Shown piece by piece: positions 1 through 64,000 of a DNA stretch of 64,000 nt. Below the pieces are notes generated by a model, which saw only the letters and a list, made by a program, of their open reading frames with translations, made no database searches and was not told where the DNA came from. Source of the stretch: Streptomyces sp. RKND-216 (GTDB taxonomy: Bacteria > Actinomycetota > Actinomycetes > Streptomycetales > Streptomycetaceae); the NCBI RefSeq assembly GCF_004795255.1, contig NZ_SSBQ01000002.1, positions 2,623,501 through 2,687,500 of the forward strand. The letters run 5' to 3'. Position 1 is the stretch's first letter. Each line of letters opens with the position of its first letter. The position numbers and the translations under genes were made by a program.

Positions 1-793
1 CCCCGCCCGGCCCTACCGTCCTCCGGCTCATGCCACGAGCACTTCTTCGTCGAAGCCTGGCAACCAGGGCGGCCTTCCCAAGTCCTTCTCCTCGCCTCGA
101 AGGGCACCCACAGCAGCGTGCACCAGGTGCACAAGCAGCTCAGCACGGCCAGTGCCCATGTGGCGTCAGTGCATTTCGGGCCCTACGGCACAGTGCCGTA
201 CCTACTCATCGGCACCGAAATCCCTGCGTCCGAGAGCCTCGCCGTGCACGTACTTGGAGCGCCGGGCACGACCGCCCTCCACCCACCCCAAGAGACATCA
301 GCAGCCGACCTGAACCTCGCCCTGGAGCAGGAGAATCGATGGGCCGACGTCGCGCGGCCCACGGATCCCGGCGAGACGACCATCCCCGGGTTCCAGGTAC
401 TGCCTGACTCCTTCGCCCGGTTCAGCGCCGTGCTGGCACGGAAAGAAGCAGCCACACTCATGGCCTTCACCCAAGAACCAAGGGCGGCGCCACTTCCAGC
501 ATGACGTCCATGCCAACACAGTCCGGCTGCGAGATGCCGAGCACCGCATTCACGGCATCGACTTCGTCGGCACCGACCACATCTACCGGCTGAACGGAAC
601 GCGCGTGGAGGCGTTCTCCGGGCTCAGTAGGAGCCTGTACATGAAGCTCCACCATGGGCGCGTCAACGAGTACCGACACGAAGTGCACGCCCTGCGAGGG
701 CAGTGGCCGGACCACAGCACGTCAGGGCAGTGGAACGCGGTTTCCGTCCGCGCCGACGGGACAGTGATGGCGATCCGGCTCCGGGGCGAGTGA
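1..793 (+). pseudogene. Frameshifted hypothetical gene, 5' end outside window
   Basis: I do not recognise the family. Frame 1 is open from the window edge to a TGA at 502-504, with soluble-looking coding sequence. A second coding-looking stretch continues in frame 2 and ends with TGA at 791-793 (ending VSVRADGTVMAIRLRGE). The two read as one protein if a single base is gained or lost at about 470-495, so I infer one gene broken by a frameshift. No start codon with a convincing ribosome site is visible; the real start is probably to the left. It lies just before a tRNA 3' fragment, which fits decayed cargo at the end of an integrated element. Alternatives are two small overlapping genes or a sequencing error. 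Confidence 0.4.
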
Positions 794-1038
794 CCCGAAG
801 GGCCAGCGGCAGCTGCCGACCGGCCCGGGAAGGTGGCTACACCAGGCTGGCCAATCTGAGTCAGTGCTGATGGGTGGGTAATCGGGCGGTCGCGGCTGCG
901 CAGCCTCGGCGGTGCGGTCCCGGTGGTCTCCTTCCTTGTCTCATTCACCCCCGTCCAGCTCCGTCCGAACCGCCCCCAGCCATCGCTGCGCTACAGATCA
1001 GGATGCATGCGCGCAGCTACGGACCGGCGGGCGGAGAG

Positions 1039-1090
1039 TTGGAAAGCGTATTGGGACAACCCCTCACGAGTTCGAATCTCGCATCCTCCG
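1039..1090 (+). other. 3' half of a tRNA-Ser(GGA): putative attachment-site scar
   Basis: Starting in an anticodon loop (TTGGAAAGCG), the sequence follows a serine tRNA to its end: long variable arm, T arm CGAG-TTCGAAT-CTCG, 3' acceptor strand ATCCTCC and discriminator G. The sequence upstream cannot form the matching anticodon stem, D arm or 5' acceptor strand, so only the 3' half is present. Integrases of actinomycete elements recombine in tRNA 3' halves and leave this kind of copy at the distal end. Inference: this is one end (attL or attR) of an element lying to the left. The source tRNA is not in the window. Confidence 0.6.
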
Positions 1091-1110
1091 CCCAGCCTCA
1101 CCGGGCTGAA

Positions 1111-1147
1111 CGAAGGCCCCGGACCGGTTCGCAGGTCGGAGCCTTCG
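1111..1147 (+). terminator. Hairpin terminator after the tRNA-Ser fragment
   Basis: The outer stem CGAAGGC/GCCTTCG (1111-1117 with 1141-1147) carries an inner GACC/GGTC stem. Its place 20 bases past the tRNA 3' end suggests it was the terminator of the original tRNA gene. It also lies beyond the 3' end of the convergent gene at 1233. Confidence 0.5.
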
Positions 1148-1232
1148 TCGTGTTCGGTGAACGGCAGCCGGCTTCACGGCCGTCGGCGGCGGCGACCTCT
1201 CGCACCGTCGTGTGCGCCCCGCACTGCGCGTT

Positions 1233-2543
1233 CTAGCGCAACTTCTCCCACTTCGGGCTGAGCGCGACGTCCCGCAGCTGCTGCATCGTCAGCGCGGGTG
1301 TGTCGCGGCCCGGCTCGGCGTGCGCGGCACCGTTGTTGAAGGCGCTGATCACGACGCGGAAGCCGTCGGAACCGGGCCGCAGGGTGTCCACGGTCCACAT
1401 GACGACCCCCGGAACCCGGTCGTCGCCCGGCCCCTGCCGGGTGGCGACGAGCGTGCCGTCGGGAAGGGTTTCGGCGGATGCGAAGAGTTCGTCGGCGACG
1501 TCGTCCATCCCGTGCTGCACGTTGATCTGGACGAGGCTCCTTCCCCGCCCGTCGTCCACGACGACGTAGGCGTACTGGGAGTCCTGGTGCCCGCGCTCGA
1601 CCACGTCCATCTTCCCGGGAAGCAGTTCGGCGAGCGTCCTACCCACCTCGTTTCCCGATGCGCCCGGTGGCGGAGGGTCGTCCGGGAGGCTCTCCGTGGG
1701 GGTCGGCCCGGGGTCTTGCGGAACGGCGTCCACCACGTCGCGCCACACGTCGGCGGTCACGATCTCCCGCAGCTGCTCCGGCGTCAGTGGAGGGTTCGCG
1801 CGGCTGACCGGCGCGCCCTTCTGCGCCGGGGCGTTCCACTCGTCGACGGACACGTACTGTCCCTGAGGCGTGACCAGGCCCGCCGACCACCACTTGGTGT
1901 CGACACGCCGGTCCGGATACTCGTAGCCCTGGAACAGCATGAGCCGCGAGCCGTCGGACAGCCGGCTACTGCTGCAGTCGTCGTGCGGGGTGAAGGTCGG
2001 GTCCGGGCACGTCGTCAGCTCCTCGGCCCGCGGGCTGTCCGCGTCGACCCGGCTGAACCCCACCGCGATCGCGGCGGCACCGTCACCGTCGTCGTACACG
2101 AGTCGCGCGGTCGGCCCCAGCTCGGCATCCGTGCCACGGGCGCTCTCACCGCTGAAGCGACCACCGTCCGGGAGGACGTCCCGCAGTTCTTGCAGGAGGG
2201 CGTCGCCGGTGAAAGACGTGGGGGCGGCTGAGGCCGGGGAGGTGGGCGTGGCGGAGACGGCGGACGAGGGAGCGGCGGAGGGGGAGCCGCTCGACGCCAC
2301 GTTGACGGGCTCGGGCTCCGACGCGTCGCCCGTGGGCAGCACCGCGCCGGCCACGCCGATCAGCGCCACGCCTGCCACGCCGACCAGCACGCCTGCCCGG
2401 CGTCGCAGCAGGATCGTCCTGCGTCCACGGGACCGTCCGCCGGCGACGAGCGCCTCGTGGTCGGTCTCGAAGCCGTGCGCGGCCTCGCGCAGGGCGGCGA
2501 CGACCCGGTCGTCGGACGGATCGTCGTGAGGGTTCTCGGGCAT
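1233..2543 (-). CDS. Single-pass membrane protein, probable partner of the SigE-family sigma factor
   Basis: About 436 residues. The N-terminal 45 residues are charged and cytoplasmic-looking. One hydrophobic segment follows (about residues 50-70, rich in V, G and A), then a Ser/Ala/Pro/Thr-rich linker and an extracytoplasmic domain of no family I recognise. It is encoded 67 bases downstream of a SigE-family sigma gene on the same strand. In Streptomyces such sigma genes are often followed by a membrane protein of this shape that may act as the anti-sigma factor or sensor; that role is inferred here. I chose ATG 2543 because GGAAAGGGTGG lies about 7 bases before it. An in-frame TTG at 2549 would sit on top of that site. 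Confidence 0.75.
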   Translation of the reverse strand: MPENPHDDPSDDRVVAALREAAHGFETDHEALVAGGRSRGRRTILLRRRAGVLVGVAGVALIGVAGAVLPTGDASEPEPVNVASSGSPSAAPSSAVSATPTSPASAAPTSFTGDALLQELRDVLPDGGRFSGESARGTDAELGPTARLVYDDGDGAAAIAVGFSRVDADSPRAEELTTCPDPTFTPHDDCSSSRLSDGSRLMLFQGYEYPDRRVDTKWWSAGLVTPQGQYVSVDEWNAPAQKGAPVSRANPPLTPEQLREIVTADVWRDVVDAVPQDPGPTPTESLPDDPPPPGASGNEVGRTLAELLPGKMDVVERGHQDSQYAYVVVDDGRGRSLVQINVQHGMDDVADELFASAETLPDGTLVATRQGPGDDRVPGVVMWTVDTLRPGSDGFRVVISAFNNGAAHAEPGRDTPALTMQQLRDVALSPKWEKLR

Positions 2544-2610
2544 GGCCAAACCACCCTTTCCGGGGGATGAGTCGAATCGAGCACGAAGGCGGAGCCGGCG
2601 ACGGTCGGTG

Positions 2611-3120
2611 TCAGCGTCCGGCGTACTCCGACAGGTCCTCGCTCAGCAGCTCCCTGAGCCGTCCGAGCGCCCGCACGCAGCGCGTCCGCACGGCCGCCGA
2701 GCTGACGTCGAGCACGTCGGCGGTCTGGGCGACCGAACGGTCCTCCCAGTAGCGGAGGACGAGGACGGCCCGGTCCTTCACCGGCAGCCGGGAAAGTCCG
2801 TCCATCAGCGTCAGCCGCAGCGAGGCGTCGCCGTCGGCGGCGACGCCCCGGTCCGGCAACCGGTCCGTCACCCGCTCGCCGCTGCTGTGCCGGCGGCGGT
2901 GGGCGAGGAACGTCCGGGTGAGCACGGTCTGCGCGTACCCTGCCGGGTTCTCCGCGCGGGACACCCGCCCCCAGCGGACGTACAACCGGCCGAGGGTCTC
3001 CTGCACGAGGTCCTCGGCCAGGTGCGTGTCGCCGGCAGTGAGCAGACACGCGGACCGGTAGAGGTGCCCCGCTCGCGCTCGCGCGAACTCGGCGTACTCG
3101 TCCGAGCGTCTCTGCCTCAT
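2611..3120 (-). CDS. SigE-family RNA polymerase sigma factor (ECF-like)
   Basis: 169 residues, the usual size for two-domain ECF-type sigma factors. Region 2 spans about residues 10-80 (LYRSACLLTAGDTHLAEDLVQETLGRLY-like helix). Region 4 spans about 105-160 with the helix-turn-helix stretch RSVAQTADVLDVSSAAVRTR. It directs core RNA polymerase to a private promoter set. The ATG at 3120 is preceded by GGGGGAG at good spacing. The gene ends 67 bases before its membrane partner, so the two are probably one transcript. It belongs to the group usually named SigE-family after a domain model; it need not be the orthologue of S. coelicolor sigE. Confidence 0.88.
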   Translation of the reverse strand: MRQRRSDEYAEFARARAGHLYRSACLLTAGDTHLAEDLVQETLGRLYVRWGRVSRAENPAGYAQTVLTRTFLAHRRRHSSGERVTDRLPDRGVAADGDASLRLTLMDGLSRLPVKDRAVLVLRYWEDRSVAQTADVLDVSSAAVRTRCVRALGRLRELLSEDLSEYAGR

Positions 3121-3379
3121 CTACGACTCCCCCGTGTTGCCGCTCGCCGTGTGTGGGTCTTCACCTTCTTGATGCGTCGGGGCGCCGGAAATGTTTCACC
3201 CGGGATCCCGTGGACGCTCCGGTCGAGGTGACGCCCCAGCCCCGGGGTGTACGGCGCCGCGGCGCGGCGGGTCGCCGGAACGGGTCGCTGTGCTTGTGTG
3301 CGAGCCGATCCGGGGGGACGCTGGAGGGCATGCCTGCGGTGGAACGCCGGAAGCGTTCCACAGGAGCGAGGTAGGCGCT

Positions 3380-5875
3380 ATGAACGTACCCGACCAGCAC
3401 CGGAGCGATCACCACCGGCTGGCGGACCCGTCCACCGCCCGCCGGGTCGCCGTGATCACCCTCGGTGAGGCGGACGTGGTGACGGGCTGGAGTCCCGGCG
3501 CCCGGTACCTCCTGGGCCACCTCGCCGACCAGGTCGTGGGCGTGCCCGTGGGACGTCTCATCGCCTCCGACCCCGGGGTCCTGTCGTCCGTCACGGAGGA
3601 GTGGGACGGCGACGTCACCCTGCGGCACGCGAGCGGGCGCCTGCTGACGGTGCCCGTACGGGCGTGCCGCCTCTCCGGCGAAGGCGCGGGTCAGCGGGCA
3701 TTGCTGATCGCGCCGCCGGAGGACGACGGCCCGCAGGACCCGGCGGACGGCACGCACCACGTCACACGCGACGTGGCCCACGACGTCGCGGAGGTCTTCG
3801 CGCTCCCCGACGGCCCGGCCATGCTGGACTGGCTGTTCAGCGCGTCCCCCGTGCCGCTCACGGTGTACGACACGGACCTGCGCTGCGTCTGGCAGAACAC
3901 CGCCATGAGCAGGATGACCGGCACCTCCCAGTGCGAACGCCGGGGGACACGGCCGGGCGACGTCCTGACCAGCCCGGACATCGGCCGGTGGGAGGCGTCC
4001 ATGCGCCAGGCGATGCGCAGCGGCACCGACGCGGCCCCCTGCACGATGCACGCGCGCACGTGGGCCGACCCGGACCACGACCGCGTCCTGCTGGCCACCG
4101 CCTCCCCCCTGCGGGGCAGCGCGGGCCGGATACTCGGCGTGTGCGCCACCGTGCACGACGTGACCGAACCGCACGCCTACCGGGAACGGCTGGCCCTCCT
4201 GAACGAAGCCGGCGCGCGCATCGGCAGCACGCTCGACCTGAGCATGACCGCCCAGGAACTCGCCGACGTGCTCGTGCCCCGGCTCGCCGACTTCGTGAGC
4301 GTCGACCTGCTGGAGCCGCTGCTCCGCGGCGACGAACCCGGCCCGGTCGTCACCGGCGTCACGCTGCGTCGCATGGCGCACCAGTCCGTGAACGAAGGCG
4401 CCCCGGAGGCCATGGCCGCGCCCGGCGCCGTGGACACGTACCCGCCGTCCTCGCCCCCGGTCCGCTGCCTCGCCGAGGGCCGCCCGCTGCTGCTCAGGTG
4501 CAGGGACTCCCGGGTCAGCCGGTGGTTCGCGGACGACCCGGCGCGGGCCGAGCGCGCCGAGCGGTACGGCTTCCACTCGTGGCTGCTCGTCCCCATCCGC
4601 GCACGGGGCGTGACCCTGGGCCTGACGGTGTTCTGCCGCTCCTGGCCGAGCGAGCCGTTCGAGCACGACGACCTGCTCCTCGCCGAGGAGGTGGTGACCC
4701 GTGCGGCCATCTCGCTCGACAACGCCCGCAGCTACACCCGCGAGCACACCGCCGCGCTCGCCCTCCAACGGAGCCTGCTCCCCCGGGAACTCCCGCGCCG
4801 TCCCGCGCTGGAGGCCACCTTCCGGTACCTTCCCGCGAGTTCCCAGTTCGGCGTCGGCGGCGACTGGGTCGACGTGATCCCCCTGTCAGGCGGCCGCGTC
4901 GCCCTGGTGGTCGGCGACGTGGTCGGCCACGGCATCCACGCCGCCGCCACCATGGGCCGCCTGCGCACGGCCGTACGCACGCTCGCCGACGTGGACCTCG
5001 CCCCCGACGAGCTGCTGGCCCGCCTCGACGACCAGGTCACCCACCTCGAAGCCGGAGAGGTGGGCGAACCGGAAGGGTCCGACACCTCGGAGGCGACGGC
5101 GAGCTGCCTGTACGCCGTGTACGACCCCGTCACCCGGAACTGCTCCGTCGCCTCCGCCGGCCAGCCGCCCCCGGCACTGCTCACCCCGGACGGCGATGTC
5201 ACGTTCCCACCTGTCGAATGCGGCCCCCCGCTGGGAGGTTGCGGCCTCCCCTACGTGACCAGCGAGCTGCGCCTGCGGGACGGCAGCGAACTCGTCCTCT
5301 ACACCGACGGGCTGATCAGCACCCGCGCCGGCGAGATCGACGAGAACCTGGAGCGGCTGCGTCACGTGCTGGCCGGTCCGGCCTCCTCCCTGGACGCCCG
5401 CTGCGACGCGGTCGTCCGGGCTCTTTTGCCGGAGCCCCCGGAGGACGACGTGGCGGTGCTGATCGCCCGCACCCATGCCCTCGACGAGGACCGGGTCGCC
5501 ACGTGGGACGTGCCCGCCGACCCGGCGGTCGTCGCCGACGCCCGGTCCTGGGCCACCCGCCGGATGGCCGCCTGGGGACTGGAGGACTTGGCCTGCGTCA
5601 CCGAACTGGTGGTGAGCGAACTCGTCACCAACGCCATCCGCTACGGGACTCCCCCCATCCAGCTCCGGCTGATCAAGGACAACGCCCTCATCTGCGAGGT
5701 CTCCGACACCAGCAGCACCGCCCCGCACCTGCGCCGCACCCCGGTCTTCGACGAAGGCGGACGCGGACTCCTCCTGGTGGCACAGCTGACCCGGCGCTGG
5801 GGCAGCCGACACAACCGCGACGGCAAGACGATCTGGTGCGAACAACCCGTTCCTCCGGAGGCACGCGCCGCCTGA
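3380..5875 (+). CDS. PAS-PAS-GAF-SpoIIE (PP2C) phosphatase with C-terminal HATPase domain
   Basis: 831 residues. Order: PAS-like regions at about 15-130 and 145-275, a GAF domain at about 300-480, a SpoIIE/PP2C catalytic domain at about 490-700 with metal-binding GGDWVDV (about 493) and GDVVGHG (about 511), and an anti-sigma-type HATPase at about 715-825 with the N box SELVTNAIRYG. It probably dephosphorylates an anti-sigma-factor antagonist while its ATPase domain acts as a serine kinase or anti-sigma factor. Such proteins are numerous in Streptomyces. I chose ATG 3380 because conserved PAS-like sequence begins right after it and the upstream in-frame extension is Arg/Gly-rich and not protein-like. 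It diverges from the sigma gene at 3120. The signal sensed is not visible. Confidence 0.88.
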   Translation: MNVPDQHRSDHHRLADPSTARRVAVITLGEADVVTGWSPGARYLLGHLADQVVGVPVGRLIASDPGVLSSVTEEWDGDVTLRHASGRLLTVPVRACRLSGEGAGQRALLIAPPEDDGPQDPADGTHHVTRDVAHDVAEVFALPDGPAMLDWLFSASPVPLTVYDTDLRCVWQNTAMSRMTGTSQCERRGTRPGDVLTSPDIGRWEASMRQAMRSGTDAAPCTMHARTWADPDHDRVLLATASPLRGSAGRILGVCATVHDVTEPHAYRERLALLNEAGARIGSTLDLSMTAQELADVLVPRLADFVSVDLLEPLLRGDEPGPVVTGVTLRRMAHQSVNEGAPEAMAAPGAVDTYPPSSPPVRCLAEGRPLLLRCRDSRVSRWFADDPARAERAERYGFHSWLLVPIRARGVTLGLTVFCRSWPSEPFEHDDLLLAEEVVTRAAISLDNARSYTREHTAALALQRSLLPRELPRRPALEATFRYLPASSQFGVGGDWVDVIPLSGGRVALVVGDVVGHGIHAAATMGRLRTAVRTLADVDLAPDELLARLDDQVTHLEAGEVGEPEGSDTSEATASCLYAVYDPVTRNCSVASAGQPPPALLTPDGDVTFPPVECGPPLGGCGLPYVTSELRLRDGSELVLYTDGLISTRAGEIDENLERLRHVLAGPASSLDARCDAVVRALLPEPPEDDVAVLIARTHALDEDRVATWDVPADPAVVADARSWATRRMAAWGLEDLACVTELVVSELVTNAIRYGTPPIQLRLIKDNALICEVSDTSSTAPHLRRTPVFDEGGRGLLLVAQLTRRWGSRHNRDGKTIWCEQPVPPEARAA

Positions 5876-5951
5876 CGCCCCGTCCGGCGGCGGCTGCTCG
5901 GGGTGTTCGAGCTTCCGCTTCGGCTTCGGTCTCCGCCTAGGATCTCCGTTC

Positions 5952-6538
5952 GTGGACTGGGTGGGGCGCGTCGGGGAACCGCGGCAGTGGAGCGCGAACG
6001 GGGTGCGTGCGCCGCACAAGCCGTTGCTGCTGCTGTACGCGCTGGGGCGGTTCCAGGAGGACGCGGACGCGGGGCTGCGGTACTGCGCCGTGGAGAACGA
6101 CCTGAAGCGGCTCCTCGCGGAGTACGGCCCCGCGCACCGGACGACGCCGGCGTACCCGTTCCACCATCTGGCCGGCGACGGGGTGTGGGAGGTGCGCACC
6201 GACGACGGGCAGGGCAGCCCCGGCGCCCGGGTGGCGCGCTGCACGCGTCGGGGGCGTGCGACGGGCCGGACGCGGTCGAGAACGGTCTCTGCCTGTGCTC
6301 GCTGCATCACCGGTTGTTCGACAAGGGGGTGCTCGGCGTCGGCGAGGGCCGGGAGGTCATGGTGTCCCAGCACTTCGTCGGACGGGGACGAGCGGCGCGG
6401 GAGCAGGTGCTGGAGCTGGCGGGACGGCCGCTGATCGGGCCGCAGCGCGGCGCGGCGACGGTCGCGGCGGACCACCGCAACTGGCACGCGCGCAACGTGT
6501 TCCGCGGCGCGCCCCGGCAGGCCGTACGCGCCGAGTAG
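5952..6538 (+). pseudogene. Broken phosphorothioate-dependent HNH restriction endonuclease (McrA type)
   Basis: From GTG 5952 frame 3 encodes a sulfur-binding-domain-like N terminus (RAPHKPLLLLYALGRF, then TPAYPFHHLAGDGVWEVRTD). At about 6230-6260 the protein sense jumps to another frame, which gives the end of an HNH nuclease (DGPDAVENGLCLCSLHHRLFDKGVLG and on to TAG at 6536-6538). In intact relatives, as I recall them, roughly a hundred residues lie between these parts, including the first HNH histidine; here they are gone and the frame is shifted. The family cuts phosphorothioate-modified DNA. Loss of the first His and the frame should abolish activity. The 587-base relic is only about two thirds of a normal gene. 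Confidence 0.75.
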
Positions 6539-6578
6539 CGGTTCCGCCGACCGGGGCGGGGGTACCCGCAGTCGCGTG

Positions 6579-7346
6579 ATGTGGGTCGGGACGTCCGGGT
6601 GGCAGTACCGGGACTGGCGCGGAGTGCTGTACCCGGAGCAGGTGCCGCAGCGGCTCTGGCTGGAGGAGTACGCGCGGCGGTTCGCCACGGTGGAGAACAA
6701 CTCTGCCTTCTACCGGCTGCCCACCACCGAGACGTTCGCCGGATGGCGGGAGCGGACGCCGGAGGGGTTCGTGATGACCGTCAAGGCCAGCCGGTATCTC
6801 ACGCATCTCAGGCGGTTGCGGGAGCCGTCCGAGCCGGTGGCGCGGCTGATGGGCCGGGCCGTGGAGGGGCTGGGCGACCGGCTGGGACCGGTGCTGGTGC
6901 AGTTGCCGCCCGGTTTCCGCGCGGACGTGGACGCGCTCGACGCGTGCCTGCGGTGCTTCCCGCGCGGGGCGCGGGTGGCCGTCGAGCTGCGGCACACCTC
7001 CTGGTGGGAGGAGCGGCATGCCCTGCGGGCGGTGCTGGAGCGCCACGACAGCCCGCTGTGCTGGGCGGACCGCGTGTCGCGTCCCGTCACCCCGCTGTGG
7101 CGGACGGCGTCCTGGGGGTACGTGCGCCTGCACGAGGGCGCGGCACGACCGTGGCCGCGGTACGGCCGGCAGGCGCTGCGCGCCTGGACGGAACGGATCG
7201 CGGACGCGTACGCCGACCGGGACGACGTGTTCGTCTACTTCAACAACGATCCCGGCGCCGCGGCGGTCCTCGACGCCGCCCACTTCGCCCGGACCGTTGC
7301 AGCCGCGGGCCGCACGACGACGCCGGTTCCCGCGTCCGTTTCGTGA
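6579..7346 (+). CDS. DUF72 (YecE-like) family protein
   Basis: About 255 residues, the usual DUF72 length. The N terminus has the family signature VGTSGWQYRDW, followed by a TVENNSAFYRLP-type motif and the C-terminal VYFNNDPGAAAVLDA. The fold is a TIM-barrel related to xylose isomerase/endonuclease IV barrels, but no biochemical function is established. GTG 6576 and ATG 6579 are adjacent; I prefer ATG. The ribosome site is weak. It starts 40 bases after the broken endonuclease, so it may have been co-transcribed with it. The final residues (TTTPVPASVS) are low complexity. Confidence 0.85.
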   Translation: MWVGTSGWQYRDWRGVLYPEQVPQRLWLEEYARRFATVENNSAFYRLPTTETFAGWRERTPEGFVMTVKASRYLTHLRRLREPSEPVARLMGRAVEGLGDRLGPVLVQLPPGFRADVDALDACLRCFPRGARVAVELRHTSWWEERHALRAVLERHDSPLCWADRVSRPVTPLWRTASWGYVRLHEGAARPWPRYGRQALRAWTERIADAYADRDDVFVYFNNDPGAAAVLDAAHFARTVAAAGRTTTPVPASVS

Positions 7347-7447
7347 GGTGGGCCTGCACGGAACGGGCCCTTCACCCCGTCGGCAACCGCGGCCGCCGCG
7401 TCCGCGTCTCTACCCGAGATCGTGAACTTCGACGAGAGGGGGCGGAC

Positions 7448-7813
7448 GTGGCGCTGTTCGGGAACGCACACACCATCGACGCGGGGAAGGCGCAGCAGGA
7501 CTACGGGCGGCTGCTGGGGAACGGCGAACGGGTGCACGTGGCGTACCAGTTGGTCCGGGACGTCATCCTCTTCACCGACCGGCGGCTGATCCTGGTCGAC
7601 AAGCAGGGGATCACCGGCAAGAAGACCGAGTACCACTCGGTGCCCTACCGGAGCATCACGCACTTCTCGGTGGAGACGGCCGGCACCTTCGACCTGGACG
7701 CCGAGCTGAAGATCTGGCTCTCGGGGAGCCCGGCGCCGATCGAGAAGACGTTCACCAAGGGCGTCGACATCTACGAGGTGCAGGCCGTCCTCACCCAGTT
7801 CGTGGCCCGGTAG
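7448..7813 (+). CDS. Bacterial PH-domain protein
   Basis: 121 residues, entirely one bacterial pleckstrin-homology domain (bPH_1 type). Recognisable stretches are AYQLVRDVILFTDRRLILVDKQG, KTEYHSVPYRSITHFSVETAG and a C-terminal helix ending VQAVLTQFVAR. No signal peptide or membrane segment. The role of these proteins is not established; some associate with stress or membranes. GTG 7448 is preceded by GAGAGGGGG at good spacing, and frame sense begins there. It lies about 100 bases after the DUF72 gene on the same strand. Confidence 0.85.
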   Translation: MALFGNAHTIDAGKAQQDYGRLLGNGERVHVAYQLVRDVILFTDRRLILVDKQGITGKKTEYHSVPYRSITHFSVETAGTFDLDAELKIWLSGSPAPIEKTFTKGVDIYEVQAVLTQFVAR

Positions 7814-8202
7814 CCGCAGTCGCCCGCCCGCCCCGCTGCCGCGGCGCCGGGAGGAAACCGGATGCCGCGGGGCGCGGGCCGCTCCAGGGCCGCGGGGGAC
7901 GTTCTGGAGAGCCGAGTGCGGCCGGCGGGGGGCGTGTCGGCCGGAGGGGCGGGATGCGTGCGGTACCGCGAGTTGGGCGCGAGCCGAATGACGGTTTCTG
8001 AGACCGGGTACGCGCCTGGGGCATCGGCGCATCCGGCTGGGTGCGCAACGTGGCGGTCAGCGTCGGAGCGCGCCGGCTGCCGAGAAGCTCGCGGTACTCC
8101 GGAAGCACCGGTGGCCGCGCAACTTCTGCTCCTGAGCGGCGGACTCCGGGACCGCCTGCGCTCCCTGAGCGTCACCCCCGGCCGCGCCGCTCGGGCAGGC
8201 GG
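7814..8202. other. Gene-free interval
   Basis: 389 bases between two convergent genes. I see no reading frame with protein-like composition, no RNA gene and no strong repeat. Short GC-rich inverted stretches could end transcription from either side, but none is clear enough to call. Confidence 0.4.
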
Positions 8203-8808
8203 TCAGGGGCCGGCGACGAGGCGGTTGGCGGCGGCGGCCTTGGCGGACTCCAGCAGCGCGAGGAGCACGTTCTTGCTGGAGCTGCGGTGGCGGACGTCGC
8301 ACATGATGACCGGCGCCGGGGTGCGCAGGTTGAGGGCGGTGCGAATCTGGTCGGTGCTGAACTCGCGGCGTCCGTAGAAGCAGTTGACACCCACGGCGAA
8401 GGGGATGCCGCGCTGCTCGAAGAAGTCCACGGAGGCGAAGCAGTCGCTCATCCGGCGGGGGTCGGCGAGGACGACGGCGCCGATGGCGCCGAGCGAAAGG
8501 TCGTCCCACATGAACCAGAAGCGGTCCTGGCCGGGAGTGCCGAAGAGGTACAGGACGTGGTCGGCGTCCAGGGTGATGCGGCCGAAGTCCATGGCGACCG
8601 TGGTGGTCTTCTTGTCCGGCGTGCCGGCGAGGTCGTCCACGCCGAGGCTCGCCGTGGTCATGTACTCCTCGGTCTCCAGTGGGGCCACTTCGCTGACCGA
8701 GCCGATCATGGTGGTCTTGCCGACGCCGAAGCCGCCCGCGATGAGGATCTTCAGTGCCGTCGGCATCGCGACGGGGCCATCCATCCGGTCAGAGTTCGCG
8801 TATACCAC
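8203..8808 (-). CDS. cvnD: Conservon GTP-binding protein CvnD
   Basis: About 201 residues, a small Ras/Arf-like GTPase of the type found only in conservons. The P loop is GGFGVGKTT (about residues 26-34), the switch-II region is FGTPGQDRF and a late motif is VNCFYGR. It is the fourth gene of cvnABCD. GTG 8808 overlaps the end of cvnC by 20 bases, so translation is likely coupled. In S. coelicolor, conservon proteins form a membrane-associated complex resembling a G-protein-coupled receptor system, with CvnD as the nucleotide-binding part. No cytochrome P450 gene (cvnE) follows, unlike in some conservons. Confidence 0.92.
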   Translation of the reverse strand: MVYANSDRMDGPVAMPTALKILIAGGFGVGKTTMIGSVSEVAPLETEEYMTTASLGVDDLAGTPDKKTTTVAMDFGRITLDADHVLYLFGTPGQDRFWFMWDDLSLGAIGAVVLADPRRMSDCFASVDFFEQRGIPFAVGVNCFYGRREFSTDQIRTALNLRTPAPVIMCDVRHRSSSKNVLLALLESAKAAAANRLVAGP

Positions 8809-9172
8809 GAATGACCCTTTCCAGTAGTTCCACGCTCGGTGCGCCGGACTCCGTGCCGGGCACCTTGATGGTGATCATCGATCTGTCGAGCAGGTCGCCG
8901 CAGAGCACCTTGACGACGCTCGGGGGGAGGTCCAGGCGGGCGGCGACCTCGGCGACCGCCAGCGGCCGCTCCCGGCAGAGTTCGAGGATGGCCGCCGACT
9001 CCGACTGGTCCACGTACCCGGGCGGCAGCATCGAGGGTCCGGTGGCTCTGACCAGCGTGATCAGGGTGAAGTCGGACCGGTCGTGGCTGGTGCGTCCCTG
9101 GGTGACCGTGTAGGGCCGAACGAGGTAGCCGGCCCCCTCGTCGAACCACGGCCTGTCCTTCGGAATGCTCAA
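8789..9172 (-). CDS. cvnC: Conservon DUF742 protein CvnC
   Basis: 127 residues, DUF742. Typical features are the N-terminal LVRPYTVTQGRT motif and a winged-helix-like C-terminal half (AAILELCRERPLAVAEVAARLDLPPSVVKVLCGDL). The role is unknown beyond membership of the conservon complex, where it is thought to link CvnB and CvnD. The TTG at 9172 shares bases with the cvnB stop (TTGA), so the start is placed by overlap and by the family's usual N-terminal length. It overlaps cvnD by 20 bases. Confidence 0.88.
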   Translation of the reverse strand: MSIPKDRPWFDEGAGYLVRPYTVTQGRTSHDRSDFTLITLVRATGPSMLPPGYVDQSESAAILELCRERPLAVAEVAARLDLPPSVVKVLCGDLLDRSMITIKVPGTESGAPSVELLERVIRGIREL

Positions 9173-9597
9173 TTCCCCCTGCTGTGCCCGTGGGAGGCGA
9201 CCTCCGTGCGTGGTGCGGCACTGAGGTATTCCCCGACCTTCTGAACGATCATCGCCATTTCGTAGGCGGCTATCCCCGCGTCCACCTGATCCGATGCCAG
9301 GACGGCCAGTCGGGCACCGTATCCGGCATTGGTCACGAAGAGGAAGGCGTTGTCCATCTCGATCACGGTCTGCCGGACCTGGCCACCGGAGAAGTGGCGG
9401 GCGACGCCGTGCGAGAGGCTCTGCAGTCCGCTGGCGACCGCGGAGAGGTGCTCGGCGTCGTCACGGGCCATGCCCTCCGACCAGGCCAGCGTCAGACCGT
9501 CCTGGGAGAGCAGGATGGCGTGGTGCACTTCGGGAACACCGGCCACCAGATTGTTGAGAAGCCAGTTCAGGTCGCCGCTGGCGGTGGGCTGGGTCAT
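9169..9597 (-). CDS. cvnB: Conservon roadblock/LC7 protein CvnB
   Basis: 142 residues, a roadblock/LC7 domain: LNWLLNNLVAGVPEVHHAILLSQDGLTLAWS near the start, then QTVIEMDNAFLFVTNAG and a C-terminal amphipathic helix. Roadblock proteins regulate small GTPases, which fits CvnD as partner. ATG 9597 is preceded by GAGGAAG with normal spacing. It lies 16 bases after cvnA and its stop overlaps the cvnC start. Confidence 0.92.
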   Translation of the reverse strand: MTQPTASGDLNWLLNNLVAGVPEVHHAILLSQDGLTLAWSEGMARDDAEHLSAVASGLQSLSHGVARHFSGGQVRQTVIEMDNAFLFVTNAGYGARLAVLASDQVDAGIAAYEMAMIVQKVGEYLSAAPRTEVASHGHSRGN

Positions 9598-9613
9598 CGT
9601 CGTGTGTTCTTCC

Positions 9614-11857
9614 TCAAGATTCCTGGGAACCGGTGCCGTACTCCGGCCTGTCCATCGGCGCCTCGTGACCGCCGGCGGGGGGTGCCGGCGTCGAGGGCGT
9701 GGACGACGAAGCGGGCGATGGGGGCGGAGGGGGCGGAACGGGCCGCGTGTTGCGTGCACGCCGGTTGGCCGACTGGATCGCGCCGATGGCCGCGCCCGCC
9801 CTGTCGGGGGACGGCGGGCCGGCGCTCTCCGGCGACTCGTTCGGCGAACGGCGCAGCGGAGCGGCGAGGTTCTCGCCCCGGACCCGGGTCGGGAGGGTCT
9901 TCGGCATGGCGATCCCGTCCGGCCCGGGAGGGCTGTCGGCAGAGGCGGCGGAGGGCTCGGGAACCCGCTGGGCCGACGGTGCGGAGGTGCGCTGGGGAAG
10001 GGGAGGCGGAGGCGGCGCGGCGGAGGTACCGCTGCCGTGGTCGGGCCCGCGGCCGTGGTCGCGGCCGTATTCGGGTGCGGCGCCGGGGCCGTGCCCGGGT
10101 CCGTCCTCAGGACCCGGGTAGAGGCCGGCACCGCCGGACATGCGGGCGGAACCGTGGCCGTAGCCACCGCCGTAGGCGCGGTCGCGACCCTGCTCGGGGC
10201 CCTGCCCGGACGGAAGTCCGGGGGTGTGCCCGGCGGTCCGGGCGTAGGCGGGTTCGAGCGAGGGGCCGGAGCCGTACGAGGCGGCGGGGGCCGGGGCGTG
10301 TGGTGCGGGTGCCGGATCTGCGGCCGGGGGCTGCTCGGAGCGCGCGGCCGCCTCCGATATGCCCGCGTCCGCGGCCGGTTCGTCAGTGCTTGGCAGAAGA
10401 CCTGCACCTCCGTACGAGGGGAAGCCGTCGCTGTCGTCGCTCGCGGACGCCACGGCGGCCATGGTCATGCCTGATCCGCTCCCCGCCCCCGCGGGTGCCG
10501 GACCGGCGGATGCCGCTGCGGCCGGGGCCGGGAAGGCCGGGGCCGAGGCGGCGGCGGGGAGCACGGAGGCTGCCGCCGGTTCGGCGGGCAGCGTCGTCTC
10601 GCTCACCGAGGAGGACGCGCCCAGGAGCCCGGCACCGGCCGGCATCGGCCGGTCGGCGCTCTCCTGGCGCCGGTCCACGATGCTGGACAGCAGCGACTTG
10701 GTCTCCTCCAGCAGTTCGTGCGGCAGCAGCACGATGGCCAGCGTGCCGCCGTAGTGGGAGCGGCGGAGGGAGACTTCGAGGTGGTGCCGGCGGGCGAGGC
10801 GGGCGACCACGAAGAGGCCGAGGCGCGGAGTCTCGCCCAGCGACATCATGTCGAGGCGGGGCGGCTCGGACAGCAGCCGGTTGATGTGGGCGTACTTGGC
10901 TTCCGGCATGCCCAGGCCGCGGTCCTCGACCTCGAGGGCGAGGCCGTTGGCGACGTGGGAAGCGCTTACGGAGACCTTGGTCTCCGGCGGGGAGAAGGCG
11001 GTGCCGTTCTCGATGAGTTCCGCGAGCAGGTGCACGACGTCGGCGACGGCCGGACCGACCAGGGACACCTGGGGGGCGGGCTGGGCGTCGACGCGGCGGT
11101 AGTCCTCGGTCTCGGATATCGCGCTGCGCAGCACTTCGTAGATCGGGACGGCCCGGCTCCAGCGACGCACGGGCGGGGCGCCGCCGAGGATGACCAGGTT
11201 CTCGGTGTGCCGGCGGACGCGGGTGGCGAGGTGGTCGACCGCGAAGATGTCCTTCAGCAGGTCGGAGTCGTGATGCTTGCGTTCCAGCTCGTCCAGCTTG
11301 GGGATGAGACGGGAGATCAGCACCTGGGTGCGGCGGGCCAGTCCGAGGAACACCTGCTCGGATCCCTCGCGGCCGCGGGCCTGCTCGGCGAGGGTGTCGC
11401 CGACGGATTTGCGCAGCTGGTGCAGCGCGTAGGCCATGGCCCCGACCTCGTCGTCGCCGTGGCTGCGGTCCGGAGCGGGCTCCTCGGGGAGCTTCTTGTC
11501 GCCGGTGGTGAGCTGCCGTACGAGCTGCGGCAGTCCGGTTCCGGCCAGTTCCACGGTCTCCTGGTGGAGCCGGTGGAGGCGGCCGGTGAGGCCACGGGAG
11601 TACCGCCAGACCAGCAGGCAGGTGGTGATGAGCACGGCGCCGGCGACGATGCTGCCGATGGCGACCCACATCACCAGCTCGTCGGCACGCGCCGGGTTCT
11701 CCTCGGTCTGCCGTTCGACGACCAGCGCGGTGGCCGCGAACGCCCAGAGCCCGACGAGAACGATGACAGGCGTCACTGTCAGCAGGACGAGCGAGTGTGT
11801 CAGGGACTTACCGTGCACGGCTCTGTGTGCCGTAGGCCTACTTGACAAACCTGGCAT
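9614..11857 (-). CDS. cvnA: Conservon sensor-kinase-like membrane protein CvnA
   Basis: 747 residues. Two transmembrane segments (about 22-45 and 62-85) flank a very short extracellular loop of under 20 residues. A HAMP-like stretch, a helical region and an HATPase domain follow, with the N box ELIENGTAF (about 280) and G box EDRGLGM (about 313). The last 330 residues are Pro/Ala/Gly-rich and probably disordered. I see no clear phospho-acceptor His of a normal H box, as is usual for CvnA proteins. It is the presumed signal-receiving membrane anchor of the conservon. ATG 11857 is the first gene of the operon; the 256 bases upstream must hold the promoter. Confidence 0.9.
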   Translation of the reverse strand: MPGLSSRPTAHRAVHGKSLTHSLVLLTVTPVIVLVGLWAFAATALVVERQTEENPARADELVMWVAIGSIVAGAVLITTCLLVWRYSRGLTGRLHRLHQETVELAGTGLPQLVRQLTTGDKKLPEEPAPDRSHGDDEVGAMAYALHQLRKSVGDTLAEQARGREGSEQVFLGLARRTQVLISRLIPKLDELERKHHDSDLLKDIFAVDHLATRVRRHTENLVILGGAPPVRRWSRAVPIYEVLRSAISETEDYRRVDAQPAPQVSLVGPAVADVVHLLAELIENGTAFSPPETKVSVSASHVANGLALEVEDRGLGMPEAKYAHINRLLSEPPRLDMMSLGETPRLGLFVVARLARRHHLEVSLRRSHYGGTLAIVLLPHELLEETKSLLSSIVDRRQESADRPMPAGAGLLGASSSVSETTLPAEPAAASVLPAAASAPAFPAPAAAASAGPAPAGAGSGSGMTMAAVASASDDSDGFPSYGGAGLLPSTDEPAADAGISEAAARSEQPPAADPAPAPHAPAPAASYGSGPSLEPAYARTAGHTPGLPSGQGPEQGRDRAYGGGYGHGSARMSGGAGLYPGPEDGPGHGPGAAPEYGRDHGRGPDHGSGTSAAPPPPPLPQRTSAPSAQRVPEPSAASADSPPGPDGIAMPKTLPTRVRGENLAAPLRRSPNESPESAGPPSPDRAGAAIGAIQSANRRARNTRPVPPPPPPSPASSSTPSTPAPPAGGHEAPMDRPEYGTGSQES

Positions 11858-12113
11858 CTGGGTCCTCGTGCGAAGGTGTCAGCAAGGAGTTTCAGTGGAT
11901 TCCGCCCACGCCAAGCGCCTTTCGCGCAGCGTCGGTTGACCGGTCATCGTCGCGTACCGACTGACTGCCGAACCGTATCAGGGTCGTAGTGCGCCTTCGA
12001 CAGTAAGAGGAGAGCTCGGTAGACGGCGGTCCCATTCGCCCGGATAGCGACGGCGCGCGGACACAACCGGTGACGCATGTGTGTACGAACGACGTCGTCC
12101 GCTCACCTTCCGT

Positions 12114-13295
12114 TCACATGGCTGCGAGCAGTTGCGGGGTGTAGAGCGCCTTGATGGTGGCGGCTCCGGCGACGATGTCGAAGTAGGTGGCGGTGAGCTC
12201 CGCGTCCTTGGCGACGGCGCGCAGCAGGGTGAGCCGCTGATCGTGCACCTCCAGCCGGGCGGCGGACAGCGTGCCCTGGTAGCCGTCGTTCAGCGCCTCG
12301 TCGCGCTCGAGCGCATAGCCGGTGAGTGCGGCGTCCAGCCCGGCGGGATCGTGAAGGTCGGCGCCGACGTGCCGGACCAGGCACTCGGCCTGGAAGAAGG
12401 CGTCGCTGATGCCGCGCGCGGTGATGGAGTCCTTGTGGTGACCGGCGTCGCCGACCAGGGCCCAGCCGGGGCCGGCTGCCTGCCGGAAGTAGTTCTGCTG
12501 GTCGCCGGTACCGCGCAGCCGCTCCATCGGCAGCCGGCCGCGCAGCCGGTCGGCGAGGGCGGGCGCGGTGGTGCGTATCTGCTCGAGGTAGGCGCGCTGC
12601 GCGTCGGTGCGCACCTCGTCGAAGCGGTCCTGCGGGAAGTAGGCGAGCACCAGCGTCGCGGCATCGTTGGTGGGGACGGCGGCCACCCAGGCGCCGGGAC
12701 GCTCGTACAGCTCGAAGCAGGCGGGGACGTCGTCCCAGTAGGAGTAGTACGCGCAGGTGAGGCGCGGGTCCTCGACGGTGAAGGGGGACTCGACGAGCCG
12801 GGCGACGGTGGAGCGCATGCCGTCCGCGCCGATGACCAGCGGCGCGTGCTCGGTGAAGCGCCGGCCCCCGTAAGTGCCCTGCACACCGACGACGCGTCCG
12901 GTCTCGTCGTGCAGGAGGGCGTTCACGGAGCAGCGTTCGCGGACCTCGACGCCTGCTTCGGCCGCAGCCTCCACCAGCAGGGCGTCGAGCACGCGGCGGC
13001 GTGGAGCGTAGCCCGCACGCTGGCCGTCGACGCCGTGGCCGCAGCCCTCCAGGCGGACGTCCGCGACCTCGTAGACGGCCCGTTCCAGCGGCGGGCAGCC
13101 GGTGGCGCGCAGCCGGTCGAGCAGACCCCAGCGGGCGAGCGTGGCGACGCCGGGCTGGTGGATGAGGTGAGTGGAAAGGGTGTCGGACGGGAACTCCGCC
13201 CGGTCCATCAGCAGCACCCGGTATCCGGCGCGGGCGAGCAGCATGGCCGTCGGGGAGCCCGCGCAGCGGGCGCCGACCACGATGGCGTCGAACAT
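12114..13295 (-). CDS. FAD-dependent oxidoreductase of the biosynthetic trio
   Basis: 393 residues from ATG 13295, which has GTGAGG about 8 bases upstream; GTG at 13328 is an alternative. The N-terminal FAD-binding Rossmann motif reads VVGARCAGSPTAMLLARAGY, and the second FAD motif is GWALVGDAGHHKD. This is the PHBH/geranylgeranyl-reductase-like flavoprotein group (hydroxylases, dehydrogenases, halogenase relatives). The tryptophan-halogenase WxWxIP motif is not intact (WVAAVP stands near that place), so I do not call it a halogenase. It lies 81 bases after the adenylation gene on the same strand and probably modifies the product of that pair. The substrate is unknown. Confidence 0.8.
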   Translation of the reverse strand: MFDAIVVGARCAGSPTAMLLARAGYRVLLMDRAEFPSDTLSTHLIHQPGVATLARWGLLDRLRATGCPPLERAVYEVADVRLEGCGHGVDGQRAGYAPRRRVLDALLVEAAAEAGVEVRERCSVNALLHDETGRVVGVQGTYGGRRFTEHAPLVIGADGMRSTVARLVESPFTVEDPRLTCAYYSYWDDVPACFELYERPGAWVAAVPTNDAATLVLAYFPQDRFDEVRTDAQRAYLEQIRTTAPALADRLRGRLPMERLRGTGDQQNYFRQAAGPGWALVGDAGHHKDSITARGISDAFFQAECLVRHVGADLHDPAGLDAALTGYALERDEALNDGYQGTLSAARLEVHDQRLTLLRAVAKDAELTATYFDIVAGAATIKALYTPQLLAAM

Positions 13296-13376
13296 GTACG
13301 GCCTCACAGGTCTTCGGGGCGTGCTCACGGGGGCGTGCTCACAGTGCTCTCGCGGTTCACGTGGTCCGCCCGGGCT

Positions 13377-14966
13377 TCACCGGGCCGTCGGCACGGACTG
13401 CCCGACCCGGGCGAGCACCGCGTGGCGGTCGATCTTGCCGTTGGTGTTGTGCGGCATCTCGGCCAGCACCTCGATACGCCGGGGCAGCATGTACTCCGGC
13501 AGCCGGCCGCGCAGTCCGGCGAACAGGGTGTCCGCGTCGAGACCGGTGCCGGTGACGGCGGCGACCAGTTCCTGCTGGCCGTCCGGTCCGGGGACGGCGA
13601 CGACGGCGGCCTCGGTCACACCGGGCCGGGTGCGCAACGGGCCCTCGACCTCGCCGAGTTCGATGCGGTAGCCGCGGACCTTGACCTGGTGGTCGGTGCG
13701 GCCGAGGTGCACCAGCCCGAAGTCCTCCCGGGCCACCCGGTCGCCGGTGCGGTACCAGTGCGCCTCGGTGAGCGGCCCGCTGCCGTCGTACGGGTGGACG
13801 GTGCCGTCGTCGTCGATGGCGAGGAAGCGTCCGGCGTCGTCGGCGGCGTCCAGGTAGCCGGGGAAACGCTGCGGACCGCGTACCAACAGCTCCCCGACGT
13901 CGCCCGGCCGGCCCTCCTCGTCGAGCACCACGACCTCGGTGGTGGGGTACGGCTCGCCGATCGGCATGGTGCCGTTCGGCGTCTGGGGCCAGTCCTCGAC
14001 ACTCGGGCCGGGGCGGTACTGGGTGCAGGAGATGGTGGTCTCCGTCGGCCCGTACAGCACTTCGAGGGTGGAGCCGGGCGCGGCGGCCTGCCAGGCGCGG
14101 GCCAGCGGCGCGGGCAGCGCCTCGCCGCCGAAGATGCTCCAGCGCAGGTCAGGCATGCTGTCCGGGCGCAGGGTGCCCAGCCTTGAGGCGAACGACGCGA
14201 TCGCGGGCACCGAGAACCAGTGCGTGAGGCGGCGGGAGTTGACGAACTTCACCGGCGCCATGAGCTGCGCCTGGGTGGGGACCACCAGGGTGCCGCCGGA
14301 GGCCCAGGCGACGAACAGGTCGTGTACCGAGCCGTCGAAGGTGAGCTCGAAGGACTGGGAGAGCCGGGAGCCCGGCCCGATGGCGTACCGCTGCGCGACG
14401 TGCGCCAGGTGGGTGCAGATGTTGCGGTGCAGGACCGGCACGCCCTTCGGAGTGCCGGTGGAGCCGGAGGTGAAGATCACGTACGCCACGTCGTCCGGTC
14501 CCGCCGGTCCTGGCTCGGCGGCGACGGTGGCGACGTGGTCGGCGCCGGGAGTGACGTCGTCCCGGTCCAGGACCAGCAGCGGTACGCCGGTCTCCTTCCC
14601 GGCCTCGGCGTCCTCGGCGACCGTCAGGTCGAGGCCGGCCGCCCCCGCGACGGCCGCGTTGCGGCCGGGCGGGAAACCCGGGTTGAGCGGCACCACGGTG
14701 GCGCCCGTGCGCAGAATCGCGAGGTAGCCGACGTATGCGGCGACCGTGCGGCCGGCCAGCAGGCCCACCCGGCGGGGCGGCGCTCCGGCGGCGGCGGTGA
14801 GACGGGCGGCGGCACGGTCGGCGAGATGCCGCAGCTCGGCGTACGTCAGGCGGTCGTCGCCGATCTCCAGGGCGATGGCGTCGGGGTGGGCGGCCGCCGC
14901 ACGGGAGAAGACCTCGTAGAGCGTTCTCGGTGCGGTGGTGCTCGCGATGGTGCTCGCGGCGGTCAT
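13377..14966 (-). CDS. Free-standing adenylation (AMP-forming) enzyme
   Basis: 529 residues, NRPS-type adenylation domain with no attached carrier or condensation domain. Core motifs: FTSGSTGTPKG (about 162), FDGSV (A4), YGPTETT (A5), YRTGD (A7) and C-terminal NTNGKIDR with the catalytic Lys (about 511). Against the GrsA PheA pocket I read the ten specificity positions as D-G-H-S-I-G-L-I-S-K. The first Asp suggests an alpha-amino acid, but I know no substrate for this code. The ATG overlaps the stop of the KS gene (ATGA), so the two are translationally coupled and the adenylate is probably handed to that protein's carrier domain. Confidence 0.88.
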   Translation of the reverse strand: MTAASTIASTTAPRTLYEVFSRAAAAHPDAIALEIGDDRLTYAELRHLADRAAARLTAAAGAPPRRVGLLAGRTVAAYVGYLAILRTGATVVPLNPGFPPGRNAAVAGAAGLDLTVAEDAEAGKETGVPLLVLDRDDVTPGADHVATVAAEPGPAGPDDVAYVIFTSGSTGTPKGVPVLHRNICTHLAHVAQRYAIGPGSRLSQSFELTFDGSVHDLFVAWASGGTLVVPTQAQLMAPVKFVNSRRLTHWFSVPAIASFASRLGTLRPDSMPDLRWSIFGGEALPAPLARAWQAAAPGSTLEVLYGPTETTISCTQYRPGPSVEDWPQTPNGTMPIGEPYPTTEVVVLDEEGRPGDVGELLVRGPQRFPGYLDAADDAGRFLAIDDDGTVHPYDGSGPLTEAHWYRTGDRVAREDFGLVHLGRTDHQVKVRGYRIELGEVEGPLRTRPGVTEAAVVAVPGPDGQQELVAAVTGTGLDADTLFAGLRGRLPEYMLPRRIEVLAEMPHNTNGKIDRHAVLARVGQSVPTAR

Positions 14967-17044
14967 GCGGCCTTCGCCTCCAGGCCGGAGATCCACGCGC
15001 GGAAGGCGCGCACGGTGCGCAGCTCCGCCAGGTCTTCGATGTCGACCTCCAGCCCGTGCTGTTCGGCCAGCTGGAGCACGATGCCGAGGCGGGCGAGGGA
15101 GTCGATGCCGATCTCCGCGAGCTGCGAGTCGTCCGAGTAGGCGGTACGGGCGTGTTCGCGCAGCACCCGGCCGGCGAGGTCCGGCGTCTCGCCGTCCACG
15201 TCCAGGTCGGGGGTCTCGCCCGCCCAGTAGCGGCGTGTCTGCCAAGCGTAGTGCGGCAGCGGCACGAAGCGTCCGGTCTGCGGGAACACCTCGGCCCAGG
15301 GCGGGAGTACGCCGGCCCGGTACTGCTCGGCGGCGGCCTCCAGCAGCTCCCGGCGCTTGACGTCGGCGGACCGCAGGCCCAAGTAGCGCTCCGCCATGCT
15401 GGCCAGTGCGCCCTTGCGCCGCTCCTGGCCGGCCGGCGGTTCGGCCGGCGGGACGGCGTCCGGCACGGCGGCGACCTGGAGTGCTTCCGCCAGTTCCTCG
15501 TGGGTGGCGCCGATCACGGCGATCCGGTGCTGGTGGTGTTCTCTGCGGGTGGCGGCGCTGAAGCAGACGTCAGCCAGGGGAAGGACCGAGCCGCGCCCGC
15601 CGGGGGACAGGTAGCGGACGTACGCCTCGCCGAGGTCGGCGAGCGCCTGCGGCGAGCGCGCGGACACGACGAGCAGCTGTGGCTCGGCGCCTTGTTCCGG
15701 AGCGGGCGCCAGCGCCGGATCGATCGCACGGGTCTGGCCCTGGCTGAGCACCAGGTGGGCGTTGAGGCAGGACGCGCCCTGACCGGAGACACCGGCCAGC
15801 AGCGGCCGTTCGCGGCCGGAGAGGTCCTGCGCTTTGGCGGGCAGCTCCAACGGGAGTTCGTCCCAGGGGACCAGCGGGTTGGGGGTGTCGAAGTGCAGGT
15901 TTCCGGGGACCTGCTCGTGCTCCAGACACAGCACGGTCTTGATGAGGCCGGCGATGCTTCCGGCCGCTTCGGCGTGCCCGATATTGGTCTTGACCGATCC
16001 GACCAGGCAGGGCCGCTCCGCGGGCCTGCCCTCGCCCAGGACGCGGCCGAGCGCACCGAGTTCGAGGGGGTCGAGTGAGGGCGAGCCGGTGCCGTGCGCC
16101 TCCACGAAGTCGATGTCCGCCGGATTCACCCCGGCATCCTCGTACGCCCACCGCAGTACGTCCAGTTGCCCCTCGAGGGAAGGCAGCAGAAGCGAGTCGC
16201 CGGTGCCGCCGTCGTTGCCGACGGCGCTGCCGCGGATGACGGCGCGGATCCGGTCGCCGTCGGCGAGCGCGGCGGCCAGCGGCTTGAGGACGACCACGCC
16301 GACCCCGTCGCTCGGCGAGTAGCCGTCTGCGCCCGCGTCACCGAACTTGCTGCGTCCGTCGCGGGCGAGAGTGCCGGCCTGGGTCATCATCACGCCCTCG
16401 TCGGGACGCAGCGGGATGTTGACGCCTGCGGCAAGGGCGAGGGGTATTTCCCCGGCGCGCATCGCCTGCACGGCGGAGTGCACGGCGGAGAGCGACGAGG
16501 AGCAGGCGGTGTCGACCAGGATGCTGGGGCCGCGCAGGTCGAGGGCGCGGGAGACGCGTCCGGGCAGCAGGGGGCGGAAGTTGTGGAAGTACGAGGGCGC
16601 GACGGCCTCGAGGCCCTGACGGAACTGGATCTCCAGGTAGTCGGCCCGGGTGTTGCCGACGTAGACGCCGGTGCGGCTCCCCGCGAGATCGCCGGCGCAC
16701 TGGCCTGCGTCCTCCAGCGCCTCCCAGGACGTCATGAGCAACAGGCGTGCCTGCGGGTCGAGTTCGGCGGCCTCGGTGGGGGACATGCCGAAGAACTCGG
16801 CGTCGAAGTCGCCGGCCCCTTCGACGTAGCCCGCCCGGCGGGCGGCGAGGGTACCGGGCTCGGACCCGGCGGAGTAGAGGGCTTCGACGTCGTAGCGTTC
16901 CGCCGGGGTCTCGCTCGTCGCGTCGATACCGGCCTCGAGTAGTTCCCACAACCGATCGGCGTCCGCCGCACCGGGGAACCGGCAGGCCAGGCCGATGACA
17001 GCCACGGAGCGCTCATCGACATCTCCTGCGGACCTGCCACCCAT
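14963..17044 (-). CDS. AT-less polyketide synthase: ketosynthase-linker-ACP
   Basis: 693 residues. The ketosynthase (about 12-430) has the full triad: DTACSSS (Cys about 181), HGTGS (His about 317) and NIGHAEAAGS (His about 355). The usual KS-AT linker follows (TRREHHQHRIAVIG), but the acyltransferase core is absent. The sequence passes straight to the post-AT linker (VPLPHYAWQTRRYW, about 600) and then an acyl carrier domain with the phosphopantetheine site GIDSLARL (Ser about 648). There is no KR, DH, ER or thioesterase. It probably condenses an extender loaded in trans, or one supplied by the coupled adenylation enzyme. The HGTGSPSLDP stretch departs from the common HGTGTxLGDP. ATG 17044 follows AAGGAGAG. 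Confidence 0.88.
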   Translation of the reverse strand: MGGRSAGDVDERSVAVIGLACRFPGAADADRLWELLEAGIDATSETPAERYDVEALYSAGSEPGTLAARRAGYVEGAGDFDAEFFGMSPTEAAELDPQARLLLMTSWEALEDAGQCAGDLAGSRTGVYVGNTRADYLEIQFRQGLEAVAPSYFHNFRPLLPGRVSRALDLRGPSILVDTACSSSLSAVHSAVQAMRAGEIPLALAAGVNIPLRPDEGVMMTQAGTLARDGRSKFGDAGADGYSPSDGVGVVVLKPLAAALADGDRIRAVIRGSAVGNDGGTGDSLLLPSLEGQLDVLRWAYEDAGVNPADIDFVEAHGTGSPSLDPLELGALGRVLGEGRPAERPCLVGSVKTNIGHAEAAGSIAGLIKTVLCLEHEQVPGNLHFDTPNPLVPWDELPLELPAKAQDLSGRERPLLAGVSGQGASCLNAHLVLSQGQTRAIDPALAPAPEQGAEPQLLVVSARSPQALADLGEAYVRYLSPGGRGSVLPLADVCFSAATRREHHQHRIAVIGATHEELAEALQVAAVPDAVPPAEPPAGQERRKGALASMAERYLGLRSADVKRRELLEAAAEQYRAGVLPPWAEVFPQTGRFVPLPHYAWQTRRYWAGETPDLDVDGETPDLAGRVLREHARTAYSDDSQLAEIGIDSLARLGIVLQLAEQHGLEVDIEDLAELRTVRAFRAWISGLEAKAA

Positions 17045-17403
17045 CGGAACTCTCCTTCACTGCGTTGTGTGCTTGTTTCTTGACCGGCCGTCGACAAGCG
17101 AACCCGCCAATGATCAATGACGGAAGCGCATACGTGAACCCGGAGGACGCGAGCTGAACCACACACTCCGGTTTTACCCGGGGGGCCGATTGTCCTACGC
17201 AAGGACGAATCAGGCCCATCGGCATGAAGCCAACTGGCGCAAAGTCACCGGGTGTCGGTTAAACACGCAGGACTGTGGACAGCCTGAGAGATTGACCACA
17301 CGGCAACTGATACCGGCATGTGCCTGCGGCAGCAGTCACCGCTTGTCCCCGATGTTGCCCGGGGGGCGGTGCGGAAGACGATATTCTGGTTTCATGGGCG
17401 GCC
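17045..17403. promoter_or_regulatory. Divergent intergenic region between the KS-ACP gene and the GAF gene
   Basis: 359 bases separate two divergent starts, so it should hold both promoters. It is more AT-rich than its surroundings. I see no inverted repeat long enough to name an operator and no RNA gene. A short TATTCT-like box lies about 25 bases before the GAF gene start. Confidence 0.4.
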
Positions 17404-18444
17404 ATGGACCCCCTGACGCCCGATCAGCCTGATGACGCCGAGCGGCGTCGGCGACGCCTGCAGCGCCTCGGCCTCAACGCACCGGACCCCGAAGCCGAAT
17501 TCGACCGCACGGCGCGGATCGCCGCAAGCCTGACCCAGGCTCCGCTCGCCATGGTCAACTTCATCAACGACAAGCAGCAGATGTTCCGCGGCATGTACGC
17601 CCCGCGGTCCGGAGACGACGACGGCCAGGAGCGTCGCGCCGTCTCCTTCGACCTCAGCGACATCCCGGACATCCCCCGCTCCGCCCCCACCGACTACGGC
17701 TTCTGCCCGCACGTCGTCGCACAGGGCGCGCAGCTCGCCCTCGACGACGTCTTCGACTACCCCCGCTTCAAGGGCAACCCGCTGGTCAACGAGATGGGCG
17801 TGCGGGCCTACCTCGGTACGCCGCTGCGCGACCACACCGGCGTCATCCTGGGCACGGTGTGCGTCGCCGACATGCGGCCCCGCGAGTGGGACCGCGGCGT
17901 GAAGGAGAGCATGCAGCAGCTCGCCGAGACGCTGCTGTCGGAGTTCCGCCTGCGCGACAGCCTGCTCACCCAGCAGGAGGAGATGTTCGCCGTCTTCGAC
18001 GGCGCCCCCTGGCCCATCATGCTCACCGAGGGCCCCAAGCACGTGCTGCGCTACGCCAACGGCCGCCAGGGCGACGCGTTCGGCCGCGTCCAGCGCCTCA
18101 GCGAGGGCCGTACGGTGCTGCCCGGCCTGGACACGGTCGGCGTCTTCAAGGCGATGGACGACGCGTACCGCACCGGCCAGACGACCACCCTGGCGGAGGC
18201 GCGCCTCATCACGCGGGACGCCGACACCCCACAGACATACTCCTTCACCTGCACTCCGGTGCGCCTCTCCCCGAACGCCCCGGTCAGCGGCATCCTCACG
18301 GTCGCGATGAACGTCACCTCGCGCCCGGCGACGGAGGACCCGCAGCAGGTGGCCGCCGAGTTCACGCAGCAGCTCGCGCAGTTCGGAACCGGCGACGGGT
18401 GGACGCAGCAGCACGGCGGCCCCAGCGGCATGTACCTCCGGTAA
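17404..18444 (+). CDS. GAF-domain sensor protein
   Basis: 346 residues from ATG 17404. A GAF domain covers about residues 25-180 (ASLTQAPLAMVNFIND, then DYGFCPHVVAQGAQLALDDV and VRAYLGTPLRDHTGVILGTVC). A PAS-like region covers about 190-310 (EEMFAVFDGAPWPIMLTEGP). There is no kinase, phosphatase or DNA-binding domain, so it is a stand-alone sensor or adaptor. The FCPHVV motif, with Cys and His at a typical ligand position, would fit a small-molecule or redox ligand, but that is a guess. It is transcribed away from the biosynthetic trio and convergently to cobN. Confidence 0.82.
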   Translation: MDPLTPDQPDDAERRRRRLQRLGLNAPDPEAEFDRTARIAASLTQAPLAMVNFINDKQQMFRGMYAPRSGDDDGQERRAVSFDLSDIPDIPRSAPTDYGFCPHVVAQGAQLALDDVFDYPRFKGNPLVNEMGVRAYLGTPLRDHTGVILGTVCVADMRPREWDRGVKESMQQLAETLLSEFRLRDSLLTQQEEMFAVFDGAPWPIMLTEGPKHVLRYANGRQGDAFGRVQRLSEGRTVLPGLDTVGVFKAMDDAYRTGQTTTLAEARLITRDADTPQTYSFTCTPVRLSPNAPVSGILTVAMNVTSRPATEDPQQVAAEFTQQLAQFGTGDGWTQQHGGPSGMYLR

Positions 18445-18456
18445 GGCGGTCCTCGG

Positions 18457-18477
18457 GTGCGGGGCTTCGCCCCGCAC
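18457..18477 (+). terminator. Terminator after the GAF gene
   Basis: A 9-bp perfect stem GTGCGGGGC/GCCCCGCAC with a three-base loop begins 12 bases after the GAF gene stop. Confidence 0.7.
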
Positions 18478-18498
18478 TCCGTCAGGCACGGCCGCGTG

Positions 18499-18528
18499 CC
18501 CGGCGCGGAACCGTTCGTCCGCGCCGGG
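18499..18528 (-). terminator. Terminator after cobN
   Basis: An 11-bp perfect stem CCCGGCGCGGA/TCCGCGCCGGG with an eight-base loop begins 26 bases past the cobN stop. With the neighbouring hairpin it separates two convergent genes. Confidence 0.65.
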
Positions 18529-18554
18529 CGGGTGCGGCTGGCGGTGCGGCTGGA

Positions 18555-21500
18555 TCAGTCGGCATCGCCCTCGAGGTCGCCCTCGGCCTCCAGCAGCACC
18601 TCACGGAGCGCCGCGACCGCGGCGGGGTCCGGCTTCTCCCACATGCCGCGCGACTCGGCCTCCAGCAGGCGCTCGGCGATGCCGTGCAGCGCCCACGGGT
18701 TGGCATGCTGGAGGAACTCCCGGTTCTCCGGGTCCAGTACGTAGGTTTCGGCCAGCTTGTCGTACATCCAGTCGGCGACCACGCCCGTGGTGGCGTCGTA
18801 GCCGAAGAGGTAGTCGACCGTGGCGGCCAGTTCGAAGGCCCCCTTGTACCCGTGGCGGCGCATGGCCGCGATCCAGCGGGGGTTGACCACGCGGGCGCGG
18901 AAGACCCGTGAGGTCTCCTCCACCAGGGTGCGGGTGCGTACGGTCTCGGGACGCGTGGAGTCCCCGATGTACGCCTCCGGCGCGCTGCCGCGCAGCGCGC
19001 GCACGGTGGCCACCATGCCGCCGTGGTATTGGAAGTAGTCGTCCGAGTCGGCGATGTCGTGCTCGCGGGTGTCGGTGTTCTTCGCCGCCACCGCGATGCG
19101 CCGGTAGGCGCTCTCCATCGCCTCCCGGGCCGGCGCTCCGTCCAGCCCGCGGCCGTAGGCGTATCCGCCCCACACCGTGTAGACCTCGGCCAGATCGGCA
19201 TCGGTGCGCCAGTCGCGGGAGTCGATCAGCTGGAGCAGGCCGGCGCCGTACGTACCCGGTCGTGAGCCGAAGATGCGCGTGGTGGCTCGGCGTTCGTCGC
19301 CGTGCTCGGCGGTCTCGGCACGGGTGTGCGCGCGGACGTGGTTGTCCTGGTCCGGCTCGTCGAGGGAAGCGGCGAGCCGGACGGCATCGTCCAGCAGGCC
19401 GACGGTGTGCGGGAACGCGTCCCGGAAGAAGCCCGAGATGCGCAGCGTCACGTCGATGCGCGGGCGCCCCAGCTCCTCCAGGGGCACCGGTTCCAGGCCG
19501 GTGACGCGGCGGGACGCGTCGTCCCACACGGGCCGTACACCCAGCAGCGCGAGCGCCTCGGCCACGTCGTCCCCAGCAGTGCGCATCGCGCTGGTGCCCC
19601 ACAGCGACAGGCCGACCGAGGCCGGCCACGCGCCGTTGTCGGTGCGGTAGCGCTCCAGCAGCGAGTCCGCGAGCGCCTGCCCCGTCTCCCACGCGAGGCG
19701 CGAGGGCACGGCCTTGGGGTCCACGGAGTAGAAGTTGCGGCCGGTGGGCAGCACGTTGACCAGCCCGCGCAGCGGTGAGCCGGACGGCCCGGCCGGCACG
19801 AACCCGCCGGCCAGCGCGTGCACCGCGTGATCGATCTCGTCCGTCGTGGCGGCCAGCCTGGGCACCACCTCGCGGGCGGCGAACTCCAGGATGCGGGCCA
19901 CCTGATCGGTCTCCCCCGCGGCCGCCCCGGAGACCGCGGACGGCTCCCAGCCTGCGTCCTCCATGGCCTGCACCAGCGCCCGCGCCCGCTCCTCCGCCGC
20001 GTCGGCGGCCGTACGGGTCGCCGCGGCCTCGTCCAGTCCGAGTGCTTCGCGCAGGCCGGGGAGAGCGGAGGTGCCGCCCCAGATCTGACGGGCCCGCAGC
20101 ACCGCCAGCACCAGGTTGACGCGCTCCGGGCCGGTCGGGGCGCCGCCCAGGACGTGCAGGCCGTCGCGGATCTGCGCGTCCTTCACCTCGCACAGCCAGC
20201 CGTCCACGTGCAGCAGGAAGTCGTCGAAGCCGTCGTCGTCCGGACGGTCCGCCATCCCGAGGTCGTGGTCGAGCTTCGCGGCCTGGATCAGCGTCCAGAT
20301 CTGGGCGCGGATGGCGGGCAGTTTGGCCGGATCCATCGCGGAGATCTGCGCGTACTCGTCGAGGAGCTGCTCCAGGCGCGCGATGTCGCCGTAGGAGTCG
20401 GCACGGGCCATCGGCGGCACCAGGTGGTCGATCAACGTGGCGTGCACCCGGCGTTTGGCCTGCGTGCCCTCGCCCGGGTCGTTGACCAGGAACGGGTACA
20501 CCAGCGGCAGGTCGCCCAGCGCCGCGTCGGGCGCGCAGCCCGCAGACAGGCCGGCATTCTTGCCGGGCAGCCATTCCAGGTTGCCGTGCTTGCCGAGGTG
20601 GATCATCGCGTCCGCACCGAAACCCCCCTCCCCGTCCGGGGCGGCGATCCAGCGGTACGCGGCCAGGTAGTGGTGCGACGGGGGCAGGTCGGGGTCGTGG
20701 TAGATCGCGACCGGGTTCTCCCCGAAGCCGCGCGGCGGCTGGATCAGCACCAGCAGGTTCCCGAACCGCAGCGCGGCCAGCACGATGTCGCCCTCGTCGT
20801 TGCGGCTGCGATCGACGAACATCTCCCCCGGCGGCGGCCCCCAGTGCTCCTCCACGGCCTCCCGCAGCGCCGGATCCAGCTCGGCGAACCAGCGCCGGTA
20901 GTCGGCCGCCGGAATGCGCACCGGGCTGCGGGCCAACTGCTCCTCGGTCAGCCAGTCCTGATCGTGGCCGCCCGCGTCGATCAGGGCGCGGATCAGCTCG
21001 TCGCCGTCTCCGGATGCCAGGCCCGGGACCTCGGCGTCACCGAAGTCGTAGCCCTCGGCGCGCATCCGGCGCAGCAGCGCCACGGCGCTGGCGGGCGTGT
21101 CCAGGCCGACCGCGTTGCCGATCCGGGAGTGCTTCGTCGGGTACGCGGACAGCACCAGGGCGATCCGCTTGTCCGCGGGCGGCACGTGGCGCAGGCGGGC
21201 GTGCCGGAGGGCGATCCCCGCGACGCGGGCGGCCCGTTCACGGTCGGGCACGTAGGCGGGCAGGCCGTCCGGGTCGATCTCCTTGAAGGAGAACGGCACG
21301 GTGATCAGCCGCCCGTCGAACTCCGGGACGGCGATCTGGCCGGCCGCGTCGAGCGGGGACACGCCCTCGTCGTTCTCCTCCCACGCGGCACGCGAACCCG
21401 TCAGGCACAGCGCCTGGAGGATCGGCACGTCCAGCGAGGTGAGCGCGCCCGCGTCCCAGGACTCGTCGTCGCCGCCCGCCGACGCCTCGGCGGGGCGGGT

Positions 21501-22256
21501 GCCGCCCGCTGCCAGCACGGTGGTGACGATCGCGTCGGCCGCGCGCAGTGCGTCGATCAGCTCCGGCTCGGGAGCGCGCAGGGACGCCACGTACAGGGGC
21601 AGCGCGCGGGCGCCCGCCTCCTCCAGCGCAGCGCACAGCGCCTCCACGAAGGCGGTGTTGCCGCTCATGTGGTGCGCCCGGTAGTAGAGGACGGCGACCG
21701 TGGGGGCGCCGTCGGCGGGTGCGGGGGCCGAGCGGTCCAGCGGGCCCCAGGTCGGCGCGGCGGCGGGCGGCTCGAAGCCGTGTCCGGTGAGCAGCACCGT
21801 GTCGGACAGGAACCGCGCGAGCTGCTCGAGGTTGCCGGGGCCGCCGTGCGCGAGGTAGCGGTGCGCCTCGGCGGCGATCCCGACGGGCACCGTCGACGCC
21901 GCCATCAGCTGGGCGTCCGGGGCTTGTTCACCGGTCAGCACCGCCACCGGCCGGTCCCCGGCGAGCAGTGCGTCCAGCCCGTCCTCCCAGGCTCGCAGCC
22001 CACCCAGCAGTCGCACGACGACCAGGCCGGTGCCGTCCAGGAGCCCTGGCAGGTCGTCCAGGTCGAGGCGGGAGGGGTTGGCGAAGCGGTAGCGCACGGG
22101 ACCGCCGGCCGCGCGGGCGCTGAGCAGGTCGGTGTCGGACGTCGACAGCAGCAGGACGGCGGGGGAGCCGGACGGGTCGGAGGAGTCGGCGGATTCGGGT
22201 GCGGATCCGGGGGAGTCTGCGGGCTGCGGGTCTCGTTCCGCGGGCGAAAGCGGCAT
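18555..22256 (-). CDS. cobN: Cobaltochelatase large subunit CobN
   Basis: 1233 residues, the usual length. It inserts cobalt into hydrogenobyrinate a,c-diamide together with CobS/CobT or ChlI/ChlD-type ATPase subunits, which are not in this window. Family sequence runs throughout: YYRAHHMSGNTAFVEAL, LSAYPTKHSRIGNAVGLDTP, HLGKHGNLEWLPGK, YPFLVNDPGEGTQAKRR, LPTGRNFYSVDP, DDYFQYHGGMVA. ATG 22256 has GAGGAAGG 11 bases upstream, directly after a cobalamin riboswitch aptamer, so translation is probably shut off by B12. It is divergent from cobG and ends against the GAF gene. The first 45 residues are Pro/Ser-rich and variable. Confidence 0.95.
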   Translation of the reverse strand: MPLSPAERDPQPADSPGSAPESADSSDPSGSPAVLLLSTSDTDLLSARAAGGPVRYRFANPSRLDLDDLPGLLDGTGLVVVRLLGGLRAWEDGLDALLAGDRPVAVLTGEQAPDAQLMAASTVPVGIAAEAHRYLAHGGPGNLEQLARFLSDTVLLTGHGFEPPAAAPTWGPLDRSAPAPADGAPTVAVLYYRAHHMSGNTAFVEALCAALEEAGARALPLYVASLRAPEPELIDALRAADAIVTTVLAAGGTRPAEASAGGDDESWDAGALTSLDVPILQALCLTGSRAAWEENDEGVSPLDAAGQIAVPEFDGRLITVPFSFKEIDPDGLPAYVPDRERAARVAGIALRHARLRHVPPADKRIALVLSAYPTKHSRIGNAVGLDTPASAVALLRRMRAEGYDFGDAEVPGLASGDGDELIRALIDAGGHDQDWLTEEQLARSPVRIPAADYRRWFAELDPALREAVEEHWGPPPGEMFVDRSRNDEGDIVLAALRFGNLLVLIQPPRGFGENPVAIYHDPDLPPSHHYLAAYRWIAAPDGEGGFGADAMIHLGKHGNLEWLPGKNAGLSAGCAPDAALGDLPLVYPFLVNDPGEGTQAKRRVHATLIDHLVPPMARADSYGDIARLEQLLDEYAQISAMDPAKLPAIRAQIWTLIQAAKLDHDLGMADRPDDDGFDDFLLHVDGWLCEVKDAQIRDGLHVLGGAPTGPERVNLVLAVLRARQIWGGTSALPGLREALGLDEAAATRTAADAAEERARALVQAMEDAGWEPSAVSGAAAGETDQVARILEFAAREVVPRLAATTDEIDHAVHALAGGFVPAGPSGSPLRGLVNVLPTGRNFYSVDPKAVPSRLAWETGQALADSLLERYRTDNGAWPASVGLSLWGTSAMRTAGDDVAEALALLGVRPVWDDASRRVTGLEPVPLEELGRPRIDVTLRISGFFRDAFPHTVGLLDDAVRLAASLDEPDQDNHVRAHTRAETAEHGDERRATTRIFGSRPGTYGAGLLQLIDSRDWRTDADLAEVYTVWGGYAYGRGLDGAPAREAMESAYRRIAVAAKNTDTREHDIADSDDYFQYHGGMVATVRALRGSAPEAYIGDSTRPETVRTRTLVEETSRVFRARVVNPRWIAAMRRHGYKGAFELAATVDYLFGYDATTGVVADWMYDKLAETYVLDPENREFLQHANPWALHGIAERLLEAESRGMWEKPDPAAVAALREVLLEAEGDLEGDAD

Positions 22257-22267
22257 GCGACGTGAAG

Positions 22268-22400
22268 CCTTCCTCGGGGTGTCCACGCCCCGGGCGGTGT
22301 CGGACGGCGGGAGTTCCTGGCTCGTCCGGTTCCTCTTCACCGGACTCACAGTGGCGGGACCGCGCCGGAATCGCACCGGGCTTCCTCCCCTGTCGCCGTC
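22268..22400 (-). promoter_or_regulatory. Cobalamin riboswitch controlling cobN
   Basis: On the minus strand the leader carries the classic class: GGAAGCCCGGTGCGATTCC, then GGTCCCGCCACTGTGA, and the B12 box GAGCCAGGAACTCCCGCC. GACGGCG (22394-22400) pairs with CGCCGTC (22303-22309) to close the aptamer. Between aptamer and start, CGGGG/CCCCG can form a hairpin touching the Shine-Dalgarno GAGGAAGG (about 22268-22275). This suggests translational control: with B12 bound, the ribosome site is hidden. Only cobN is downstream on this strand. Confidence 0.9.
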
Positions 22401-22503
22401 TACGGCGATGACGGGCATACGACCCGCCGGCCAGCATCGTAGGCGCAACGCGGGTGCTCCGGGCCGTGATCCGGGGCATACGGTCCGGGCGCCTTCCGTC
22501 TGT

Positions 22504-23928
22504 ATGCTCGCCGCGATGCCGACGCCCCGTGGCCGCACCTCAGCGAGCCCTGCCCCCGTGACGGCCCCCGTCCGGGGCCGCGACGACGCCTGCCCGGGCG
22601 CGCTGCGGCTGCACGCCGCGGACGACGGCGCCCTGGCACGAGTACGGGTGCCCGGCGGTGCGCTCACCGCCGCGCAGGCACACCTGCTCGCCGACACGGC
22701 GGACCGCCTCGGCGACGGCGCCCTCCACCTCACCTCGCGTGGCAACGTCCAACTCCGCGGACTCGCCGCCGACTGCGGCGCCGAACTCGCCGCCCGGCTG
22801 CGGGAGGCGGGGCTGCTGCCCTCCACCACGCACGAACGGGTGCGCAACGTGGTGGCCACCCCGCTGTCCGGCCTGGACGCCCGCGGGCACGCCGACGTCC
22901 AGCCGTGGGTCCGGCAGTTGGACCGCCTGCTGTGCGCCGACCCGGGGGCCACCGGTCTTTCCGGTCGCTTCCTCTTCGCCTTCGACGACGGCCGCGGCGA
23001 CGTCGCGGCTCTGGGCGCCGACGTGACGGTGACGGCGGCGACGCCCGCGCCGGGTGCCGACGGCACGGCGGACGGGCCCGGCACGGCCGTGGTCCGGGTC
23101 GGCATCTCCGGCGCGGAGGTCACCATCCCGGCGGCGGACGCCCCCGGCGTCGCGCTGCACGCCGCACAGACCTTCCTCACCCTCGGCACCGGCGCGTGGC
23201 GCGTTGCCGACGCCCCGCACACGGCTGCCGCCGTCACCGAGGCGCTGCGGCGCACCCGCGTCAAACGGCCGTCCCCCGAACCGAGCGCGGGCCCCGCCAC
23301 CGGTGAGGGGTACGACACCGGCGCCCCACGCGTACGCGACGCCGCCGGGGCAGACCGCGCAGCCCCGGGCGCGCACGTCGAAGGGGCGGGGCCCGCACCC
23401 GGAGTGGTCGTGGCGCCCGGCGGCGTGCACGCCTCCCTGTGCGTGACCGCGCCGCTGGGAACCCTCACGTCCGCGCAGGCGCGCCTGCTCGCCGGCCTGG
23501 CGCTCACCCGGGGCACCGGCGCACTCCGCGTCACCCCCTGGCGCGGCGTCGTCGTGCCGGGGCTCGCGTCGGTGGCGGCGCCCTCCGCGCTCGCGGAGAC
23601 CGGGGCGGGCGGCCTGGTCACCTCGGCCGCCTCGCCGTGGTTCGGCCTCGGTGCCTGCGCGGGACGCCCGGGCTGCGCGGCGTCGCTGTCCGACGTCCGC
23701 GCGGACGCCCTCGCCGCGGCCGCCGCCCATGACTCCCGGCCGCCGCTGCCGGTGTACCTGTCGGGCTGCACCCGCCGGTGCGGACGTCCGAAGGGCTTGC
23801 ACGTGGACGCCGTCGCCACCGGCGACGGCCGCTACGAGGTGTCCGTGCCCGGCACGGACGACGCCGGGGAGTTCGCCGCCGCGCTCACCACCGCCGCGGC
23901 GGCACGCACCACCACCGCCGGCGGGTGA
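22504..23928 (+). CDS. cobG: CobG, precorrin-3B synthase (siroheme/Fe-S oxygenase-type)
   Basis: 474 residues from ATG 22504; ATG 22516 in the same frame is equally possible, and neither has a clear ribosome site. A nitrite/sulfite-reductase-like fold is seen in ALHLTSRGNVQLRGL and a C-terminal Fe-S set of Cys385, Cys391, Cys422 and Cys426 (CAGRPGC then CTRRC). CobG uses O2 to convert precorrin-3A to precorrin-3B, marking the aerobic pathway. A low-complexity Ala/Gly/Pro stretch at about residues 255-300 looks like an insertion between the two half-repeats. It is first in a plus-strand cobG-cobH-cobIJ run, and no riboswitch precedes it. Confidence 0.88.
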   Translation: MLAAMPTPRGRTSASPAPVTAPVRGRDDACPGALRLHAADDGALARVRVPGGALTAAQAHLLADTADRLGDGALHLTSRGNVQLRGLAADCGAELAARLREAGLLPSTTHERVRNVVATPLSGLDARGHADVQPWVRQLDRLLCADPGATGLSGRFLFAFDDGRGDVAALGADVTVTAATPAPGADGTADGPGTAVVRVGISGAEVTIPAADAPGVALHAAQTFLTLGTGAWRVADAPHTAAAVTEALRRTRVKRPSPEPSAGPATGEGYDTGAPRVRDAAGADRAAPGAHVEGAGPAPGVVVAPGGVHASLCVTAPLGTLTSAQARLLAGLALTRGTGALRVTPWRGVVVPGLASVAAPSALAETGAGGLVTSAASPWFGLGACAGRPGCAASLSDVRADALAAAAAHDSRPPLPVYLSGCTRRCGRPKGLHVDAVATGDGRYEVSVPGTDDAGEFAAALTTAAAARTTTAGG

Positions 23929-23982
23929 CCGGATGAGCGGCGACCAGACGACCGGGACCACCGAGAGGGGCGGGGCCACCCC

Positions 23983-24651
23983 ATGCACCGGACCGACGAC
24001 CACCGTGACGCGGGCCACGCAGGCGCCTACGCGTACGAGAAGGACGGCGCCACCATCTACCGGCAGTCCTTCGCCACCATCCGTGCGGAGGCGGACCTCG
24101 ACGGGCTTCCCCTGGACGTGGCGCAGGTCGCGGTGCGCATGATCCACGCCTGCGGCATGGTCGACCTCGTCCGCGACCTCGCCTTCTCCCCCGGCGCCGT
24201 CGCGCGGGCCCGCACGGCTCTCCGTGCCGGTGCGCCCGTGCTCTGCGACGTGCAGATGGTGGCCAGCGGTGTGACCCGCAAGCGGCTGCCCGCCGGCAAC
24301 GACGTGGTGTGCACGCTGTCCGACCCGTCCGTGCCGGAGCTGGCCGCGCGGCTGGGCACCACCCGCAGCGCCGCCGCGATGGAACTGTGGGGCGATCGGC
24401 TGGACGGCGGCGTCGTCGCCGTCGGCAACGCGCCGACGGCGCTGTTCCGGCTGCTGGAGATGATCGACGCGGGCGCTCCGCGCCCCGCCGCCGTCATCGG
24501 CGTGCCGGTCGGATTCGTCGGCGCCGTCGAGTCGAAGGACGCCCTCACCGCACACCCGGCCGGCCTGGAACACCTGGTGGTACGCGGCAGGCGCGGGGGC
24601 AGCGCGCTCGCCGCGGCCGCGCTCAACGCGATCGCCAGCGAGGAAGAGTGA
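23983..24651 (+). CDS. cobH: CobH, precorrin-8X methylmutase
   Basis: 222 residues, the family length. Key motifs are the active-site His in [12 protein letters not shown], then [15 protein letters not shown], and [16 protein letters not shown] with a C-terminal [16 protein letters not shown]. It moves the C11 methyl to C12, giving hydrogenobyrinic acid. ATG 23983 lies 54 bases after cobG. Its TGA overlaps the GTG start of cobIJ (GTGA), indicating coupled translation. Confidence 0.95.
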
Positions 24652-26207
24652 ACGCCCCCACCCCCGCCTCCGGTTACCCCGCAACCGGTCACCCCGCCTC
24701 CGGTACGGGACGGCTCTACGGCGTCGGACTCGGCCCCGGCGACCCGTCGTTGATGACGATGCGCGCCGTCGAAGCCCTCGCAGCCGCTGACGTGGTCGCC
24801 TACCACAGCGCCCGCCACGGTCGTTCCATCGCGCGTTCCATCGCCGCGCAGCACATCCGGGAGGACCACGTCGAGGAGGCGCTGGTCTACCCCGTCACGA
24901 CGGAAGGGACCGACCATCCCGGCGGATACCGCGGTGCCCTGGACGACTTCTACACCGAGGCCGCCGCGCGCCTCGCCGCGCACCTGGACGCGGGTCTGAC
25001 GGTCGCCGTGCTCGCGGAGGGCGACCCGTTCTTCTACGGCTCCTACATGCACATGCACAAGCGGCTCGCCCACCGCTACCCGACCGAGGTCATCCCCGGC
25101 GTCACCTCGGTCAGCGCGGCGGCGGCCCGCCTGGGGACCCCGCTGGTGGAGGGCGACGAGGTGCTGACGATCCTGCCCGGCACCCTGCCGGAGGAAGAGC
25201 TGACGGCACGGCTCGCCGCCACCGACGCGGCGGCGGTGATGAAGCTCGGCCGCACCTTCCCGCACGTGCGCCGCGCGATGGAACGCTCCGGCCGGCTGGA
25301 CGAGGCCCTTTACGTCGAGCGGGCGACCATGCCCGGCGAACGCACCGGGCGGCTGGCCGGCACCGACGCCGGCACGGTGCCCTACTTCTCCCTGGCCGTA
25401 CTGCCCAGCCGGGTGGACGCGCCGCGGCCCGAACGCGCCGCCAAAGACGGCGAGGTGGTGGTCGTCGGCACCGGCCCGGCCGGGCCCTCATGGCTCACCC
25501 CGGAGACCCGCGGCGCCCTCGCGGCGGCCGACGACCTCGTCGGCTACACCACCTACCTGGACCGGGTACCCGTCCGGCCGGGTCAGCTCCGGCACGGATC
25601 GGACAACAAGGTGGAGGCGGAGCGCGCCGAGTTCGCCCTCGACCTGGCCCGGCGCGGGCGCCGGGTGGCGGTGGTGTCCGGCGGCGACCCGGGCGTCTTC
25701 GCCATGGCCACCGCCGTGCTGGAAGCCGCGGCGGAGGAGCCCTACCGCGACGTGCCGGTGCGGGTACTGCCGGGCCTGACTGCCGCCAACGCGGCCGCCG
25801 CGCGCGCGGGCGCGCCGCTGGGGCACGACTACGCGGCGCTCTCCCTGTCCGACCGGCTCAAGCCGTGGGAGGTCGTCGCCCGGCGGCTGCACGCCGCGGC
25901 CGCCGCCGACCTCGTGCTGGCGCTGTACAACCCTGGCTCGCGCAGCCGCACCTGGCAGGTCGGCAAGGCCCGCGAACTGCTGCTGGAGCACCGTGCACCG
26001 GACACCCCGGTGGTCGTCGCCCGCGACGTGGGCGGAGGGGGCGAACGCGTCCGCGTCGTCCGCCTCGCCGACCTCGACCCGGCCAGGGTGGACATGCGCA
26101 CCCTGCTCATCGTCGGCTCCTCCCAGACCCGCGTCGCCACGCGCGCCGACGGTGACGGCAGCGGTCACCAGGTCGTCTGGACCCCCCGGCGGTACCCGGA
26201 GGGCTGA
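24648..26207 (+). CDS. cobIJ: CobIJ fusion: precorrin-2 C20- and precorrin-3B C17-methyltransferase
   Basis: 519 residues from GTG 24648, two SAM-dependent tetrapyrrole methylases in tandem. The N-terminal half (about 20-250) is Cob[23 protein letters not shown], then [18 protein letters not shown]. The C-terminal half (about 265-505) is Cob[22 protein letters not shown], then [12 protein letters not shown] and [17 protein letters not shown]. The fused form is usual in Streptomyces. CobI acts just before CobG and CobJ just after it, so the three adjacent genes perform consecutive steps. The start overlaps the cobH stop. Confidence 0.95.
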
Positions 26208-26271
26208 GGGCGCCCGGTGGCCGGTCCCGGGCCGCTGCGGAGGCCGGGTGCCGCACACCGCAACCGCCCCC

Positions 26272-27033
26272 TCACCCACCCGCGCCCCGAAGGGTGGTGC
26301 GCAGCCATGCCGCAGCGGCGTCGGGGGTGGACACCTCGGGAACGTCCTCCGGGGTGGGCGGGCGGCGCACGAGAATCACCGGGACGCCCGCCTCCCGGGC
26401 GGCAGCCAGCTTGGGGGCGGTGGCGGAGCCGCCGCTGTCCTTGGTGACCAGCACCTCCACGCGGTGCCGCCGCAGCAGCTCGCGCTCCCCCGCCAGGCTG
26501 AAGGGGCCGCGGTCCAGGAGCACCTCCGCGTACGGCGGACACGCGCCCTCGGGCGGGTCGACGGTACGTACCAGGAACCAGGCGTCGCGGACCCCCGCGA
26601 AGGCAGCCAGACCCATCCGTCCCGTGGTGAGGAAGACGCGCCGACCCAGCGTGGGCAGCAGCCCTGCGGCGGCCGCGAGGTCGGCGGCCGGGTGCCAGTC
26701 GTCGCCGGGACCCGGGGCCCAGCCGGGCCGGCGCACCGCCAGCAGGGGAACATGGGTGGTGGCGGCCGCCCGGGCCGCATGGAAGCCGATGGTGCCGGCG
26801 AAGGGATGGGTGGCATCGATGAGCGCGTCGACCCGTTGCTCGCGCAGCCACCGCGCCATGCCCTCCGCGCCGCCGAAGCCCCCGACGCGCACCTCGCCCG
26901 GCGGCGGCACCGGACGCCGTACCCGGCCTGCCAGCGACGAGGTCACCCGCAGCCCGGGCCAGACCGCCCGGTCGGCCAGCAGCCCGGCGAGGCGGCGGGC
27001 CTCGGTCGTGCCGCCCAGGATCAGCACGTGCAC
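26272..27033 (-). CDS. cobK: CobK, precorrin-6A reductase
   Basis: 253 residues. The N terminus has the family motif MHVLILGGTTEARRLA, then ALIDATHPFAGTIGFHAARAA, RRVFLTTGRMGL and VTKDSGGSATAPKLAAAREAGVPV. It reduces precorrin-6A to precorrin-6B with NADPH. It is convergent with cobIJ and divergent from cbiD, with only 14 bases between the two starts, so each promoter must lie inside the other gene or transcription is tightly paired. Confidence 0.95.
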   Translation of the reverse strand: MHVLILGGTTEARRLAGLLADRAVWPGLRVTSSLAGRVRRPVPPPGEVRVGGFGGAEGMARWLREQRVDALIDATHPFAGTIGFHAARAAATTHVPLLAVRRPGWAPGPGDDWHPAADLAAAAGLLPTLGRRVFLTTGRMGLAAFAGVRDAWFLVRTVDPPEGACPPYAEVLLDRGPFSLAGERELLRRHRVEVLVTKDSGGSATAPKLAAAREAGVPVILVRRPPTPEDVPEVSTPDAAAAWLRTTLRGAGG

Positions 27034-27047
27034 GCGAGGCTCCTCTC

Positions 27048-28169
27048 GTGGGTGACGCCGTGGGTGAGGGCGGGCGGGACGCCCAACTGAAGCACACCGG
27101 TCTCCGCCCCGGCTGGACGACCGGCGCCTGCGCGACAGCTTCCGCCACGGCCGCGTACACGGCGCTGCTGACCGGCGAGTTCCCGGACCCGGTGCCCATC
27201 ACCCTCCCCAAAGGGCAGACCCCGTCGTTCGCCCTCGCCGTGGAGGAGGCCGGCGACGGATGGGCCACCGCCGGGGTGGTGAAGGACGCCGGCGACGACC
27301 CGGACGTCACGCACGGCGCGCTGGTCCGCGCCACCGTGCGGCCGCTGCCCGCCGGCTCCGGCGTCGTCTTCCGCGCCGGGCCCGGCGTCGGCACGGTCAC
27401 CCGGCCGGGCCTGCCGCTGGAGGTGGGCGAACCGGCGGTGAATCCCGTGCCGCGGCAGATGATGCGGGACCACGTGGCGCGGGTCGCGGCCGCGCACGGC
27501 GGCGGCGGGGACGTGGAGCTCACCCTGTCCGTCGACCACGGCGAGGAGATCGCCCGCTCGACGTGGAACCCGCGCCTGGGCATCCTCGGCGGCCTGTCCA
27601 TCCTCGGGACGACCGGGATCGTGGTGCCGTACTCGTGCTCCGCCTGGATCGACTCGATCCGGCGCGGGGTGGATGTCGCCCGCGCGGCCGGGCGTACCCA
27701 TCTCGCCGGGTGCACCGGCTCCACGTCGGAGCGGACCGCGGTCGCGGAGTACGGGCTGCCGGAGGACGCGCTGCTGGACATGGGCGACTTCGCGGGGGCG
27801 GTCCTGAAGTACGTGCGACGGCACCCGGTGGAGCGACTGACGGTCTGCGGCGGCTTCGCCAAGTTGTCGAAGCTGGCGGCGGGTCACCTGGACCTGCACT
27901 CGGCGCGTTCCCAGGTCGACAAGGGGTTCCTGGCGGCGCTGGCCCGCGAGGGCGGTGCCGGGGAGGCCCTGGCCGCCGAGGTGGCCTCGGCGAACACGGG
28001 CCTGGCGGCCCTGCAGCTGTGTGCGGCGGCGGGCGTTCGGCTGGGTGATCTGGTCGCGGTCGCGGCGCGTGATCAGGCTCTGCAGGTGCTGCGCGGCGCG
28101 CCGGTGGCGGTGGACGTGGTGTGCATCGACCGGGCCGGCACGGTAGTGGGCCGCAGCGCGGTCCGCTGA
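27048..28169 (+). CDS. cbiD: CbiD, (cobalt-)precorrin-5B C1-methyltransferase
   Basis: 373 residues from GTG 27048. Family sequence: LRPGWTTGACATASATAA near the start, then NPVPRQMM, LGILGGLSILGTTGIVVPYS, AGCTGSTSE and CGGFAKLSKLAAGHLDLHS. CbiD is the C1 methylase of the cobalt-early (anaerobic) pathway; aerobic pathways in Proteobacteria use the unrelated CobF. Here it sits among aerobic-type genes and no CobF is present, so it presumably methylates the metal-free intermediate. The first 15 residues are variable, and a start a few codons later is possible. Confidence 0.93.
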   Translation: MGDAVGEGGRDAQLKHTGLRPGWTTGACATASATAAYTALLTGEFPDPVPITLPKGQTPSFALAVEEAGDGWATAGVVKDAGDDPDVTHGALVRATVRPLPAGSGVVFRAGPGVGTVTRPGLPLEVGEPAVNPVPRQMMRDHVARVAAAHGGGGDVELTLSVDHGEEIARSTWNPRLGILGGLSILGTTGIVVPYSCSAWIDSIRRGVDVARAAGRTHLAGCTGSTSERTAVAEYGLPEDALLDMGDFAGAVLKYVRRHPVERLTVCGGFAKLSKLAAGHLDLHSARSQVDKGFLAALAREGGAGEALAAEVASANTGLAALQLCAAAGVRLGDLVAVAARDQALQVLRGAPVAVDVVCIDRAGTVVGRSAVR

Positions 28170-28264
28170 GCCGCTGGGCGATGCGCTGGCCGCTGCTGGG
28201 CAATCCGCCGAGAGTCCGGGCGGTCCGCCGCGCGTCCGGTGCGATCCTGGCCCCGCGCACAGCG

Positions 28265-28298
28265 GCGTGGCCGCCCGGGGAGCCCCGGACGGCCACGC
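28265..28298 (+). terminator. Terminator after cbiD
   Basis: Stem GCGTGGCCG/CGGCCACGC encloses a second CCGGGG/CCCCGG pairing. It lies between the convergent cbiD and the small secreted protein gene and could serve both. Confidence 0.75.
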
Positions 28299-28335
28299 AT
28301 GCTGAGGACGACCGCTCAACCGCAGTCGGCTCGTG

Positions 28336-28533
28336 TCAGTCGCCGAAGTCGATGCAGACCGGCCCGGCGAAGGAGGTGTTGATGCCCTCCTCCTGCTCCA
28401 GCCACTGGTTGCAGGCCACGGTGACCTCGACCTCTTCCGGGCCGCCGTTCGCGCAGGCGGCGGCGGTGCCGGCACCGGCGAACAGAGCGGTGGCGGCGAG
28501 GGCCGCAGCAGCGGCAACGGTACGAACGGACAT
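28336..28533 (-). CDS. Small secreted Cys-containing protein
   Basis: 65 residues. A clear signal peptide (MSVRTV, then an Ala-rich core, cleavage probably after GTAAA) is followed by a mature part of about 37 residues with three Cys, acidic (GPEEVEVTV, EQEEGINTS) and ending CIDFGD. A strong ribosome site AAGGAGG lies 7 bases before ATG 28533. It is not a chaplin: the conserved chaplin core is missing. I do not recognise a function. Its place between cbiD and cobM is unexpected for a corrinoid operon, although its own promoter region (28534-28629) suggests independent expression. Confidence 0.75.
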   Translation of the reverse strand: MSVRTVAAAAALAATALFAGAGTAAACANGGPEEVEVTVACNQWLEQEEGINTSFAGPVCIDFGD

Positions 28534-28629
28534 CAGAACCTCCTTGTACGGGCGAAGCGGAATGTCTTCGCACGAACATTCACGCAGCCCGCAGAAGTCG
28601 TTGCCCGTTTTGCGCCTCCGGACGGGTCA

Positions 28630-29448
28630 TCAGCCGGCATCCATCCGTGGTGGCGGCCCGTCAGCACCGGCCTCCGGCCCTCCCGCACCGCCCTCCGGCG
28701 CCCTCGCGTGCCGCGCGCGAGCGGGTGAATACAGGTGGCTGTCACGGAAGTTCTCCGCGGCCAGGGTGCGGCCGACGAGGATGACGGCGGTGCGGCGCAC
28801 CCCGGCCTCCCTCACCTGGTCCGCGATGTCGGCGAGGGTGCCGCGCAGGATCACCTCGTCCGGGCGGCTGGCCAGGGCGACCACGGCGGCAGGGCAGTCC
28901 GCGCCGTAGTGCGGCAGCAGCTCCTCCACCACGCGGTCGGCGTACGCCGCTGCGAGGTGGAGCACCAGCAGTGCGCCGCTGCGGCCGAGTGTCGCCAGGT
29001 CCTCTCCCTCCGGCATGGCGGTGGCCCGCTGCGCGACACGGGTGAGGATCACGGTCTGACCGACCGTCGGCACCGTCAGCTCCTGCCGCAGCGCCGCGGC
29101 CGCCGCGGCGAAAGCGGGCACACCGGGCACCACCTCGTAGGGCACGCCCGCCGCGTCCAGGCGGCGCATCTGTTCCGCGACGGCGCTGAACACGGACGGG
29201 TCACCCGAGTGGAGGCGTGCCACGTCGTGTCCGGCCTCGTGCGCGCGGACGAACTCCGCCGTGATCTCGTCCAAGTCGAGCTGCGCGGTGTCCACCAGCC
29301 GGGCGTGCGGCGGGCACTCGTCGAGCAGCTCGCGCGGCACCAGACTGCCGGCGTACAGGCAGACGTCGCAGGCGGCGAGGGTAAGGGCGCCGCGCAGCGT
29401 GATCAGGTCGGCGGCGCCGGGACCGGCGCCGATGAAGTGGACGGTCAA
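28630..29448 (-). CDS. cobM: CobM, precorrin-4 C11-methyltransferase
   Basis: 272 residues from TTG 29448. SAM-dependent tetrapyrrole methylase: MTVHFIGAGPGAADLITLRG, then CLYAGSLVP, ARLHSGDPSVFSAVAEQM, YEVVPGVPAFAAAAAALRQEL and a C-terminal VGRTLAAENFRDSHLYSP. It methylates C11 of precorrin-4. The TTG shares bases with the cobL stop (TTGA); no other start codon fits the conserved N terminus, so the rare start is well supported. The last 25 residues are Gly/Pro/Ala-rich. Confidence 0.93.
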   Translation of the reverse strand: MTVHFIGAGPGAADLITLRGALTLAACDVCLYAGSLVPRELLDECPPHARLVDTAQLDLDEITAEFVRAHEAGHDVARLHSGDPSVFSAVAEQMRRLDAAGVPYEVVPGVPAFAAAAAALRQELTVPTVGQTVILTRVAQRATAMPEGEDLATLGRSGALLVLHLAAAYADRVVEELLPHYGADCPAAVVALASRPDEVILRGTLADIADQVREAGVRRTAVILVGRTLAAENFRDSHLYSPARARHARAPEGGAGGPEAGADGPPPRMDAG

Positions 29449-30683
29449 CTCTGCGCTCCGGAGGGGGAGTCGGCCGTGAGCGGCTTGCGTACCGCCCACT
29501 GGGTGACGGGCATGGCCTGCCGCCAGCCGGTGAACGAGCCCACCGGGACGGCGTGCGCGACCGCGAGCCGCACCAGTTCCCCGCCGTGCCGGCGGCGGCG
29601 CTCGGCGAGCAGAGCCTCGGACTCGAGGGTGACGGTGTTGGCGACGAGACGGCCGCCGGGCGGCAGGGCGTCCCAGCAGGCGTCGAGCAGCCCGGGTGCG
29701 GTCAGCCCGCCGCCGACGAACACCGCGTCCGGCGTGGGCAGTCCGGCCAGCGTCTCCGGCGCGGCGCCGGACACCACCCGCAGGGCGGGGACGCCGAGCG
29801 TGTGCGCGTTGCGGGTGATGCGCTCGGCCCGCAGCGGGTCGCGCTCCACAGCGACGGCACGGCAGGACGGGTGGGCGCGCATCCACTCCACCCCGACGGA
29901 ACCGGAACCTCCGCCCACGTCCCACAGCAGTTCGCCCGGGGCGGGTGCCAGTGCGGCCAGCGTCGCGGCGCGGACGTGGCGTTTCGTCAGCTGGCCGTCG
30001 TGCTCGTACGCCTCGTCGGGGAGACCGGGCACCGCACCGAGCGGCAACGCACCGGGCGCGCGGCGGCACTCCACGGCGACGACGTTCAGCGGGTCGCCGG
30101 GCGGGTGCGGCCAGTCGTCCGCGGTGCCGTCGCGGACGGCCTCACCGGCGCCGCCGAGCTGCTCCAGCACGCGCACCCGGCTGGGACCGTAGCCGCGCTC
30201 CCGCAGCAGCGCCGCGACCTCGACGGGGGTGCCGGCCCCCGAGCCGAGCACGAGCAGGCGGCGTCCGGGGTGCAGGGCGACGGCCAGCCGTGCGAGGGGC
30301 CGGCCCACGGCGCTCACCACTTCGGTGTCCTCCAGGGGCCAGCCGAGCCGCGCGCACGCGTATGACACCGACGACGGGTGCGGCAGCACCCGCAGCCCGC
30401 CCGGTCCGGCCTCCTCGGCCAGCGCCCGGCCGACGCCGTAGTGGAAGGGGTCGCCGCTGGCCAGCACGGCGAGCCGGCGCCCGGCGTACGCAGCGAGCAG
30501 CCGCGGCACCGCGCGCCGCAACGGCGACGGCCACGCCACCCGTTCGCCGCGGCACTCCGCGGGCAGCAACTCCAGTTGGCGCCCGCCGCCGAGGACCGCC
30601 TCGGCCTCCCGGAGCGCCGTCCGCGACGCCTCGGGCAACCCGCCCCACCCGTCGGCCCCGATTCCGACGACGGTCACACCCAC
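29445..30683 (-). CDS. cobL: CobL, precorrin-6Y C5,15-methyltransferase (decarboxylating)
   Basis: 412 residues, the full-length fused form. The N-terminal CobE-type methylase (about 1-200: VTVVGIGADGWGGL, VLASGDPFHYGVGRAL, PHPSSVSYACARLGWPLED) methylates C5. The C-terminal CbiT-type domain (about 215-400), with the SAM loop LLWDVGGGSGSVGVEWM, methylates C15 and decarboxylates. GTG 30683 follows GGGAGAG; GTG 30677 is an alternative. It is the first gene of a cobL-cobM transcript, and no B12 box is visible upstream. Confidence 0.94.
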   Translation of the reverse strand: MGVTVVGIGADGWGGLPEASRTALREAEAVLGGGRQLELLPAECRGERVAWPSPLRRAVPRLLAAYAGRRLAVLASGDPFHYGVGRALAEEAGPGGLRVLPHPSSVSYACARLGWPLEDTEVVSAVGRPLARLAVALHPGRRLLVLGSGAGTPVEVAALLRERGYGPSRVRVLEQLGGAGEAVRDGTADDWPHPPGDPLNVVAVECRRAPGALPLGAVPGLPDEAYEHDGQLTKRHVRAATLAALAPAPGELLWDVGGGSGSVGVEWMRAHPSCRAVAVERDPLRAERITRNAHTLGVPALRVVSGAAPETLAGLPTPDAVFVGGGLTAPGLLDACWDALPPGGRLVANTVTLESEALLAERRRRHGGELVRLAVAHAVPVGSFTGWRQAMPVTQWAVRKPLTADSPSGAQS

Positions 30684-31138
30684 GGACAGCTCTCCCGCCG
30701 ACGACCAGCCACGACGGCCGACTCTAGCCCCGCCCGCCTCCCGCGCCCCACCCCTGTGGCCGGTCTCACCCGCGGGCCGGGATCGGCACGCTCAATGGTC
30801 ACACCAGTCGGTGGTTCCGTCGGCCCCTGCCCATGCTCAGGCGTTCCAGACCTCGGCCACCCGCGACGCGTGGGGGCGGCTTCCGCGCGACCTGCCCGGG
30901 CGGCGCCGGCGCGCAGCGCGGGGTCGAGCAGATTCCGCCCGTACGCCCGGCGTGCCTGCGGGCCGGGCACGAGCAACGCGACCTGCGTGCCCGCGCCGGA
31001 CAGCACGTCGACCTGCCGCGCCGCCGGGTTAGGGACATCCCTTCGACACCTCGCCTGTGTCGCCGCGCCGCGTGCGCACGCCCCGGGCGGCACACGCCCC
31101 GACTCGCACCCTCCCTGCGCGACGGAGATCATGGGGCC
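30684..31138. promoter_or_regulatory. Divergent intergenic region, cobL / HhH-GPD gene
   Basis: 455 bases between divergent starts. I looked for a second cobalamin riboswitch on the cobL strand and found neither a B12 box nor the CCCGCCACTG motif. No reading frame has convincing protein-like composition. It must hold the cobL promoter, but I cannot place it. Confidence 0.4.
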
Positions 31139-31735
31139 ATGGACCACCACACCGTGCATCTCGCCCAGGACCCCGACGCCGACGCGCTGCTCTCCCGCAG
31201 TCCGCTGGCCGCCCTCGTCGGGCTGCTGCTGGACCAGCAGGTGCCGATGGAGTGGGCCTTCAAGGGACCCTGGACCATCGCGCAACGCCTGGGCGACGAC
31301 GACCTGGACGCCCACCGCATCGCCGCCCACGACCCGGACGCGTTCGCCGCGCTGCTCTCCGAGAAGCCGGCCGTGCACCGCTATCCCGGCTCGATGGCCA
31401 AGCGGGTGCAGCAACTCTGCGCCTACCTGGTCGAGCACTACGACGGCGACGCGGAGTCCGTGTGGTCCGGCGCGGGCAGCGGCGCCGAACTGTTCAAGCG
31501 CCTCAAGGCGCTGCCGGGCTACGGCGAGCAGAAGGCGCGGATCTGCGTCGCGCTGCTGGGCAAGCGGTACGGCGTCACCCCGGAGGGCTGGCGCGAGGCG
31601 GCCGGCGCGTACGGCGAGGAGCACTCCTACCGCTCCGTCGCCGACGTCACCGGCCCCGAGTCCCTCGACCGTGTCCGCGCCACCAAGCAGGAGGTCAAAG
31701 CCGCCGCCAAGGCCGCCCGGGCGAAGGACTCCTGA
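31139..31735 (+). CDS. HhH-GPD-type base-excision DNA repair protein
   Basis: 198 residues. Helix-hairpin-helix/GPD glycosylase fold: ALVGLLLDQQVPMEWAFKGPWTIAQRL near the start and the HhH stretch LKALPGYGEQKARICVALLGKRYGV (about 123-147). The usual Gly-Pro-Asp catalytic Asp region is not obvious, as in other members of this actinobacterial subfamily, so the glycosylase activity is inferred. The C terminus is Lys/Ala-rich, perhaps for DNA contact. ATG 31139 was chosen as the first ATG ahead of the conserved sequence. Confidence 0.82.
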   Translation: MDHHTVHLAQDPDADALLSRSPLAALVGLLLDQQVPMEWAFKGPWTIAQRLGDDDLDAHRIAAHDPDAFAALLSEKPAVHRYPGSMAKRVQQLCAYLVEHYDGDAESVWSGAGSGAELFKRLKALPGYGEQKARICVALLGKRYGVTPEGWREAAGAYGEEHSYRSVADVTGPESLDRVRATKQEVKAAAKAARAKDS

Positions 31736-31744
31736 CGCGGGCGA

Positions 31745-32313
31745 TCAGCCCTTGACCGCAGCGGAAGCAGCCAGGCGTCCACGCCCCGCGCGGCGAACCG
31801 GTCCCCGACACCTGCCCGGATCCGGGCCATCGAATGGCGGATGGCCGTGGCCCGCTCGTCGCCCACCTTCGCTGCAGCCGTCCCGGGCGTCCCGGGCGCA
31901 CAACTCCCAGGCGGCGCCCCGGAGGTCCCACAGTTCCCCCCACGTCCGTCGCGGCGACCGTGTGGCCGGCTTGGCGTCAGCGCCGCCGCGCTGCGCCCGA
32001 GCGCGGCGGCGATCTCCGGATCCAGGCAGCCTTCCGCGTACAGCCGGTCGGGGATTCCGATGCGCAGACCTCCCGTGCCGGCAGCCGGCCGGCCCAGCCC
32101 CAGGGCGGCCCAGGCGAACTCCAGGTCGTCCGCCGTACGCGCCACCCAGCCGGGTGCGTCCGTGCCCGGGCTCAGCTGGAAGACACCGCGCAGGGCGGCG
32201 GGGTCCCGCTCCCCCCGACCGGTGGCCGGGGACCGCCGCGCACGGCCGGACGCCCGTCGACCGGACTCCCCCGCGTCGGAGCCGATGGTAAGCGGCTGTC
32301 GACGCTGCGTCAC
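31745..32313 (-). pseudogene. Amidase-signature enzyme relic
   Basis: On the minus strand the sequence LTIGSDAGES (cf. the amidase GSDTGGS) is followed by RDPAALRGVFQLSPGTDAPGWVARTADDLEFAWAAL and RIGIPDRLYAEGCLDPEIAAAL, typical of amidase-signature hydrolases. It then needs two frame changes to go on (TWGELWDLRGAAWELCARDA in one frame, RATAIRHSMARIRAG in another). The N-terminal catalytic Lys-Ser-Ser region is missing. It is a truncated, frameshifted remnant of about a third to a half of a normal gene. Confidence 0.7.
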
Positions 32314-32429
32314 CCCCGTGCAGTAGCAGCGGTCGCGGCGCGGAGCGGTGTGCTCTCGACTGGAGGGGAACGGCCGTCTGCGGCAGGCGTACGGCGGCCC
32401 GCACGTGCAGCCAAGGAGGCCCCTCCGCC

Positions 32430-32672
32430 ATGACCGCAGCCGGCGGGCTCGCTCTGATCATCATCGGCGCGATCCTGAAGTACGCCATCACCTGGAACCC
32501 GGAGGGCATCGACCTGCAGATCCTCGGGACGATCCTCATCTGGGGCGGTGCCGCCGGTCTGCTCATCGGCCTGTTCCTCACCTGGACGAAGCGGCGGCAC
32601 GACGGGGACCGCAATCCGCCGTACAACCCGCCGCCGGACGACCGCTACTACGACGACCCGAACCGCTGGTGA
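32430..32672 (+). CDS. Small DUF6458-like two-helix membrane protein
   Basis: 80 residues. Two hydrophobic helices (about 5-20 and 32-50: LALIIIGAILKYAI and LGTILIWGGAAGLLIGLFL) precede a Pro/Tyr/Asp-rich tail ending PDDRYYDDPNRW. The WNPEGIDLQILG link between helices is typical of this small actinobacterial family. Function unknown. AAGGAGG lies about 10 bases before ATG 32430. Confidence 0.8.
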   Translation: MTAAGGLALIIIGAILKYAITWNPEGIDLQILGTILIWGGAAGLLIGLFLTWTKRRHDGDRNPPYNPPPDDRYYDDPNRW

Positions 32673-32826
32673 GGTCCCGGCCCGCGCGGAAAGGGAGCCG
32701 GGCAAAGCGAACATTCCGGCATCGCACCGGTGTTGGGGGGCAGGGCCGGGGAAGCGGATGTGTGCCGCAGGCGTTCCCACCTCACGTCGAACAGCCCGGT
32801 TCGCCGCCCACGAAAGGACCCTGGCT

Positions 32827-34434
32827 GTGCACGTATCGCAATCCCTCAGACGCCGAGGTGTCGCGGCACTCGCCGCCGCGGCGCTCGCCGCACCCCTGAT
32901 GCTGGCCTCTTCCACCGGTGCCAGCGCCTCGCCCGACCCGGCGAAGAAGGGGGAACAGCTCGCACGGAAGCTCGTGAAGCGGGCCGAGGCGGACGACGCC
33001 AAGTGGCACCTGCGGGTCTTCCAGGCCCTCGCGGACATCAGCGACGGCAACCGCGCGGCCGGTTCGCAGGGTCACGACCTGTCCGCCTGGTATGTGGGGA
33101 CGCTGCTGCGCGGCGCCGGCTACGACGTGACGTACCAGGAGTTCGAGTTCACCTACGTGGAGACGCTCGCCGAGAAGCTGCACGTGGTGTCGCCGGACGC
33201 CCGCGAGGTACCCGTCCGGCTCATGACGTACACCCAGAGCACGCCGGAGGGCGGCCTGGAAGCCCCGGTGGCGGCGGTTCCGGAGGACGACAGCACCGGC
33301 TGCGAGGCCGCGGACTTCGCCGGCGGCGACTACACCGGGAATATCGCTCTGATCCAGCGCGGCGCCTGCACGTTCGCGCAGAAGCAGCAGAACGCCGCGG
33401 ACGCGGGCGCGGTCGGCGCCATCGTCTACAACAACACCGAAGGCGAGCTGAACGGCACGCTCGGCGGCCCGGACGCGGCCCGCATCCCGACCGGCGGCGT
33501 CAGCCAGGCGGACGGCCGGGCGCTGGCGGCAGCCGCCGCGGACGGCAAGGTCGTGGTGAACCTGGAGGTGCGCGAACTCCAGGAGGAGCGCACCACCTCC
33601 AACGTGCTCGCCGAGACCCGTGGCGGCGACGCGGCGAACACGGTGATGCTCGGCGCCCACCTGGACGGCGTGTCCGAGGGCCCCGGCATCAACGACAACG
33701 GCTCCGGCACGGCCGGTCTGCTGGAGGCGGCGCTGGAACTGGCCCGCGCCGACCGGCACGGCAAGCATGAGAACAAGGTGCGGTTCGCGTTCTGGTCGGC
33801 GGAGGAGCTGGGCCTGATCGGCTCCGAGCACTACGTCGCCGAACTGTCCGAGGCACAGCGCGAGGAGATCGCGCTCTACCTCAACTTCGACATGATCGCG
33901 TCCCCGAACTACGGCCTGTTCGTCTACGACGGCGACGACTCGGACGGGGTCGGCGCGGGCCCGGGCCCGGCGGGTTCCGCCGAGATCGAGGCGGGCATCA
34001 ACGGCTTCATGGACCGGGCCGGGTATGCGCCGCGCGGTACCGACTTCACCGGCCGCAGCGACTACGGCCCCTTCATCGCGGTCGACATCCCCTCCGGTGG
34101 CACCTTCACGGGAGCGGAGGGCGTCAAGACCCCGGAGCAGGCCGAACTGTGGGGCGGCGAGGCGGGCGTCGCGTACGACCCGTGCTACCACGCGGCGTGC
34201 GACGACCTGGACAACATCAGCATGGCGGCCTTCGACGCCAACGTGAACGTCATCGCGCACGCGGTCGGCACCTACGCCTGGGACACCAGCCCCGTGGACG
34301 CCGCCGTGGCGAAGGGCGCGAAGGAGGCGAAGTCGAAGTCGAAGTCGCTGACGTCCCCTTCGCCGGAGAACGGCGCCGAGGGCGAGCACATCCACGGCGG
34401 CGCCCACGCCGGCTGCGGCGAGGTCACGGAGTAA
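32827..34434 (+). CDS. Secreted M28 zinc aminopeptidase with PA domain
   Basis: 535 residues from GTG 32827 (AAAGGA upstream). The signal peptide has an RRR n-region and a hydrophobic core, with cleavage near GASAS. A protease-associated domain lies at about 140-225 (GNIALIQRGACTFAQKQQNAADAGAVGAIVYNN). The M28 zinc site reads LGAHLDG (His about 277), GINDNGSG (Asp about 288), SAEELG (Glu pair about 325), NFDMI (Asp about 354) and CYHAACDD (His about 454). It resembles the S. griseus-type leucine aminopeptidase and should remove N-terminal residues from peptides outside the cell. The final 50 residues are Lys/Ser- then Gly/His-rich, perhaps a processed tail. Confidence 0.92.
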   Translation: MHVSQSLRRRGVAALAAAALAAPLMLASSTGASASPDPAKKGEQLARKLVKRAEADDAKWHLRVFQALADISDGNRAAGSQGHDLSAWYVGTLLRGAGYDVTYQEFEFTYVETLAEKLHVVSPDAREVPVRLMTYTQSTPEGGLEAPVAAVPEDDSTGCEAADFAGGDYTGNIALIQRGACTFAQKQQNAADAGAVGAIVYNNTEGELNGTLGGPDAARIPTGGVSQADGRALAAAAADGKVVVNLEVRELQEERTTSNVLAETRGGDAANTVMLGAHLDGVSEGPGINDNGSGTAGLLEAALELARADRHGKHENKVRFAFWSAEELGLIGSEHYVAELSEAQREEIALYLNFDMIASPNYGLFVYDGDDSDGVGAGPGPAGSAEIEAGINGFMDRAGYAPRGTDFTGRSDYGPFIAVDIPSGGTFTGAEGVKTPEQAELWGGEAGVAYDPCYHAACDDLDNISMAAFDANVNVIAHAVGTYAWDTSPVDAAVAKGAKEAKSKSKSLTSPSPENGAEGEHIHGGAHAGCGEVTE

Positions 34435-34472
34435 CGGACCGGGGAGACCGGACGGGCCACCGGCCCGGAACG

Positions 34473-34507
34473 GCGCGCGGCGCGGGCGCACAGCCCGCGC
34501 CGCGCGC
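34473..34507 (+). terminator. Terminator after the aminopeptidase gene
   Basis: A 15-bp perfect GC-only stem (34473-34487 with 34493-34507) with a five-base loop, 38 bases after the stop codon. Confidence 0.75.
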
Positions 34508-34607
34508 GCGTTCACGCCTACCGCACGCCCCCGCGCGCGCGATCTTCTTGCACCTCGCCCGCGCACCGAGGCTGCGTACGACGGTGGTCGCCCGGTAGGC
34601 TTTCCGT

Positions 34608-34904
34608 GTGATCTTCAAGCGAATCGGAAACGGGCGGCCGTACCCGGACCACGGCCGGGAAAGCACCCGCCAGTGGGCGGACGTCGCCCCACGTCCGGTG
34701 CGCCTGGACCAGCTCGTCACGACCAAGGGTCAGCTCGACCTGGAGACTCTGCTCGCCGAGGACTCCACCTTCTACGGCGACCTGTTCGCCCACGTCGTGA
34801 AGTGGCAGGGCGACCTGTACCTCGAGGACGGCCTGCACCGCGCCGTGCGCGCCGCACTCCAGCAGCGGCAGATCCTGCACGCGCGCGTCCTCGAACTCGA
34901 CTGA
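34608..34904 (+). CDS. VapB-like antitoxin-family protein, no toxin neighbour
   Basis: 98 residues from GTG 34608. It is the small conserved Streptomyces protein usually labelled VapB-family antitoxin: MIFKRIGNGRPYPDH, APRPVRLDQLVTTKGQLDLETLLAEDSTFYGDLFAHVVKWQGDLYLEDGLHRAVRAALQQ. No PIN-domain (VapC) or other toxin gene is adjacent; the next genes encode a LytR_C protein and upp. The middle (VVKWQGDLYLEDGLHR) recalls ParB/Srx-like nucleotide-binding folds, so the antitoxin label may be wrong. Sequence conservation of the locus argues for a housekeeping role. Confidence 0.75.
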   Translation: MIFKRIGNGRPYPDHGRESTRQWADVAPRPVRLDQLVTTKGQLDLETLLAEDSTFYGDLFAHVVKWQGDLYLEDGLHRAVRAALQQRQILHARVLELD

Positions 34905-34996
34905 GCCCGCCTGCGTGACGGCTCTGTGAGAGCTCCACCGCCGCCTCACGGCGAGCTGCACCGCACGGCGCCACCCGTCCGGGTCAACAGCGACGA

Positions 34997-35032
34997 CGGC
35001 CGTACGAGCGGTTGTACTGCGCCGTACGGCCG
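34997..35032. promoter_or_regulatory. 10-bp inverted repeat upstream of the LytR_C gene
   Basis: CGGCCGTACG (34997-35006) is repeated inverted as CGTACGGCCG (35023-35032) with a 16-base spacer. It could be the terminator of the VapB-like gene or an operator for the gene at 35098; the long spacer and low loop GC make a terminator less convincing. Confidence 0.45.
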
Positions 35033-35097
35033 ATTCGTTACGGCACACCGTTGATCATCCAATAGGCAATGCACCCGGCGCGCACTACCCTGCGCTC

Positions 35098-35811
35098 ATG
35101 AGCATGCTCACTCCCCCCGGCATGGGCGGCCAGTACCGCATCAAGGGTGATCGCTACCCGCGCATGCGGCGCCCGCGCAACCGCCGCAAGATCGTGCTCG
35201 CCGGCCTGGCGACGGCGATGACCCTCGGCCTGGTCGGCTGGGGCTCGCTGCAGATCGTCGGCGTGTTCGCGGGCAACGGCGACTCCGCCCAGGCCGCCGG
35301 CCGCACCGGGGACCAGTGCCGCGCCCAGGACGGCACGTCATCCGCCGACGGGCGCAACGCCGAGCAGGCGTCCGCCTCCGCGCGGCCCGGCGCGCAGCGG
35401 AACGGGAAAGCCGGCGAGGGGAAGGCCCCGACGGCCGTGCCGAAGCCGGGCAAGGTCACCGTGAACGTGCTCAACGCGACCTCGCGCAGCGGCCTCGCCG
35501 CCAAGACGGCGAAGGAGCTGAAGAAGCGCGGCTTCGCCGTCGGGGAGATCGCCAACGCCCCCGCACACCTCGACCACAAGGTCGACGCCCCCGGCCTGCT
35601 GATCGGTGCCGCGGGCGCCGAGACCCTCGCCCGGATGAAGGTGCTCGGCACGCAGCTGGAGGACGCGAAGACCCGCCACGACGACCGCGAGGGCGACGAC
35701 GTCGACCTGGTGATCGGCAACGACTTCAAGGGGCTGGCGAAGCAGAAGGACGCCGACCGCGCGCTGACCGCGCTGGCGCAGCCCTCCCCGAAGCCGTCAC
35801 CGAGCTGCTGA
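35098..35811 (+). CDS. LytR C-terminal-domain membrane protein
   Basis: 237 residues. The N terminus is basic (RYPRMRRPRNRRK), then one transmembrane segment (about 31-57), a disordered linker, and a LytR_C domain (about 118-222: KVTVNVLNATSRSGLAAKTAKELKKRGFAVGEIANAP, then VDLVIGNDFKGL). LytR_C domains are thought to bind cell-wall material; the catalytic LytR-CpsA-Psr domain is absent. It lies between the VapB-like gene and upp and is convergent with upp. Confidence 0.87.
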   Translation: MSMLTPPGMGGQYRIKGDRYPRMRRPRNRRKIVLAGLATAMTLGLVGWGSLQIVGVFAGNGDSAQAAGRTGDQCRAQDGTSSADGRNAEQASASARPGAQRNGKAGEGKAPTAVPKPGKVTVNVLNATSRSGLAAKTAKELKKRGFAVGEIANAPAHLDHKVDAPGLLIGAAGAETLARMKVLGTQLEDAKTRHDDREGDDVDLVIGNDFKGLAKQKDADRALTALAQPSPKPSPSC

Positions 35812-35879
35812 CACCCCGCGAGGGCGGCCGACGGCCCGGGGCGCGGTCACCGGGGCGCGACGGGCACCCCGTGCGGGTC

Positions 35880-36515
35880 TCAGCCCGCGGTGCCGTACAT
35901 GCGGTCGCCGGCGTCGCCGAGCCCCGGCACGATGTAGCCGTGCTCGTTCAGGCGCCGGTCGATCGCCGCAGTGACCACCCGGACCGGCGCCCCCGCCAGC
36001 TCCCGCTCCATCAGGTCGATGCCCTCCGGCGCGGCCAGCAGACAGAGCGCCGTCACGTCGTCGGCACCGCGGTGGATCAGCTCCTGGATCGCGGCCACCA
36101 GCGTTCCGCCGGTCGCCAGCATCGGATCCAGCACGTACACCTGCCGACCGGACAGGTCGTCCGGCATCCGGGTGGCGTACGTCGACGGCTGGAGGGTGTC
36201 CTCGTCGCGGATCATGCCCAGGAAGCCGACCTCCGCCGTCGGCAGCAGCCGCACCATGCCCTCCAGCATGCCCAGCCCGGCACGCAGGATCGGCACCACG
36301 AGCGGGCGCGGGTGCGACAGCCGTACCCCGCTCGTCGACGTGACCGGCGTGGTGATGTCCACCTCCTCCGTGCGCACGTCCCGCGTCGCCTCGTACGCGA
36401 GGAGCGTGACCAGCTCGTCGGCGAGGCGGCGGAAGGTGGGGGAGTCGGTGCGCTCGTCGCGCAGGGTGGTCAGCTTGTGTGCCACCAGCGGGTGGTCGAC
36501 GACGTGGGTCTGCAT
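35880..36515 (-). CDS. upp: Uracil phosphoribosyltransferase
   Basis: 211 residues from ATG 36515. It converts uracil and PRPP to UMP in pyrimidine salvage. The PRPP-binding loop reads [12 protein letters not shown]. Other family sequence: [41 protein letters not shown], and [17 protein letters not shown] at the C terminus, which binds uracil. Longer in-frame readings upstream overlap the divergent gene at 36609 and lack conserved sequence. Confidence 0.96.
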
Positions 36516-36608
36516 GACCTCGACAGTAACGGAGGCATCTGCACGCCCAGCAGTGGCGTACGCCCGGCACCGGGGGAGACAGTGGTCGTGTACGCCGGAG
36601 GTGTGCAT

Positions 36609-36824
36609 ATGCCCGACAAAGGGAGAGACCGCGAGCGGGGACCGGCCACCGAGACGGCCGGCGAGGGCGCGACCCCCGAGATCGACCACGAGCGGCTGCG
36701 GCGGCGCGCCCGATTCCTGCGCGAGCTGAACGAGGCCAAGGAGCTCCGGGAGCGCGTCCAGCCGCGGCGCGCCCGGGTGGCACGTATGCGGCACCAGATG
36801 CGAATGCGGACCTTTCGCTGGTGA
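36609..36824 (+). CDS. Small highly charged protein
   Basis: 71 residues, no membrane segment. An acidic-neutral N-terminal half leads into an Arg-rich helix ([26 protein letters not shown]) and a basic C terminus ([13 protein letters not shown]). GGAGG at 36597-36601 gives a good ribosome site for ATG 36609. The composition suggests nucleic-acid binding or a coiled coil, but no family is recognised. It is divergent from upp and upstream of the tadA region. Confidence 0.65.
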
Positions 36825-36990
36825 GATCGGCGGGTCGCGACGCCCGCCGCCGGAAACCCGACACGACGCCACGTCGAAGAGGCTTCGCGAAGCCGCTGTT
36901 TCTGCCACGATTCGACCTGGGACCGCACGGTCGCGATCGCACGGTCCTCGTCACCAACTCGGGCACACGGAAAACCAGTGGGAGAGTCAG

Positions 36991-37530
36991 GTGTACTTCG
37001 CCGCACTGCTCGCTCGCACCGACGACGGATGGCAAGCGAGCGACACAGAACTCGACGACGTGGAGACGCTCACCGATCTCGCCGACCTGGCCCGGGAGGC
37101 CGTGGGCGACGAGGAGACGGTGCTCGTCTGCATCGAACAGGACGGCGCCTGGTTCGGCGTCGTCCGGGTGGACGGGGAGGACGACCCGCGCGTCTTCGTC
37201 TCCGACGCCGCGGCCGCCATGCGCAGCGCCTACGGCGAGATGCTGCTCTCCGACGAGCTGCTCGGCCGCGAACCGGAGGACCTCGCCGCCCTCGAGCAGC
37301 TCGTGGACCTCGACGGGACGGAGGACGGCGAGCCGGAGTCCGCGACGGCGGACGGCCCGGCCGACGACTCCGGATCCGATCAGGTGCCGGCCGGACCGCT
37401 GGGTGACGCGGAGCTGCTCACCGACCTCGGCATGGACCCGGCGTCGGTGCTGTCCCTCACCGCGGAGGACGCGCTGACGGAGATCGCCGACGCCCTCGGC
37501 TGCACGGACATGCTCGAAGCCGTGCGCTGA
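36991..37530 (+). CDS. tRNA adenosine deaminase-associated protein
   Basis: 179 residues from GTG 36991 (GGGAGAG upstream). It belongs to the actinobacterial family named for its constant place next to tadA: MYFAALLARTDDGWQASDTEL, then VRVDGEDDPRVFVSDAAAAMRSAYGEML and a C-terminal SLTAEDALTEIADALGC. Very acidic (many Asp and Glu), soluble. The biochemical role is unknown; the name reflects position only. Confidence 0.85.
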   Translation: MYFAALLARTDDGWQASDTELDDVETLTDLADLAREAVGDEETVLVCIEQDGAWFGVVRVDGEDDPRVFVSDAAAAMRSAYGEMLLSDELLGREPEDLAALEQLVDLDGTEDGEPESATADGPADDSGSDQVPAGPLGDAELLTDLGMDPASVLSLTAEDALTEIADALGCTDMLEAVR

Positions 37531-37708
37531 GCTCCGCCGCGGGGCAGACCGACGTTCTGGGCGCGCCGGTGGCACTTCGCCCGGCCCGGTGTGCGGCTCC
37601 CGTGCGACGGAGCGCGGAGGACGGCTGCGGGGGTCGGCCCCGGGGACGCCGAGGGGCGCGGAGTCGCCGCGTCGCCGGGGCATCCGACGGGTGCGGTAGA
37701 ACGGGCTC

Positions 37709-38224
37709 ATGAACGACCCCGTGCGGGACCCGTGGGCGGAGCCGATGCACCAGGCGCTCATCGAGGCGCGCCTCGCCCTGGAGACCGCCGACGTCCCCGT
37801 CGGCGCCGTTGTCCTCGGCCCGGCCGGCGCGCCGCTCGCCCGCGCCCGCAACGCGCGCGAGGCCACCGGAGACCCGACGGCCCACGCCGAGGTCCTCGCC
37901 CTCCGTGCCGCGGCCCGCGCCCGCGGCGAGTGGCGCCTGGCCGGCTGCACCCTCGTCGTCACCCTGGAGCCGTGCACGATGTGCGCGGGCGCCGCGGTGC
38001 TCTCCCGCGTGGAGCGCGTGGTGTTCGGCGCTCTCGACCCCAAGGCGGGTGCGGCGGGCTCGCTGTGGGACGTGGTGCGCGACCGCCGTCTCAACCACCG
38101 CCCCGAGGTGGTGCACGGCGTCCTGGCCGATGCCTGCGGCGCGCTCCTCACGGACTTCTTCCGCGGGGCCCGGGGGACGTCGCACCCCGGCACGCGCTCC
38201 CGCCCGGATACCGATTTCGGCTGA
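37709..38224 (+). CDS. tadA: tRNA-specific adenosine deaminase TadA
   Basis: 171 residues. Zinc and catalytic sites are clear: TAHAE (His59, Glu61) and EPCTMC (Cys89, Cys92). It deaminates A34 to inosine in the anticodon of tRNA-Arg(ACG). The C-terminal 20 residues are variable. It starts 178 bases after its associated protein and ends 27 bases before the tRNA-Ser gene. Confidence 0.95.
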   Translation: MNDPVRDPWAEPMHQALIEARLALETADVPVGAVVLGPAGAPLARARNAREATGDPTAHAEVLALRAAARARGEWRLAGCTLVVTLEPCTMCAGAAVLSRVERVVFGALDPKAGAAGSLWDVVRDRRLNHRPEVVHGVLADACGALLTDFFRGARGTSHPGTRSRPDTDFG

Positions 38225-38251
38225 CGGCGACGGTGGGATAGGCTTCCTCTC

Positions 38252-38338
38252 GGTAGCGTGTCCGAGCGGCCGAAGGAGCTCGCCTCGAAAGCGAGTGAGG
38301 GGGCAACTCCTCCGTGGGTTCAAATCCCACCGCTACCG
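38252..38338 (+). tRNA. tRNA-Ser(CGA)
   Basis: 87 bases with a full cloverleaf: acceptor GGTAGCG/CGCTACC, anticodon stem GCTCGCCT-CGA-AAGCGAG, long serine-type variable arm (GAGGGGGCAACTCCTC) and T arm GTGGGTTCAAATCCCAC. Discriminator G, CCA not encoded. Anticodon CGA reads UCG. A strong terminator follows 8 bases later. Confidence 0.96.
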
Positions 38339-38345
38339 CTCCGCA

Positions 38346-38390
38346 GCACGGCGAAGGGCCGGACCCGACGGGTCCGGCCCTTCGCCGTGC
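38346..38390 (+). terminator. Terminator after tRNA-Ser(CGA)
   Basis: A 21-bp perfect stem (38346-38366 with 38370-38390) closes on the triplet loop GAC. It is the only strong hairpin between the tRNA and the next gene. Confidence 0.88.
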
Positions 38391-38547
38391 CCGCTCCGCT
38401 CCCGGCAGCGCCCCCGCCCTCGTGTCCGCGCGCGCTTCCGTCCCAGGGCTGGGCCGCGGGCGGTCCCGGATGGTTAGACTCGCGCGATCGAACGGCAGAT
38501 CGCACACGAGATCGATACGGGGCCGGCAGGGCCGGGAGGCGCAAGCG

Positions 38548-38709
38548 GTGGACATCAAGAAGGTCGTGGTTTACGTCGTCGTCGTCTTCATCCTGTGGAC
38601 GATCATCACTTCGCCCGCACGGGCTACAGAGTTCGTCGGGGTCGGCTTCGAAGGCATATCCACCGCTGCCAAGAGCGTCGGCGAGTTCATGACGGAACTG
38701 GTCGACTGA
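38548..38709 (+). CDS. Short single-helix membrane peptide
   Basis: 53 residues from GTG 38548, with GGGAGG 7 bases upstream. A hydrophobic helix (VVVYVVVVFILWTIIT) comes first, then a short region (EFVGVGFEGISTAAKSVGEFMTELV) with an amphipathic helix. No family recognised. Its place between tRNA-Ser and sigF fits the S. coelicolor layout as I remember it, which suggests a conserved gene. Confidence 0.7.
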   Translation: MDIKKVVVYVVVVFILWTIITSPARATEFVGVGFEGISTAAKSVGEFMTELVD

Positions 38710-38921
38710 CGGCGACCGCGAGCCGCCGGCCCCGGCCCGGGACCGCCCGCGCGCGGTTCCGTCCGGACCCGTGTTCGTCGTGCATCTGGCCCAACTACCC
38801 AGCAACACGGAGTTTTCGGGTGCTTGCACGCTATGCGTCTGTCTTGTGATGCTATGACCGCTTTCGCCGGAACCGTGGACGGACCCGCACCCGCGAAGAG
38901 TGCGTGAAGGGTGGTTGCCGA

Positions 38922-39851
38922 GTGGACCGGTCACCGACGCTCCCTCAGGCGTCGCCCGGGCATCCCGTGGCGGCGGACACCGCCGGAACCGGCGCCGCGG
39001 ACGCCGGCGGCGCCCCGAGCGGCCCGGCGGGTACCGGCGGAACGGCCGCCGGGACCACCGGCAGGGCCGGTGCGGCACCCCGCAGCCGGAGCGCGGCGGC
39101 CCGCGCGCTGACGCAGGCGCTCTTCGACGAACTGTCCGGCCTGGAGGCCGGGAGTGCCGCGCACAACCGGGTGCGGGACGCGCTGATCGAGGCCAACCTG
39201 CCGCTGGTCCGCTACGTCGCGGCCCGCTTCCGCAGCCGCAACGAGCCGATGGAGGACGTCGTCCAGGTCGGCACCATCGGGCTCATCAACGCCATCGACC
39301 GCTTCGACCCGGAGCGGGGCGTCCAGTTCCCCACATTCGCGATGCCGACGATCGTCGGGGAGATCCGCCGCTACTTCCGGGACAACGTGCGGACCGTGCA
39401 CGTGCCGCGCCGGCTGCACGAGATGTGGGTGCAGGTCAGCGCGGCGACCGAGGATCTGACGGTGCTGCACGGCCGCTCGCCGACCACCGCGGAGATCGCG
39501 GAGCGACTGCGGCTGAGCGAGGAGGACGTGCTCGCCTGCATCGAGGCCGGACGCTCCTACCGGGCGACGTCACTGGAGGCCGCACAGGAGCGCGAGGACG
39601 GGCCGCCCGGCCTGCTGGACCGGCTCGGCTACGAGGACCCGGAGCTGGACGGCGTGGAACACCGCGACCTGGTGCGGCACCTGCTGGTGCAGCTGCCCGA
39701 AAGGGAGCAGCGCATCCTGCTGCTGCGCTACTACCGCAACCTGACGCAGTCCCAGATCAGCGTCGAGCTCGGCGTCTCGCAGATGCACGTGTCGCGGCTG
39801 CTGTCCCGGAGCTTCGCCCGCCTGAGGGCCGCAAACCGGATCGACGCGTAA
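38922..39851 (+). CDS. sigF: SigB/SigF-type alternative sigma factor
   Basis: 309 residues from GTG 38922, chosen because AAGGGTGG lies 8 bases upstream; GTG 38904 would add six residues. A 55-residue Ala/Gly/Pro N-terminal extension precedes regions 2 to 4: [25 protein letters not shown] (region 2), [19 protein letters not shown], and the region 4 helix-turn-helix [22 protein letters not shown]. The context (tadA, tRNA-Ser, then a second sigma gene) matches the SCO4035/SCO4034 pair of S. coelicolor, hence the name. SigF there is needed for late spore maturation. No anti-sigma gene is adjacent. Confidence 0.85.
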
Positions 39852-40049
39852 CTCTTTCGAAGGACCCGCTGAGCGGACGACAGGTCTCCGATCGGCAAAC
39901 TTTGTCGACTTGGCGCTACATCGTGTTGCTGACTTGTGACATTCTGCGAGTAGCGCGTTTGATGCGGCCGCACCCGAAGGTATGGAAGAGGAGGTGCCTC
40001 TCACCCGAAGGGCGCCGCCGCGACCCGTCCGCGACCTCAAGGGGGTGGC

Positions 40050-40928
40050 ATGTCCGTAGAACTGGGCAGCTCGAAGGTGCTCACCGAGACCACGACCGAC
40101 GACGACGCACTGCACGGCCTTCCGGCGGTGCCCGAGGAGACGGCACCCCCCGCCGACAGCGCGGCGATCGACACCCGCACCCTCTCCCGCTCCCTGTTCC
40201 TGCGGCTCGCCACGCTGGACGCGGACAGCCCGGAGCGCGGATACGTCCGCGACACCCTGATCGAGCTCAACCTCCCGCTCGTGCGGTACGCCGCGGCACG
40301 CTTCCGCAGCCGCAACGAGCCGATGGAGGACATCGTCCAGGTCGGCACCATCGGGCTCATCAAGGCGATCGACCGCTTCGACTGCGAACGCGGCGTCGAG
40401 TTCCCGACGTTCGCGATGCCCACCGTCGTCGGGGAGATCAAGCGCTTCTTCCGCGACACCTCGTGGTCGGTGCGGGTGCCGCGCCGCCTCCAGGAGCTGC
40501 GGCTGGCGCTGACCAAGGCCGGCGACGAGCTGTCGCAGACCCTGGACCGTTCGCCGACCGTCTCCGAACTCGCCGCGTGCCTCGGGGTGTCCGAGGAGGA
40601 CGTGGTGGACGGCCTGGCGGTGGGCAACGCCTACACGGCCTCGTCGCTGGACACGCCCTCGGTCGAGGAGGACGGCGGCGAGGGCTCGCTCGCCGACCGC
40701 CTGGGCTACGAGGACACCGCGCTGGAGGGCGTGGAGTACCGCGAATCGCTCAAGCCGCTGCTGGCCCGGCTGCCCGCCCGCGAGCGGCGCATCATCATGC
40801 TGCGTTTCTTCGCGAACATGACGCAGTCGCAGATCGGCGAGGAGGTCGGCATCTCCCAGATGCACGTCTCCCGGCTGCTGACCCGGACGCTGGCGCAGCT
40901 GCGCGAAGGCCTGATCTCGGAGGAGTGA
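40050..40928 (+). CDS. sigN: SigB/SigF-type alternative sigma factor, SigN-like
   Basis: 292 residues. Same architecture as the gene before it and clearly a paralogue: [66 protein letters not shown]. The N-terminal 45 residues differ. Position after sigF suggests the orthologue of SCO4034 (sigN). The 198-base gap after sigF and a less GC-rich leader imply its own promoter. The start ATG 40050 follows AAGGGGG. Confidence 0.85.
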   Translation: MSVELGSSKVLTETTTDDDALHGLPAVPEETAPPADSAAIDTRTLSRSLFLRLATLDADSPERGYVRDTLIELNLPLVRYAAARFRSRNEPMEDIVQVGTIGLIKAIDRFDCERGVEFPTFAMPTVVGEIKRFFRDTSWSVRVPRRLQELRLALTKAGDELSQTLDRSPTVSELAACLGVSEEDVVDGLAVGNAYTASSLDTPSVEEDGGEGSLADRLGYEDTALEGVEYRESLKPLLARLPARERRIIMLRFFANMTQSQIGEEVGISQMHVSRLLTRTLAQLREGLISEE

Positions 40929-40972
40929 GCGGTCCGGCGCGCGGCCGGCCGGCCCGCGCGCCGACGGACCGC
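40929..40972 (+). terminator. Terminator after sigN
   Basis: GCGGTCCGGCGCGCGG just past the stop pairs with CCGCGCGCCG-ac-GGACCGC, a long stem with a two-base bulge. It also lies downstream of the convergent gene at 41020. Confidence 0.65.
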
Positions 40973-41019
40973 GTCCGCCGGGCGGCGTGACGGACCGACC
41001 GCGCCGGAGTGATGGATCG

Positions 41020-41235
41020 TCAGGAGAGCGCCAGCCAGGCGACCCCGGCCAGCACGGCGACGACCACGACGATGCCGAGGATCAGGCCGAGACGCGGGCC
41101 GGAACCGCCTGTCGCGGCGGCACGCTGCTGCGGCGCGCCCTCGTCGACGAAGGCGCGGAACATCTGGGTGCTGCCCGCGGGGTCGGGCTGTCCGCCCGGG
41201 TTCGGGCCCTGGGGTGCGTGAGGGTTGTGAGCCAT
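41020..41235 (-). CDS. Small tail-anchored membrane protein
   Basis: 71 residues. A Pro/Gly/Asn-rich N-terminal half (MAHNPHAPQGPNPGGQPDPAG) and a short helix (MFRAFVDEGAPQQ) lead to one C-terminal transmembrane segment (LGLILGIVVVVAVLAGVAWLAL). ATG 41235 is the only plausible start. Function unknown. It is convergent with sigN and divergent from the MarR gene. Confidence 0.7.
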   Translation of the reverse strand: MAHNPHAPQGPNPGGQPDPAGSTQMFRAFVDEGAPQQRAAATGGSGPRLGLILGIVVVVAVLAGVAWLALS

Positions 41236-41348
41236 GAGTCAGGACCCTAGCGAACCGCGCTCGGCCGAAACAGCCCCGGCCCCCGCCGGAGAACGCCGTC
41301 GCGCGCCCCCGGAACCCTTCGGGAGGGGCCGTTCTCACGCAGATCAAC

Positions 41349-41391
41349 TTGCGTGCAACAACCAATCGATCCTATGGTTGCCCTAAGCAAC
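41349..41391 (+). promoter_or_regulatory. Promoter and putative MarR operators
   Basis: Two short palindromes lie in the otherwise AT-richer leader: TTGC-GT-GCAA (41349-41358) and GTTGC-CCTAA-GCAAC (41377-41391). TTGCGT and CTATGG, 17 bases apart, could serve as -35 and -10. A regulator bound to these sites would block its own promoter, the usual MarR arrangement. Confidence 0.55.
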
Positions 41392-41413
41392 GAAACGCCA
41401 GGAGGTCACCACG

Positions 41414-41935
41414 GTGCCCAGGGAACCGGAGGACGCGGAGCCGGACCTCCGCCACTACCGCGAGCTGGCCCGCCAGCTGCGCTCCGTCGGCGTCGTCAAC
41501 CGCGAGCTCGCCCGGCGCCTGCCGCATGACTGCCCTCCGGCGTCCGCGGGCCTGCTGACCCTGCTCCGCCGGCACGGCGAGATGCGCATGAGCCGGCTCA
41601 CCGAACTGCTCGGCATCGACCTCTCGGTCACCAGCCGCCACGTCGCGCACGCCGCCGGGCGCGGCTGGATCGAACGCCTCCCCGACCCGCACGACGGCAG
41701 ATCCCGGCTGCTGCGCCTCACCCACAGCGGCGAGAGCCGGCTCGACGAGCTGAGCGAGCTGGCCACCGAGACCATGCGTGAGTTTCTCGGCGACTGGAGC
41801 GCCGAGGAGGTCGCCACCCTGAGCTCGCTCCTGGAACGCCTCGGCCGGACCTTCGGCGACTGCCGTGCCCGGGGCGGCCACAGCCCCCCGCCCGGCACGG
41901 ACGCCGCACCCGCCCCCGCCACCAGCCGCACGTAA
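41414..41935 (+). CDS. MarR-family transcriptional regulator
   Basis: 173 residues from GTG 41414 with AGGAGGT 7 bases upstream. Winged-helix MarR fold: LLTLLRRHGEMRMSRLTELLGIDLSVTSRHVAHAAGRGWIERLPDPHDGRSRLLRLTHSG (about 47-105), with the DPxDGR wing motif. The Pro/Ala tail is probably disordered. It is the first gene of a MarR-MFS-YceI unit, with 19 bases to the pump gene, so it most likely represses that operon and responds to a compound the pump exports. Confidence 0.92.
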   Translation: MPREPEDAEPDLRHYRELARQLRSVGVVNRELARRLPHDCPPASAGLLTLLRRHGEMRMSRLTELLGIDLSVTSRHVAHAAGRGWIERLPDPHDGRSRLLRLTHSGESRLDELSELATETMREFLGDWSAEEVATLSSLLERLGRTFGDCRARGGHSPPPGTDAAPAPATSRT

Positions 41936-41954
41936 GAGAGAAGCGACCCCTCGC

Positions 41955-44414
41955 ATGGCAACCAGCACGCGCCCCCACGCGCACCGCGCCGGCGGACCCC
42001 GGACGGAAGGCTCCGCGGCCGCGCCGCCCATGACGCACCGCCAGATCATGGAGGCCCTGTCCGGGCTGCTGCTCGGCATGTTCGTCGCGATCCTGTCGTC
42101 GACGATCGTCTCCACCGCACTGCCGCAGATCATCGCCGACCTGGACGGCAGCCAGAGCTCCTACACCTGGGTGGTCACCGCCACCCTGCTCACGATGACC
42201 GCCACCACCCCACTGTGGGGCAAACTCGCCGACCTCACCAGCAAGAAGGTGCTGGTCCAGACATCGCTGGTCGTCTTCGTGCTGGCGTCCTGCGGCGCCG
42301 GCCTGTCGCAGAACACCGGCACGCTGATCGCCTTCCGCGCGGTGCAGGGCATAGGCATGGGCGGCCTGACCGCCCTGGCGCAGATCATCCTGGCCGCCAT
42401 GATCTCGCCGCGCGAACGCGGGCGGTACAACGGCTACCTGGGCGCCACCTTCGCCGTCGCGACCGTCGGCGGCCCGCTGCTCGGCGGCGTCCTCACCGAC
42501 ACCGCCTGGCTCGGCTGGCGCTGGTGCTTCTACGCCGGCGTCCCGTTCGCCGTGATCGCGCTGCTGGTCCTCCAGAAGACCCTGCACCTGCCCGTGGTCA
42601 AGCGCCAGGGCGTCCGGATCGACTGGCTGGGCTCCGGCGTCTTCGCGGCCTCCGTCTCGCTGCTGCTGGTGTGGGTGACCCTGGCCGGCGACTCGTACGC
42701 CTGGCTGTCCTGGCAGACCTACGCCATGGTGGGCGGCTCGGTCGCGCTCGCGCTGCTCTTCCTCCTGATCGAGTCGCGGGCGAAGGAGCCGATCGTCCCG
42801 CTGCGGCTGTTCCGCAACCGCACCATCACGCTCGCCTCGCTCGCGTCGCTGTTCGTCGGCGTCGCGATGTTCGGTGCGACGGTCTTCCTGGCCCAGTACT
42901 TCCAGCTGGCCCGCGGCGAGTCGCCGACCATGGCCGGACTGATGACCACACCGATGATCGGCGGGCTGTTCGTCTCCTCCACCGTCTCCGGGCAGATCAT
43001 CACCCGGACCGGGCGCTGGAAGGCGTGGCTCGTCGCGGGCGGCGTGCTGCTCACCGGCGGCCTCGCCCTGCTGGGCGGCGTGCGCTACGACACCGTGTAC
43101 TGGCAGGTCGCGGTGTTCATGGGCCTGCTGGGTCTCGGCGTCGGCATGATGATGCAGAACCTCGTCCTGTGCACCCAGAACCAGGTGGACACGCGGGACC
43201 TCGGCGCCGCCAGCTCCGTCGTGACCTTCTTCCGCTCGCTGGGCGGCGCGGTCGGCGTCTCCGTGCTGGGCGCCGTGCTCGCCGAGCGCATCGCGGACTA
43301 CGTGCGCGAGGGCATGGCGGAGCTGGGCGCCCCGGCCGCCGGCTCCGGCGGAGCCGTCGGCGGAATCCCCGACCTGAGTGAACTTCCCGGCCCCGTACGG
43401 GCCGTGGTGGAGAGCGCCTACGGACACGGCATCGCCGACATCTACCTGTACGCGGCGCCGATCGCGCTGGTCGCGCTGCTCCTGGTGGTGTTCATCGCGG
43501 AGGTGCCGCTGCGCACCAGGTCCGCGATGGAGGAGGAAGCCGCCCAGGAGGGACCGTCCTTGACGAAGGCACCCGCCGCCCCGGTGGCCGACGACACGGC
43601 GACCGCCGCCCCGGTGACGCTCGACGCCGCGAGCGCCCCGGCCACGCCCGCGCCGCGTCTCACGGGCACGGTGCGGGCCGCGGACGGCACGGGCCTCCCC
43701 GCCTCCCGGGTCACCCTGATCTCCCTGGACGGACGGCAGCTCGGCCGCTGCGTCGCGCACGCCGACGGCTCGTACGCGCTGGATGCCCCCGGCGCCGGCA
43801 GCTATGTGGTGATCGCCGCCGCCGACGGCCACCAGCCGCAGGCGTCCACCGTCGCCCTCGGCGAGGGCCGCGTCCGTCACGACCCGGTACTGGCGGGCAC
43901 CACGGGCCTCACCGCCCAGGTGCGCAGCGCCGCGGACGGCGGCCCGGTGCCGGAGGCGAGGGTCGTGGTGACCGACGTGCGCGGCGACGTGCTCGCCACC
44001 GGCAGGACCGGTGAGCAGGGCGACTTCACCTTCGACGAGCTGCCGGCCGGTACCTTCACCGTCGCCGTGAACGCGCCCGGGCACCGGCCGGCCGCCCGGC
44101 CGGTCGACGTCGACGCGCTCGGCGCCCGCTGCATCGAGATCGCGCTGGCCCCGGGCGCACGCCTGCAGGGCAGCGTCCGGGCGGGCGCGGACCGCCGTCC
44201 GCTGGCCGACGCGCGGGTCACGCTCGTCGACGAGGCGGGCGGCGTCGTCGCCACATCGACGACGGGGGAGGATGGTGCCTACGCGTTCACCGACCTGGCC
44301 GAGGGCGAGTACACCGTCGTGGCCAGCGGCTACCCGCCGGCGGCGAGCGCGCTGAAGGTGGACGGCCGCGGCGTCGACGGCTACGACGTCGAGCTGTTCC
44401 ATCCCGAGTCCTGA
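41955..44414 (+). CDS. DHA2-type MFS drug exporter with C-terminal carboxypeptidase-regulatory-like repeats
   Basis: 819 residues. A 14-helix DHA2/EmrB-type transporter covers about 30-520: motif D1 (LSSTIVSTALPQIIADLDG), motif A (PLWGKLADLTSKK), motif C-like region (GATFAVATVGGPLLGG). After the last helix, the C-terminal 280 residues form three carboxypeptidase-D regulatory-like beta-sandwich repeats (LTGTVRAADGTGLPASRVTLISLDG; LTAQVRSAADGGPVPEARVVVTD; LQGSVRAGADRRPLADARVTLVDEAG), each with a DGSYALD/GDFTFDEL/GAYAFTDL strand. A tail of this kind is not needed for transport; its side of the membrane should be cytoplasmic if there are 14 helices. Proton-coupled export of a toxic compound is inferred. 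Confidence 0.9.
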   Translation: MATSTRPHAHRAGGPRTEGSAAAPPMTHRQIMEALSGLLLGMFVAILSSTIVSTALPQIIADLDGSQSSYTWVVTATLLTMTATTPLWGKLADLTSKKVLVQTSLVVFVLASCGAGLSQNTGTLIAFRAVQGIGMGGLTALAQIILAAMISPRERGRYNGYLGATFAVATVGGPLLGGVLTDTAWLGWRWCFYAGVPFAVIALLVLQKTLHLPVVKRQGVRIDWLGSGVFAASVSLLLVWVTLAGDSYAWLSWQTYAMVGGSVALALLFLLIESRAKEPIVPLRLFRNRTITLASLASLFVGVAMFGATVFLAQYFQLARGESPTMAGLMTTPMIGGLFVSSTVSGQIITRTGRWKAWLVAGGVLLTGGLALLGGVRYDTVYWQVAVFMGLLGLGVGMMMQNLVLCTQNQVDTRDLGAASSVVTFFRSLGGAVGVSVLGAVLAERIADYVREGMAELGAPAAGSGGAVGGIPDLSELPGPVRAVVESAYGHGIADIYLYAAPIALVALLLVVFIAEVPLRTRSAMEEEAAQEGPSLTKAPAAPVADDTATAAPVTLDAASAPATPAPRLTGTVRAADGTGLPASRVTLISLDGRQLGRCVAHADGSYALDAPGAGSYVVIAAADGHQPQASTVALGEGRVRHDPVLAGTTGLTAQVRSAADGGPVPEARVVVTDVRGDVLATGRTGEQGDFTFDELPAGTFTVAVNAPGHRPAARPVDVDALGARCIEIALAPGARLQGSVRAGADRRPLADARVTLVDEAGGVVATSTTGEDGAYAFTDLAEGEYTVVASGYPPAASALKVDGRGVDGYDVELFHPES

Positions 44415-44454
44415 ACGGCGCGCGACGAGGCGCGGAAGGAAGGAACACGAGCTG

Positions 44455-45282
44455 ATGGCAGGCGTACGTGCGGACATCCGGACCCGTGACGGCTGGGCGG
44501 TGCGGCACGCGGTGCTGACCGTCACGGACGCGGCGGGCGAGCAGGTGCTGCGCGCGCCCGTCGACGACGACGGCTCCGTCCGCACCGACGACCCGCTGCC
44601 CGCGGGCTCGTACACGGTCCTCGTCACCGCCGTCGGCTACGCCCCCGCCGCCGTCACCGCCCTGGTGACCGCGTCGGGGCGGGCCGACGTCGGCACCCTG
44701 GAGCTGACCCGGCAGGACGGCACCCGGCTGCCCTCGCCGGGCCCGTGGACCATCGACCCGGCGCACTCCCGCGTCGCCGCCACCGCCCAGCACCTGGGCA
44801 TCTCCAGCGTGCACGGGCGGTTCACCGCGTTCGGCGGCCGTATCGACATCGCCGAGGACCCGGAGAAGTCCCGTGTGGAGGCGGTGATACGCGCGGACAG
44901 CATCGACACCGGCAACGCGCTGCGCGACCGGCACATCCGCTCCGCCGACTTCCTCAACGTCGCCGAGCACCCGGACATCACCTACCGCGCCACCGGGGTC
45001 GAGGCGGCCGGCGCCGACGGGTGGACCGTGCGCGGGCAGCTGGCCATGCACGGCCTGGTGCGGAACGTCGACCTCGACCTGACCTGCCTGGGCACCGGCC
45101 CGGACTCCGCAGGCGCGCAACGGGCGGCGTTCCGCGCGACGACCGAACTGCGCCGGCACGACTTCGCGATGACCTACAACCAGGTCGTCGCGGCGGGCAT
45201 CGCGGCCATCGGCACCACGCTGAAGGTCGAGCTGGACATCCAGGCCGTGCAGGGCGAGTCGCTGCCGCCGACACCCAAGTAG
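44455..45282 (+). CDS. YceI-family protein with N-terminal carboxypeptidase-regulatory-like domain
   Basis: 275 residues. The first 85 residues are a carboxypeptidase-regulatory-like repeat (VRADIRTRDGWAVRHAVLTVTDAAGE, LPAGSYTVLVTAVGYAP) like those on the pump encoded just upstream. A YceI domain follows (about 95-265: WTIDPAHSRVAATAQHLGISSVHGRF, RDRHIRSADFLNVAEHPDITYRAT, LTMHG-like LAMHGLVRNVDLDL), a lipocalin-like barrel that binds long isoprenoids. There is no signal peptide, so it should be cytoplasmic, unlike E. coli YceI. The gene begins 40 bases after the MFS gene. Confidence 0.9.
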   Translation: MAGVRADIRTRDGWAVRHAVLTVTDAAGEQVLRAPVDDDGSVRTDDPLPAGSYTVLVTAVGYAPAAVTALVTASGRADVGTLELTRQDGTRLPSPGPWTIDPAHSRVAATAQHLGISSVHGRFTAFGGRIDIAEDPEKSRVEAVIRADSIDTGNALRDRHIRSADFLNVAEHPDITYRATGVEAAGADGWTVRGQLAMHGLVRNVDLDLTCLGTGPDSAGAQRAAFRATTELRRHDFAMTYNQVVAAGIAAIGTTLKVELDIQAVQGESLPPTPK

Positions 45283-45604
45283 CTGGGCCCGGACGGCACA
45301 CCCCTCGTGGGCTCGGGCGGAACCCGCCCTTCCGGGAGCGGGTTCCGGACGGGTTCCGGACGCGTTCCGCGCCGGTCACCGGCCCTCCGCCGCGAACAGC
45401 GGGCGTCGCACGGGTGACGGACGGGTGCGGCGCCGCTGGTGGGCCTCCCCCGCTCGCCCGGAAGGTGACCGGCGCCACCGTCACCACGTGCGTCTAATTC
45501 AACACTCAACGTTACTTAAAACGGATGGTCGGATGTGCATCCGGCACCGCTTCCCGACAGACTCTCGACCGCTGTCCGTCACACCAAGCGGAAGGTCTGT
45601 CACC
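45283..45604 (+). promoter_or_regulatory. Terminator region and promoter of the subtilisin-inhibitor gene
   Basis: 322 bases. The first part holds the hairpin listed separately and a direct repeat GGGTTCCGGAC (two copies at 45340-45361). The part from about 45487 is clearly AT-richer (TAATTCAACACTC, GTTACTTAAAACGG) than any nearby sequence and is the likely promoter of the gene at 45605. Protease-inhibitor genes in Streptomyces are known AdpA targets; no exact AdpA box is called. Confidence 0.5.
45318..45347 (+). terminator. Terminator after the MarR-MFS-YceI unit
   Basis: A 10-bp perfect stem CGGAACCCGC/GCGGGTTCCG with a ten-base loop, 35 bases past the YceI stop. Confidence 0.65.
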
Positions 45605-46042
45605 ATGCGTCACCTCGTGAAGTCCGCAGCGGCGATCCCGTTGCTGGCCGCAGGCGCTCTCGTCGGTCTCCTCAGTGGCACGGCGACCGCCGCGCCCACG
45701 GCGCCCGACGCGCTCCACGCCCCCTCGGCCCTCGTGCTCACCGTGGGGGACGGTGCGAGCGCCGCCACCGCGGTGCCGCTGCGCGCCGTCACCCTCACCT
45801 GCGGCCCGCAGGCCGCGGGCTCCCACCCGGCGGCGGCCGCCGCCTGCGGTGAACTCTCCGCAGCCGACGGCAACTTCGCCTCGATCGGCACCGGCGGCTC
45901 CGACCGCTTCTGCCCGATGGTCTACGACCCGGTCGTCGTCACCGCGACCGGCGTCTACGACGGCCGACGGGTGGACTTCGAGCGCACCTACGGCAACCCC
46001 TGCGAGATGGGAGCCTCCGGCACGGCGGTCTTCGCCTTCTGA
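45605..46042 (+). CDS. Streptomyces subtilisin inhibitor (SSI) family protein
   Basis: 145 residues. The signal peptide (MRHLVKSAAAIPLLAAGALVG, cleavage near TATAA) leaves a mature chain of about 113 residues, the SSI size. Four Cys (66, 81, 103, 133) match the two family disulfides. The reactive-site loop CPMVYDPV has Met105 at P1 and Val106 at P1', the pair found in SSI itself, predicting inhibition of subtilisin-like proteases. GGAAGG precedes ATG 45605. It is a monocistronic, secreted, likely developmentally regulated gene. Confidence 0.95.
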   Translation: MRHLVKSAAAIPLLAAGALVGLLSGTATAAPTAPDALHAPSALVLTVGDGASAATAVPLRAVTLTCGPQAAGSHPAAAAACGELSAADGNFASIGTGGSDRFCPMVYDPVVVTATGVYDGRRVDFERTYGNPCEMGASGTAVFAF

Positions 46043-46061
46043 GCCGGCTCTCCGCCCAGAC

Positions 46062-46090
46062 GTCCCGCGAGCGCCTCCCCGCGGCGGGAC
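46062..46090 (+). terminator. Probable terminator after the SSI gene
   Basis: GTCCCGC/GCGGGAC stem of 7 bp with a 15-base loop, 20 bases after the stop. Weaker than the other hairpins in the window. Confidence 0.45.
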
Positions 46091-46214
46091 GGGCCACCCG
46101 GCCCACCGGGCGGACGTGGGGTCCCCCCGTGCCCCATGTCCGCCCGGCTTCTCCTTCCGGCTCCCTACCCGGCTCCTTCCGGAGCCGTCACTCCGCCTCC
46201 GGGCGGGCGGCCGC

Positions 46215-46529
46215 TCAGCCGCGGGGGTAGGTCTGGGCGTCCATGACGTCGAGGTTGAGGAAGCGGGGCTCGCCCGTGCAGAGTTCGCGCATGCGGGCCG
46301 CGACCTCCTGCGTCTCCGCCAGGTCGTTGTTCCGCATCGCCGCCTCGTAGGAGGGGAACTCCACGATGTCGACGTAGTGGTCGGTGCGTTCGCGGTCGTG
46401 GGTGTGGAACTCGTGCGTGAGGGTGCGCTTCCCCTCGGTCGCCCGGAGGAACTCGTCGTAGAGCAGCTCCATCTCCGCGGGCCGCTTCGTGTCGTACTCG
46501 ATGACCTGGATGAACGTCATCGTCATCAC
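46215..46529 (-). CDS. Small dimeric alpha/beta-barrel (ABM-like) protein
   Basis: About 104 residues. It resembles antibiotic-biosynthesis-monooxygenase/NIPSNAP-like ferredoxin folds: FIQVIEYDTKRPAEMELLYDEFL, HFHTHDRERTDHYVDIVEFPSYEAAMRNND (the EFPSYEAAM pattern is typical) and a C-terminal RFLNLDVMDAQ. Proteins of this kind form dimers; the activity cannot be told from sequence. Starts at 46529, 46526 and 46520 are all possible (MMTMTF). It stands alone, convergent with SSI. Confidence 0.72.
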   Translation of the reverse strand: MMTMTFIQVIEYDTKRPAEMELLYDEFLRATEGKRTLTHEFHTHDRERTDHYVDIVEFPSYEAAMRNNDLAETQEVAARMRELCTGEPRFLNLDVMDAQTYPRG

Positions 46530-46630
46530 TCTCTCGAAGACCGGTTCCGATGCTCGCCCCCTCCTTCCATCCTGCGCCCGCGCGCGGCGACCGGCACGGC
46601 GGGACGGGACGGGACGCTGGATGGAGCGGG

Positions 46631-46686
46631 ACGCCGACGGCCTCCGTCGCCTCCGCGGGTGCGGAGGCGACGGAGGCCGTCGGCGT
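46631..46686. terminator. 26-bp perfect hairpin ending the heat-shock operon
   Basis: 46631-46656 and 46661-46686 are exact inverted copies around the loop GGGT. It lies 10 bases past the hspR stop on the minus strand and works as a strong terminator for dnaK-grpE-dnaJ-hspR. It also isolates the gene at 46215, which starts on the far side. Confidence 0.9.
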
Positions 46687-46696
46687 GCGGGGCCGG

Positions 46697-47170
46697 TCAG
46701 TCCCGGCGGGAGCGCTTGGGCCGCCAGACGACCAGCGCGCTCGACTGGTGCACCTCGCTGTACGGCACGAGGTCCCGGCGATAGGAGGCGTGCACCTGCT
46801 GCTCGCGCTGACGCATCGCCACCGCCGCTCCCTCCACGGCCTGCTGGAGTTCAGCGACCCGCGACTGGAGCGCGGTGACCTGGTTCTCCAGCTCGATGAT
46901 CCGCTTGATGCCGGCGAGGTTGATGCCCTCGTCCTGGCTGAGCTGCTGCACCTGGCGCAGCAGCTCGATGTCCCGCGCCGAGTAGCGCCGGCCGCGGCCG
47001 GCCGTACGGTCCGGGGAGACCAGTCCGAGACGGTCGTACTGGCGGAGCGTCTGCGGGTGGAGCCCGGAGAGCTGCGCCGCCACCGAGATGACGTAGACCG
47101 GGGAGTCGTCGGTCAGCTCGTACGGCTGCCGCCCCCCGAAACGCTGGCTGTTGCCGCCTCGGCCGCGCAT
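46697..47170 (-). CDS. hspR: HspR, heat-shock repressor
   Basis: 157 residues, MerR-type winged helix (VYVISVAAQLSGLHPQTLRQYDRLGLVSPDRT, then GRGRRYSARDIELLRQVQQL). A coiled coil (about 95-125) mediates dimerisation. In S. coelicolor HspR needs DnaK as co-repressor and binds HAIR sites; a HAIR site stands before dnaK here, giving a feedback loop. The first 20 residues are a Gly/Arg-rich extension. ATG 47170 is two bases after the dnaJ stop. Confidence 0.96.
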   Translation of the reverse strand: MRGRGGNSQRFGGRQPYELTDDSPVYVISVAAQLSGLHPQTLRQYDRLGLVSPDRTAGRGRRYSARDIELLRQVQQLSQDEGINLAGIKRIIELENQVTALQSRVAELQQAVEGAAVAMRQREQQVHASYRRDLVPYSEVHQSSALVVWRPKRSRRD

Positions 47171-47171
47171 C

Positions 47172-48359
47172 TCAGTCTCCCTTCGCTGCCTTGAACAGCG
47201 CCGCTCTCGGGTCCTCGTCCGCGGTGGCGTCGCGATAGGCCTCGAGCGTGTCCCGCGCCTTGTCGCCCAGGTCCCCCGGCACCGACACGTCGACGGTGAC
47301 CAGCAGGTCGCCGCGGGTGCCGTCCTTCCGGGTGGCGCCCTTGCCGCGGGCCCGCATGGTGCGGCCGCTCGGGGTGCCCGGCGGCAGCTTGAGCGTGACG
47401 GGCGGGCCGCCGAGGGTCGGCACCTTGATCTCGCCGCCTAGCGCGGCTTCCGGGAAGGTGACCGGCACGGTGACCGTGAGGTTGTCGCCCCTGCGCCCGA
47501 AGACGGGGTGCTTGTCGACGTGGACCACGACGTAGAGGTCGCCGTTGGGGCCGCCGCGCTCGCCGGGGGCGCCCTTGCCGCGCAGCCGGATGCGCTGCCC
47601 GTCGGTGACGCCCGCGGGGATGCGGACCTGCATGGTGCGCGAAGAGGTCGCCCGCCCGCTGCCCTTGCAGACCTCGCACGGGTCCTGCGCGATCAGACCG
47701 CGGCCCTTGCAGTCCACGCACGGGTCGGTGAGCGAGAAACCACCGCCGCCGCCCCGGCTGACCTGGCCGGTGCCGACACAGGTCGGGCACACCCGCGGCG
47801 TGCCGTTCTTGTCGCCGGTGCCGGAACAGGCCTTGCAGGCGGCGGAGGAGGACATCCGCAGCGGCACCGTCGCACCGTCCACGGCCTCGGTGAAGCTGAG
47901 CGTCACCTCCGACTCGACGTCCTGCCCGCGCCGCGGCTGCGTACGGCCGCCCGCGCCGCCGCGGTTGAACAGGCCGCCGAACACGTCGCCCAGACCGCCG
48001 CCGAAGCCGCCGCCCTGGGGTCCACCGGCCGGGCCGCCCTGGGTGCCGCCGAACAGGTCGCCCAGGTCGAAGTTGAACGAGCCGCCGCCCGCCCCGGGTC
48101 CGGGACGGAATCCGCCGCCGCTCCCGAAGAGGGCGCGCGCCTCGTCGTACTCCTTGCGCCGCTTGGCGTCACCGAGGACGTCGTACGCCTCCGAGGCGTC
48201 CTTGAAGCGCTCCTCGGCGGCCGCGTCGCCCCGGTTGGCGTCCGGGTGGTTCTCCCGGGCGAGCTTCCGGTAGGCCTTCTTGATCTCGGCCTCGGTGGCG
48301 TCCTTCGGGACGCCGAGGACCTTGTAGTAGTCCTTCTCGATGAAGTCCTTGGTGCTCAT
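47172..48359 (-). CDS. dnaJ: DnaJ co-chaperone
   Basis: 395 residues, type I DnaJ. The J domain (about 8-72) has the HPD motif (ENHPDANRG), followed by a Gly/Phe-rich region (about 80-145) and four zinc repeats: CKACSGTG, CPTCVGTG, CVDCKGRG, CEVCKGSG. Two C-terminal substrate-binding domains end in a dimerisation tail. It stimulates DnaK ATPase. 39 bases separate it from grpE, and hspR follows at once. Confidence 0.97.
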   Translation of the reverse strand: MSTKDFIEKDYYKVLGVPKDATEAEIKKAYRKLARENHPDANRGDAAAEERFKDASEAYDVLGDAKRRKEYDEARALFGSGGGFRPGPGAGGGSFNFDLGDLFGGTQGGPAGGPQGGGFGGGLGDVFGGLFNRGGAGGRTQPRRGQDVESEVTLSFTEAVDGATVPLRMSSSAACKACSGTGDKNGTPRVCPTCVGTGQVSRGGGGGFSLTDPCVDCKGRGLIAQDPCEVCKGSGRATSSRTMQVRIPAGVTDGQRIRLRGKGAPGERGGPNGDLYVVVHVDKHPVFGRRGDNLTVTVPVTFPEAALGGEIKVPTLGGPPVTLKLPPGTPSGRTMRARGKGATRKDGTRGDLLVTVDVSVPGDLGDKARDTLEAYRDATADEDPRAALFKAAKGD

Positions 48360-48398
48360 CCCCGACGTCCCTCCTCTCCTGCCTGCGCGTACCCGACG

Positions 48399-49085
48399 TC
48401 AGCCCTCGTCCGGGCCACCGTCGTCCTTGTCGTCCGCCGCATGCTCGTCCGGCTCCCCCTGCGCGCCCGGCTGCGGTTCGGCGACACCCACCCGTGCGGG
48501 ACGGATGGTGCGCTCGCCGATGCGATACCCGGGCTGGAGGATCTGCACGCACGTCGTCTCGGTGACTTCCGGCGAGTACGAGTGCATCAGCGCCTCGTGC
48601 ACGGTCGGGTCGAAGGGCTCGCCCTCCTTGCCGAACTGCATCAGGCCCATCTTGGCCGCGACCATCTCCAGCGACTCGGCGACCGACTTGAAGCCGCCCA
48701 CCAGTTCGCCGTGGTCCCGGGCGCGGCCGATGTCGTCGAGCACCGGCAGCAGTTCCGTCAGGAGGTTCGCCACGGCGATCTCCTTGACGGAGACGCGGTC
48801 CCGCTCGACCCGGCGGCGGTAGTTCTGGAACTCCGCCTGGAGCCGCTGGAGGTCCTGCGTCCGTTCGTTCAGCGCGGTGCGGGTCTGGTCGAGCTGCGCG
48901 GTCAGCGCCGCGCCCCCGGCCGCCGCACCCTGCCCGTCGGTCGCGTCCCCGGCCGGGCCCGCCGGGGCCGCCTCCTCCTCGGAGGCGGACCCGGCGGCCG
49001 CTGCCGCGTCGTCGGACGCGGCGTCGGTTTCGGCGTCGGCGGGGACGTCGGGCTCCTGCGCGAAGCCCGGGGTCTCCTCCGTCAC
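48399..49085 (-). CDS. grpE: GrpE nucleotide-exchange factor
   Basis: 228 residues from GTG 49085, which overlaps the dnaK stop (GTGA). An acidic, Ala-rich N-terminal 60 residues is followed by a long coiled coil ([37 protein letters not shown]) and the beta domain ([42 protein letters not shown]). It releases ADP from DnaK. The C-terminal tail is acidic and probably disordered. Confidence 0.97.
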
Positions 49086-50947
49086 GCGGCACCGTCCTTC
49101 GGCTTGTCGTCGTCCACGATCTCGGCGTCGACGACGTCGTCGTCACCGTCGGCCTTGGCCTCACCGGCGCCGGCTCCCGCGCCGGCCTCGGCGCCTTCGC
49201 CGCCCTGGGCGGCCTGCGCGTCGGCGTACAGCGCCTGGCCCAGCTTCTGGCTGGTGGCCGCGACCTTCTCGGAGGACTCGCGGATGGCGGCGGTGTCCTC
49301 GCCCTTCAGCTTCTCCTTGAGGTCGGTGAGTGCTTCCTCGACCTCGGTCTTGACGTCCCCGGGGACCTTCTCGTCGTTGTCCTTGAGGAACTTCTCGGTC
49401 GTGTAGACGAGCTGCTCCGCCTGGTTGCGGGTCTCCGCGGCCTCGCGGCGCTTGGAGTCCTCGTCGGCGTACTGCTCGGCGTCGCGCATCATGCGCTCGA
49501 TGTCGTCCTTCGGCAGCGCGGAGCCGCCGGTGACGGTCATCTTCTGCTCCTTGCCGGTGCCGAGGTCCTTCGCCGCGACGTGCATGATGCCGTTCGCGTC
49601 GATGTCGAAGGTGACCTCGATCTGCGGCACACCGCGCGGGGCCGGGGGCAGGCCGGTCAGCTCGAACATGCCGAGCTTCTTGTTGTACGCCGCGATCTCG
49701 CGCTCGCCCTGGTAGACCTGGATCTGCACGGACGGCTGGTTGTCCTCGGCCGTGGTGAAGATCTCCGAACGCTTGGTCGGGATCGTGGTGTTGCGCTCGA
49801 TCAGCTTGGTCATGATGCCGCCCTTGGTCTCGATGCCGAGGGACAGCGGGGTGACGTCGAGCAGCAGGACGTCCTTGACCTCGCCCTTGAGCACACCGGC
49901 CTGGAGGCTGGCGCCGATGGCGACGACCTCGTCCGGGTTGACGCCCTTGTTGGCCTCCTTGCCGCCGGTCAGCTCCTTGACCATGTCGGCGACGGCGGGC
50001 ATGCGGGTCGAGCCGCCGACCAGGACCACGTGGTCGATCTCGGACAGCTGGATGCCGGCGTCCTTGATGACGTTGTGGAACGGGGTCTTGCAACGGTCCA
50101 GCAGGTCCTGGGTGAGCTGCTGGAACTGGGCGCGGGTGAGCTTCTCGTCCAGGTGCAGCGGGCCCTCGGCGGAGGCGGTGATGTAAGGCAGGTTGATCGT
50201 GGTCTCCGAGGAGGAGGACAGCTCGATCTTCGCCTTCTCCGCGGCCTCGCGGAGCCGCTGGAGCGCCATCTTGTCCTTGGCCAGGTCGACCCCGTGACCG
50301 GAGTGGAACTGCTTGACCAGGTGGTCGACGACGCGCTGGTCCCAGTCGTCACCACCGAGGTGGTTGTCGCCGTTGGTCGCCTTGACCTCGACCACGCCGT
50401 CGCCGATCTCCAGCAGCGAGACGTCGAACGTACCGCCACCGAGGTCGAAGACCAGGATGGTCTGGTCCTCCTTCTCCATGCCGTAGGCGAGGGCGGCGGC
50501 GGTCGGCTCGTTGACGATGCGCAGGACGTTCAGGCCCGCGATCTCGCCGGCCTCCTTTGTGGCCTGACGCTCGTGGTCGTTGAAGTAGGCGGGGACGGTG
50601 ATGACGGCGTCCGTCACCTTGTCGCCCAGGTAGGACTCGGCGTCCCGCTTGAGCTTCTGGAGCACGAACGCGCTCATCTGCTGCGGGTTGAAGTCCTTGC
50701 CGTCGAGGTTGATCTTCCAGTCGGTGCCCATGTGGCGCTTGACCGAGCGGACCGTACGGTCCACGTTGGTGACGGCCTGGCGCTTGGCCACCTCACCGAC
50801 GAGCACCTCGCCGTTCTTGGCGAAGGCGACGACGGACGGCGTGGTCCTGGCGCCCTCGGCATTGGTGATGACGGTGGGCTCACCGCCCTCGAGAACACTG
50901 ACGACGGAGTTCGTCGTACCCAGGTCGATGCCGACCGCTCGTGCCAT
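49082..50947 (-). CDS. dnaK: DnaK (Hsp70) chaperone
   Basis: 621 residues. The N-terminal ATPase signature [23 protein letters not shown] and the third motif [13 protein letters not shown] are intact. The substrate domain ([14 protein letters not shown]) and the acidic EEVD-less C-terminal tail ([11 protein letters not shown]) are typical of bacteria. It is the first gene of the operon. ATG 50947 is preceded by GGAGGAA, and the HAIR operator lies 23 bases upstream. Confidence 0.98.
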
Positions 50948-50969
50948 TTCAGGTTCCTCCAGCTAATGC

Positions 50970-50990
50970 CTTGAGTGGATATGACTCAAG
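50970..50990 (-). promoter_or_regulatory. HAIR operator (HspR-binding site) upstream of dnaK
   Basis: CTTGAGT-N7-ACTCAAG, an exact match to the HAIR consensus, lies in the dnaK leader. A TTGACA-like -35 (minus strand, 51012-51017) stands upstream, so the HAIR falls at or just after the -10 and start of transcription, where HspR binding would block RNA polymerase. Imperfect half-sites occur further upstream (around 51025-51045). Confidence 0.93.
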
Positions 50991-51149
50991 AGTGCATGAG
51001 GCCCACGAATCTGTCAAAGGACATGAGTCTTGCCCGCTCAACTCTTATGCTGCACTTATGTGCACACTGGCATCACCGCAGCTCAGAGCGCTCCCGCAAG
51101 ACTCCCGACATTCAGCGCACCGGTCCGCAGCCCTGCCGGGGCGGTCGGG

Positions 51150-52328
51150 TCAGTCCGGGGCGGGCTGCGAGTGCGGCAGCCGGTCGGACGCCTCGCACCA
51201 CTCCACCGCGACGACGGCGGCGTCGTCCCGCAGGTCCCGGCCGGTGTGCCGGTCGACGGCGGCCAGCAGCCTGTCCGGCAGCACCTCGATCGGCGCGGTC
51301 AGCAGGGCCCCCGCCACCGACAGCAGCGGGAAGAACTGCCCTCCGGCGTCCCGCGCCTCGTCGATGCCGTCGGTGTACAGGAGCAGCCTCTCCCCCGGCT
51401 CCCACTCCCGGACGGACGCGGGGAAGCCCTCGGCGAACAGGTGCGCAAGCCCCAGCGGCGGCAGCGCCTCCCCGGAGCCGACGAAACGGGCGGCGCGCCC
51501 GTTCAGCAGCAGCGGCGGCGGGTGCCCGAGGTTGACCATGCACAGCCTCGGCCCGTCGATCTCCAGCAGCACGGCGGTCACGAACAGCTCGCAGCCGTCC
51601 TGGGTCCCGGTGTAAGAGTCACCCGGATCTCTCTCCAGCCGCGCGACGGCCTCCGAGCAGCGAAGCGCCACCCGCGACACGTTCGGTTCGTGGTGCGCCG
51701 CCTCGCGGAACGCACCGAGCACCGCGGCGGCCGTGCGGATGGCGGGCAGGCCCTTGCCGCGGACGTCGCCGACGATCAGCCTGACGCGGTCGCCCTCGAC
51801 CACCGCCTCGTAGAGATCGCCGCCGATCCTGGCCTCGGACTCGGCGGCGACGTAGCGCGCCTCGAAGCGCAGCCCGCCGGCCTCGCGCGGCATCGGCGGC
51901 AGCAGCGCGAGCTGGGCGGCCTCGGCCACCCGCTGCACCTGGGTGAGCTGCGCCACGCGCCGCTCTCTGGCGGTGGCAGCCACCAGAGAGGCCACGCTCA
52001 CCACGGCCACAGCGCCGACGACCGTGCCGTGGAGGAAGGGGCCGTCGTCGGGGTCGACGAACGCGGTACCGACTCCGACGAACAGGGCGGCGAGCGAGAC
52101 GGCGAGCACCTGACGCGGCGACCCCCGGATCGCGGCCAGGGCGGGCACCGGGGAGAGCAGCGAGCCGGCACGCAGATTCGGGGCGTCGCCGATGTCGTCG
52201 CCGACCTCCACCAGAGCGACGACGAGCAGCAGGAGCCAGGGCAGCAGGGCCCACAGCGCCCCGCGCCCCGCCGCATCCCGTGACCTGCTGTTCAATCGGA
52301 CCGCCACCCGGTTCGCCCCCAGAATCAC
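51150..52328 (-). CDS. Membrane-bound SpoIIE-type (PP2C) phosphatase
   Basis: Up to 392 residues. Three or four hydrophobic segments (about 25-42, 58-75, 80-90, 100-118) precede a PP2C/SpoIIE domain (about 140-375) with RIGGDLYEAV, VGDVRGKGLPA and the C-terminal DDAAVVAVEW metal sites. There is no ATPase domain. It probably dephosphorylates an anti-sigma-antagonist protein at the membrane. GTG 52328 is the most upstream start; GTG 52307 (MAVRLNSRS) is an equally good choice. It is divergent from the Fe-S protein gene. Confidence 0.85.
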   Translation of the reverse strand: MILGANRVAVRLNSRSRDAAGRGALWALLPWLLLLVVALVEVGDDIGDAPNLRAGSLLSPVPALAAIRGSPRQVLAVSLAALFVGVGTAFVDPDDGPFLHGTVVGAVAVVSVASLVAATARERRVAQLTQVQRVAEAAQLALLPPMPREAGGLRFEARYVAAESEARIGGDLYEAVVEGDRVRLIVGDVRGKGLPAIRTAAAVLGAFREAAHHEPNVSRVALRCSEAVARLERDPGDSYTGTQDGCELFVTAVLLEIDGPRLCMVNLGHPPPLLLNGRAARFVGSGEALPPLGLAHLFAEGFPASVREWEPGERLLLYTDGIDEARDAGGQFFPLLSVAGALLTAPIEVLPDRLLAAVDRHTGRDLRDDAAVVAVEWCEASDRLPHSQPAPD

Positions 52329-52498
52329 TTTTATGCCGAAACGGTATCGCAGGAGGTCGGGCGACGCAGATCACCGCGGCATCGGGTGCAGCACTCCCGT
52401 GATACTGGGTAGGCTCGTACGAACCAGATAAGTTACTGCTTAGTAAACGAGTCGTCGCCGTGCCGGCGCAGGCTCGCCCGCAGGTCCGAGGAGCCGTC

Positions 52499-54841
52499 AT
52501 GCAACTCGCCGCGATCGTCGTCTCGCTGGTGCTGGCCGTGGTCGGCACCGCGCTGTTCGCGCGCGCCATCGCCCAGATCTACCGGCACGTGAAGCTCGGG
52601 CAGGCGGTGCCCGCCGGCACCCGCACCGACGACCCCGCGCAACGCACGCTCACAGTGGCGCGCGAGTTCCTCGGGCATACCCGGATGAACCGCTGGGGCA
52701 TCGTCGGCTTCGCGCACTGGTTCGTCGCCGTCGGCTTCTTCACCCTGGTGCTGACCCTCGTCAACGCCTTCGGCCAGCTCTTCCAGGCGGACTGGGTGCT
52801 GCCGATCATCGGCACCTGGCTGCCGTACGAGATGTTCATCGAGTTCATCGGCCTGATGACGGTCCTGGGCATCGCCACGCTGATCGTCATCCGCCAGCTG
52901 AGCCGCCCCGACCGTCCGGGCCGCAAGTCCCGCTTCGCCGGCTCCACCACCTGGCAGGCGTACTTCGTCGAGGCCGTCATCCTCGTCATCGGCCTGGCCA
53001 TCCTCACCCTGCGCGGCCTGGAGGGCGTGCTGCACGACGTGCACGGTTACGAGGCCGCGTACTTCGTCACGTACCCGCTGGTCGCCGCGTTCGACGGGCT
53101 GAGCGTCACGACCGTGCAGAACCTGGTCTACCTCGTCGCGATGCTCAAGATCGGCACGTCGTTCGTGTGGATGATCGTCGTCGGCCTCAACACCGACATG
53201 GGCGTCGCCTGGCACCGCTTCCTCGCCTTCCCCAACATCTGGTTCAAGCGCAACGCCGACGGCGCGACCGCGCTGGGCGAACTGAAGCCGATGACCTCCG
53301 GCGGCAAGGAGATCGACTTCGAGACCGCGCTCGACGAGGACAACGAGGAGGAGGTCCGCTTCGGCGTATCCCAGGTCGAGGACTTCTCCTGGAAGGGCCT
53401 GCTGGACTTCTCCACCTGCACCGAGTGCGGCCGCTGCCAGTCGCAGTGCCCGGCCTGGAACACCGGCAAGCCGCTGTCGCCCAAGCTGCTGATCATGTCG
53501 CTGCGCGACCACGCGCACGCCAAGGCGCCGTACCTGCTCGCGGGCGGCGGCAAGTCCATGGAGGGCGAGGAGAAGGCCACCGAGGAACAGCTGCGCGGCG
53601 TCCCCGCAGACGCGCTGGCCGAAGCCGAACGCCCGCTGGTCGGCGACCTCGCCGCCGGCGGCGTCATCGACCCCGACGTCCTGTGGTCCTGCACCACCTG
53701 CGGAGCGTGCGTCGAACAGTGCCCCGTGGACATCGAGCACGTCGACCACATCGTCGACATGCGCCGCTACCAGGTGATGATCGAGTCGGCGTTCCCGAGC
53801 GAGGCCGGGACGATGCTCAAGAACCTGGAGAAGAAGGGCAACCCCTGGGGCCTGGCCAAGAAGCAGCGCCTGGAATGGACCAAGGAGCTCCAGCGGGACA
53901 CAGACTTCGAGGTGCCGGTCGTCGGCAAGACCGTCGACGATCTCACCGAGGTCGAGTACCTGTACTGGGTCGGCTGCGCCGGTGCCCTGGAGGACCGGGC
54001 GAAGAAGACCACCAAGGCGTTCGCCGAACTCCTGCACATCGCGGGCGTGAAGTTCGCCATCATGGGCGGCGACGAGAAGTGCACGGGCGACTCCGCGCGA
54101 CGGCTGGGCAACGAGTTCCTCTTCCAGCAGCTCGGCGAGGAGAACGTGGCCAACTTGAACGCCGCGTTCGGCGAGGATGAGGACGACGAGGCGACCAAGA
54201 AGCCCGCGACGAAGAAGAAGATCGTCGCCACCTGCCCGCACTGCTTCAACACCATCGCCAACGAGTACCCGCAGCTCGGCGGGCACTACGAGGTCGTCCA
54301 CCACACCCAGCTGCTCCAGCACCTCGTCGACGAGGGCCGGCTCGTGCCCGTCACCCCCGTCGAGGGTCTGATCACCTACCACGACCCGTGCTACCTGGGC
54401 CGCCACAACAAGGTCTACACGCCCCCGCGCGAGATCATCGGCAAGGTCCCGGGCCTCCGCAACGAGGAGATGCACCGCCACAAGGAGCGCGGCTTCTGCT
54501 GCGGCGCCGGCGGCGCACGGATGTGGATGGAGGAGCGGATCGGCAAGCGCATCAACAACGAGCGCGTGGACGAGGCCCTCGCCATCGAGCCGGACATCGT
54601 CTCCACCGCCTGCCCGTTCTGCCTGGTGATGCTCTCCGACTCGGTCAACGGCAAGAAGAACGACGGGAAGGCCAAGGAGGAGCTGCAGGTCGTCGACGTG
54701 GCGCAGCTCCTGCTGGACTCGGTGCGGACGCCCTCCGACCCGCCGCCCGCGGGCGGCGAGGACACAGCCGGCGAACCCGACCCGGAGCCGCAGCCCGACC
54801 GCGACCCCGAGCCGAAGCCGGACCCGACTCCCGCCTCCTAG
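52499..54841 (+). CDS. Fe-S membrane oxidoreductase with CCG domains (HdrD/GlpC-like)
   Basis: 780 residues from ATG 52499 (GAGGAG upstream). Five or so transmembrane helices in the first 250 residues (NarI-like b-type heme region possible) lead to two 4Fe-4S motifs, CTECGRCQSQCP and CTTCGACVEQCP. Two cysteine-rich CCG domains follow (YWVGCAGALED, ATCPHCFNTIANEYP and CCGAGGARMWMEE). This architecture is shared by heterodisulfide-reductase-like and electron-transfer-flavoprotein-linked oxidoreductases that pass electrons to the quinone pool. The partner donor is not in the window. The last 55 residues are Pro/Asp/Glu-rich (PDPEPQPDRDPEPKPDP). Confidence 0.88.
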   Translation: MQLAAIVVSLVLAVVGTALFARAIAQIYRHVKLGQAVPAGTRTDDPAQRTLTVAREFLGHTRMNRWGIVGFAHWFVAVGFFTLVLTLVNAFGQLFQADWVLPIIGTWLPYEMFIEFIGLMTVLGIATLIVIRQLSRPDRPGRKSRFAGSTTWQAYFVEAVILVIGLAILTLRGLEGVLHDVHGYEAAYFVTYPLVAAFDGLSVTTVQNLVYLVAMLKIGTSFVWMIVVGLNTDMGVAWHRFLAFPNIWFKRNADGATALGELKPMTSGGKEIDFETALDEDNEEEVRFGVSQVEDFSWKGLLDFSTCTECGRCQSQCPAWNTGKPLSPKLLIMSLRDHAHAKAPYLLAGGGKSMEGEEKATEEQLRGVPADALAEAERPLVGDLAAGGVIDPDVLWSCTTCGACVEQCPVDIEHVDHIVDMRRYQVMIESAFPSEAGTMLKNLEKKGNPWGLAKKQRLEWTKELQRDTDFEVPVVGKTVDDLTEVEYLYWVGCAGALEDRAKKTTKAFAELLHIAGVKFAIMGGDEKCTGDSARRLGNEFLFQQLGEENVANLNAAFGEDEDDEATKKPATKKKIVATCPHCFNTIANEYPQLGGHYEVVHHTQLLQHLVDEGRLVPVTPVEGLITYHDPCYLGRHNKVYTPPREIIGKVPGLRNEEMHRHKERGFCCGAGGARMWMEERIGKRINNERVDEALAIEPDIVSTACPFCLVMLSDSVNGKKNDGKAKEELQVVDVAQLLLDSVRTPSDPPPAGGEDTAGEPDPEPQPDRDPEPKPDPTPAS

Positions 54842-54874
54842 CGGTACGACCCGCGCGCCGCGCGCCGCCCCCTC

Positions 54875-54905
54875 GACGGCGGGCCCCTGTCCGGGGCCCG
54901 CCGTC
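54875..54905 (+). terminator. Terminator after the Fe-S protein gene
   Basis: A 13-bp perfect stem GACGGCGGGCCCC/GGGGCCCGCCGTC with a five-base loop, 34 bases past the stop. Confidence 0.82.
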
Positions 54906-54932
54906 GTCGTGCGTCGCATCTCCGCCCGCGCG

Positions 54933-54956
54933 TCACGTGCAGTGCACCGCACGTGA
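54933..54956. promoter_or_regulatory. 24-bp palindrome upstream of the FG-GAP gene
   Basis: TCACGTGC (54933-54940) is repeated inverted as GCACGTGA (54949-54956) across an 8-base spacer that itself contains GTGCAC. It lies about 105 bases before GTG 55061 and after a terminator, so it is more likely an operator than another hairpin. The cognate regulator is unknown. Confidence 0.5.
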
Positions 54957-55060
54957 ACGGCCGTACAACCCTTGGTGTCCGTCGGAGGTCTCCCCCAACG
55001 TCCCCGCCAGGCGCCCTGACGGCTCCCGGCATCCGCTCTCGTGCCCTGGAGACTCACGCA

Positions 55061-56512
55061 GTGCCCAAGCGCTACCGCAGATCCGCCCTCGCCCTCTCCG
55101 TCGCCGCCGCCGTCACCGGCGGCCTGATGACTGCCGCCATGCCCGCCGTCGCCGAAGAGGCCACACTGCACGGCGACTTCAACGCCGACGGCTACCGCGA
55201 CGTCGTCGTCTCCGCCTCGAACGCCCGCGTCGACGGCGCATTCGGCGCGGGCCAGATCGTCGTCTACTGGGGCGGCCCCGACGGTCTGCAGCCCGACCGC
55301 CGTTCGCCGATCCACCAGGACTCGCGCGGCGTGCCCGGCTCCCCCGAGGAGGGCGACGGCTTCGGCGCCATGACGTACGCCGGGGACTTCGACGGCGACG
55401 GCGTGACCGACCTGGCCGTCGGTGCACCGGGCGAGGACCTGACGGGTGACAAGGACAGCGGGATGCTCACCGTGCTCTGGGGCTCCGCATCCGGCCTGGT
55501 CAGCGGCGACACGCTCGCCAACCCCACCAAGTTCGACGGCGACTTCTTCGGCAAGGCCATCGTCGCGGGCGACTTCGACGGCGACGGCGTGACCGACCTG
55601 GCCGCCGGCAGCTCCTCGACCACCGTGGTCTTCTACCAGCAGGGCATCGACCGGGCGGGCGAGGCCACCGAGTCCCGCTCGGTGCGGACCCCGATCCTCC
55701 CCGGGGAGGGCGGCGTCTTCTTCCTGACCGCCGGGGACGTCGACGGCAACGGCGCCGACGACCTGGTAGTCAACGGCTTCGACTCCGAGGCCGAGAGCGG
55801 CTACCACTGGAACGCCAACTTCTACTACCGCGGCGTCGCGGGCACGGGCATCGCCGGCTCCGCGGACCGCATGACCCCCGGGATCATCACCGGCATCGGC
55901 GACACCAACGGCGACGGCTTCGGCGACCTCGTCATCGGCGAGTCCTGGGACGAGGGCCCGCCCGGTTCGGTCAAGGGCGGCAAGGTCAGCATCCGCTACG
56001 GAACGCCCGACGGCCCCAACGGCGTCGTCAAGGAGATCACCCAGGACACCGGCGGCATCGCGGGCGGCTCGGAGAAGGACGACGCCTTCGGCGCCGAGCT
56101 GGACCTCGGCGACGTCAACGGCGACGGCCTCATGGACCTGGTCATCGGCTCGGCCGGGGAGAACCTCGGCGAGGATTTCGACACCGGCGCCGTGCATCTC
56201 CTCTACGGCTCGCCGACCGGCATCACCCCGACCGGCGCGCAGTACTTCAACCAGGACGTCGCCGGCATCCCCGGCAGCAACGAGGACGAGGACTTCTTCG
56301 GCAGCGACGTCCACCTCGCCGACGTGGACGGGGACGGCAACGCAGACCTCACCATCGGCGCGAGCGGCGAGAACAACGACAACGGCGCCGTCACCGCACT
56401 GCGCTCCGACGGCGCGAAGATCACCACCAGCGGAGCCCAGTGGATGAGCGCCACCTCCGCCGGCGTCTCCACCTCCGGCCGGCCGCTGTTCGGTGTGAAC
56501 TTCGCCGGCTGA
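55061..56512 (+). CDS. Secreted FG-GAP (integrin-alpha-like) repeat protein
   Basis: 483 residues from GTG 55061 (GGAG 9 bases upstream). The signal peptide (MPKRYRRSALALSVAAAV, cleavage near AVAEE) is followed by about seven FG-GAP repeats, each with a calcium-binding loop of the DxNxDGxxDL type: DFNADGYRDVVV, DFDGDGVTDLAV, DFDGDGVTDLAAG, DVDGNGADDLVV, DTNGDGFGDLVI, DVNGDGLMDLVI, DVDGDGNADLTI. It should fold as a seven-bladed beta-propeller outside the cell. No enzyme domain is fused. Adhesion or ligand binding is inferred. Flanked by a palindrome and a terminator, so monocistronic. Confidence 0.92.
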   Translation: MPKRYRRSALALSVAAAVTGGLMTAAMPAVAEEATLHGDFNADGYRDVVVSASNARVDGAFGAGQIVVYWGGPDGLQPDRRSPIHQDSRGVPGSPEEGDGFGAMTYAGDFDGDGVTDLAVGAPGEDLTGDKDSGMLTVLWGSASGLVSGDTLANPTKFDGDFFGKAIVAGDFDGDGVTDLAAGSSSTTVVFYQQGIDRAGEATESRSVRTPILPGEGGVFFLTAGDVDGNGADDLVVNGFDSEAESGYHWNANFYYRGVAGTGIAGSADRMTPGIITGIGDTNGDGFGDLVIGESWDEGPPGSVKGGKVSIRYGTPDGPNGVVKEITQDTGGIAGGSEKDDAFGAELDLGDVNGDGLMDLVIGSAGENLGEDFDTGAVHLLYGSPTGITPTGAQYFNQDVAGIPGSNEDEDFFGSDVHLADVDGDGNADLTIGASGENNDNGAVTALRSDGAKITTSGAQWMSATSAGVSTSGRPLFGVNFAG

Positions 56513-56528
56513 CCCCGGCAGCACGACG

Positions 56529-56557
56529 GCCGCCCCCACCCCCTCGGTGGGGGCGGC
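56529..56557 (+). terminator. Terminator after the FG-GAP gene
   Basis: A 12-bp perfect stem GCCGCCCCCACC/GGTGGGGGCGGC with a five-base loop, 16 bases past the stop. Confidence 0.82.
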
Positions 56558-56659
56558 GCGTACGGGTTTCCCTAGGGGATGTCACAGGTCAGACGCGATG
56601 TCCGGCCGTTTGCTGCCGGAGCGTCACCACAACCGCGCGGACACGGTACGTTCGAAGAC

Positions 56660-57625
56660 GTGGCTGGATTCAGGATCGGACGCGGCAGGAACTCCCGCAA
56701 CGCGCAGCAGGGACCGTACCCCCCGCACGGCCAGGCCCCGGACCAGGGGCCCGGCCCGGGGACGTACGGGCAGGGGCAGCACCACGGACCAACCTCGGGC
56801 GGTCGCGGCGGCCAGACCTGGCCCGCCGGAGGCGGCGGCCGGGGGGAACCGGAGTACTTCGGCGAGCCGCAGGGCGGCGGTTACGGCTACCCGGGCGGAG
56901 GCCCGCAAGGCGGCCACCCCGGCGACAGCCGCTCGCGCGCCGACAACCCCGGCCACACCAGGGCGTTCAGCATCCACGACCCCTCGCCGTACGGACACGG
57001 CGACGGACACGGCGACGGGCAGGGCTACGACGGCGGCTATTCCGCGGGCAGCGTGCACTCCGCCGGACACGCGCCGCCCGCCGGCCCGCGGCTGCACTGG
57101 AAGGAACTGCTCCAGGGCATCGTGCTCCGCCCCAACGCGACCTTCTACCAGATGCGCGACTACCCCGTGTGGGGCCCGGCACTGACCGTCACCTTCGTCT
57201 ACGGCCTGCTCGCCGTCTTCGGCCTGGACGAGACGCGCGAGAGCGTCATCGACGCGACCCTCGGCACCGCTCTCCAGTACGTTGCCGGCACCGGCATCGC
57301 CATGGTGATCATGGGGCTGATGCTGGGCGCGGTCACGCACACCCTGGCCCGCCAGTTCGGCGGCAACGGGATGTGGGCGCCGACCATCGGCCTGTCCATG
57401 CTGATCATGTCGCTCAGCGACGCACCCCGCCTGGTGCTCGCCATGTTCATGGGCGGCACCGCGACCGCCGTGCAGGTCGTCGGCTGGATCACCTGGATCG
57501 CCGCGGGCGCGCTGTTCACCTCGATGGTCAGCCGTTCGCACGACCTGCCGTGGCCGCGCGCGCTGGGCGCCTCGGCGATCCAGCTGATGGCGCTGCTCGC
57601 CCTGGTCAAGCTCGGCACTCTCTGA
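56660..57625 (+). CDS. Yip1-family membrane protein
   Basis: 321 residues from GTG 56660 (VAGFRIGRGRNS, the usual beginning of this Streptomyces family). A Gly/Pro/His-rich hydrophilic region of about 140 residues, low complexity, precedes a Yip1 domain with five helices (about 165-315: LHWKELLQGIVLRPNATFYQMRDYPVW, then TGIAMVIMGLMLGAVTHTLARQFGG). Yip1 proteins remodel or sort membranes in eukaryotes; the bacterial function is unknown. There is no Shine-Dalgarno, and a GGTACGTT box just upstream suggests a very short or leaderless transcript. Confidence 0.82.
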   Translation: MAGFRIGRGRNSRNAQQGPYPPHGQAPDQGPGPGTYGQGQHHGPTSGGRGGQTWPAGGGGRGEPEYFGEPQGGGYGYPGGGPQGGHPGDSRSRADNPGHTRAFSIHDPSPYGHGDGHGDGQGYDGGYSAGSVHSAGHAPPAGPRLHWKELLQGIVLRPNATFYQMRDYPVWGPALTVTFVYGLLAVFGLDETRESVIDATLGTALQYVAGTGIAMVIMGLMLGAVTHTLARQFGGNGMWAPTIGLSMLIMSLSDAPRLVLAMFMGGTATAVQVVGWITWIAAGALFTSMVSRSHDLPWPRALGASAIQLMALLALVKLGTL

Positions 57626-57632
57626 CGGCGCA

Positions 57633-57666
57633 CTTCGGGGCCGGGCCCTGGCGCCCGGCCCCGAAG
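57633..57666 (+). terminator. Terminator after the Yip1 gene
   Basis: A 14-bp perfect stem CTTCGGGGCCGGGC/GCCCGGCCCCGAAG with a six-base loop, 8 bases past the stop. It also stands beyond the end of the convergent SGNH gene. Confidence 0.82.
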
Positions 57667-57673
57667 CACCGCA

Positions 57674-57736
57674 CTCGCAGCTCACAACTCACAACTCACA
57701 ACTCGCCGCTCGCCGCTCGCCGTCCGCAGCTCAGCG
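57674..57736. repeat. Heptanucleotide tandem repeat
   Basis: Nine 7-base units: CTCGCAG, CTCACAA three times, CTCGCCG three times, TCCGCAG, CTCAGCG. The last unit ends just before the SGNH stop codon. It looks like replication slippage; the two homogeneous blocks suggest separate expansions. Confidence 0.8.
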
Positions 57737-57738
57737 CG

Positions 57739-59280
57739 TCACGCGAAGCGCTGCGCCGCCGAGCCATCGCACTCCTGGAGCCGCACCGGCTCCGTGGCCC
57801 CGGCCAGCGTCAGGCACAGCCCGGTCGCCTCGGCCGGGCGGAGCGTGGCACCGTCCCGTACGAACTGCTGGTTGGCGCCGCCGTGGCAGTTCCACAGCGC
57901 GAGCCCGGCTCCCGCCTCGTAGTCCCCGTCCGGCACGTCGAGGCACCGGTCGTGGGTCAGCTCCGTGTGGAGCTGACGGGTCTCCGGGTCGAGCCACCAG
58001 CCCTGGTTGCGCTCGCCGTTGCAGCTCCAGCCGCCGACGGCCGTGCCGTCGCGGCTGCTCGCGCCCTCGGCGTCCAGGCAGCTGCCGGTCGCCTCGTTGC
58101 GCAGCGGCCCGAAGACGTCGTCCCACGCCAGCTCGTACAGCCGCGGCTGCCCCGCGCCGCTCGGATCGGCGCAGGACGCCTCCCGCACGCCCTGCTGCCC
58201 GGCCTGGTAGACGGCCGTGAAGCAGGATGCGAAGGCGCCGTGGCCGCGCTTGTTGGGGTGGAAGGACTGGCGCACCGAGTTGGAGTCCGGCGGGAACGGG
58301 TTGGTGAGGTCGACGTACAGGCCCCGCGCCCAGGTGTTCTCCATGCACACCTCGTGGCCGTGGAAGAGCCGGGACGCGTCCAGGTACGTGGCGCCGGCCT
58401 GGCGCGCCGCCTCCCGCATGCCCTTCTCGAACGCCGGCACCGCGTAGTTCCGGGCGAAGGCGGCGTCGCTGTCGTAGCTGGTGCAGCCGCCGAACAGCTT
58501 GCCGGGGTAGTCGGGGTTGTCGTACACGTCCGGGCCGAGCGGACCGGGATACCCCATCACGACCAGCTGGTAGTCGTCGTCGGCGTAACCGGCCTGCCGC
58601 ATCACGGTCCTCAGGTCGCCGACCGTCGCGACGACCTTGGGCTGCAGGCCGTCCACACGCGCCTGCCAACCGGGCCGGTACTTCGGGTGGCAGGCGCCCT
58701 GGAAGGTGAACCAGCGCACCACGCAGTCCGTGATCACCGGCCCGAACCGCAGGTCGTCGTTGGCGCCCGCGACCAGCACGATCTGCTGGATGCGGGTGTT
58801 GCGCGCCTTGATGGCCAGGTTGTCGCTCTGCACCAGCTCGTCCGCGTACTGCGGTGTGCCGCCGATGCGGATGTTCACCGTCGAGGCCCCCGAGCAGGCG
58901 ACGTTGAAGGTCACGTCCGCCGGGATGCCGGTGCGGTGGATCGCCGCGTCGGGCGAACGGTGGCACCAGTTGTCCGGCCCGTCCGTGCCCGGCTCGTAGG
59001 TGCCGACGCCCTCACCGCTGATCTCACTGTCGCCCAGCGAGATCAGCGACGTCTTGCGCTCGTCCATCGGCCGGATCGCCGGGTCGCCGTAGAGCGTCTC
59101 CGCCTGCGCCGCCCGTGCGTCCTCCAACTCCGCCGACAGCGGCACCACGTCGGCCGCCCGCTCCTCGGCGGCGGCCGGCGCCGCAGCGGGCCCGCCGCCG
59201 GTGAACGCCAGCACCGCGGCCAGCAGTCCCGCGGTCACCGCCGTCCGGCCGAGGCGTCCCGCACTTCTCGCACGTGCCAT
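57739..59280 (-). CDS. Secreted SGNH-hydrolase with C-terminal ricin-type lectin domain
   Basis: 513 residues. The signal peptide (hydrophobic core at about 15-30, cleavage near AAAEE) is followed by an SGNH/GDSL esterase domain (about 75-370). The nucleophile motif is SLGDSEISGEG (Ser about 84), the oxyanion block includes GANDD, and HPNKRGHG supplies the Asp/His end. The C-terminal 130 residues form a ricin-B-like beta-trefoil with three repeats ending in NQGWW, NQQF and AQRF. It probably removes acyl groups from a surface-bound polysaccharide recognised by the lectin. The stop lies beside a tandem repeat. Confidence 0.9.
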   Translation of the reverse strand: MARARSAGRLGRTAVTAGLLAAVLAFTGGGPAAAPAAAEERAADVVPLSAELEDARAAQAETLYGDPAIRPMDERKTSLISLGDSEISGEGVGTYEPGTDGPDNWCHRSPDAAIHRTGIPADVTFNVACSGASTVNIRIGGTPQYADELVQSDNLAIKARNTRIQQIVLVAGANDDLRFGPVITDCVVRWFTFQGACHPKYRPGWQARVDGLQPKVVATVGDLRTVMRQAGYADDDYQLVVMGYPGPLGPDVYDNPDYPGKLFGGCTSYDSDAAFARNYAVPAFEKGMREAARQAGATYLDASRLFHGHEVCMENTWARGLYVDLTNPFPPDSNSVRQSFHPNKRGHGAFASCFTAVYQAGQQGVREASCADPSGAGQPRLYELAWDDVFGPLRNEATGSCLDAEGASSRDGTAVGGWSCNGERNQGWWLDPETRQLHTELTHDRCLDVPDGDYEAGAGLALWNCHGGANQQFVRDGATLRPAEATGLCLTLAGATEPVRLQECDGSAAQRFA

Positions 59281-59681
59281 GGGGTGCTCCCGTCATGGAG
59301 GCATCAGTGTTACCCGTGGTTCTTACTCGCAGGTACGCCTCTCGGGAAGCCCATCCGACGCAAGAATCCGGCCAGTTACGGCTTCGGCGCCGGTCGCCGC
59401 CGGCACCCGCCGCGACGGAACCGGTGCCTCGGCGTCGGCTACGGCAGGTCCCCGGGCACGTACTCAGGTCGCCGTACACCCGCACCCATCGGTAAACCTG
59501 CTGCGGGCCGTGGACGTCGGCCGTCCAGCCGCGGTCGGCGGTCCCGATCACGTAGCTGCGCGGGCCGCGGCGCAGGAGCGGGCAGTCGCGCTCGCGCACC
59601 GCGCTCCGGGGATCCGCCCAGGAGGTTCCGCGCCCCCGCAGGCCCGACCCGCTCCCGGGTCCCGGGCCGTTCCGCCCCGGG
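59281..59681. other. Intergenic region with a possible gene relic
   Basis: 401 bases between the SGNH gene start and the phosphoribosyltransferase end (both minus strand). The SGNH promoter must lie here. On the minus strand about 59455-59645 has protein-like sequence (SWADPRSAVRERDCPLLRR, then ADRGWTADVHGPQQVYRWVRVYGD) that lacks a start codon upstream and a sensible end, so it may be a decayed gene. Nothing else is visible. Confidence 0.4.
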
Positions 59682-60179
59682 TCAGGCGTCCCGCACCTGC
59701 CCCGCGCGCCGTACCACCGGCTGCTGCACCGACCACGGGAACTCGATCCACGCCTCGGTCCGCTTCCACACGTACGCGCACTTCACGACGGACTGCGGCT
59801 TCTCGTAGATCACCGCGGTCCGCACGTCCGCGACGTGCTCCGCGCAGAAGTCGTGCACCAGCTTCAACGTCCGTCCGGTGTCCGCGACATCGTCCGCGAC
59901 CAGCACCTTCTTCTCGCTGAGGTCCACCACGTTCGGCACCGGCGGCAGCATCACCGGCATCGGCAACGTCTCACCGACCCCGGTGTAGAACTCCACGCTG
60001 GCCAGATGCACGTTCTTGACATCCAGCGCGTAGCCGAGCCCGCCCGCCACGAAGAGGCCGCCGCGCGCGATCGACAGGATGATGTCCGGCTCGAAGCCGT
60101 CGTCCGCGACGGTTCGCGCCAACTCCCGGACCGCCACGCCGAACCGCTCGTACGTCAGGTGCTCCCGCTCGTCACCCAT
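59682..60179 (-). CDS. Phosphoribosyltransferase (PRPP-dependent, type I)
   Basis: 165 residues. The PRPP-binding motif [13 protein letters not shown] is intact, with [23 protein letters not shown] (flexible loop region) and a family C-terminal [13 protein letters not shown]. It resembles the hypoxanthine/xanthine-type or ComF-like purine salvage enzymes of actinobacteria; the base used cannot be fixed from sequence. ATG 60179 overlaps the dcd stop by 8 bases, so both nucleotide genes are translationally coupled. Confidence 0.9.
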
Positions 60180-60786
60180 CCCGGAGTCGGCCCTCCCCCC
60201 GGGCCTCGTCCCGGATCGGCGTGCGGTGGAAGTTGAGGTACGACCGGGACGGCGTCGGCCCGCGCTGCCCCTGGTAGCGCGACCCGTACCGCTCCGACCC
60301 GTACGGGTGCTCGGCCGGCGAAGACAGCCGGAACATGCACAGTTGCCCGATCTTCATCCCCGGCCACAGCTTCATCGGCAGCGTCGCCACGTTCGACAGC
60401 TCCAGCGTCACGTGCCCCGAGAAACCCGGGTCGATGAAACCGGCCGTCGAGTGCGTCAGCAGGCCGAGACGCCCCAGGCTCGACTTGCCCTCCAGCCGCG
60501 AGGCGATGTCCTCCGGCAGCGTGATGACCTCGTACGTCGATGCCAGCACGAACTCCCCGGGATGCAGGATGAACGGCTCGTCGCCGACCGGCTCGATCAG
60601 CCGCGTCAGGTCGGGCTGCTCGACCGACGGGTCGATGTGCGGGTAGCGGTGGTTCTCGAACACCCGGAAGTAGCGGTCCAGCCGCACGTCGATGCTGGAC
60701 GGCTGGACCATCCCCGCCTCGTACGGGTCGATGCGCACCCGCCCGGCGTCGATCTCGGCCCGGATGTCCTTGTCTGAGAGCAGCAC
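60172..60786 (-). CDS. dcd: dCTP deaminase
   Basis: 204 residues from GTG 60786 ([19 protein letters not shown], the family beginning). It makes dUTP from dCTP (or dUMP in the bifunctional form). Conserved stretches are [57 protein letters not shown] and the C-terminal [10 protein letters not shown]. Reading from 60843 would add 19 Pro/Gly/Arg residues not typical of the family. Confidence 0.95.
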
Positions 60787-60905
60787 GGCTGTGAGCCTAC
60801 GCGCACGAGCGGGGCCCGGCCCAACCGGACCGGACCCCGCCACGCGCTACGACTTGCTGGCCGACGGCCCTCCGCGAGAGCCGGGACCTTCGTGCTTCCG
60901 GCTGC

Positions 60906-61091
60906 TCAGCGCCGACGGGCGCCACCGGCCTCCGCGCCGGCACCCACCGGCACGGCCTGCCTCAACCGCGCGCACTGCGGACACCGCAGCAACCGACCGG
61001 GACCGATCCGGTCGGGTCCGAGATTCTGCAGGGGGAACACGGACGTGCTGAACTCGTGCCCCTCGGCACACCGAACGACGGTGGACTCCAT
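60906..61091 (-). CDS. Small zinc-ribbon-like protein
   Basis: 61 residues from ATG 61091. It begins MESTVVRCAEGHEFSTSVFPLQNLGPDRIGPGRLLRCPQCARLR. Cys8 and His12 with the later CPQC pair form a possible zinc site. It belongs to a small conserved Streptomyces group of unknown function. The Gly/Ala/Arg C terminus is variable. Confidence 0.72.
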   Translation of the reverse strand: MESTVVRCAEGHEFSTSVFPLQNLGPDRIGPGRLLRCPQCARLRQAVPVGAGAEAGGARRR

Positions 61092-61326
61092 CGTCTCCCT
61101 CTCACGGCAACGTGGTGGACGAAAGCCACGTTAGGGGATGAAGTGCACCACCCGAAGCCCGGCACTCCGCAACCCACCGTACGCCCCCGCAACCCCCTCC
61201 TCCGTACCCCGCCACACCCCGTGCACGCACCCCCCGAACAGCACAAAGGACCCGCCGACCTGTGCGCCGGGGGTCCGCCATGAGGTACAGTGTGCCGCGT
61301 TGAGAAGGCTCTGCGAGTCGCTCTTC

Positions 61327-61400
61327 GCGGGCGTAGTTTAATGGTAGAACATGAGCTTCCCAAGCTTATAGCGCGGGTTCGATTCCCGTCGCCCGCTCCA
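61327..61400 (+). tRNA. tRNA-Gly(CCC)
   Basis: 74 bases including an encoded CCA. Acceptor GCGGGCG/CGCCCGC, D arm GTTTAATGGTAGAAC, anticodon loop TTCCCAA (anticodon CCC, reads GGG) and T arm GCGGGTTCGATTCCCGT. An integrase gene follows 63 bases away in convergent orientation, so the 3' half is the probable attachment site, kept intact by the element. Confidence 0.95.
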
Positions 61401-61463
61401 ACGACCAAGGCCCAGGTCAAGGACATGATCCCCAGCCTGGGCCCTTGTGTTGTCTAGACCGCC

Positions 61464-62633
61464 CTACGCGTCTTGCACCAGATCCGCACCAGAACGCTCC
61501 CCGTCGCCCTTCTCGGCGGTGCGCGCACGCTCGGCACGCACCCGGGCGTCGATGCCCCCGGCTACCTCCTTCTGCCGCTCGGCGTTCGAGTGCTGGTAGA
61601 TCAGCGCGGCCCGCTCCGAGGACTGACCGGCCCGCACCATCGTGTCCTTGAGCGTCGCACCGCTCTGCGTCGACAGGGTGTGGCCGGTGTGCCGGAGGTC
61701 GTAGAAGCGGAAGCCGTCCGGCATGCCGACGTACGCCCGAGCCCGCTTCCACTTCCGTCCGAACGAGGTACGACGGAACGGGGCGCCCTTCTCTCCGACG
61801 AAGAGCAGGCCATGTGGGCCCTTCTCGGCGAACCAGTCGAGGTGCCGGCGGAGGTCGGTCCGGAGGAAGTCGGGGAGCACGACCAGGCGCACGCCCGCAT
61901 CCGACTTGGTGGGCCCCTCGGCCCGCTTGCCGGTGTTCAGCTCCGGGGCGGCCGTCGAGACGCGGAGGATCATCTCGTCCAGGTCGACGTCACGGCAACG
62001 CAGCGCGGCTTGTTCCTCGGGGCGGAGGGGGCCGTACGCGCCGAGGTAGACCATCAGCCGCCAGCGAGGGCCGATCGCGTCGGCCAGGGCGTCGACCTGG
62101 TCCACGGTGGCGACCGGGCGCTCCGGAGCCATCTCCTTGCCCGCTCCCCGGATACGGCACGGGTTCCGGCGGATGAGCTCGTCATCGGCCGCGGTCTCCA
62201 TGATGGCTTTCAGTAGCCGATAGCTCTTGGCGACCGTCGTTGCTCCGGTGGCTGTCAGCCGTTCTGCCCGCCAGGTCCGAACGCGGGGAGGGGTGATCTC
62301 GTCCAGGTCGAGGCCGCCGAAGGTGGGCAGCAGGTGCAGCCGGAGCAGGCGCCGGTACAGCTCCTCGGTTGTCGCTGCGAGGGTGTGTTCGCCGACCCAC
62401 CGGAGCGCGTACTCCTCGAAGTTGACCGCACCGGCGTCCGGGTCCTGCCAGTCGCCACGAGACAGATCCGCTTCGATCTGAGAGAGCCAGATCTCGGCAT
62501 CCCGCTTGGTGGCGAACGTCTCGGGTGCCCGACGCTCGAGCCCGTCCGGGTCGCGGTAGCTCGCGGTCCAGCGGCCGGAACGGTACTGCCGGACTGCCCC
62601 GAAGCGCCGCCGCCTGCCTTTGCTGTTTCCCAT
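61464..62633 (-). CDS. int: Tyrosine-recombinase integrase
   Basis: 389 residues from ATG 62633. An AP2-like DNA-binding N terminus (about 10-50: FGAVRQYRSGRWTASYRDPDG) and a SAM-like core-binding domain (about 70-155) lead to the catalytic domain (about 180-370). Catalytic residues: Arg in GPLRPEEQAAL, YDLRHTGHTL (Arg, His) and the nucleophile Tyr in ALIYQHSN. It recombines the element at the adjacent tRNA-Gly. The start overlaps the xis stop (TGATG). The LGHSS box appears as AGQSS, a mild variation. Confidence 0.95.
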   Translation of the reverse strand: MGNSKGRRRRFGAVRQYRSGRWTASYRDPDGLERRAPETFATKRDAEIWLSQIEADLSRGDWQDPDAGAVNFEEYALRWVGEHTLAATTEELYRRLLRLHLLPTFGGLDLDEITPPRVRTWRAERLTATGATTVAKSYRLLKAIMETAADDELIRRNPCRIRGAGKEMAPERPVATVDQVDALADAIGPRWRLMVYLGAYGPLRPEEQAALRCRDVDLDEMILRVSTAAPELNTGKRAEGPTKSDAGVRLVVLPDFLRTDLRRHLDWFAEKGPHGLLFVGEKGAPFRRTSFGRKWKRARAYVGMPDGFRFYDLRHTGHTLSTQSGATLKDTMVRAGQSSERAALIYQHSNAERQKEVAGGIDARVRAERARTAEKGDGERSGADLVQDA

Positions 62634-62842
62634 CAGGCAGCCCTCCTGTAGCGAGCCCGGCGGGTGACCGGCCGGACGGTGTGCGCGGCCACGTAGTCGC
62701 CCACGGCGCTCTCGGGGATGCGGACGTGGCTTCCGACCTTGACGAAGGTGATGCGGCGTTCGGCGATGAGCCGTCGCGGGAAGCGCACGGTGGTGCCGAG
62801 GAGTTCGGCGACCTGGGCGACGGTCAGCAGTCGGTCGCTCAT
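62633..62842 (-). CDS. xis: Excisionase (Xis), helix-turn-helix
   Basis: 69 residues from ATG 62842. MerR-like/excisionase winged helix: LLTVAQVAELLGTTVRFPRRLIAERRITFVKVGSHVRIPESAVGDYV. It helps the integrase excise the element. Its ATG overlaps the rep stop (ATGA) and its stop overlaps the int start, so rep-xis-int are coupled in that order. Confidence 0.92.
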   Translation of the reverse strand: MSDRLLTVAQVAELLGTTVRFPRRLIAERRITFVKVGSHVRIPESAVGDYVAAHTVRPVTRRARYRRAA

Positions 62843-64000
62843 GCAGTGAACTTCCCTTCGGTGTCGTCGGGGGTGAAGGCGGCGGCGAGCCATTCCTCAC
62901 CGCGTGAGAGGCCGGTTCCGGCGAAGGCCCAGTGCGCGAGGACGAGGGTGGTCTCCTCCTCGTCGTCCGGGGTGGCCGGCACTTCGGTGTCGCCGCGTGC
63001 GATGGCGGCTTGCAGGCGTCGCCACTCGGCACGGGCCTGCCGGAGTGCGCCGAGGGTGGTGGAGTAACGGCGGGTCTTGGTGGAGAAGTGGCCCCGGAAG
63101 CCGAGCATGTGCGCCCACTCCCGCAGGCGGAGGTCCGCCAGGTCGCGGCGGCCGCCGAGGTGCCAGGCGGTGCGGATGAGTTGCCGGGCGTGATCGCTGA
63201 TGTGGACGCGGGCGAGTTCGGCGAGGAACTTCAGCGGGCGGTCGAGGGTGCCGGTGGTGGTCTCGGCGCCCTTGGTGGCGTACTTGGCGATGTAGGCGGC
63301 GACCGCGCGGTCGGTCAGTTCGGTGCCGCCGTCCAGGTCGGCGGTGCGGATGGTGCGGATGTCGAGCTGGCGGCCGAAGGCGAAAGTGTGCAGCCGACGA
63401 CCGAGTACGGGCCCGGGTACCTCAGCGTTCGTGGCGGCGGCGCGGATGGCATCGGCGAGGAGTTCGGCCGTGGCCCAGGCCGGGGGCGGGGTGTCGCCGC
63501 CCTCGGGGCCGTCGAGGCGGATCACGGCGTGGAAGTGGACGGCGCCGCGCTCTTGGTACTCGGCGACCTTGGCGAAGGAGACGCGGGCGTGGTCGGCGAA
63601 GTCCCGTTGCGTGAGCCCGGCCCGCTTGGCGACTTCCCGGCGCAGGTAGATCGAGAAGCGGGCCCAGATTTTCGAGGCGTGGGCGTTCCACAGCACGGCC
63701 GCTTCGTAGTCGTAGGTGTCCGGGTTCAGTGGGGTGCCGAGAGTGTCGTCGGCCTCGCTGTGGCGGGTGCCGCAGCGGCAGCGGCGGGAGGCGGGCCGGT
63801 TGTGTACGGGGCCGAAGCTGGGGGCGGTGAAGGTGGCGAAGACGCGCGGGTGGGTGCCGACTTCTTCGGGGACGCCTTTGCCGCCTTTGAGTCCGGCGGT
63901 GATCAGTTGGTAGGTGTCGCGGCGGTAGACCTCGGCGCAGGAGGCGCAGCGGGTCGCCCGGCGGTTGTTGCAGCGCACCAGGAGGTGACCGGCGGGCAGT
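62839..64000 (-). CDS. repSA: Replication initiator (RepSA-like), 5' end beyond window
   Basis: At least 387 residues; it is open to the window edge with conserved sequence (LPAGHLLVRCNNRRATRC), so the start lies outside. A zinc-finger-like Cys cluster near the visible N terminus (CNNRRATRCASC and CRCGTRH) is followed by the rolling-circle-type HUH site VHFHAVIRLDG and a C-terminal AAYIAKYATKGAE stretch. It initiates replication of the excised element. Stop overlaps xis. Confidence 0.9.
   Translation of the reverse strand, partial: LPAGHLLVRCNNRRATRCASCAEVYRRDTYQLITAGLKGGKGVPEEVGTHPRVFATFTAPSFGPVHNRPASRRCRCGTRHSEADDTLGTPLNPDTYDYEAAVLWNAHASKIWARFSIYLRREVAKRAGLTQRDFADHARVSFAKVAEYQERGAVHFHAVIRLDGPEGGDTPPPAWATAELLADAIRAAATNAEVPGPVLGRRLHTFAFGRQLDIRTIRTADLDGGTELTDRAVAAYIAKYATKGAETTTGTLDRPLKFLAELARVHISDHARQLIRTAWHLGGRRDLADLRLREWAHMLGFRGHFSTKTRRYSTTLGALRQARAEWRRLQAAIARGDTEVPATPDDEEETTLVLAHWAFAGTGLSRGEEWLAAAFTPDDTEGKFTA

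Follow-up and report, generated by a model that had tools for sequence, protein, structure and literature searches.

The window analysed here, a stretch of 64,000 nucleotides from Streptomyces sp. RKND-216, carries on its minus strand a set of three genes that encode a KS-linker-ACP protein, a free adenylation enzyme and a flavoprotein, a composition that had been put forward in an initial annotation and is borne out by the gene coordinates and Pfam. The first gene (14963..17044) encodes a protein of 693 amino acids, defined by Pfam, catalytic motifs, a family alignment and a KS tree, with Pfam matches to ketoacyl-synt N and C, the CurL-like PKS C-terminal linker and PP-binding; within it the KS occupies about 15887-17011 and is followed by the CurL-like/post-AT linker and then by the ACP, at about 14990-15136. 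The second gene (13377..14966) encodes a stand-alone amino-acid adenylation (A) enzyme of 529 amino acids, matched by AMP-binding and AMP-binding_C in Pfam and by TIGR01733 above its cut-off. The third (12114..13295) encodes a PlyE/ArtE-type FAD-dependent oxidoreductase (FMO), identified through Pfam (FAD_binding_3) and its kinship to ArtE, which has 393 amino acids from its ATG or 404 from an alternative GTG start at 13328. The trio had also been described as coupled. The KS and A genes overlap by 4 bp in 22/22 loci; the FMO gene starts 81 bp past the A gene (48 bp from the GTG start), with overlap confined to the KS/A pair.

Contrary to the initial annotation, which saw no regulator adjacent to the trio, a four-gene conservon lies 256 bp past the FMO gene (8203-11857, minus strand, Pfam) and a GAF gene diverges from the KS gene. 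The conservon is composed of CvnA, a histidine kinase-like membrane protein (9614..11857; HATPase_c), the roadblock/LC7 protein CvnB (9169..9597; Robl_LC7, PF03259, 88.9 bits), the DUF742 protein CvnC (8789..9172; PF05331) and CvnD, a Ras-like small GTPase (8203..8784; PF03029, ATP_bind_1, and CvnD trees), all on the minus strand in a putative operon; the CvnA/B/C/D set keeps its order in relatives. On the plus strand, the divergent gene (17404..18444) encodes a CvnF-like GAF protein whose C-terminal part is PAS-like, as judged from Pfam, a predicted model and relatives; its open frame extends from 17320, and relatives start at about 17404. The Streptomyces block thus comprises eight genes, in the order divergent CvnF-like GAF(-PAS), trio, CvnA, roadblock, DUF742 and Ras-like GTPase.

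This arrangement recurs across the genus. When the window was compared with 21 fetched relatives, the KS, A and GAF genes were found together in all 22 loci, and FMO, CvnA and CvnB each in 21 (one locus, L044, ends at a contig edge after the A gene); CvnD calls were obtained in 20 loci and DUF742 calls in 15, but the gene caller easily overlooks small genes. S. hygroscopicus ATCC 21589 (locus L085) and S. zhaozhouensis CGMCC 4.7095 (locus L068) are among the strains with the block. The CvnDs of the block form one clade (support 100/99). Across 295 genomes of the genus the KS family was found in 22, with a 23rd as a contig-start fragment, and the long GAF protein in the identical 23, the next match in the long-GAF search falling from 345 to 167 bits. 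These scans scored the best 3 (KS) and 6 (GAF) candidates per genome, so rare copies of either could have been missed at this first look; three GAF-PAS matches found later in the genus all adjoin KS-A-FMO, and two of them are new loci. The recurrence in the loci of the genus and the same-genome distribution of KS and GAF rule out chance adjacency of the block genes, and the trio and the G-protein system are genetically linked in Streptomyces. A class-wide search for the KS (E up to 1e-170) found it in 2/394 genomes, both of the window's genus, and hence in 1/137 genera; more distant KSs from Saccharopolyspora and Actinomadura probably fall outside this threshold. PADLOC returned no defence-system match for six of the eight block proteins (CvnB and DUF742 were left out), and a defence-system identity was set aside. 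No print report of the eight-gene block was found in the open-access literature among the matches listed, nor did a characterised cluster match there, in keeping with the earlier statement that no named pathway has this exact trio. The alkyloxazole signal cluster aox (PMC13367870), as far as it is described in the part of that account drawn on here, is not a match because of its TE, O-methyltransferase and NRPS.

The KS-ACP protein is an AT-less module whose catalytic residues are intact. The motifs DTACSSSL, VEAHGTGSP, VKTNIGHAEAAG and GIDSLAR are all found in the window protein, confirming the earlier claim of an intact KS triad and ACP serine, the post-AT linker is present as VPLPHYAWQTRRYW, and KAsynt_C_assoc is matched narrowly under the Pfam cut-off (32.8 vs 33 bits). 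The KS Cys, His and Lys and the ACP Ser are present in every family row that covers those sites, and the second catalytic KS His is kept in all but one strain, where it is Tyr (L032 and L095, the same strain); the KS of L084 was called as two pieces. The carrier motif GIDSL is ACP-like, which was counted against the proposal that the A enzyme loads this carrier. The absence of an AT, also claimed at the outset, stood up to a tblastn search (two AT queries, E up to 1e-4), which gave 0 matches in 59 stretches (the window and 58 loci, some genomes being present twice) whilst the positive control was matched; this covers the stretches fetched from relatives, where an AT would have spoken against the claim. 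The genome does encode a free 343-aa FabD-like AT, other ATs and PPTases. In a quick KS tree, which had SH-aLRT as its sole support measure and a small reference set lacking any named trans-AT KS, the trio KS was placed among KSs of AT-bearing synthases, and on this placement a trans-AT lineage was ruled out; the KSs of an AT-less locus at 1.01-1.04 Mb of the same genome were placed elsewhere. The sister clade is the KS of a KS-AT-DH-KR-ACP-ACP synthase of about 2270 aa from other genomes of the genus, the scanned example of which (L148) itself contains AT, DH and KR, unlike the trio; a neighbouring gene there is KAS III-like by the look of its sequence. A word search for an operator common to the regions upstream of the KS gene gave a weak signal, which was dropped as evidence: the top spaced words occurred in 5 of 15 sequences (19 extracted), and five mononucleotide shuffles reached at most 4.

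The A enzyme has the features of NRPS amino-acid adenylation. It matches TIGR01733 at 331.8 bits (cut-off 317.4), the equivalent of Asp235 is present in 57/57 trio A rows, and its GKxD stretch, which holds the equivalent of Lys517, has invariant Gly, Lys and Asp in 16/16 rows. The nine pocket letters are DGHFIGLIS in the window, and the pocket reads DGHF[VI]GL[IV]S in 37 of the 57 rows with minor changes in the other 20, in a comparison where some genomes are counted twice and the Lys517 equivalent was appended to the code and not read. Among known codes, one for isoleucine would be nearest to these letters; this names no substrate. The first single-stretch match in the PDB list was IdnL7 (6akd, 279 bits), after LgrA, 8xjz and 8k4r, the likeness being one of overall match score. 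IdnL7 is described, in the part of the account drawn on here, as a free-standing enzyme that adenylates small amino acids and serves a macrolactam pathway (PMC11253843).

The FMO is 54% identical over 377 residues to ArtE, for which the FMO of the aurantimycin locus was used, on the contig named in the portion of PMC5031334 concerned. For the PlyE/ArtE family, N-hydroxylation of carrier-bound amino acids has been proposed (PMC3943440, PMC5031334), and for PlyE, ArtE and Lun21 it stands as a proposal in the passages cited; plyC, plyD and plyE mutants are reported there to no longer make the product, polyoxypeptin (PMC3943440). PlyC-PlyD-PlyE (polyoxypeptin) and ArtC-ArtD-ArtE (aurantimycin) likewise combine an A enzyme, a carrier and a FAD oxidoreductase, but they use a free PCP encoded within a large NRPS cluster as carrier, whereas in the trio a KS and an ACP share one protein and the block has no further NRPS or PKS modules; the trio A enzyme has about 32% identity to ArtC and a different pocket. 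Of at least 338 confirmed FMO relatives, the best 80 were kept. The gene setting fits an FMO that would act on an aminoacyl-carrier loaded by its partner A enzyme. A possible alternative is glycine alpha-hydroxylation of the type carried out by Sky39, a stand-alone glycine alpha-hydroxylase in the parts of the accounts cited (PMC9321520, PMC10204066). The fold of the trio FMO resembles halogenases and other FAD monooxygenases. Flavin-dependent halogenases are marked by the motif WxWxIP; 8zop, which is called a halogenase, reads WLWYIP at the place of WVAAVP in the trio FMO, and a halogenase identity was ruled out on this difference.

The divergent protein differs from a typical CvnF. A GAF domain was found in 14/14 long members scanned and is linked to a conservon, as in CvnF; CvnFs are mostly one GAF domain, and these proteins have about 150 residues beyond it. 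PAS_4 is matched weakly in 5 of the 14 and under the cut-off in the window protein (E 0.005), the order of helices and strands is PAS-like in a predicted model of middling quality (pLDDT 62.6), and PAS chains (3k3c) were among the Foldseek matches but superposed poorly; the VIA-align comparison spanned almost solely the GAF part, and thus barely tested the PAS-like part. Single-GAF relatives lie directly after CvnD in a conservon in 12/12 cases fetched (of 50 listed), and for this position they are regarded as CvnF-like. CvnF overwhelmingly accompanies CvnAs that lack NIT, according to the part of PMC13343842 drawn on here, whereas the NIT sensory domain was matched in 19 of 21 block CvnA calls, which was counted against the reading preferred below; the frame of the L031 CvnA is broken upstream of 4018, and its N-terminus lies beyond this count. 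The window CvnA has no NIT match, yet the GAF-PAS protein and the trio remain there, an observation counted in favour of that reading. Among the closest parallels is Cvn8 of S. coelicolor (CvnA8-D8 and CvnF8), which like the block has a CvnA-B-C-D core with a GAF accessory protein, and which sits next to biosynthetic genes (PMC13343842, PMC8510531, in part). The neighbour is a lanthipeptide cluster at Cvn8 and the enzyme trio in the block, and the block protein departs from CvnF8 in its extra PAS-like region, its divergent transcription and the trio that lies between GAF gene and conservon. CvnF8 binds and stimulates CvnA8, and the CvnF8 ligand is, in the section cited, still to be determined (PMC13343842).

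Together, these findings suggest that the trio makes, or answers to, the signal of the conservon sensor. At a probability of roughly 0.4, we favour the reading that a minimal A/KS-ACP/flavoprotein synthase belongs to the GAF(-PAS)-equipped conservon and would, by a four-step chemistry, make a product that the sensor reads. The A enzyme would activate a single, fixed alpha-amino acid, either small or branched, and load it onto the ACP that is fused to the KS; no other carrier was seen in the block. The flavoprotein, by analogy with the PlyE/ArtE family, would then hydroxylate this aminoacyl thioester, with nitrogen as the likeliest site. The KS would take over the aminoacyl group, FabD or a different AT acting in trans would place malonyl on the vacated ACP, and one decarboxylative condensation, as the intact KS residues suggest, would add one malonyl unit. 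Because the block holds no thioesterase, the resulting gamma-amino-beta-keto thioester would be released by cyclising, and its mass would be about 150-175 Da if it were, for example, a 1,2-oxazinone or an N-hydroxy tetramic acid. Were valine or isoleucine the amino acid, with a single extension, N-hydroxylation and ring closure, the predicted [M+H]+ would be 158.081 or 172.097. The product is probably an amino-acid-derived small molecule, and a short aminoacyl-polyketide is plausible. Finally, the divergent GAF(-PAS) protein would read it and act on CvnA, and then on the CvnB/C/D GTPase switch. Valdiazen, a tiny signal, reportedly originates from N-oxidised valine. This signal of Burkholderia, from the ham cluster (PMC5878181, PMC11659414), is a precedent by analogy only, with other enzymes and in another phylum.

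For the small product, the probable role is that of ligand to the G-protein system, or else that of its regulated output. That the trio synthase makes a dedicated ligand of the conservon, read via the GAF-PAS protein in a self-contained signalling cassette, is proposed tentatively, at somewhat short of even odds. The opposite direction, in which the trio is a small cryptic biosynthetic cluster (for an antibiotic, a metallophore or the like) controlled by a sensor that detects something else, is likewise a possibility that we would place somewhat below even odds. It is suggested by Cvn8, which represses its adjoining lanthipeptide cluster (PMC13343842, in part), and by loci at which trio and sensor part company: within about 10 kb of seven trio loci in Saccharopolyspora and Actinomadura there is neither a conservon nor a GAF protein, so that the trio product can have a use without the sensor, and the G672 locus, of another family, has the GAF-PAS protein and conservon without the trio, so that the ligand of the sensor can come from elsewhere. 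The 23/23 tie to a GAF-PAS protein of specialised type, together with a CvnD clade peculiar to the block, is, however, tighter than we would expect for a mere target, though still compatible with one. The seven loci without any conservon also argue against a direct sensory role of the enzymes, in which the FMO or the KS-ACP protein would report redox or precursor state to CvnA by contact with no diffusible product, much as the P450 CvnE may serve as input in other conservons. P450 accessories (CvnE) do accompany CvnAs without sensory domains, and CvnE11 has been modelled touching the HATPase domains of CvnA11 (PMC13343842, in the part cited), but a three-step set with intact KS residues, an ACP serine and a little-changing A pocket points to a real product, and we regard such a contact sensor as improbable.

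The chemistry itself could be shorter than proposed. If the trio only oxidises an amino acid, with the KS serving as an acyltransferase or off-loading domain and no malonyl extension, the lack of an encoded AT and the KS without its second catalytic His would be accommodated, and the PlyC/D/E set, in the portion of its description drawn on here, works without a KS, as L086, L097 and L102 would by gene content. The remaining KS rows covering the sites nevertheless keep Cys, His, Lys and His, and extension is the default role for such a KS; we consider oxidation alone unlikely. This is an alternative on chemistry, compatible with either of the regulatory readings.

As to what conservons sense, models for CvnF8 are described as hard to tell apart before its ligand is determined (PMC13343842, in part). 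The block brings a three-gene synthase, a GAF-PAS protein and a G-protein core together in a small, testable system. It would also illustrate how a cis-AT KS module, pared to KS-ACP, can be combined with enzymes that oxidise an amino acid. If the proposal is true, no actinobacterial G-protein system before this one would have had a named source of its ligand, and the trio would represent a new route to a hormone-like signal in Streptomyces.

The window, from a host genome of 5.61 Mb, carries three minus-strand genes encoding a ketosynthase (KS)–linker–ACP protein (14963–17044; N- and C-terminal ketoacyl-synthase domains, a CurL-like linker and a PP-binding domain by Pfam), a stand-alone adenylation (A) enzyme (13377–14966; TIGR01733 amino acid adenylation domain, 331.8 bits against a cut-off of 317.4) and a FAD_binding_3 flavoprotein (FMO; 12114–13295; Pfam). 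A Pfam scan found no acyltransferase (AT) domain in the KS-linker-ACP protein, and the set of AT-less KS-ACP, A enzyme and flavoprotein stands as the initial annotation described it. That annotation also held that no regulator adjoins the trio, which is wrong, because a conservon starts 256 bp downstream of the FMO gene, its four genes (CvnA to CvnD) coding for a HATPase membrane protein, a roadblock/LC7 protein, a DUF742 protein and a small GTPase, and a divergent GAF-domain gene lies upstream. A gene with a bacterial PH domain (bPH_1) is found just past the conservon in the window (7448–7813). A 69% identical counterpart immediately precedes the trio of Saccharopolyspora kobensis (L081, 5910–6284), a locus without a conservon; their shared presence is possibly chance.

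The trio and its regulatory neighbours form an eight-gene block that recurs within the genus. The KS family (at least 684 bits) was found in 22 of 295 genomes of the genus, including the window's own; the next matches score 534 bits or less, and most of them fall in open frames that encode larger synthases. This search scored the three best candidates per genome, and a weaker copy could go unseen. All 21 relative loci were fetched and compared with the window. All 22 loci contain the KS, A and GAF genes, with a 4-bp overlap of KS and A genes in each, and 21 contain the FMO, CvnA and CvnB genes, the exception (L044) stopping at its contig border; homologues of the trio co-occur in other genomes. 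CvnD was called in 20 loci and DUF742 in 15, figures attributed in part to the simplicity of the gene caller and to where the stretches end. Flanking genes outside the block are unlike in most of the 22 loci and common to a few close pairs. When the KS was searched for throughout the class, 2 of 394 genomes had a member of the family, and both belong to the window's genus. In a second collection, comprising the best 80 of 338 confirmed FMO relatives and including some of the same genomes, the trio was present in 34 loci: 24 with all eight genes detected, one with seven (L071, CvnA being under the detection threshold), two truncated at contig ends (L074 and L098) and seven that have the trio alone. 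In the remaining 46 no full trio was seen: six lie on contigs that are short or cut at an end and have the FMO next to a conservon gene, and in 40 the other block genes were not seen beside the FMO.

In its distribution the GAF protein follows the KS closely. Of the 295 genomes, 23 have its full-length form (at least 345 bits; next match 167 bits). Twenty-two are the KS-family genomes, and in the 23rd (G144) the contig starts within a family KS gene (70% identity) that adjoins the GAF gene. As the genomes are related, these are not 23 independent events. When 197 genomes of the order were searched with a profile of the protein, six matched, two of them bearing handles that were already known. 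Three of the remaining four lie within the genus and adjoin KS-A-FMO genes (one, G712, is the record also seen as L106, and two are new). The last, G672, from another family of the order, has a GAF protein (48%) and a complete conservon (L192, 5152–10816). No trio was found at this locus, the best matches in that genome being 64 bits to the FMO profile and 31% identity to the KS, and it likely represents a pre-insertion or post-loss state.

The KS active-site Cys, first His, Lys and second His are kept in all rows covering them, except in one strain, Streptomyces sp. HNM0575 (L032, 8469–10517; L095, 6117–8165), where Tyr replaces the second His (NIGY for NIGH) in an otherwise intact KS; in L084 the gene was called as two pieces. 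The ACP motif GIDSL is kept in every row that covers the site. AT probes gave no match in 59 stretches (the window and 58 related loci, repeats counted), and the positive control matched. In a quick tree (SH-aLRT only), the trio KS falls among KSs of AT-bearing synthases, sister to that of a KS-AT-DH-KR-ACP-ACP synthase, and is therefore most simply read as a cis-AT module that lost its AT; Saccharopolyspora and Actinomadura trio KSs nest within the Streptomyces block. Elsewhere in the window's genome (contig 2, at ~1.52 Mb; L145, 8322–16499) is a synthase of 2725 aa that combines carrier, KS, AT, class III aminotransferase and condensation domains. The A-enzyme pocket reads DGHF[VI]GL[IV]S in 37 of 57 trio rows and differs at a few places in the other 20, which suggests a single fixed or nearly fixed substrate. 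Among solved structures its first single-stretch match is IdnL7 (6akd, 279 bits), behind LgrA, 8xjz and 8k4r; IdnL7 is described as accepting Gly, Ala and Ser (PMC11253843).

The FMO is 54% identical to that of L129, which lies on the contig (AOPZ01000014) that PMC5031334 names for aurantimycin, and the gene order and sizes there (71, 218, 530, 76, FMO, 2882) fit those given for ArtA–ArtF (71, 240, 530, 77, 395, 2882). In the polyoxypeptin pathway, PlyE is the proposed N-hydroxylase of Ala and Val carried on a free PCP loaded by a stand-alone A enzyme, and plyC, plyD and plyE mutants lost the product (PMC3943440); the homologue Lun21 is assigned to isoleucine, both assignments being based on mutants and product structures. 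The best structure-library matches were halogenases and other FAD monooxygenases, including PqsL, and the trio FMO has WVAAVP at the place of WLWYIP in 8zop, a structure called a halogenase. A second minimal A, carrier and FMO set without a KS was seen in Actinophytocola, Actinacidiphila and Amycolatopsis (L086, L097, L102; FMO at 10001–11191, 68–70% identical), with acyl-CoA dehydrogenase, A enzyme and thioesterase neighbours, L086 and L102 also encoding a free carrier protein; Amycolatopsis kentuckyensis (L099), its genes called in part, looks similar. Further FMO relatives (~60–63%; L103–L105, L110–L112, L116, L119) have stand-alone KS genes no more than 10 kb away, L110 also having an HMG-CoA synthase-like gene (Pfam) and small carrier-like genes, as in beta-branching sets.

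CvnD GTPases from 29 block loci form a single clade against 20 others (support 100/99). With the trio-less G672 added, its CvnD is sister to those of the block; the group uniting the two has support 99/98, and the block without G672 has 79/67. The sensor module thus probably existed both with and without the trio. All 12 single-GAF relatives chosen (from 50 listed) sit directly after CvnD, a position and make-up described for CvnF (PMC8510531, PMC13343842), and on this basis the block GAF protein is judged CvnF-like, but longer. Its last 150 residues gave a weak PAS_4 match in 5 of 14 members, and a structure model of middling confidence predicts a PAS-like strand/helix order. Contrary to the pattern reported in PMC13343842, in which CvnF accompanies CvnAs that lack a NIT domain, such a domain was matched in 19 of 21 CvnA calls from the block. 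None was found in the window's CvnA by domain scan, and in L031 the reading frame is disrupted upstream of position 4018, which leaves that protein outside the comparison.

The sequences directly establish the gene content, the KS/A overlap, the co-occurrence, the retained catalytic residues, the GTPase clade and the relationship of the FMO to its relatives. In the working that we propose, the A enzyme would load the ACP, the flavoprotein would hydroxylate the loaded residue, and one malonyl extension would follow with an AT supplied from elsewhere (ATs and PPTases are encoded in the window's genome); the product would be released by ring closure and would act on GAF-PAS/CvnA. That the trio and the G-protein system are functionally coupled, in one direction or the other, is likely (probability about 0.85). 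Given coupling, the odds that the product is a ligand or signal rather than the output are about even, the two readings being kept level because Cvn8 is reported to repress an adjoining lanthipeptide cluster (PMC13343842), trio-only loci exist and the sensor also occurs without the trio. No paper describing this gene set was found in the open-access library searched; each part belongs to a known family, and the combination is new to us. Should the product be a ligand, the block would offer a clear route to something larger than a variant of known parts.
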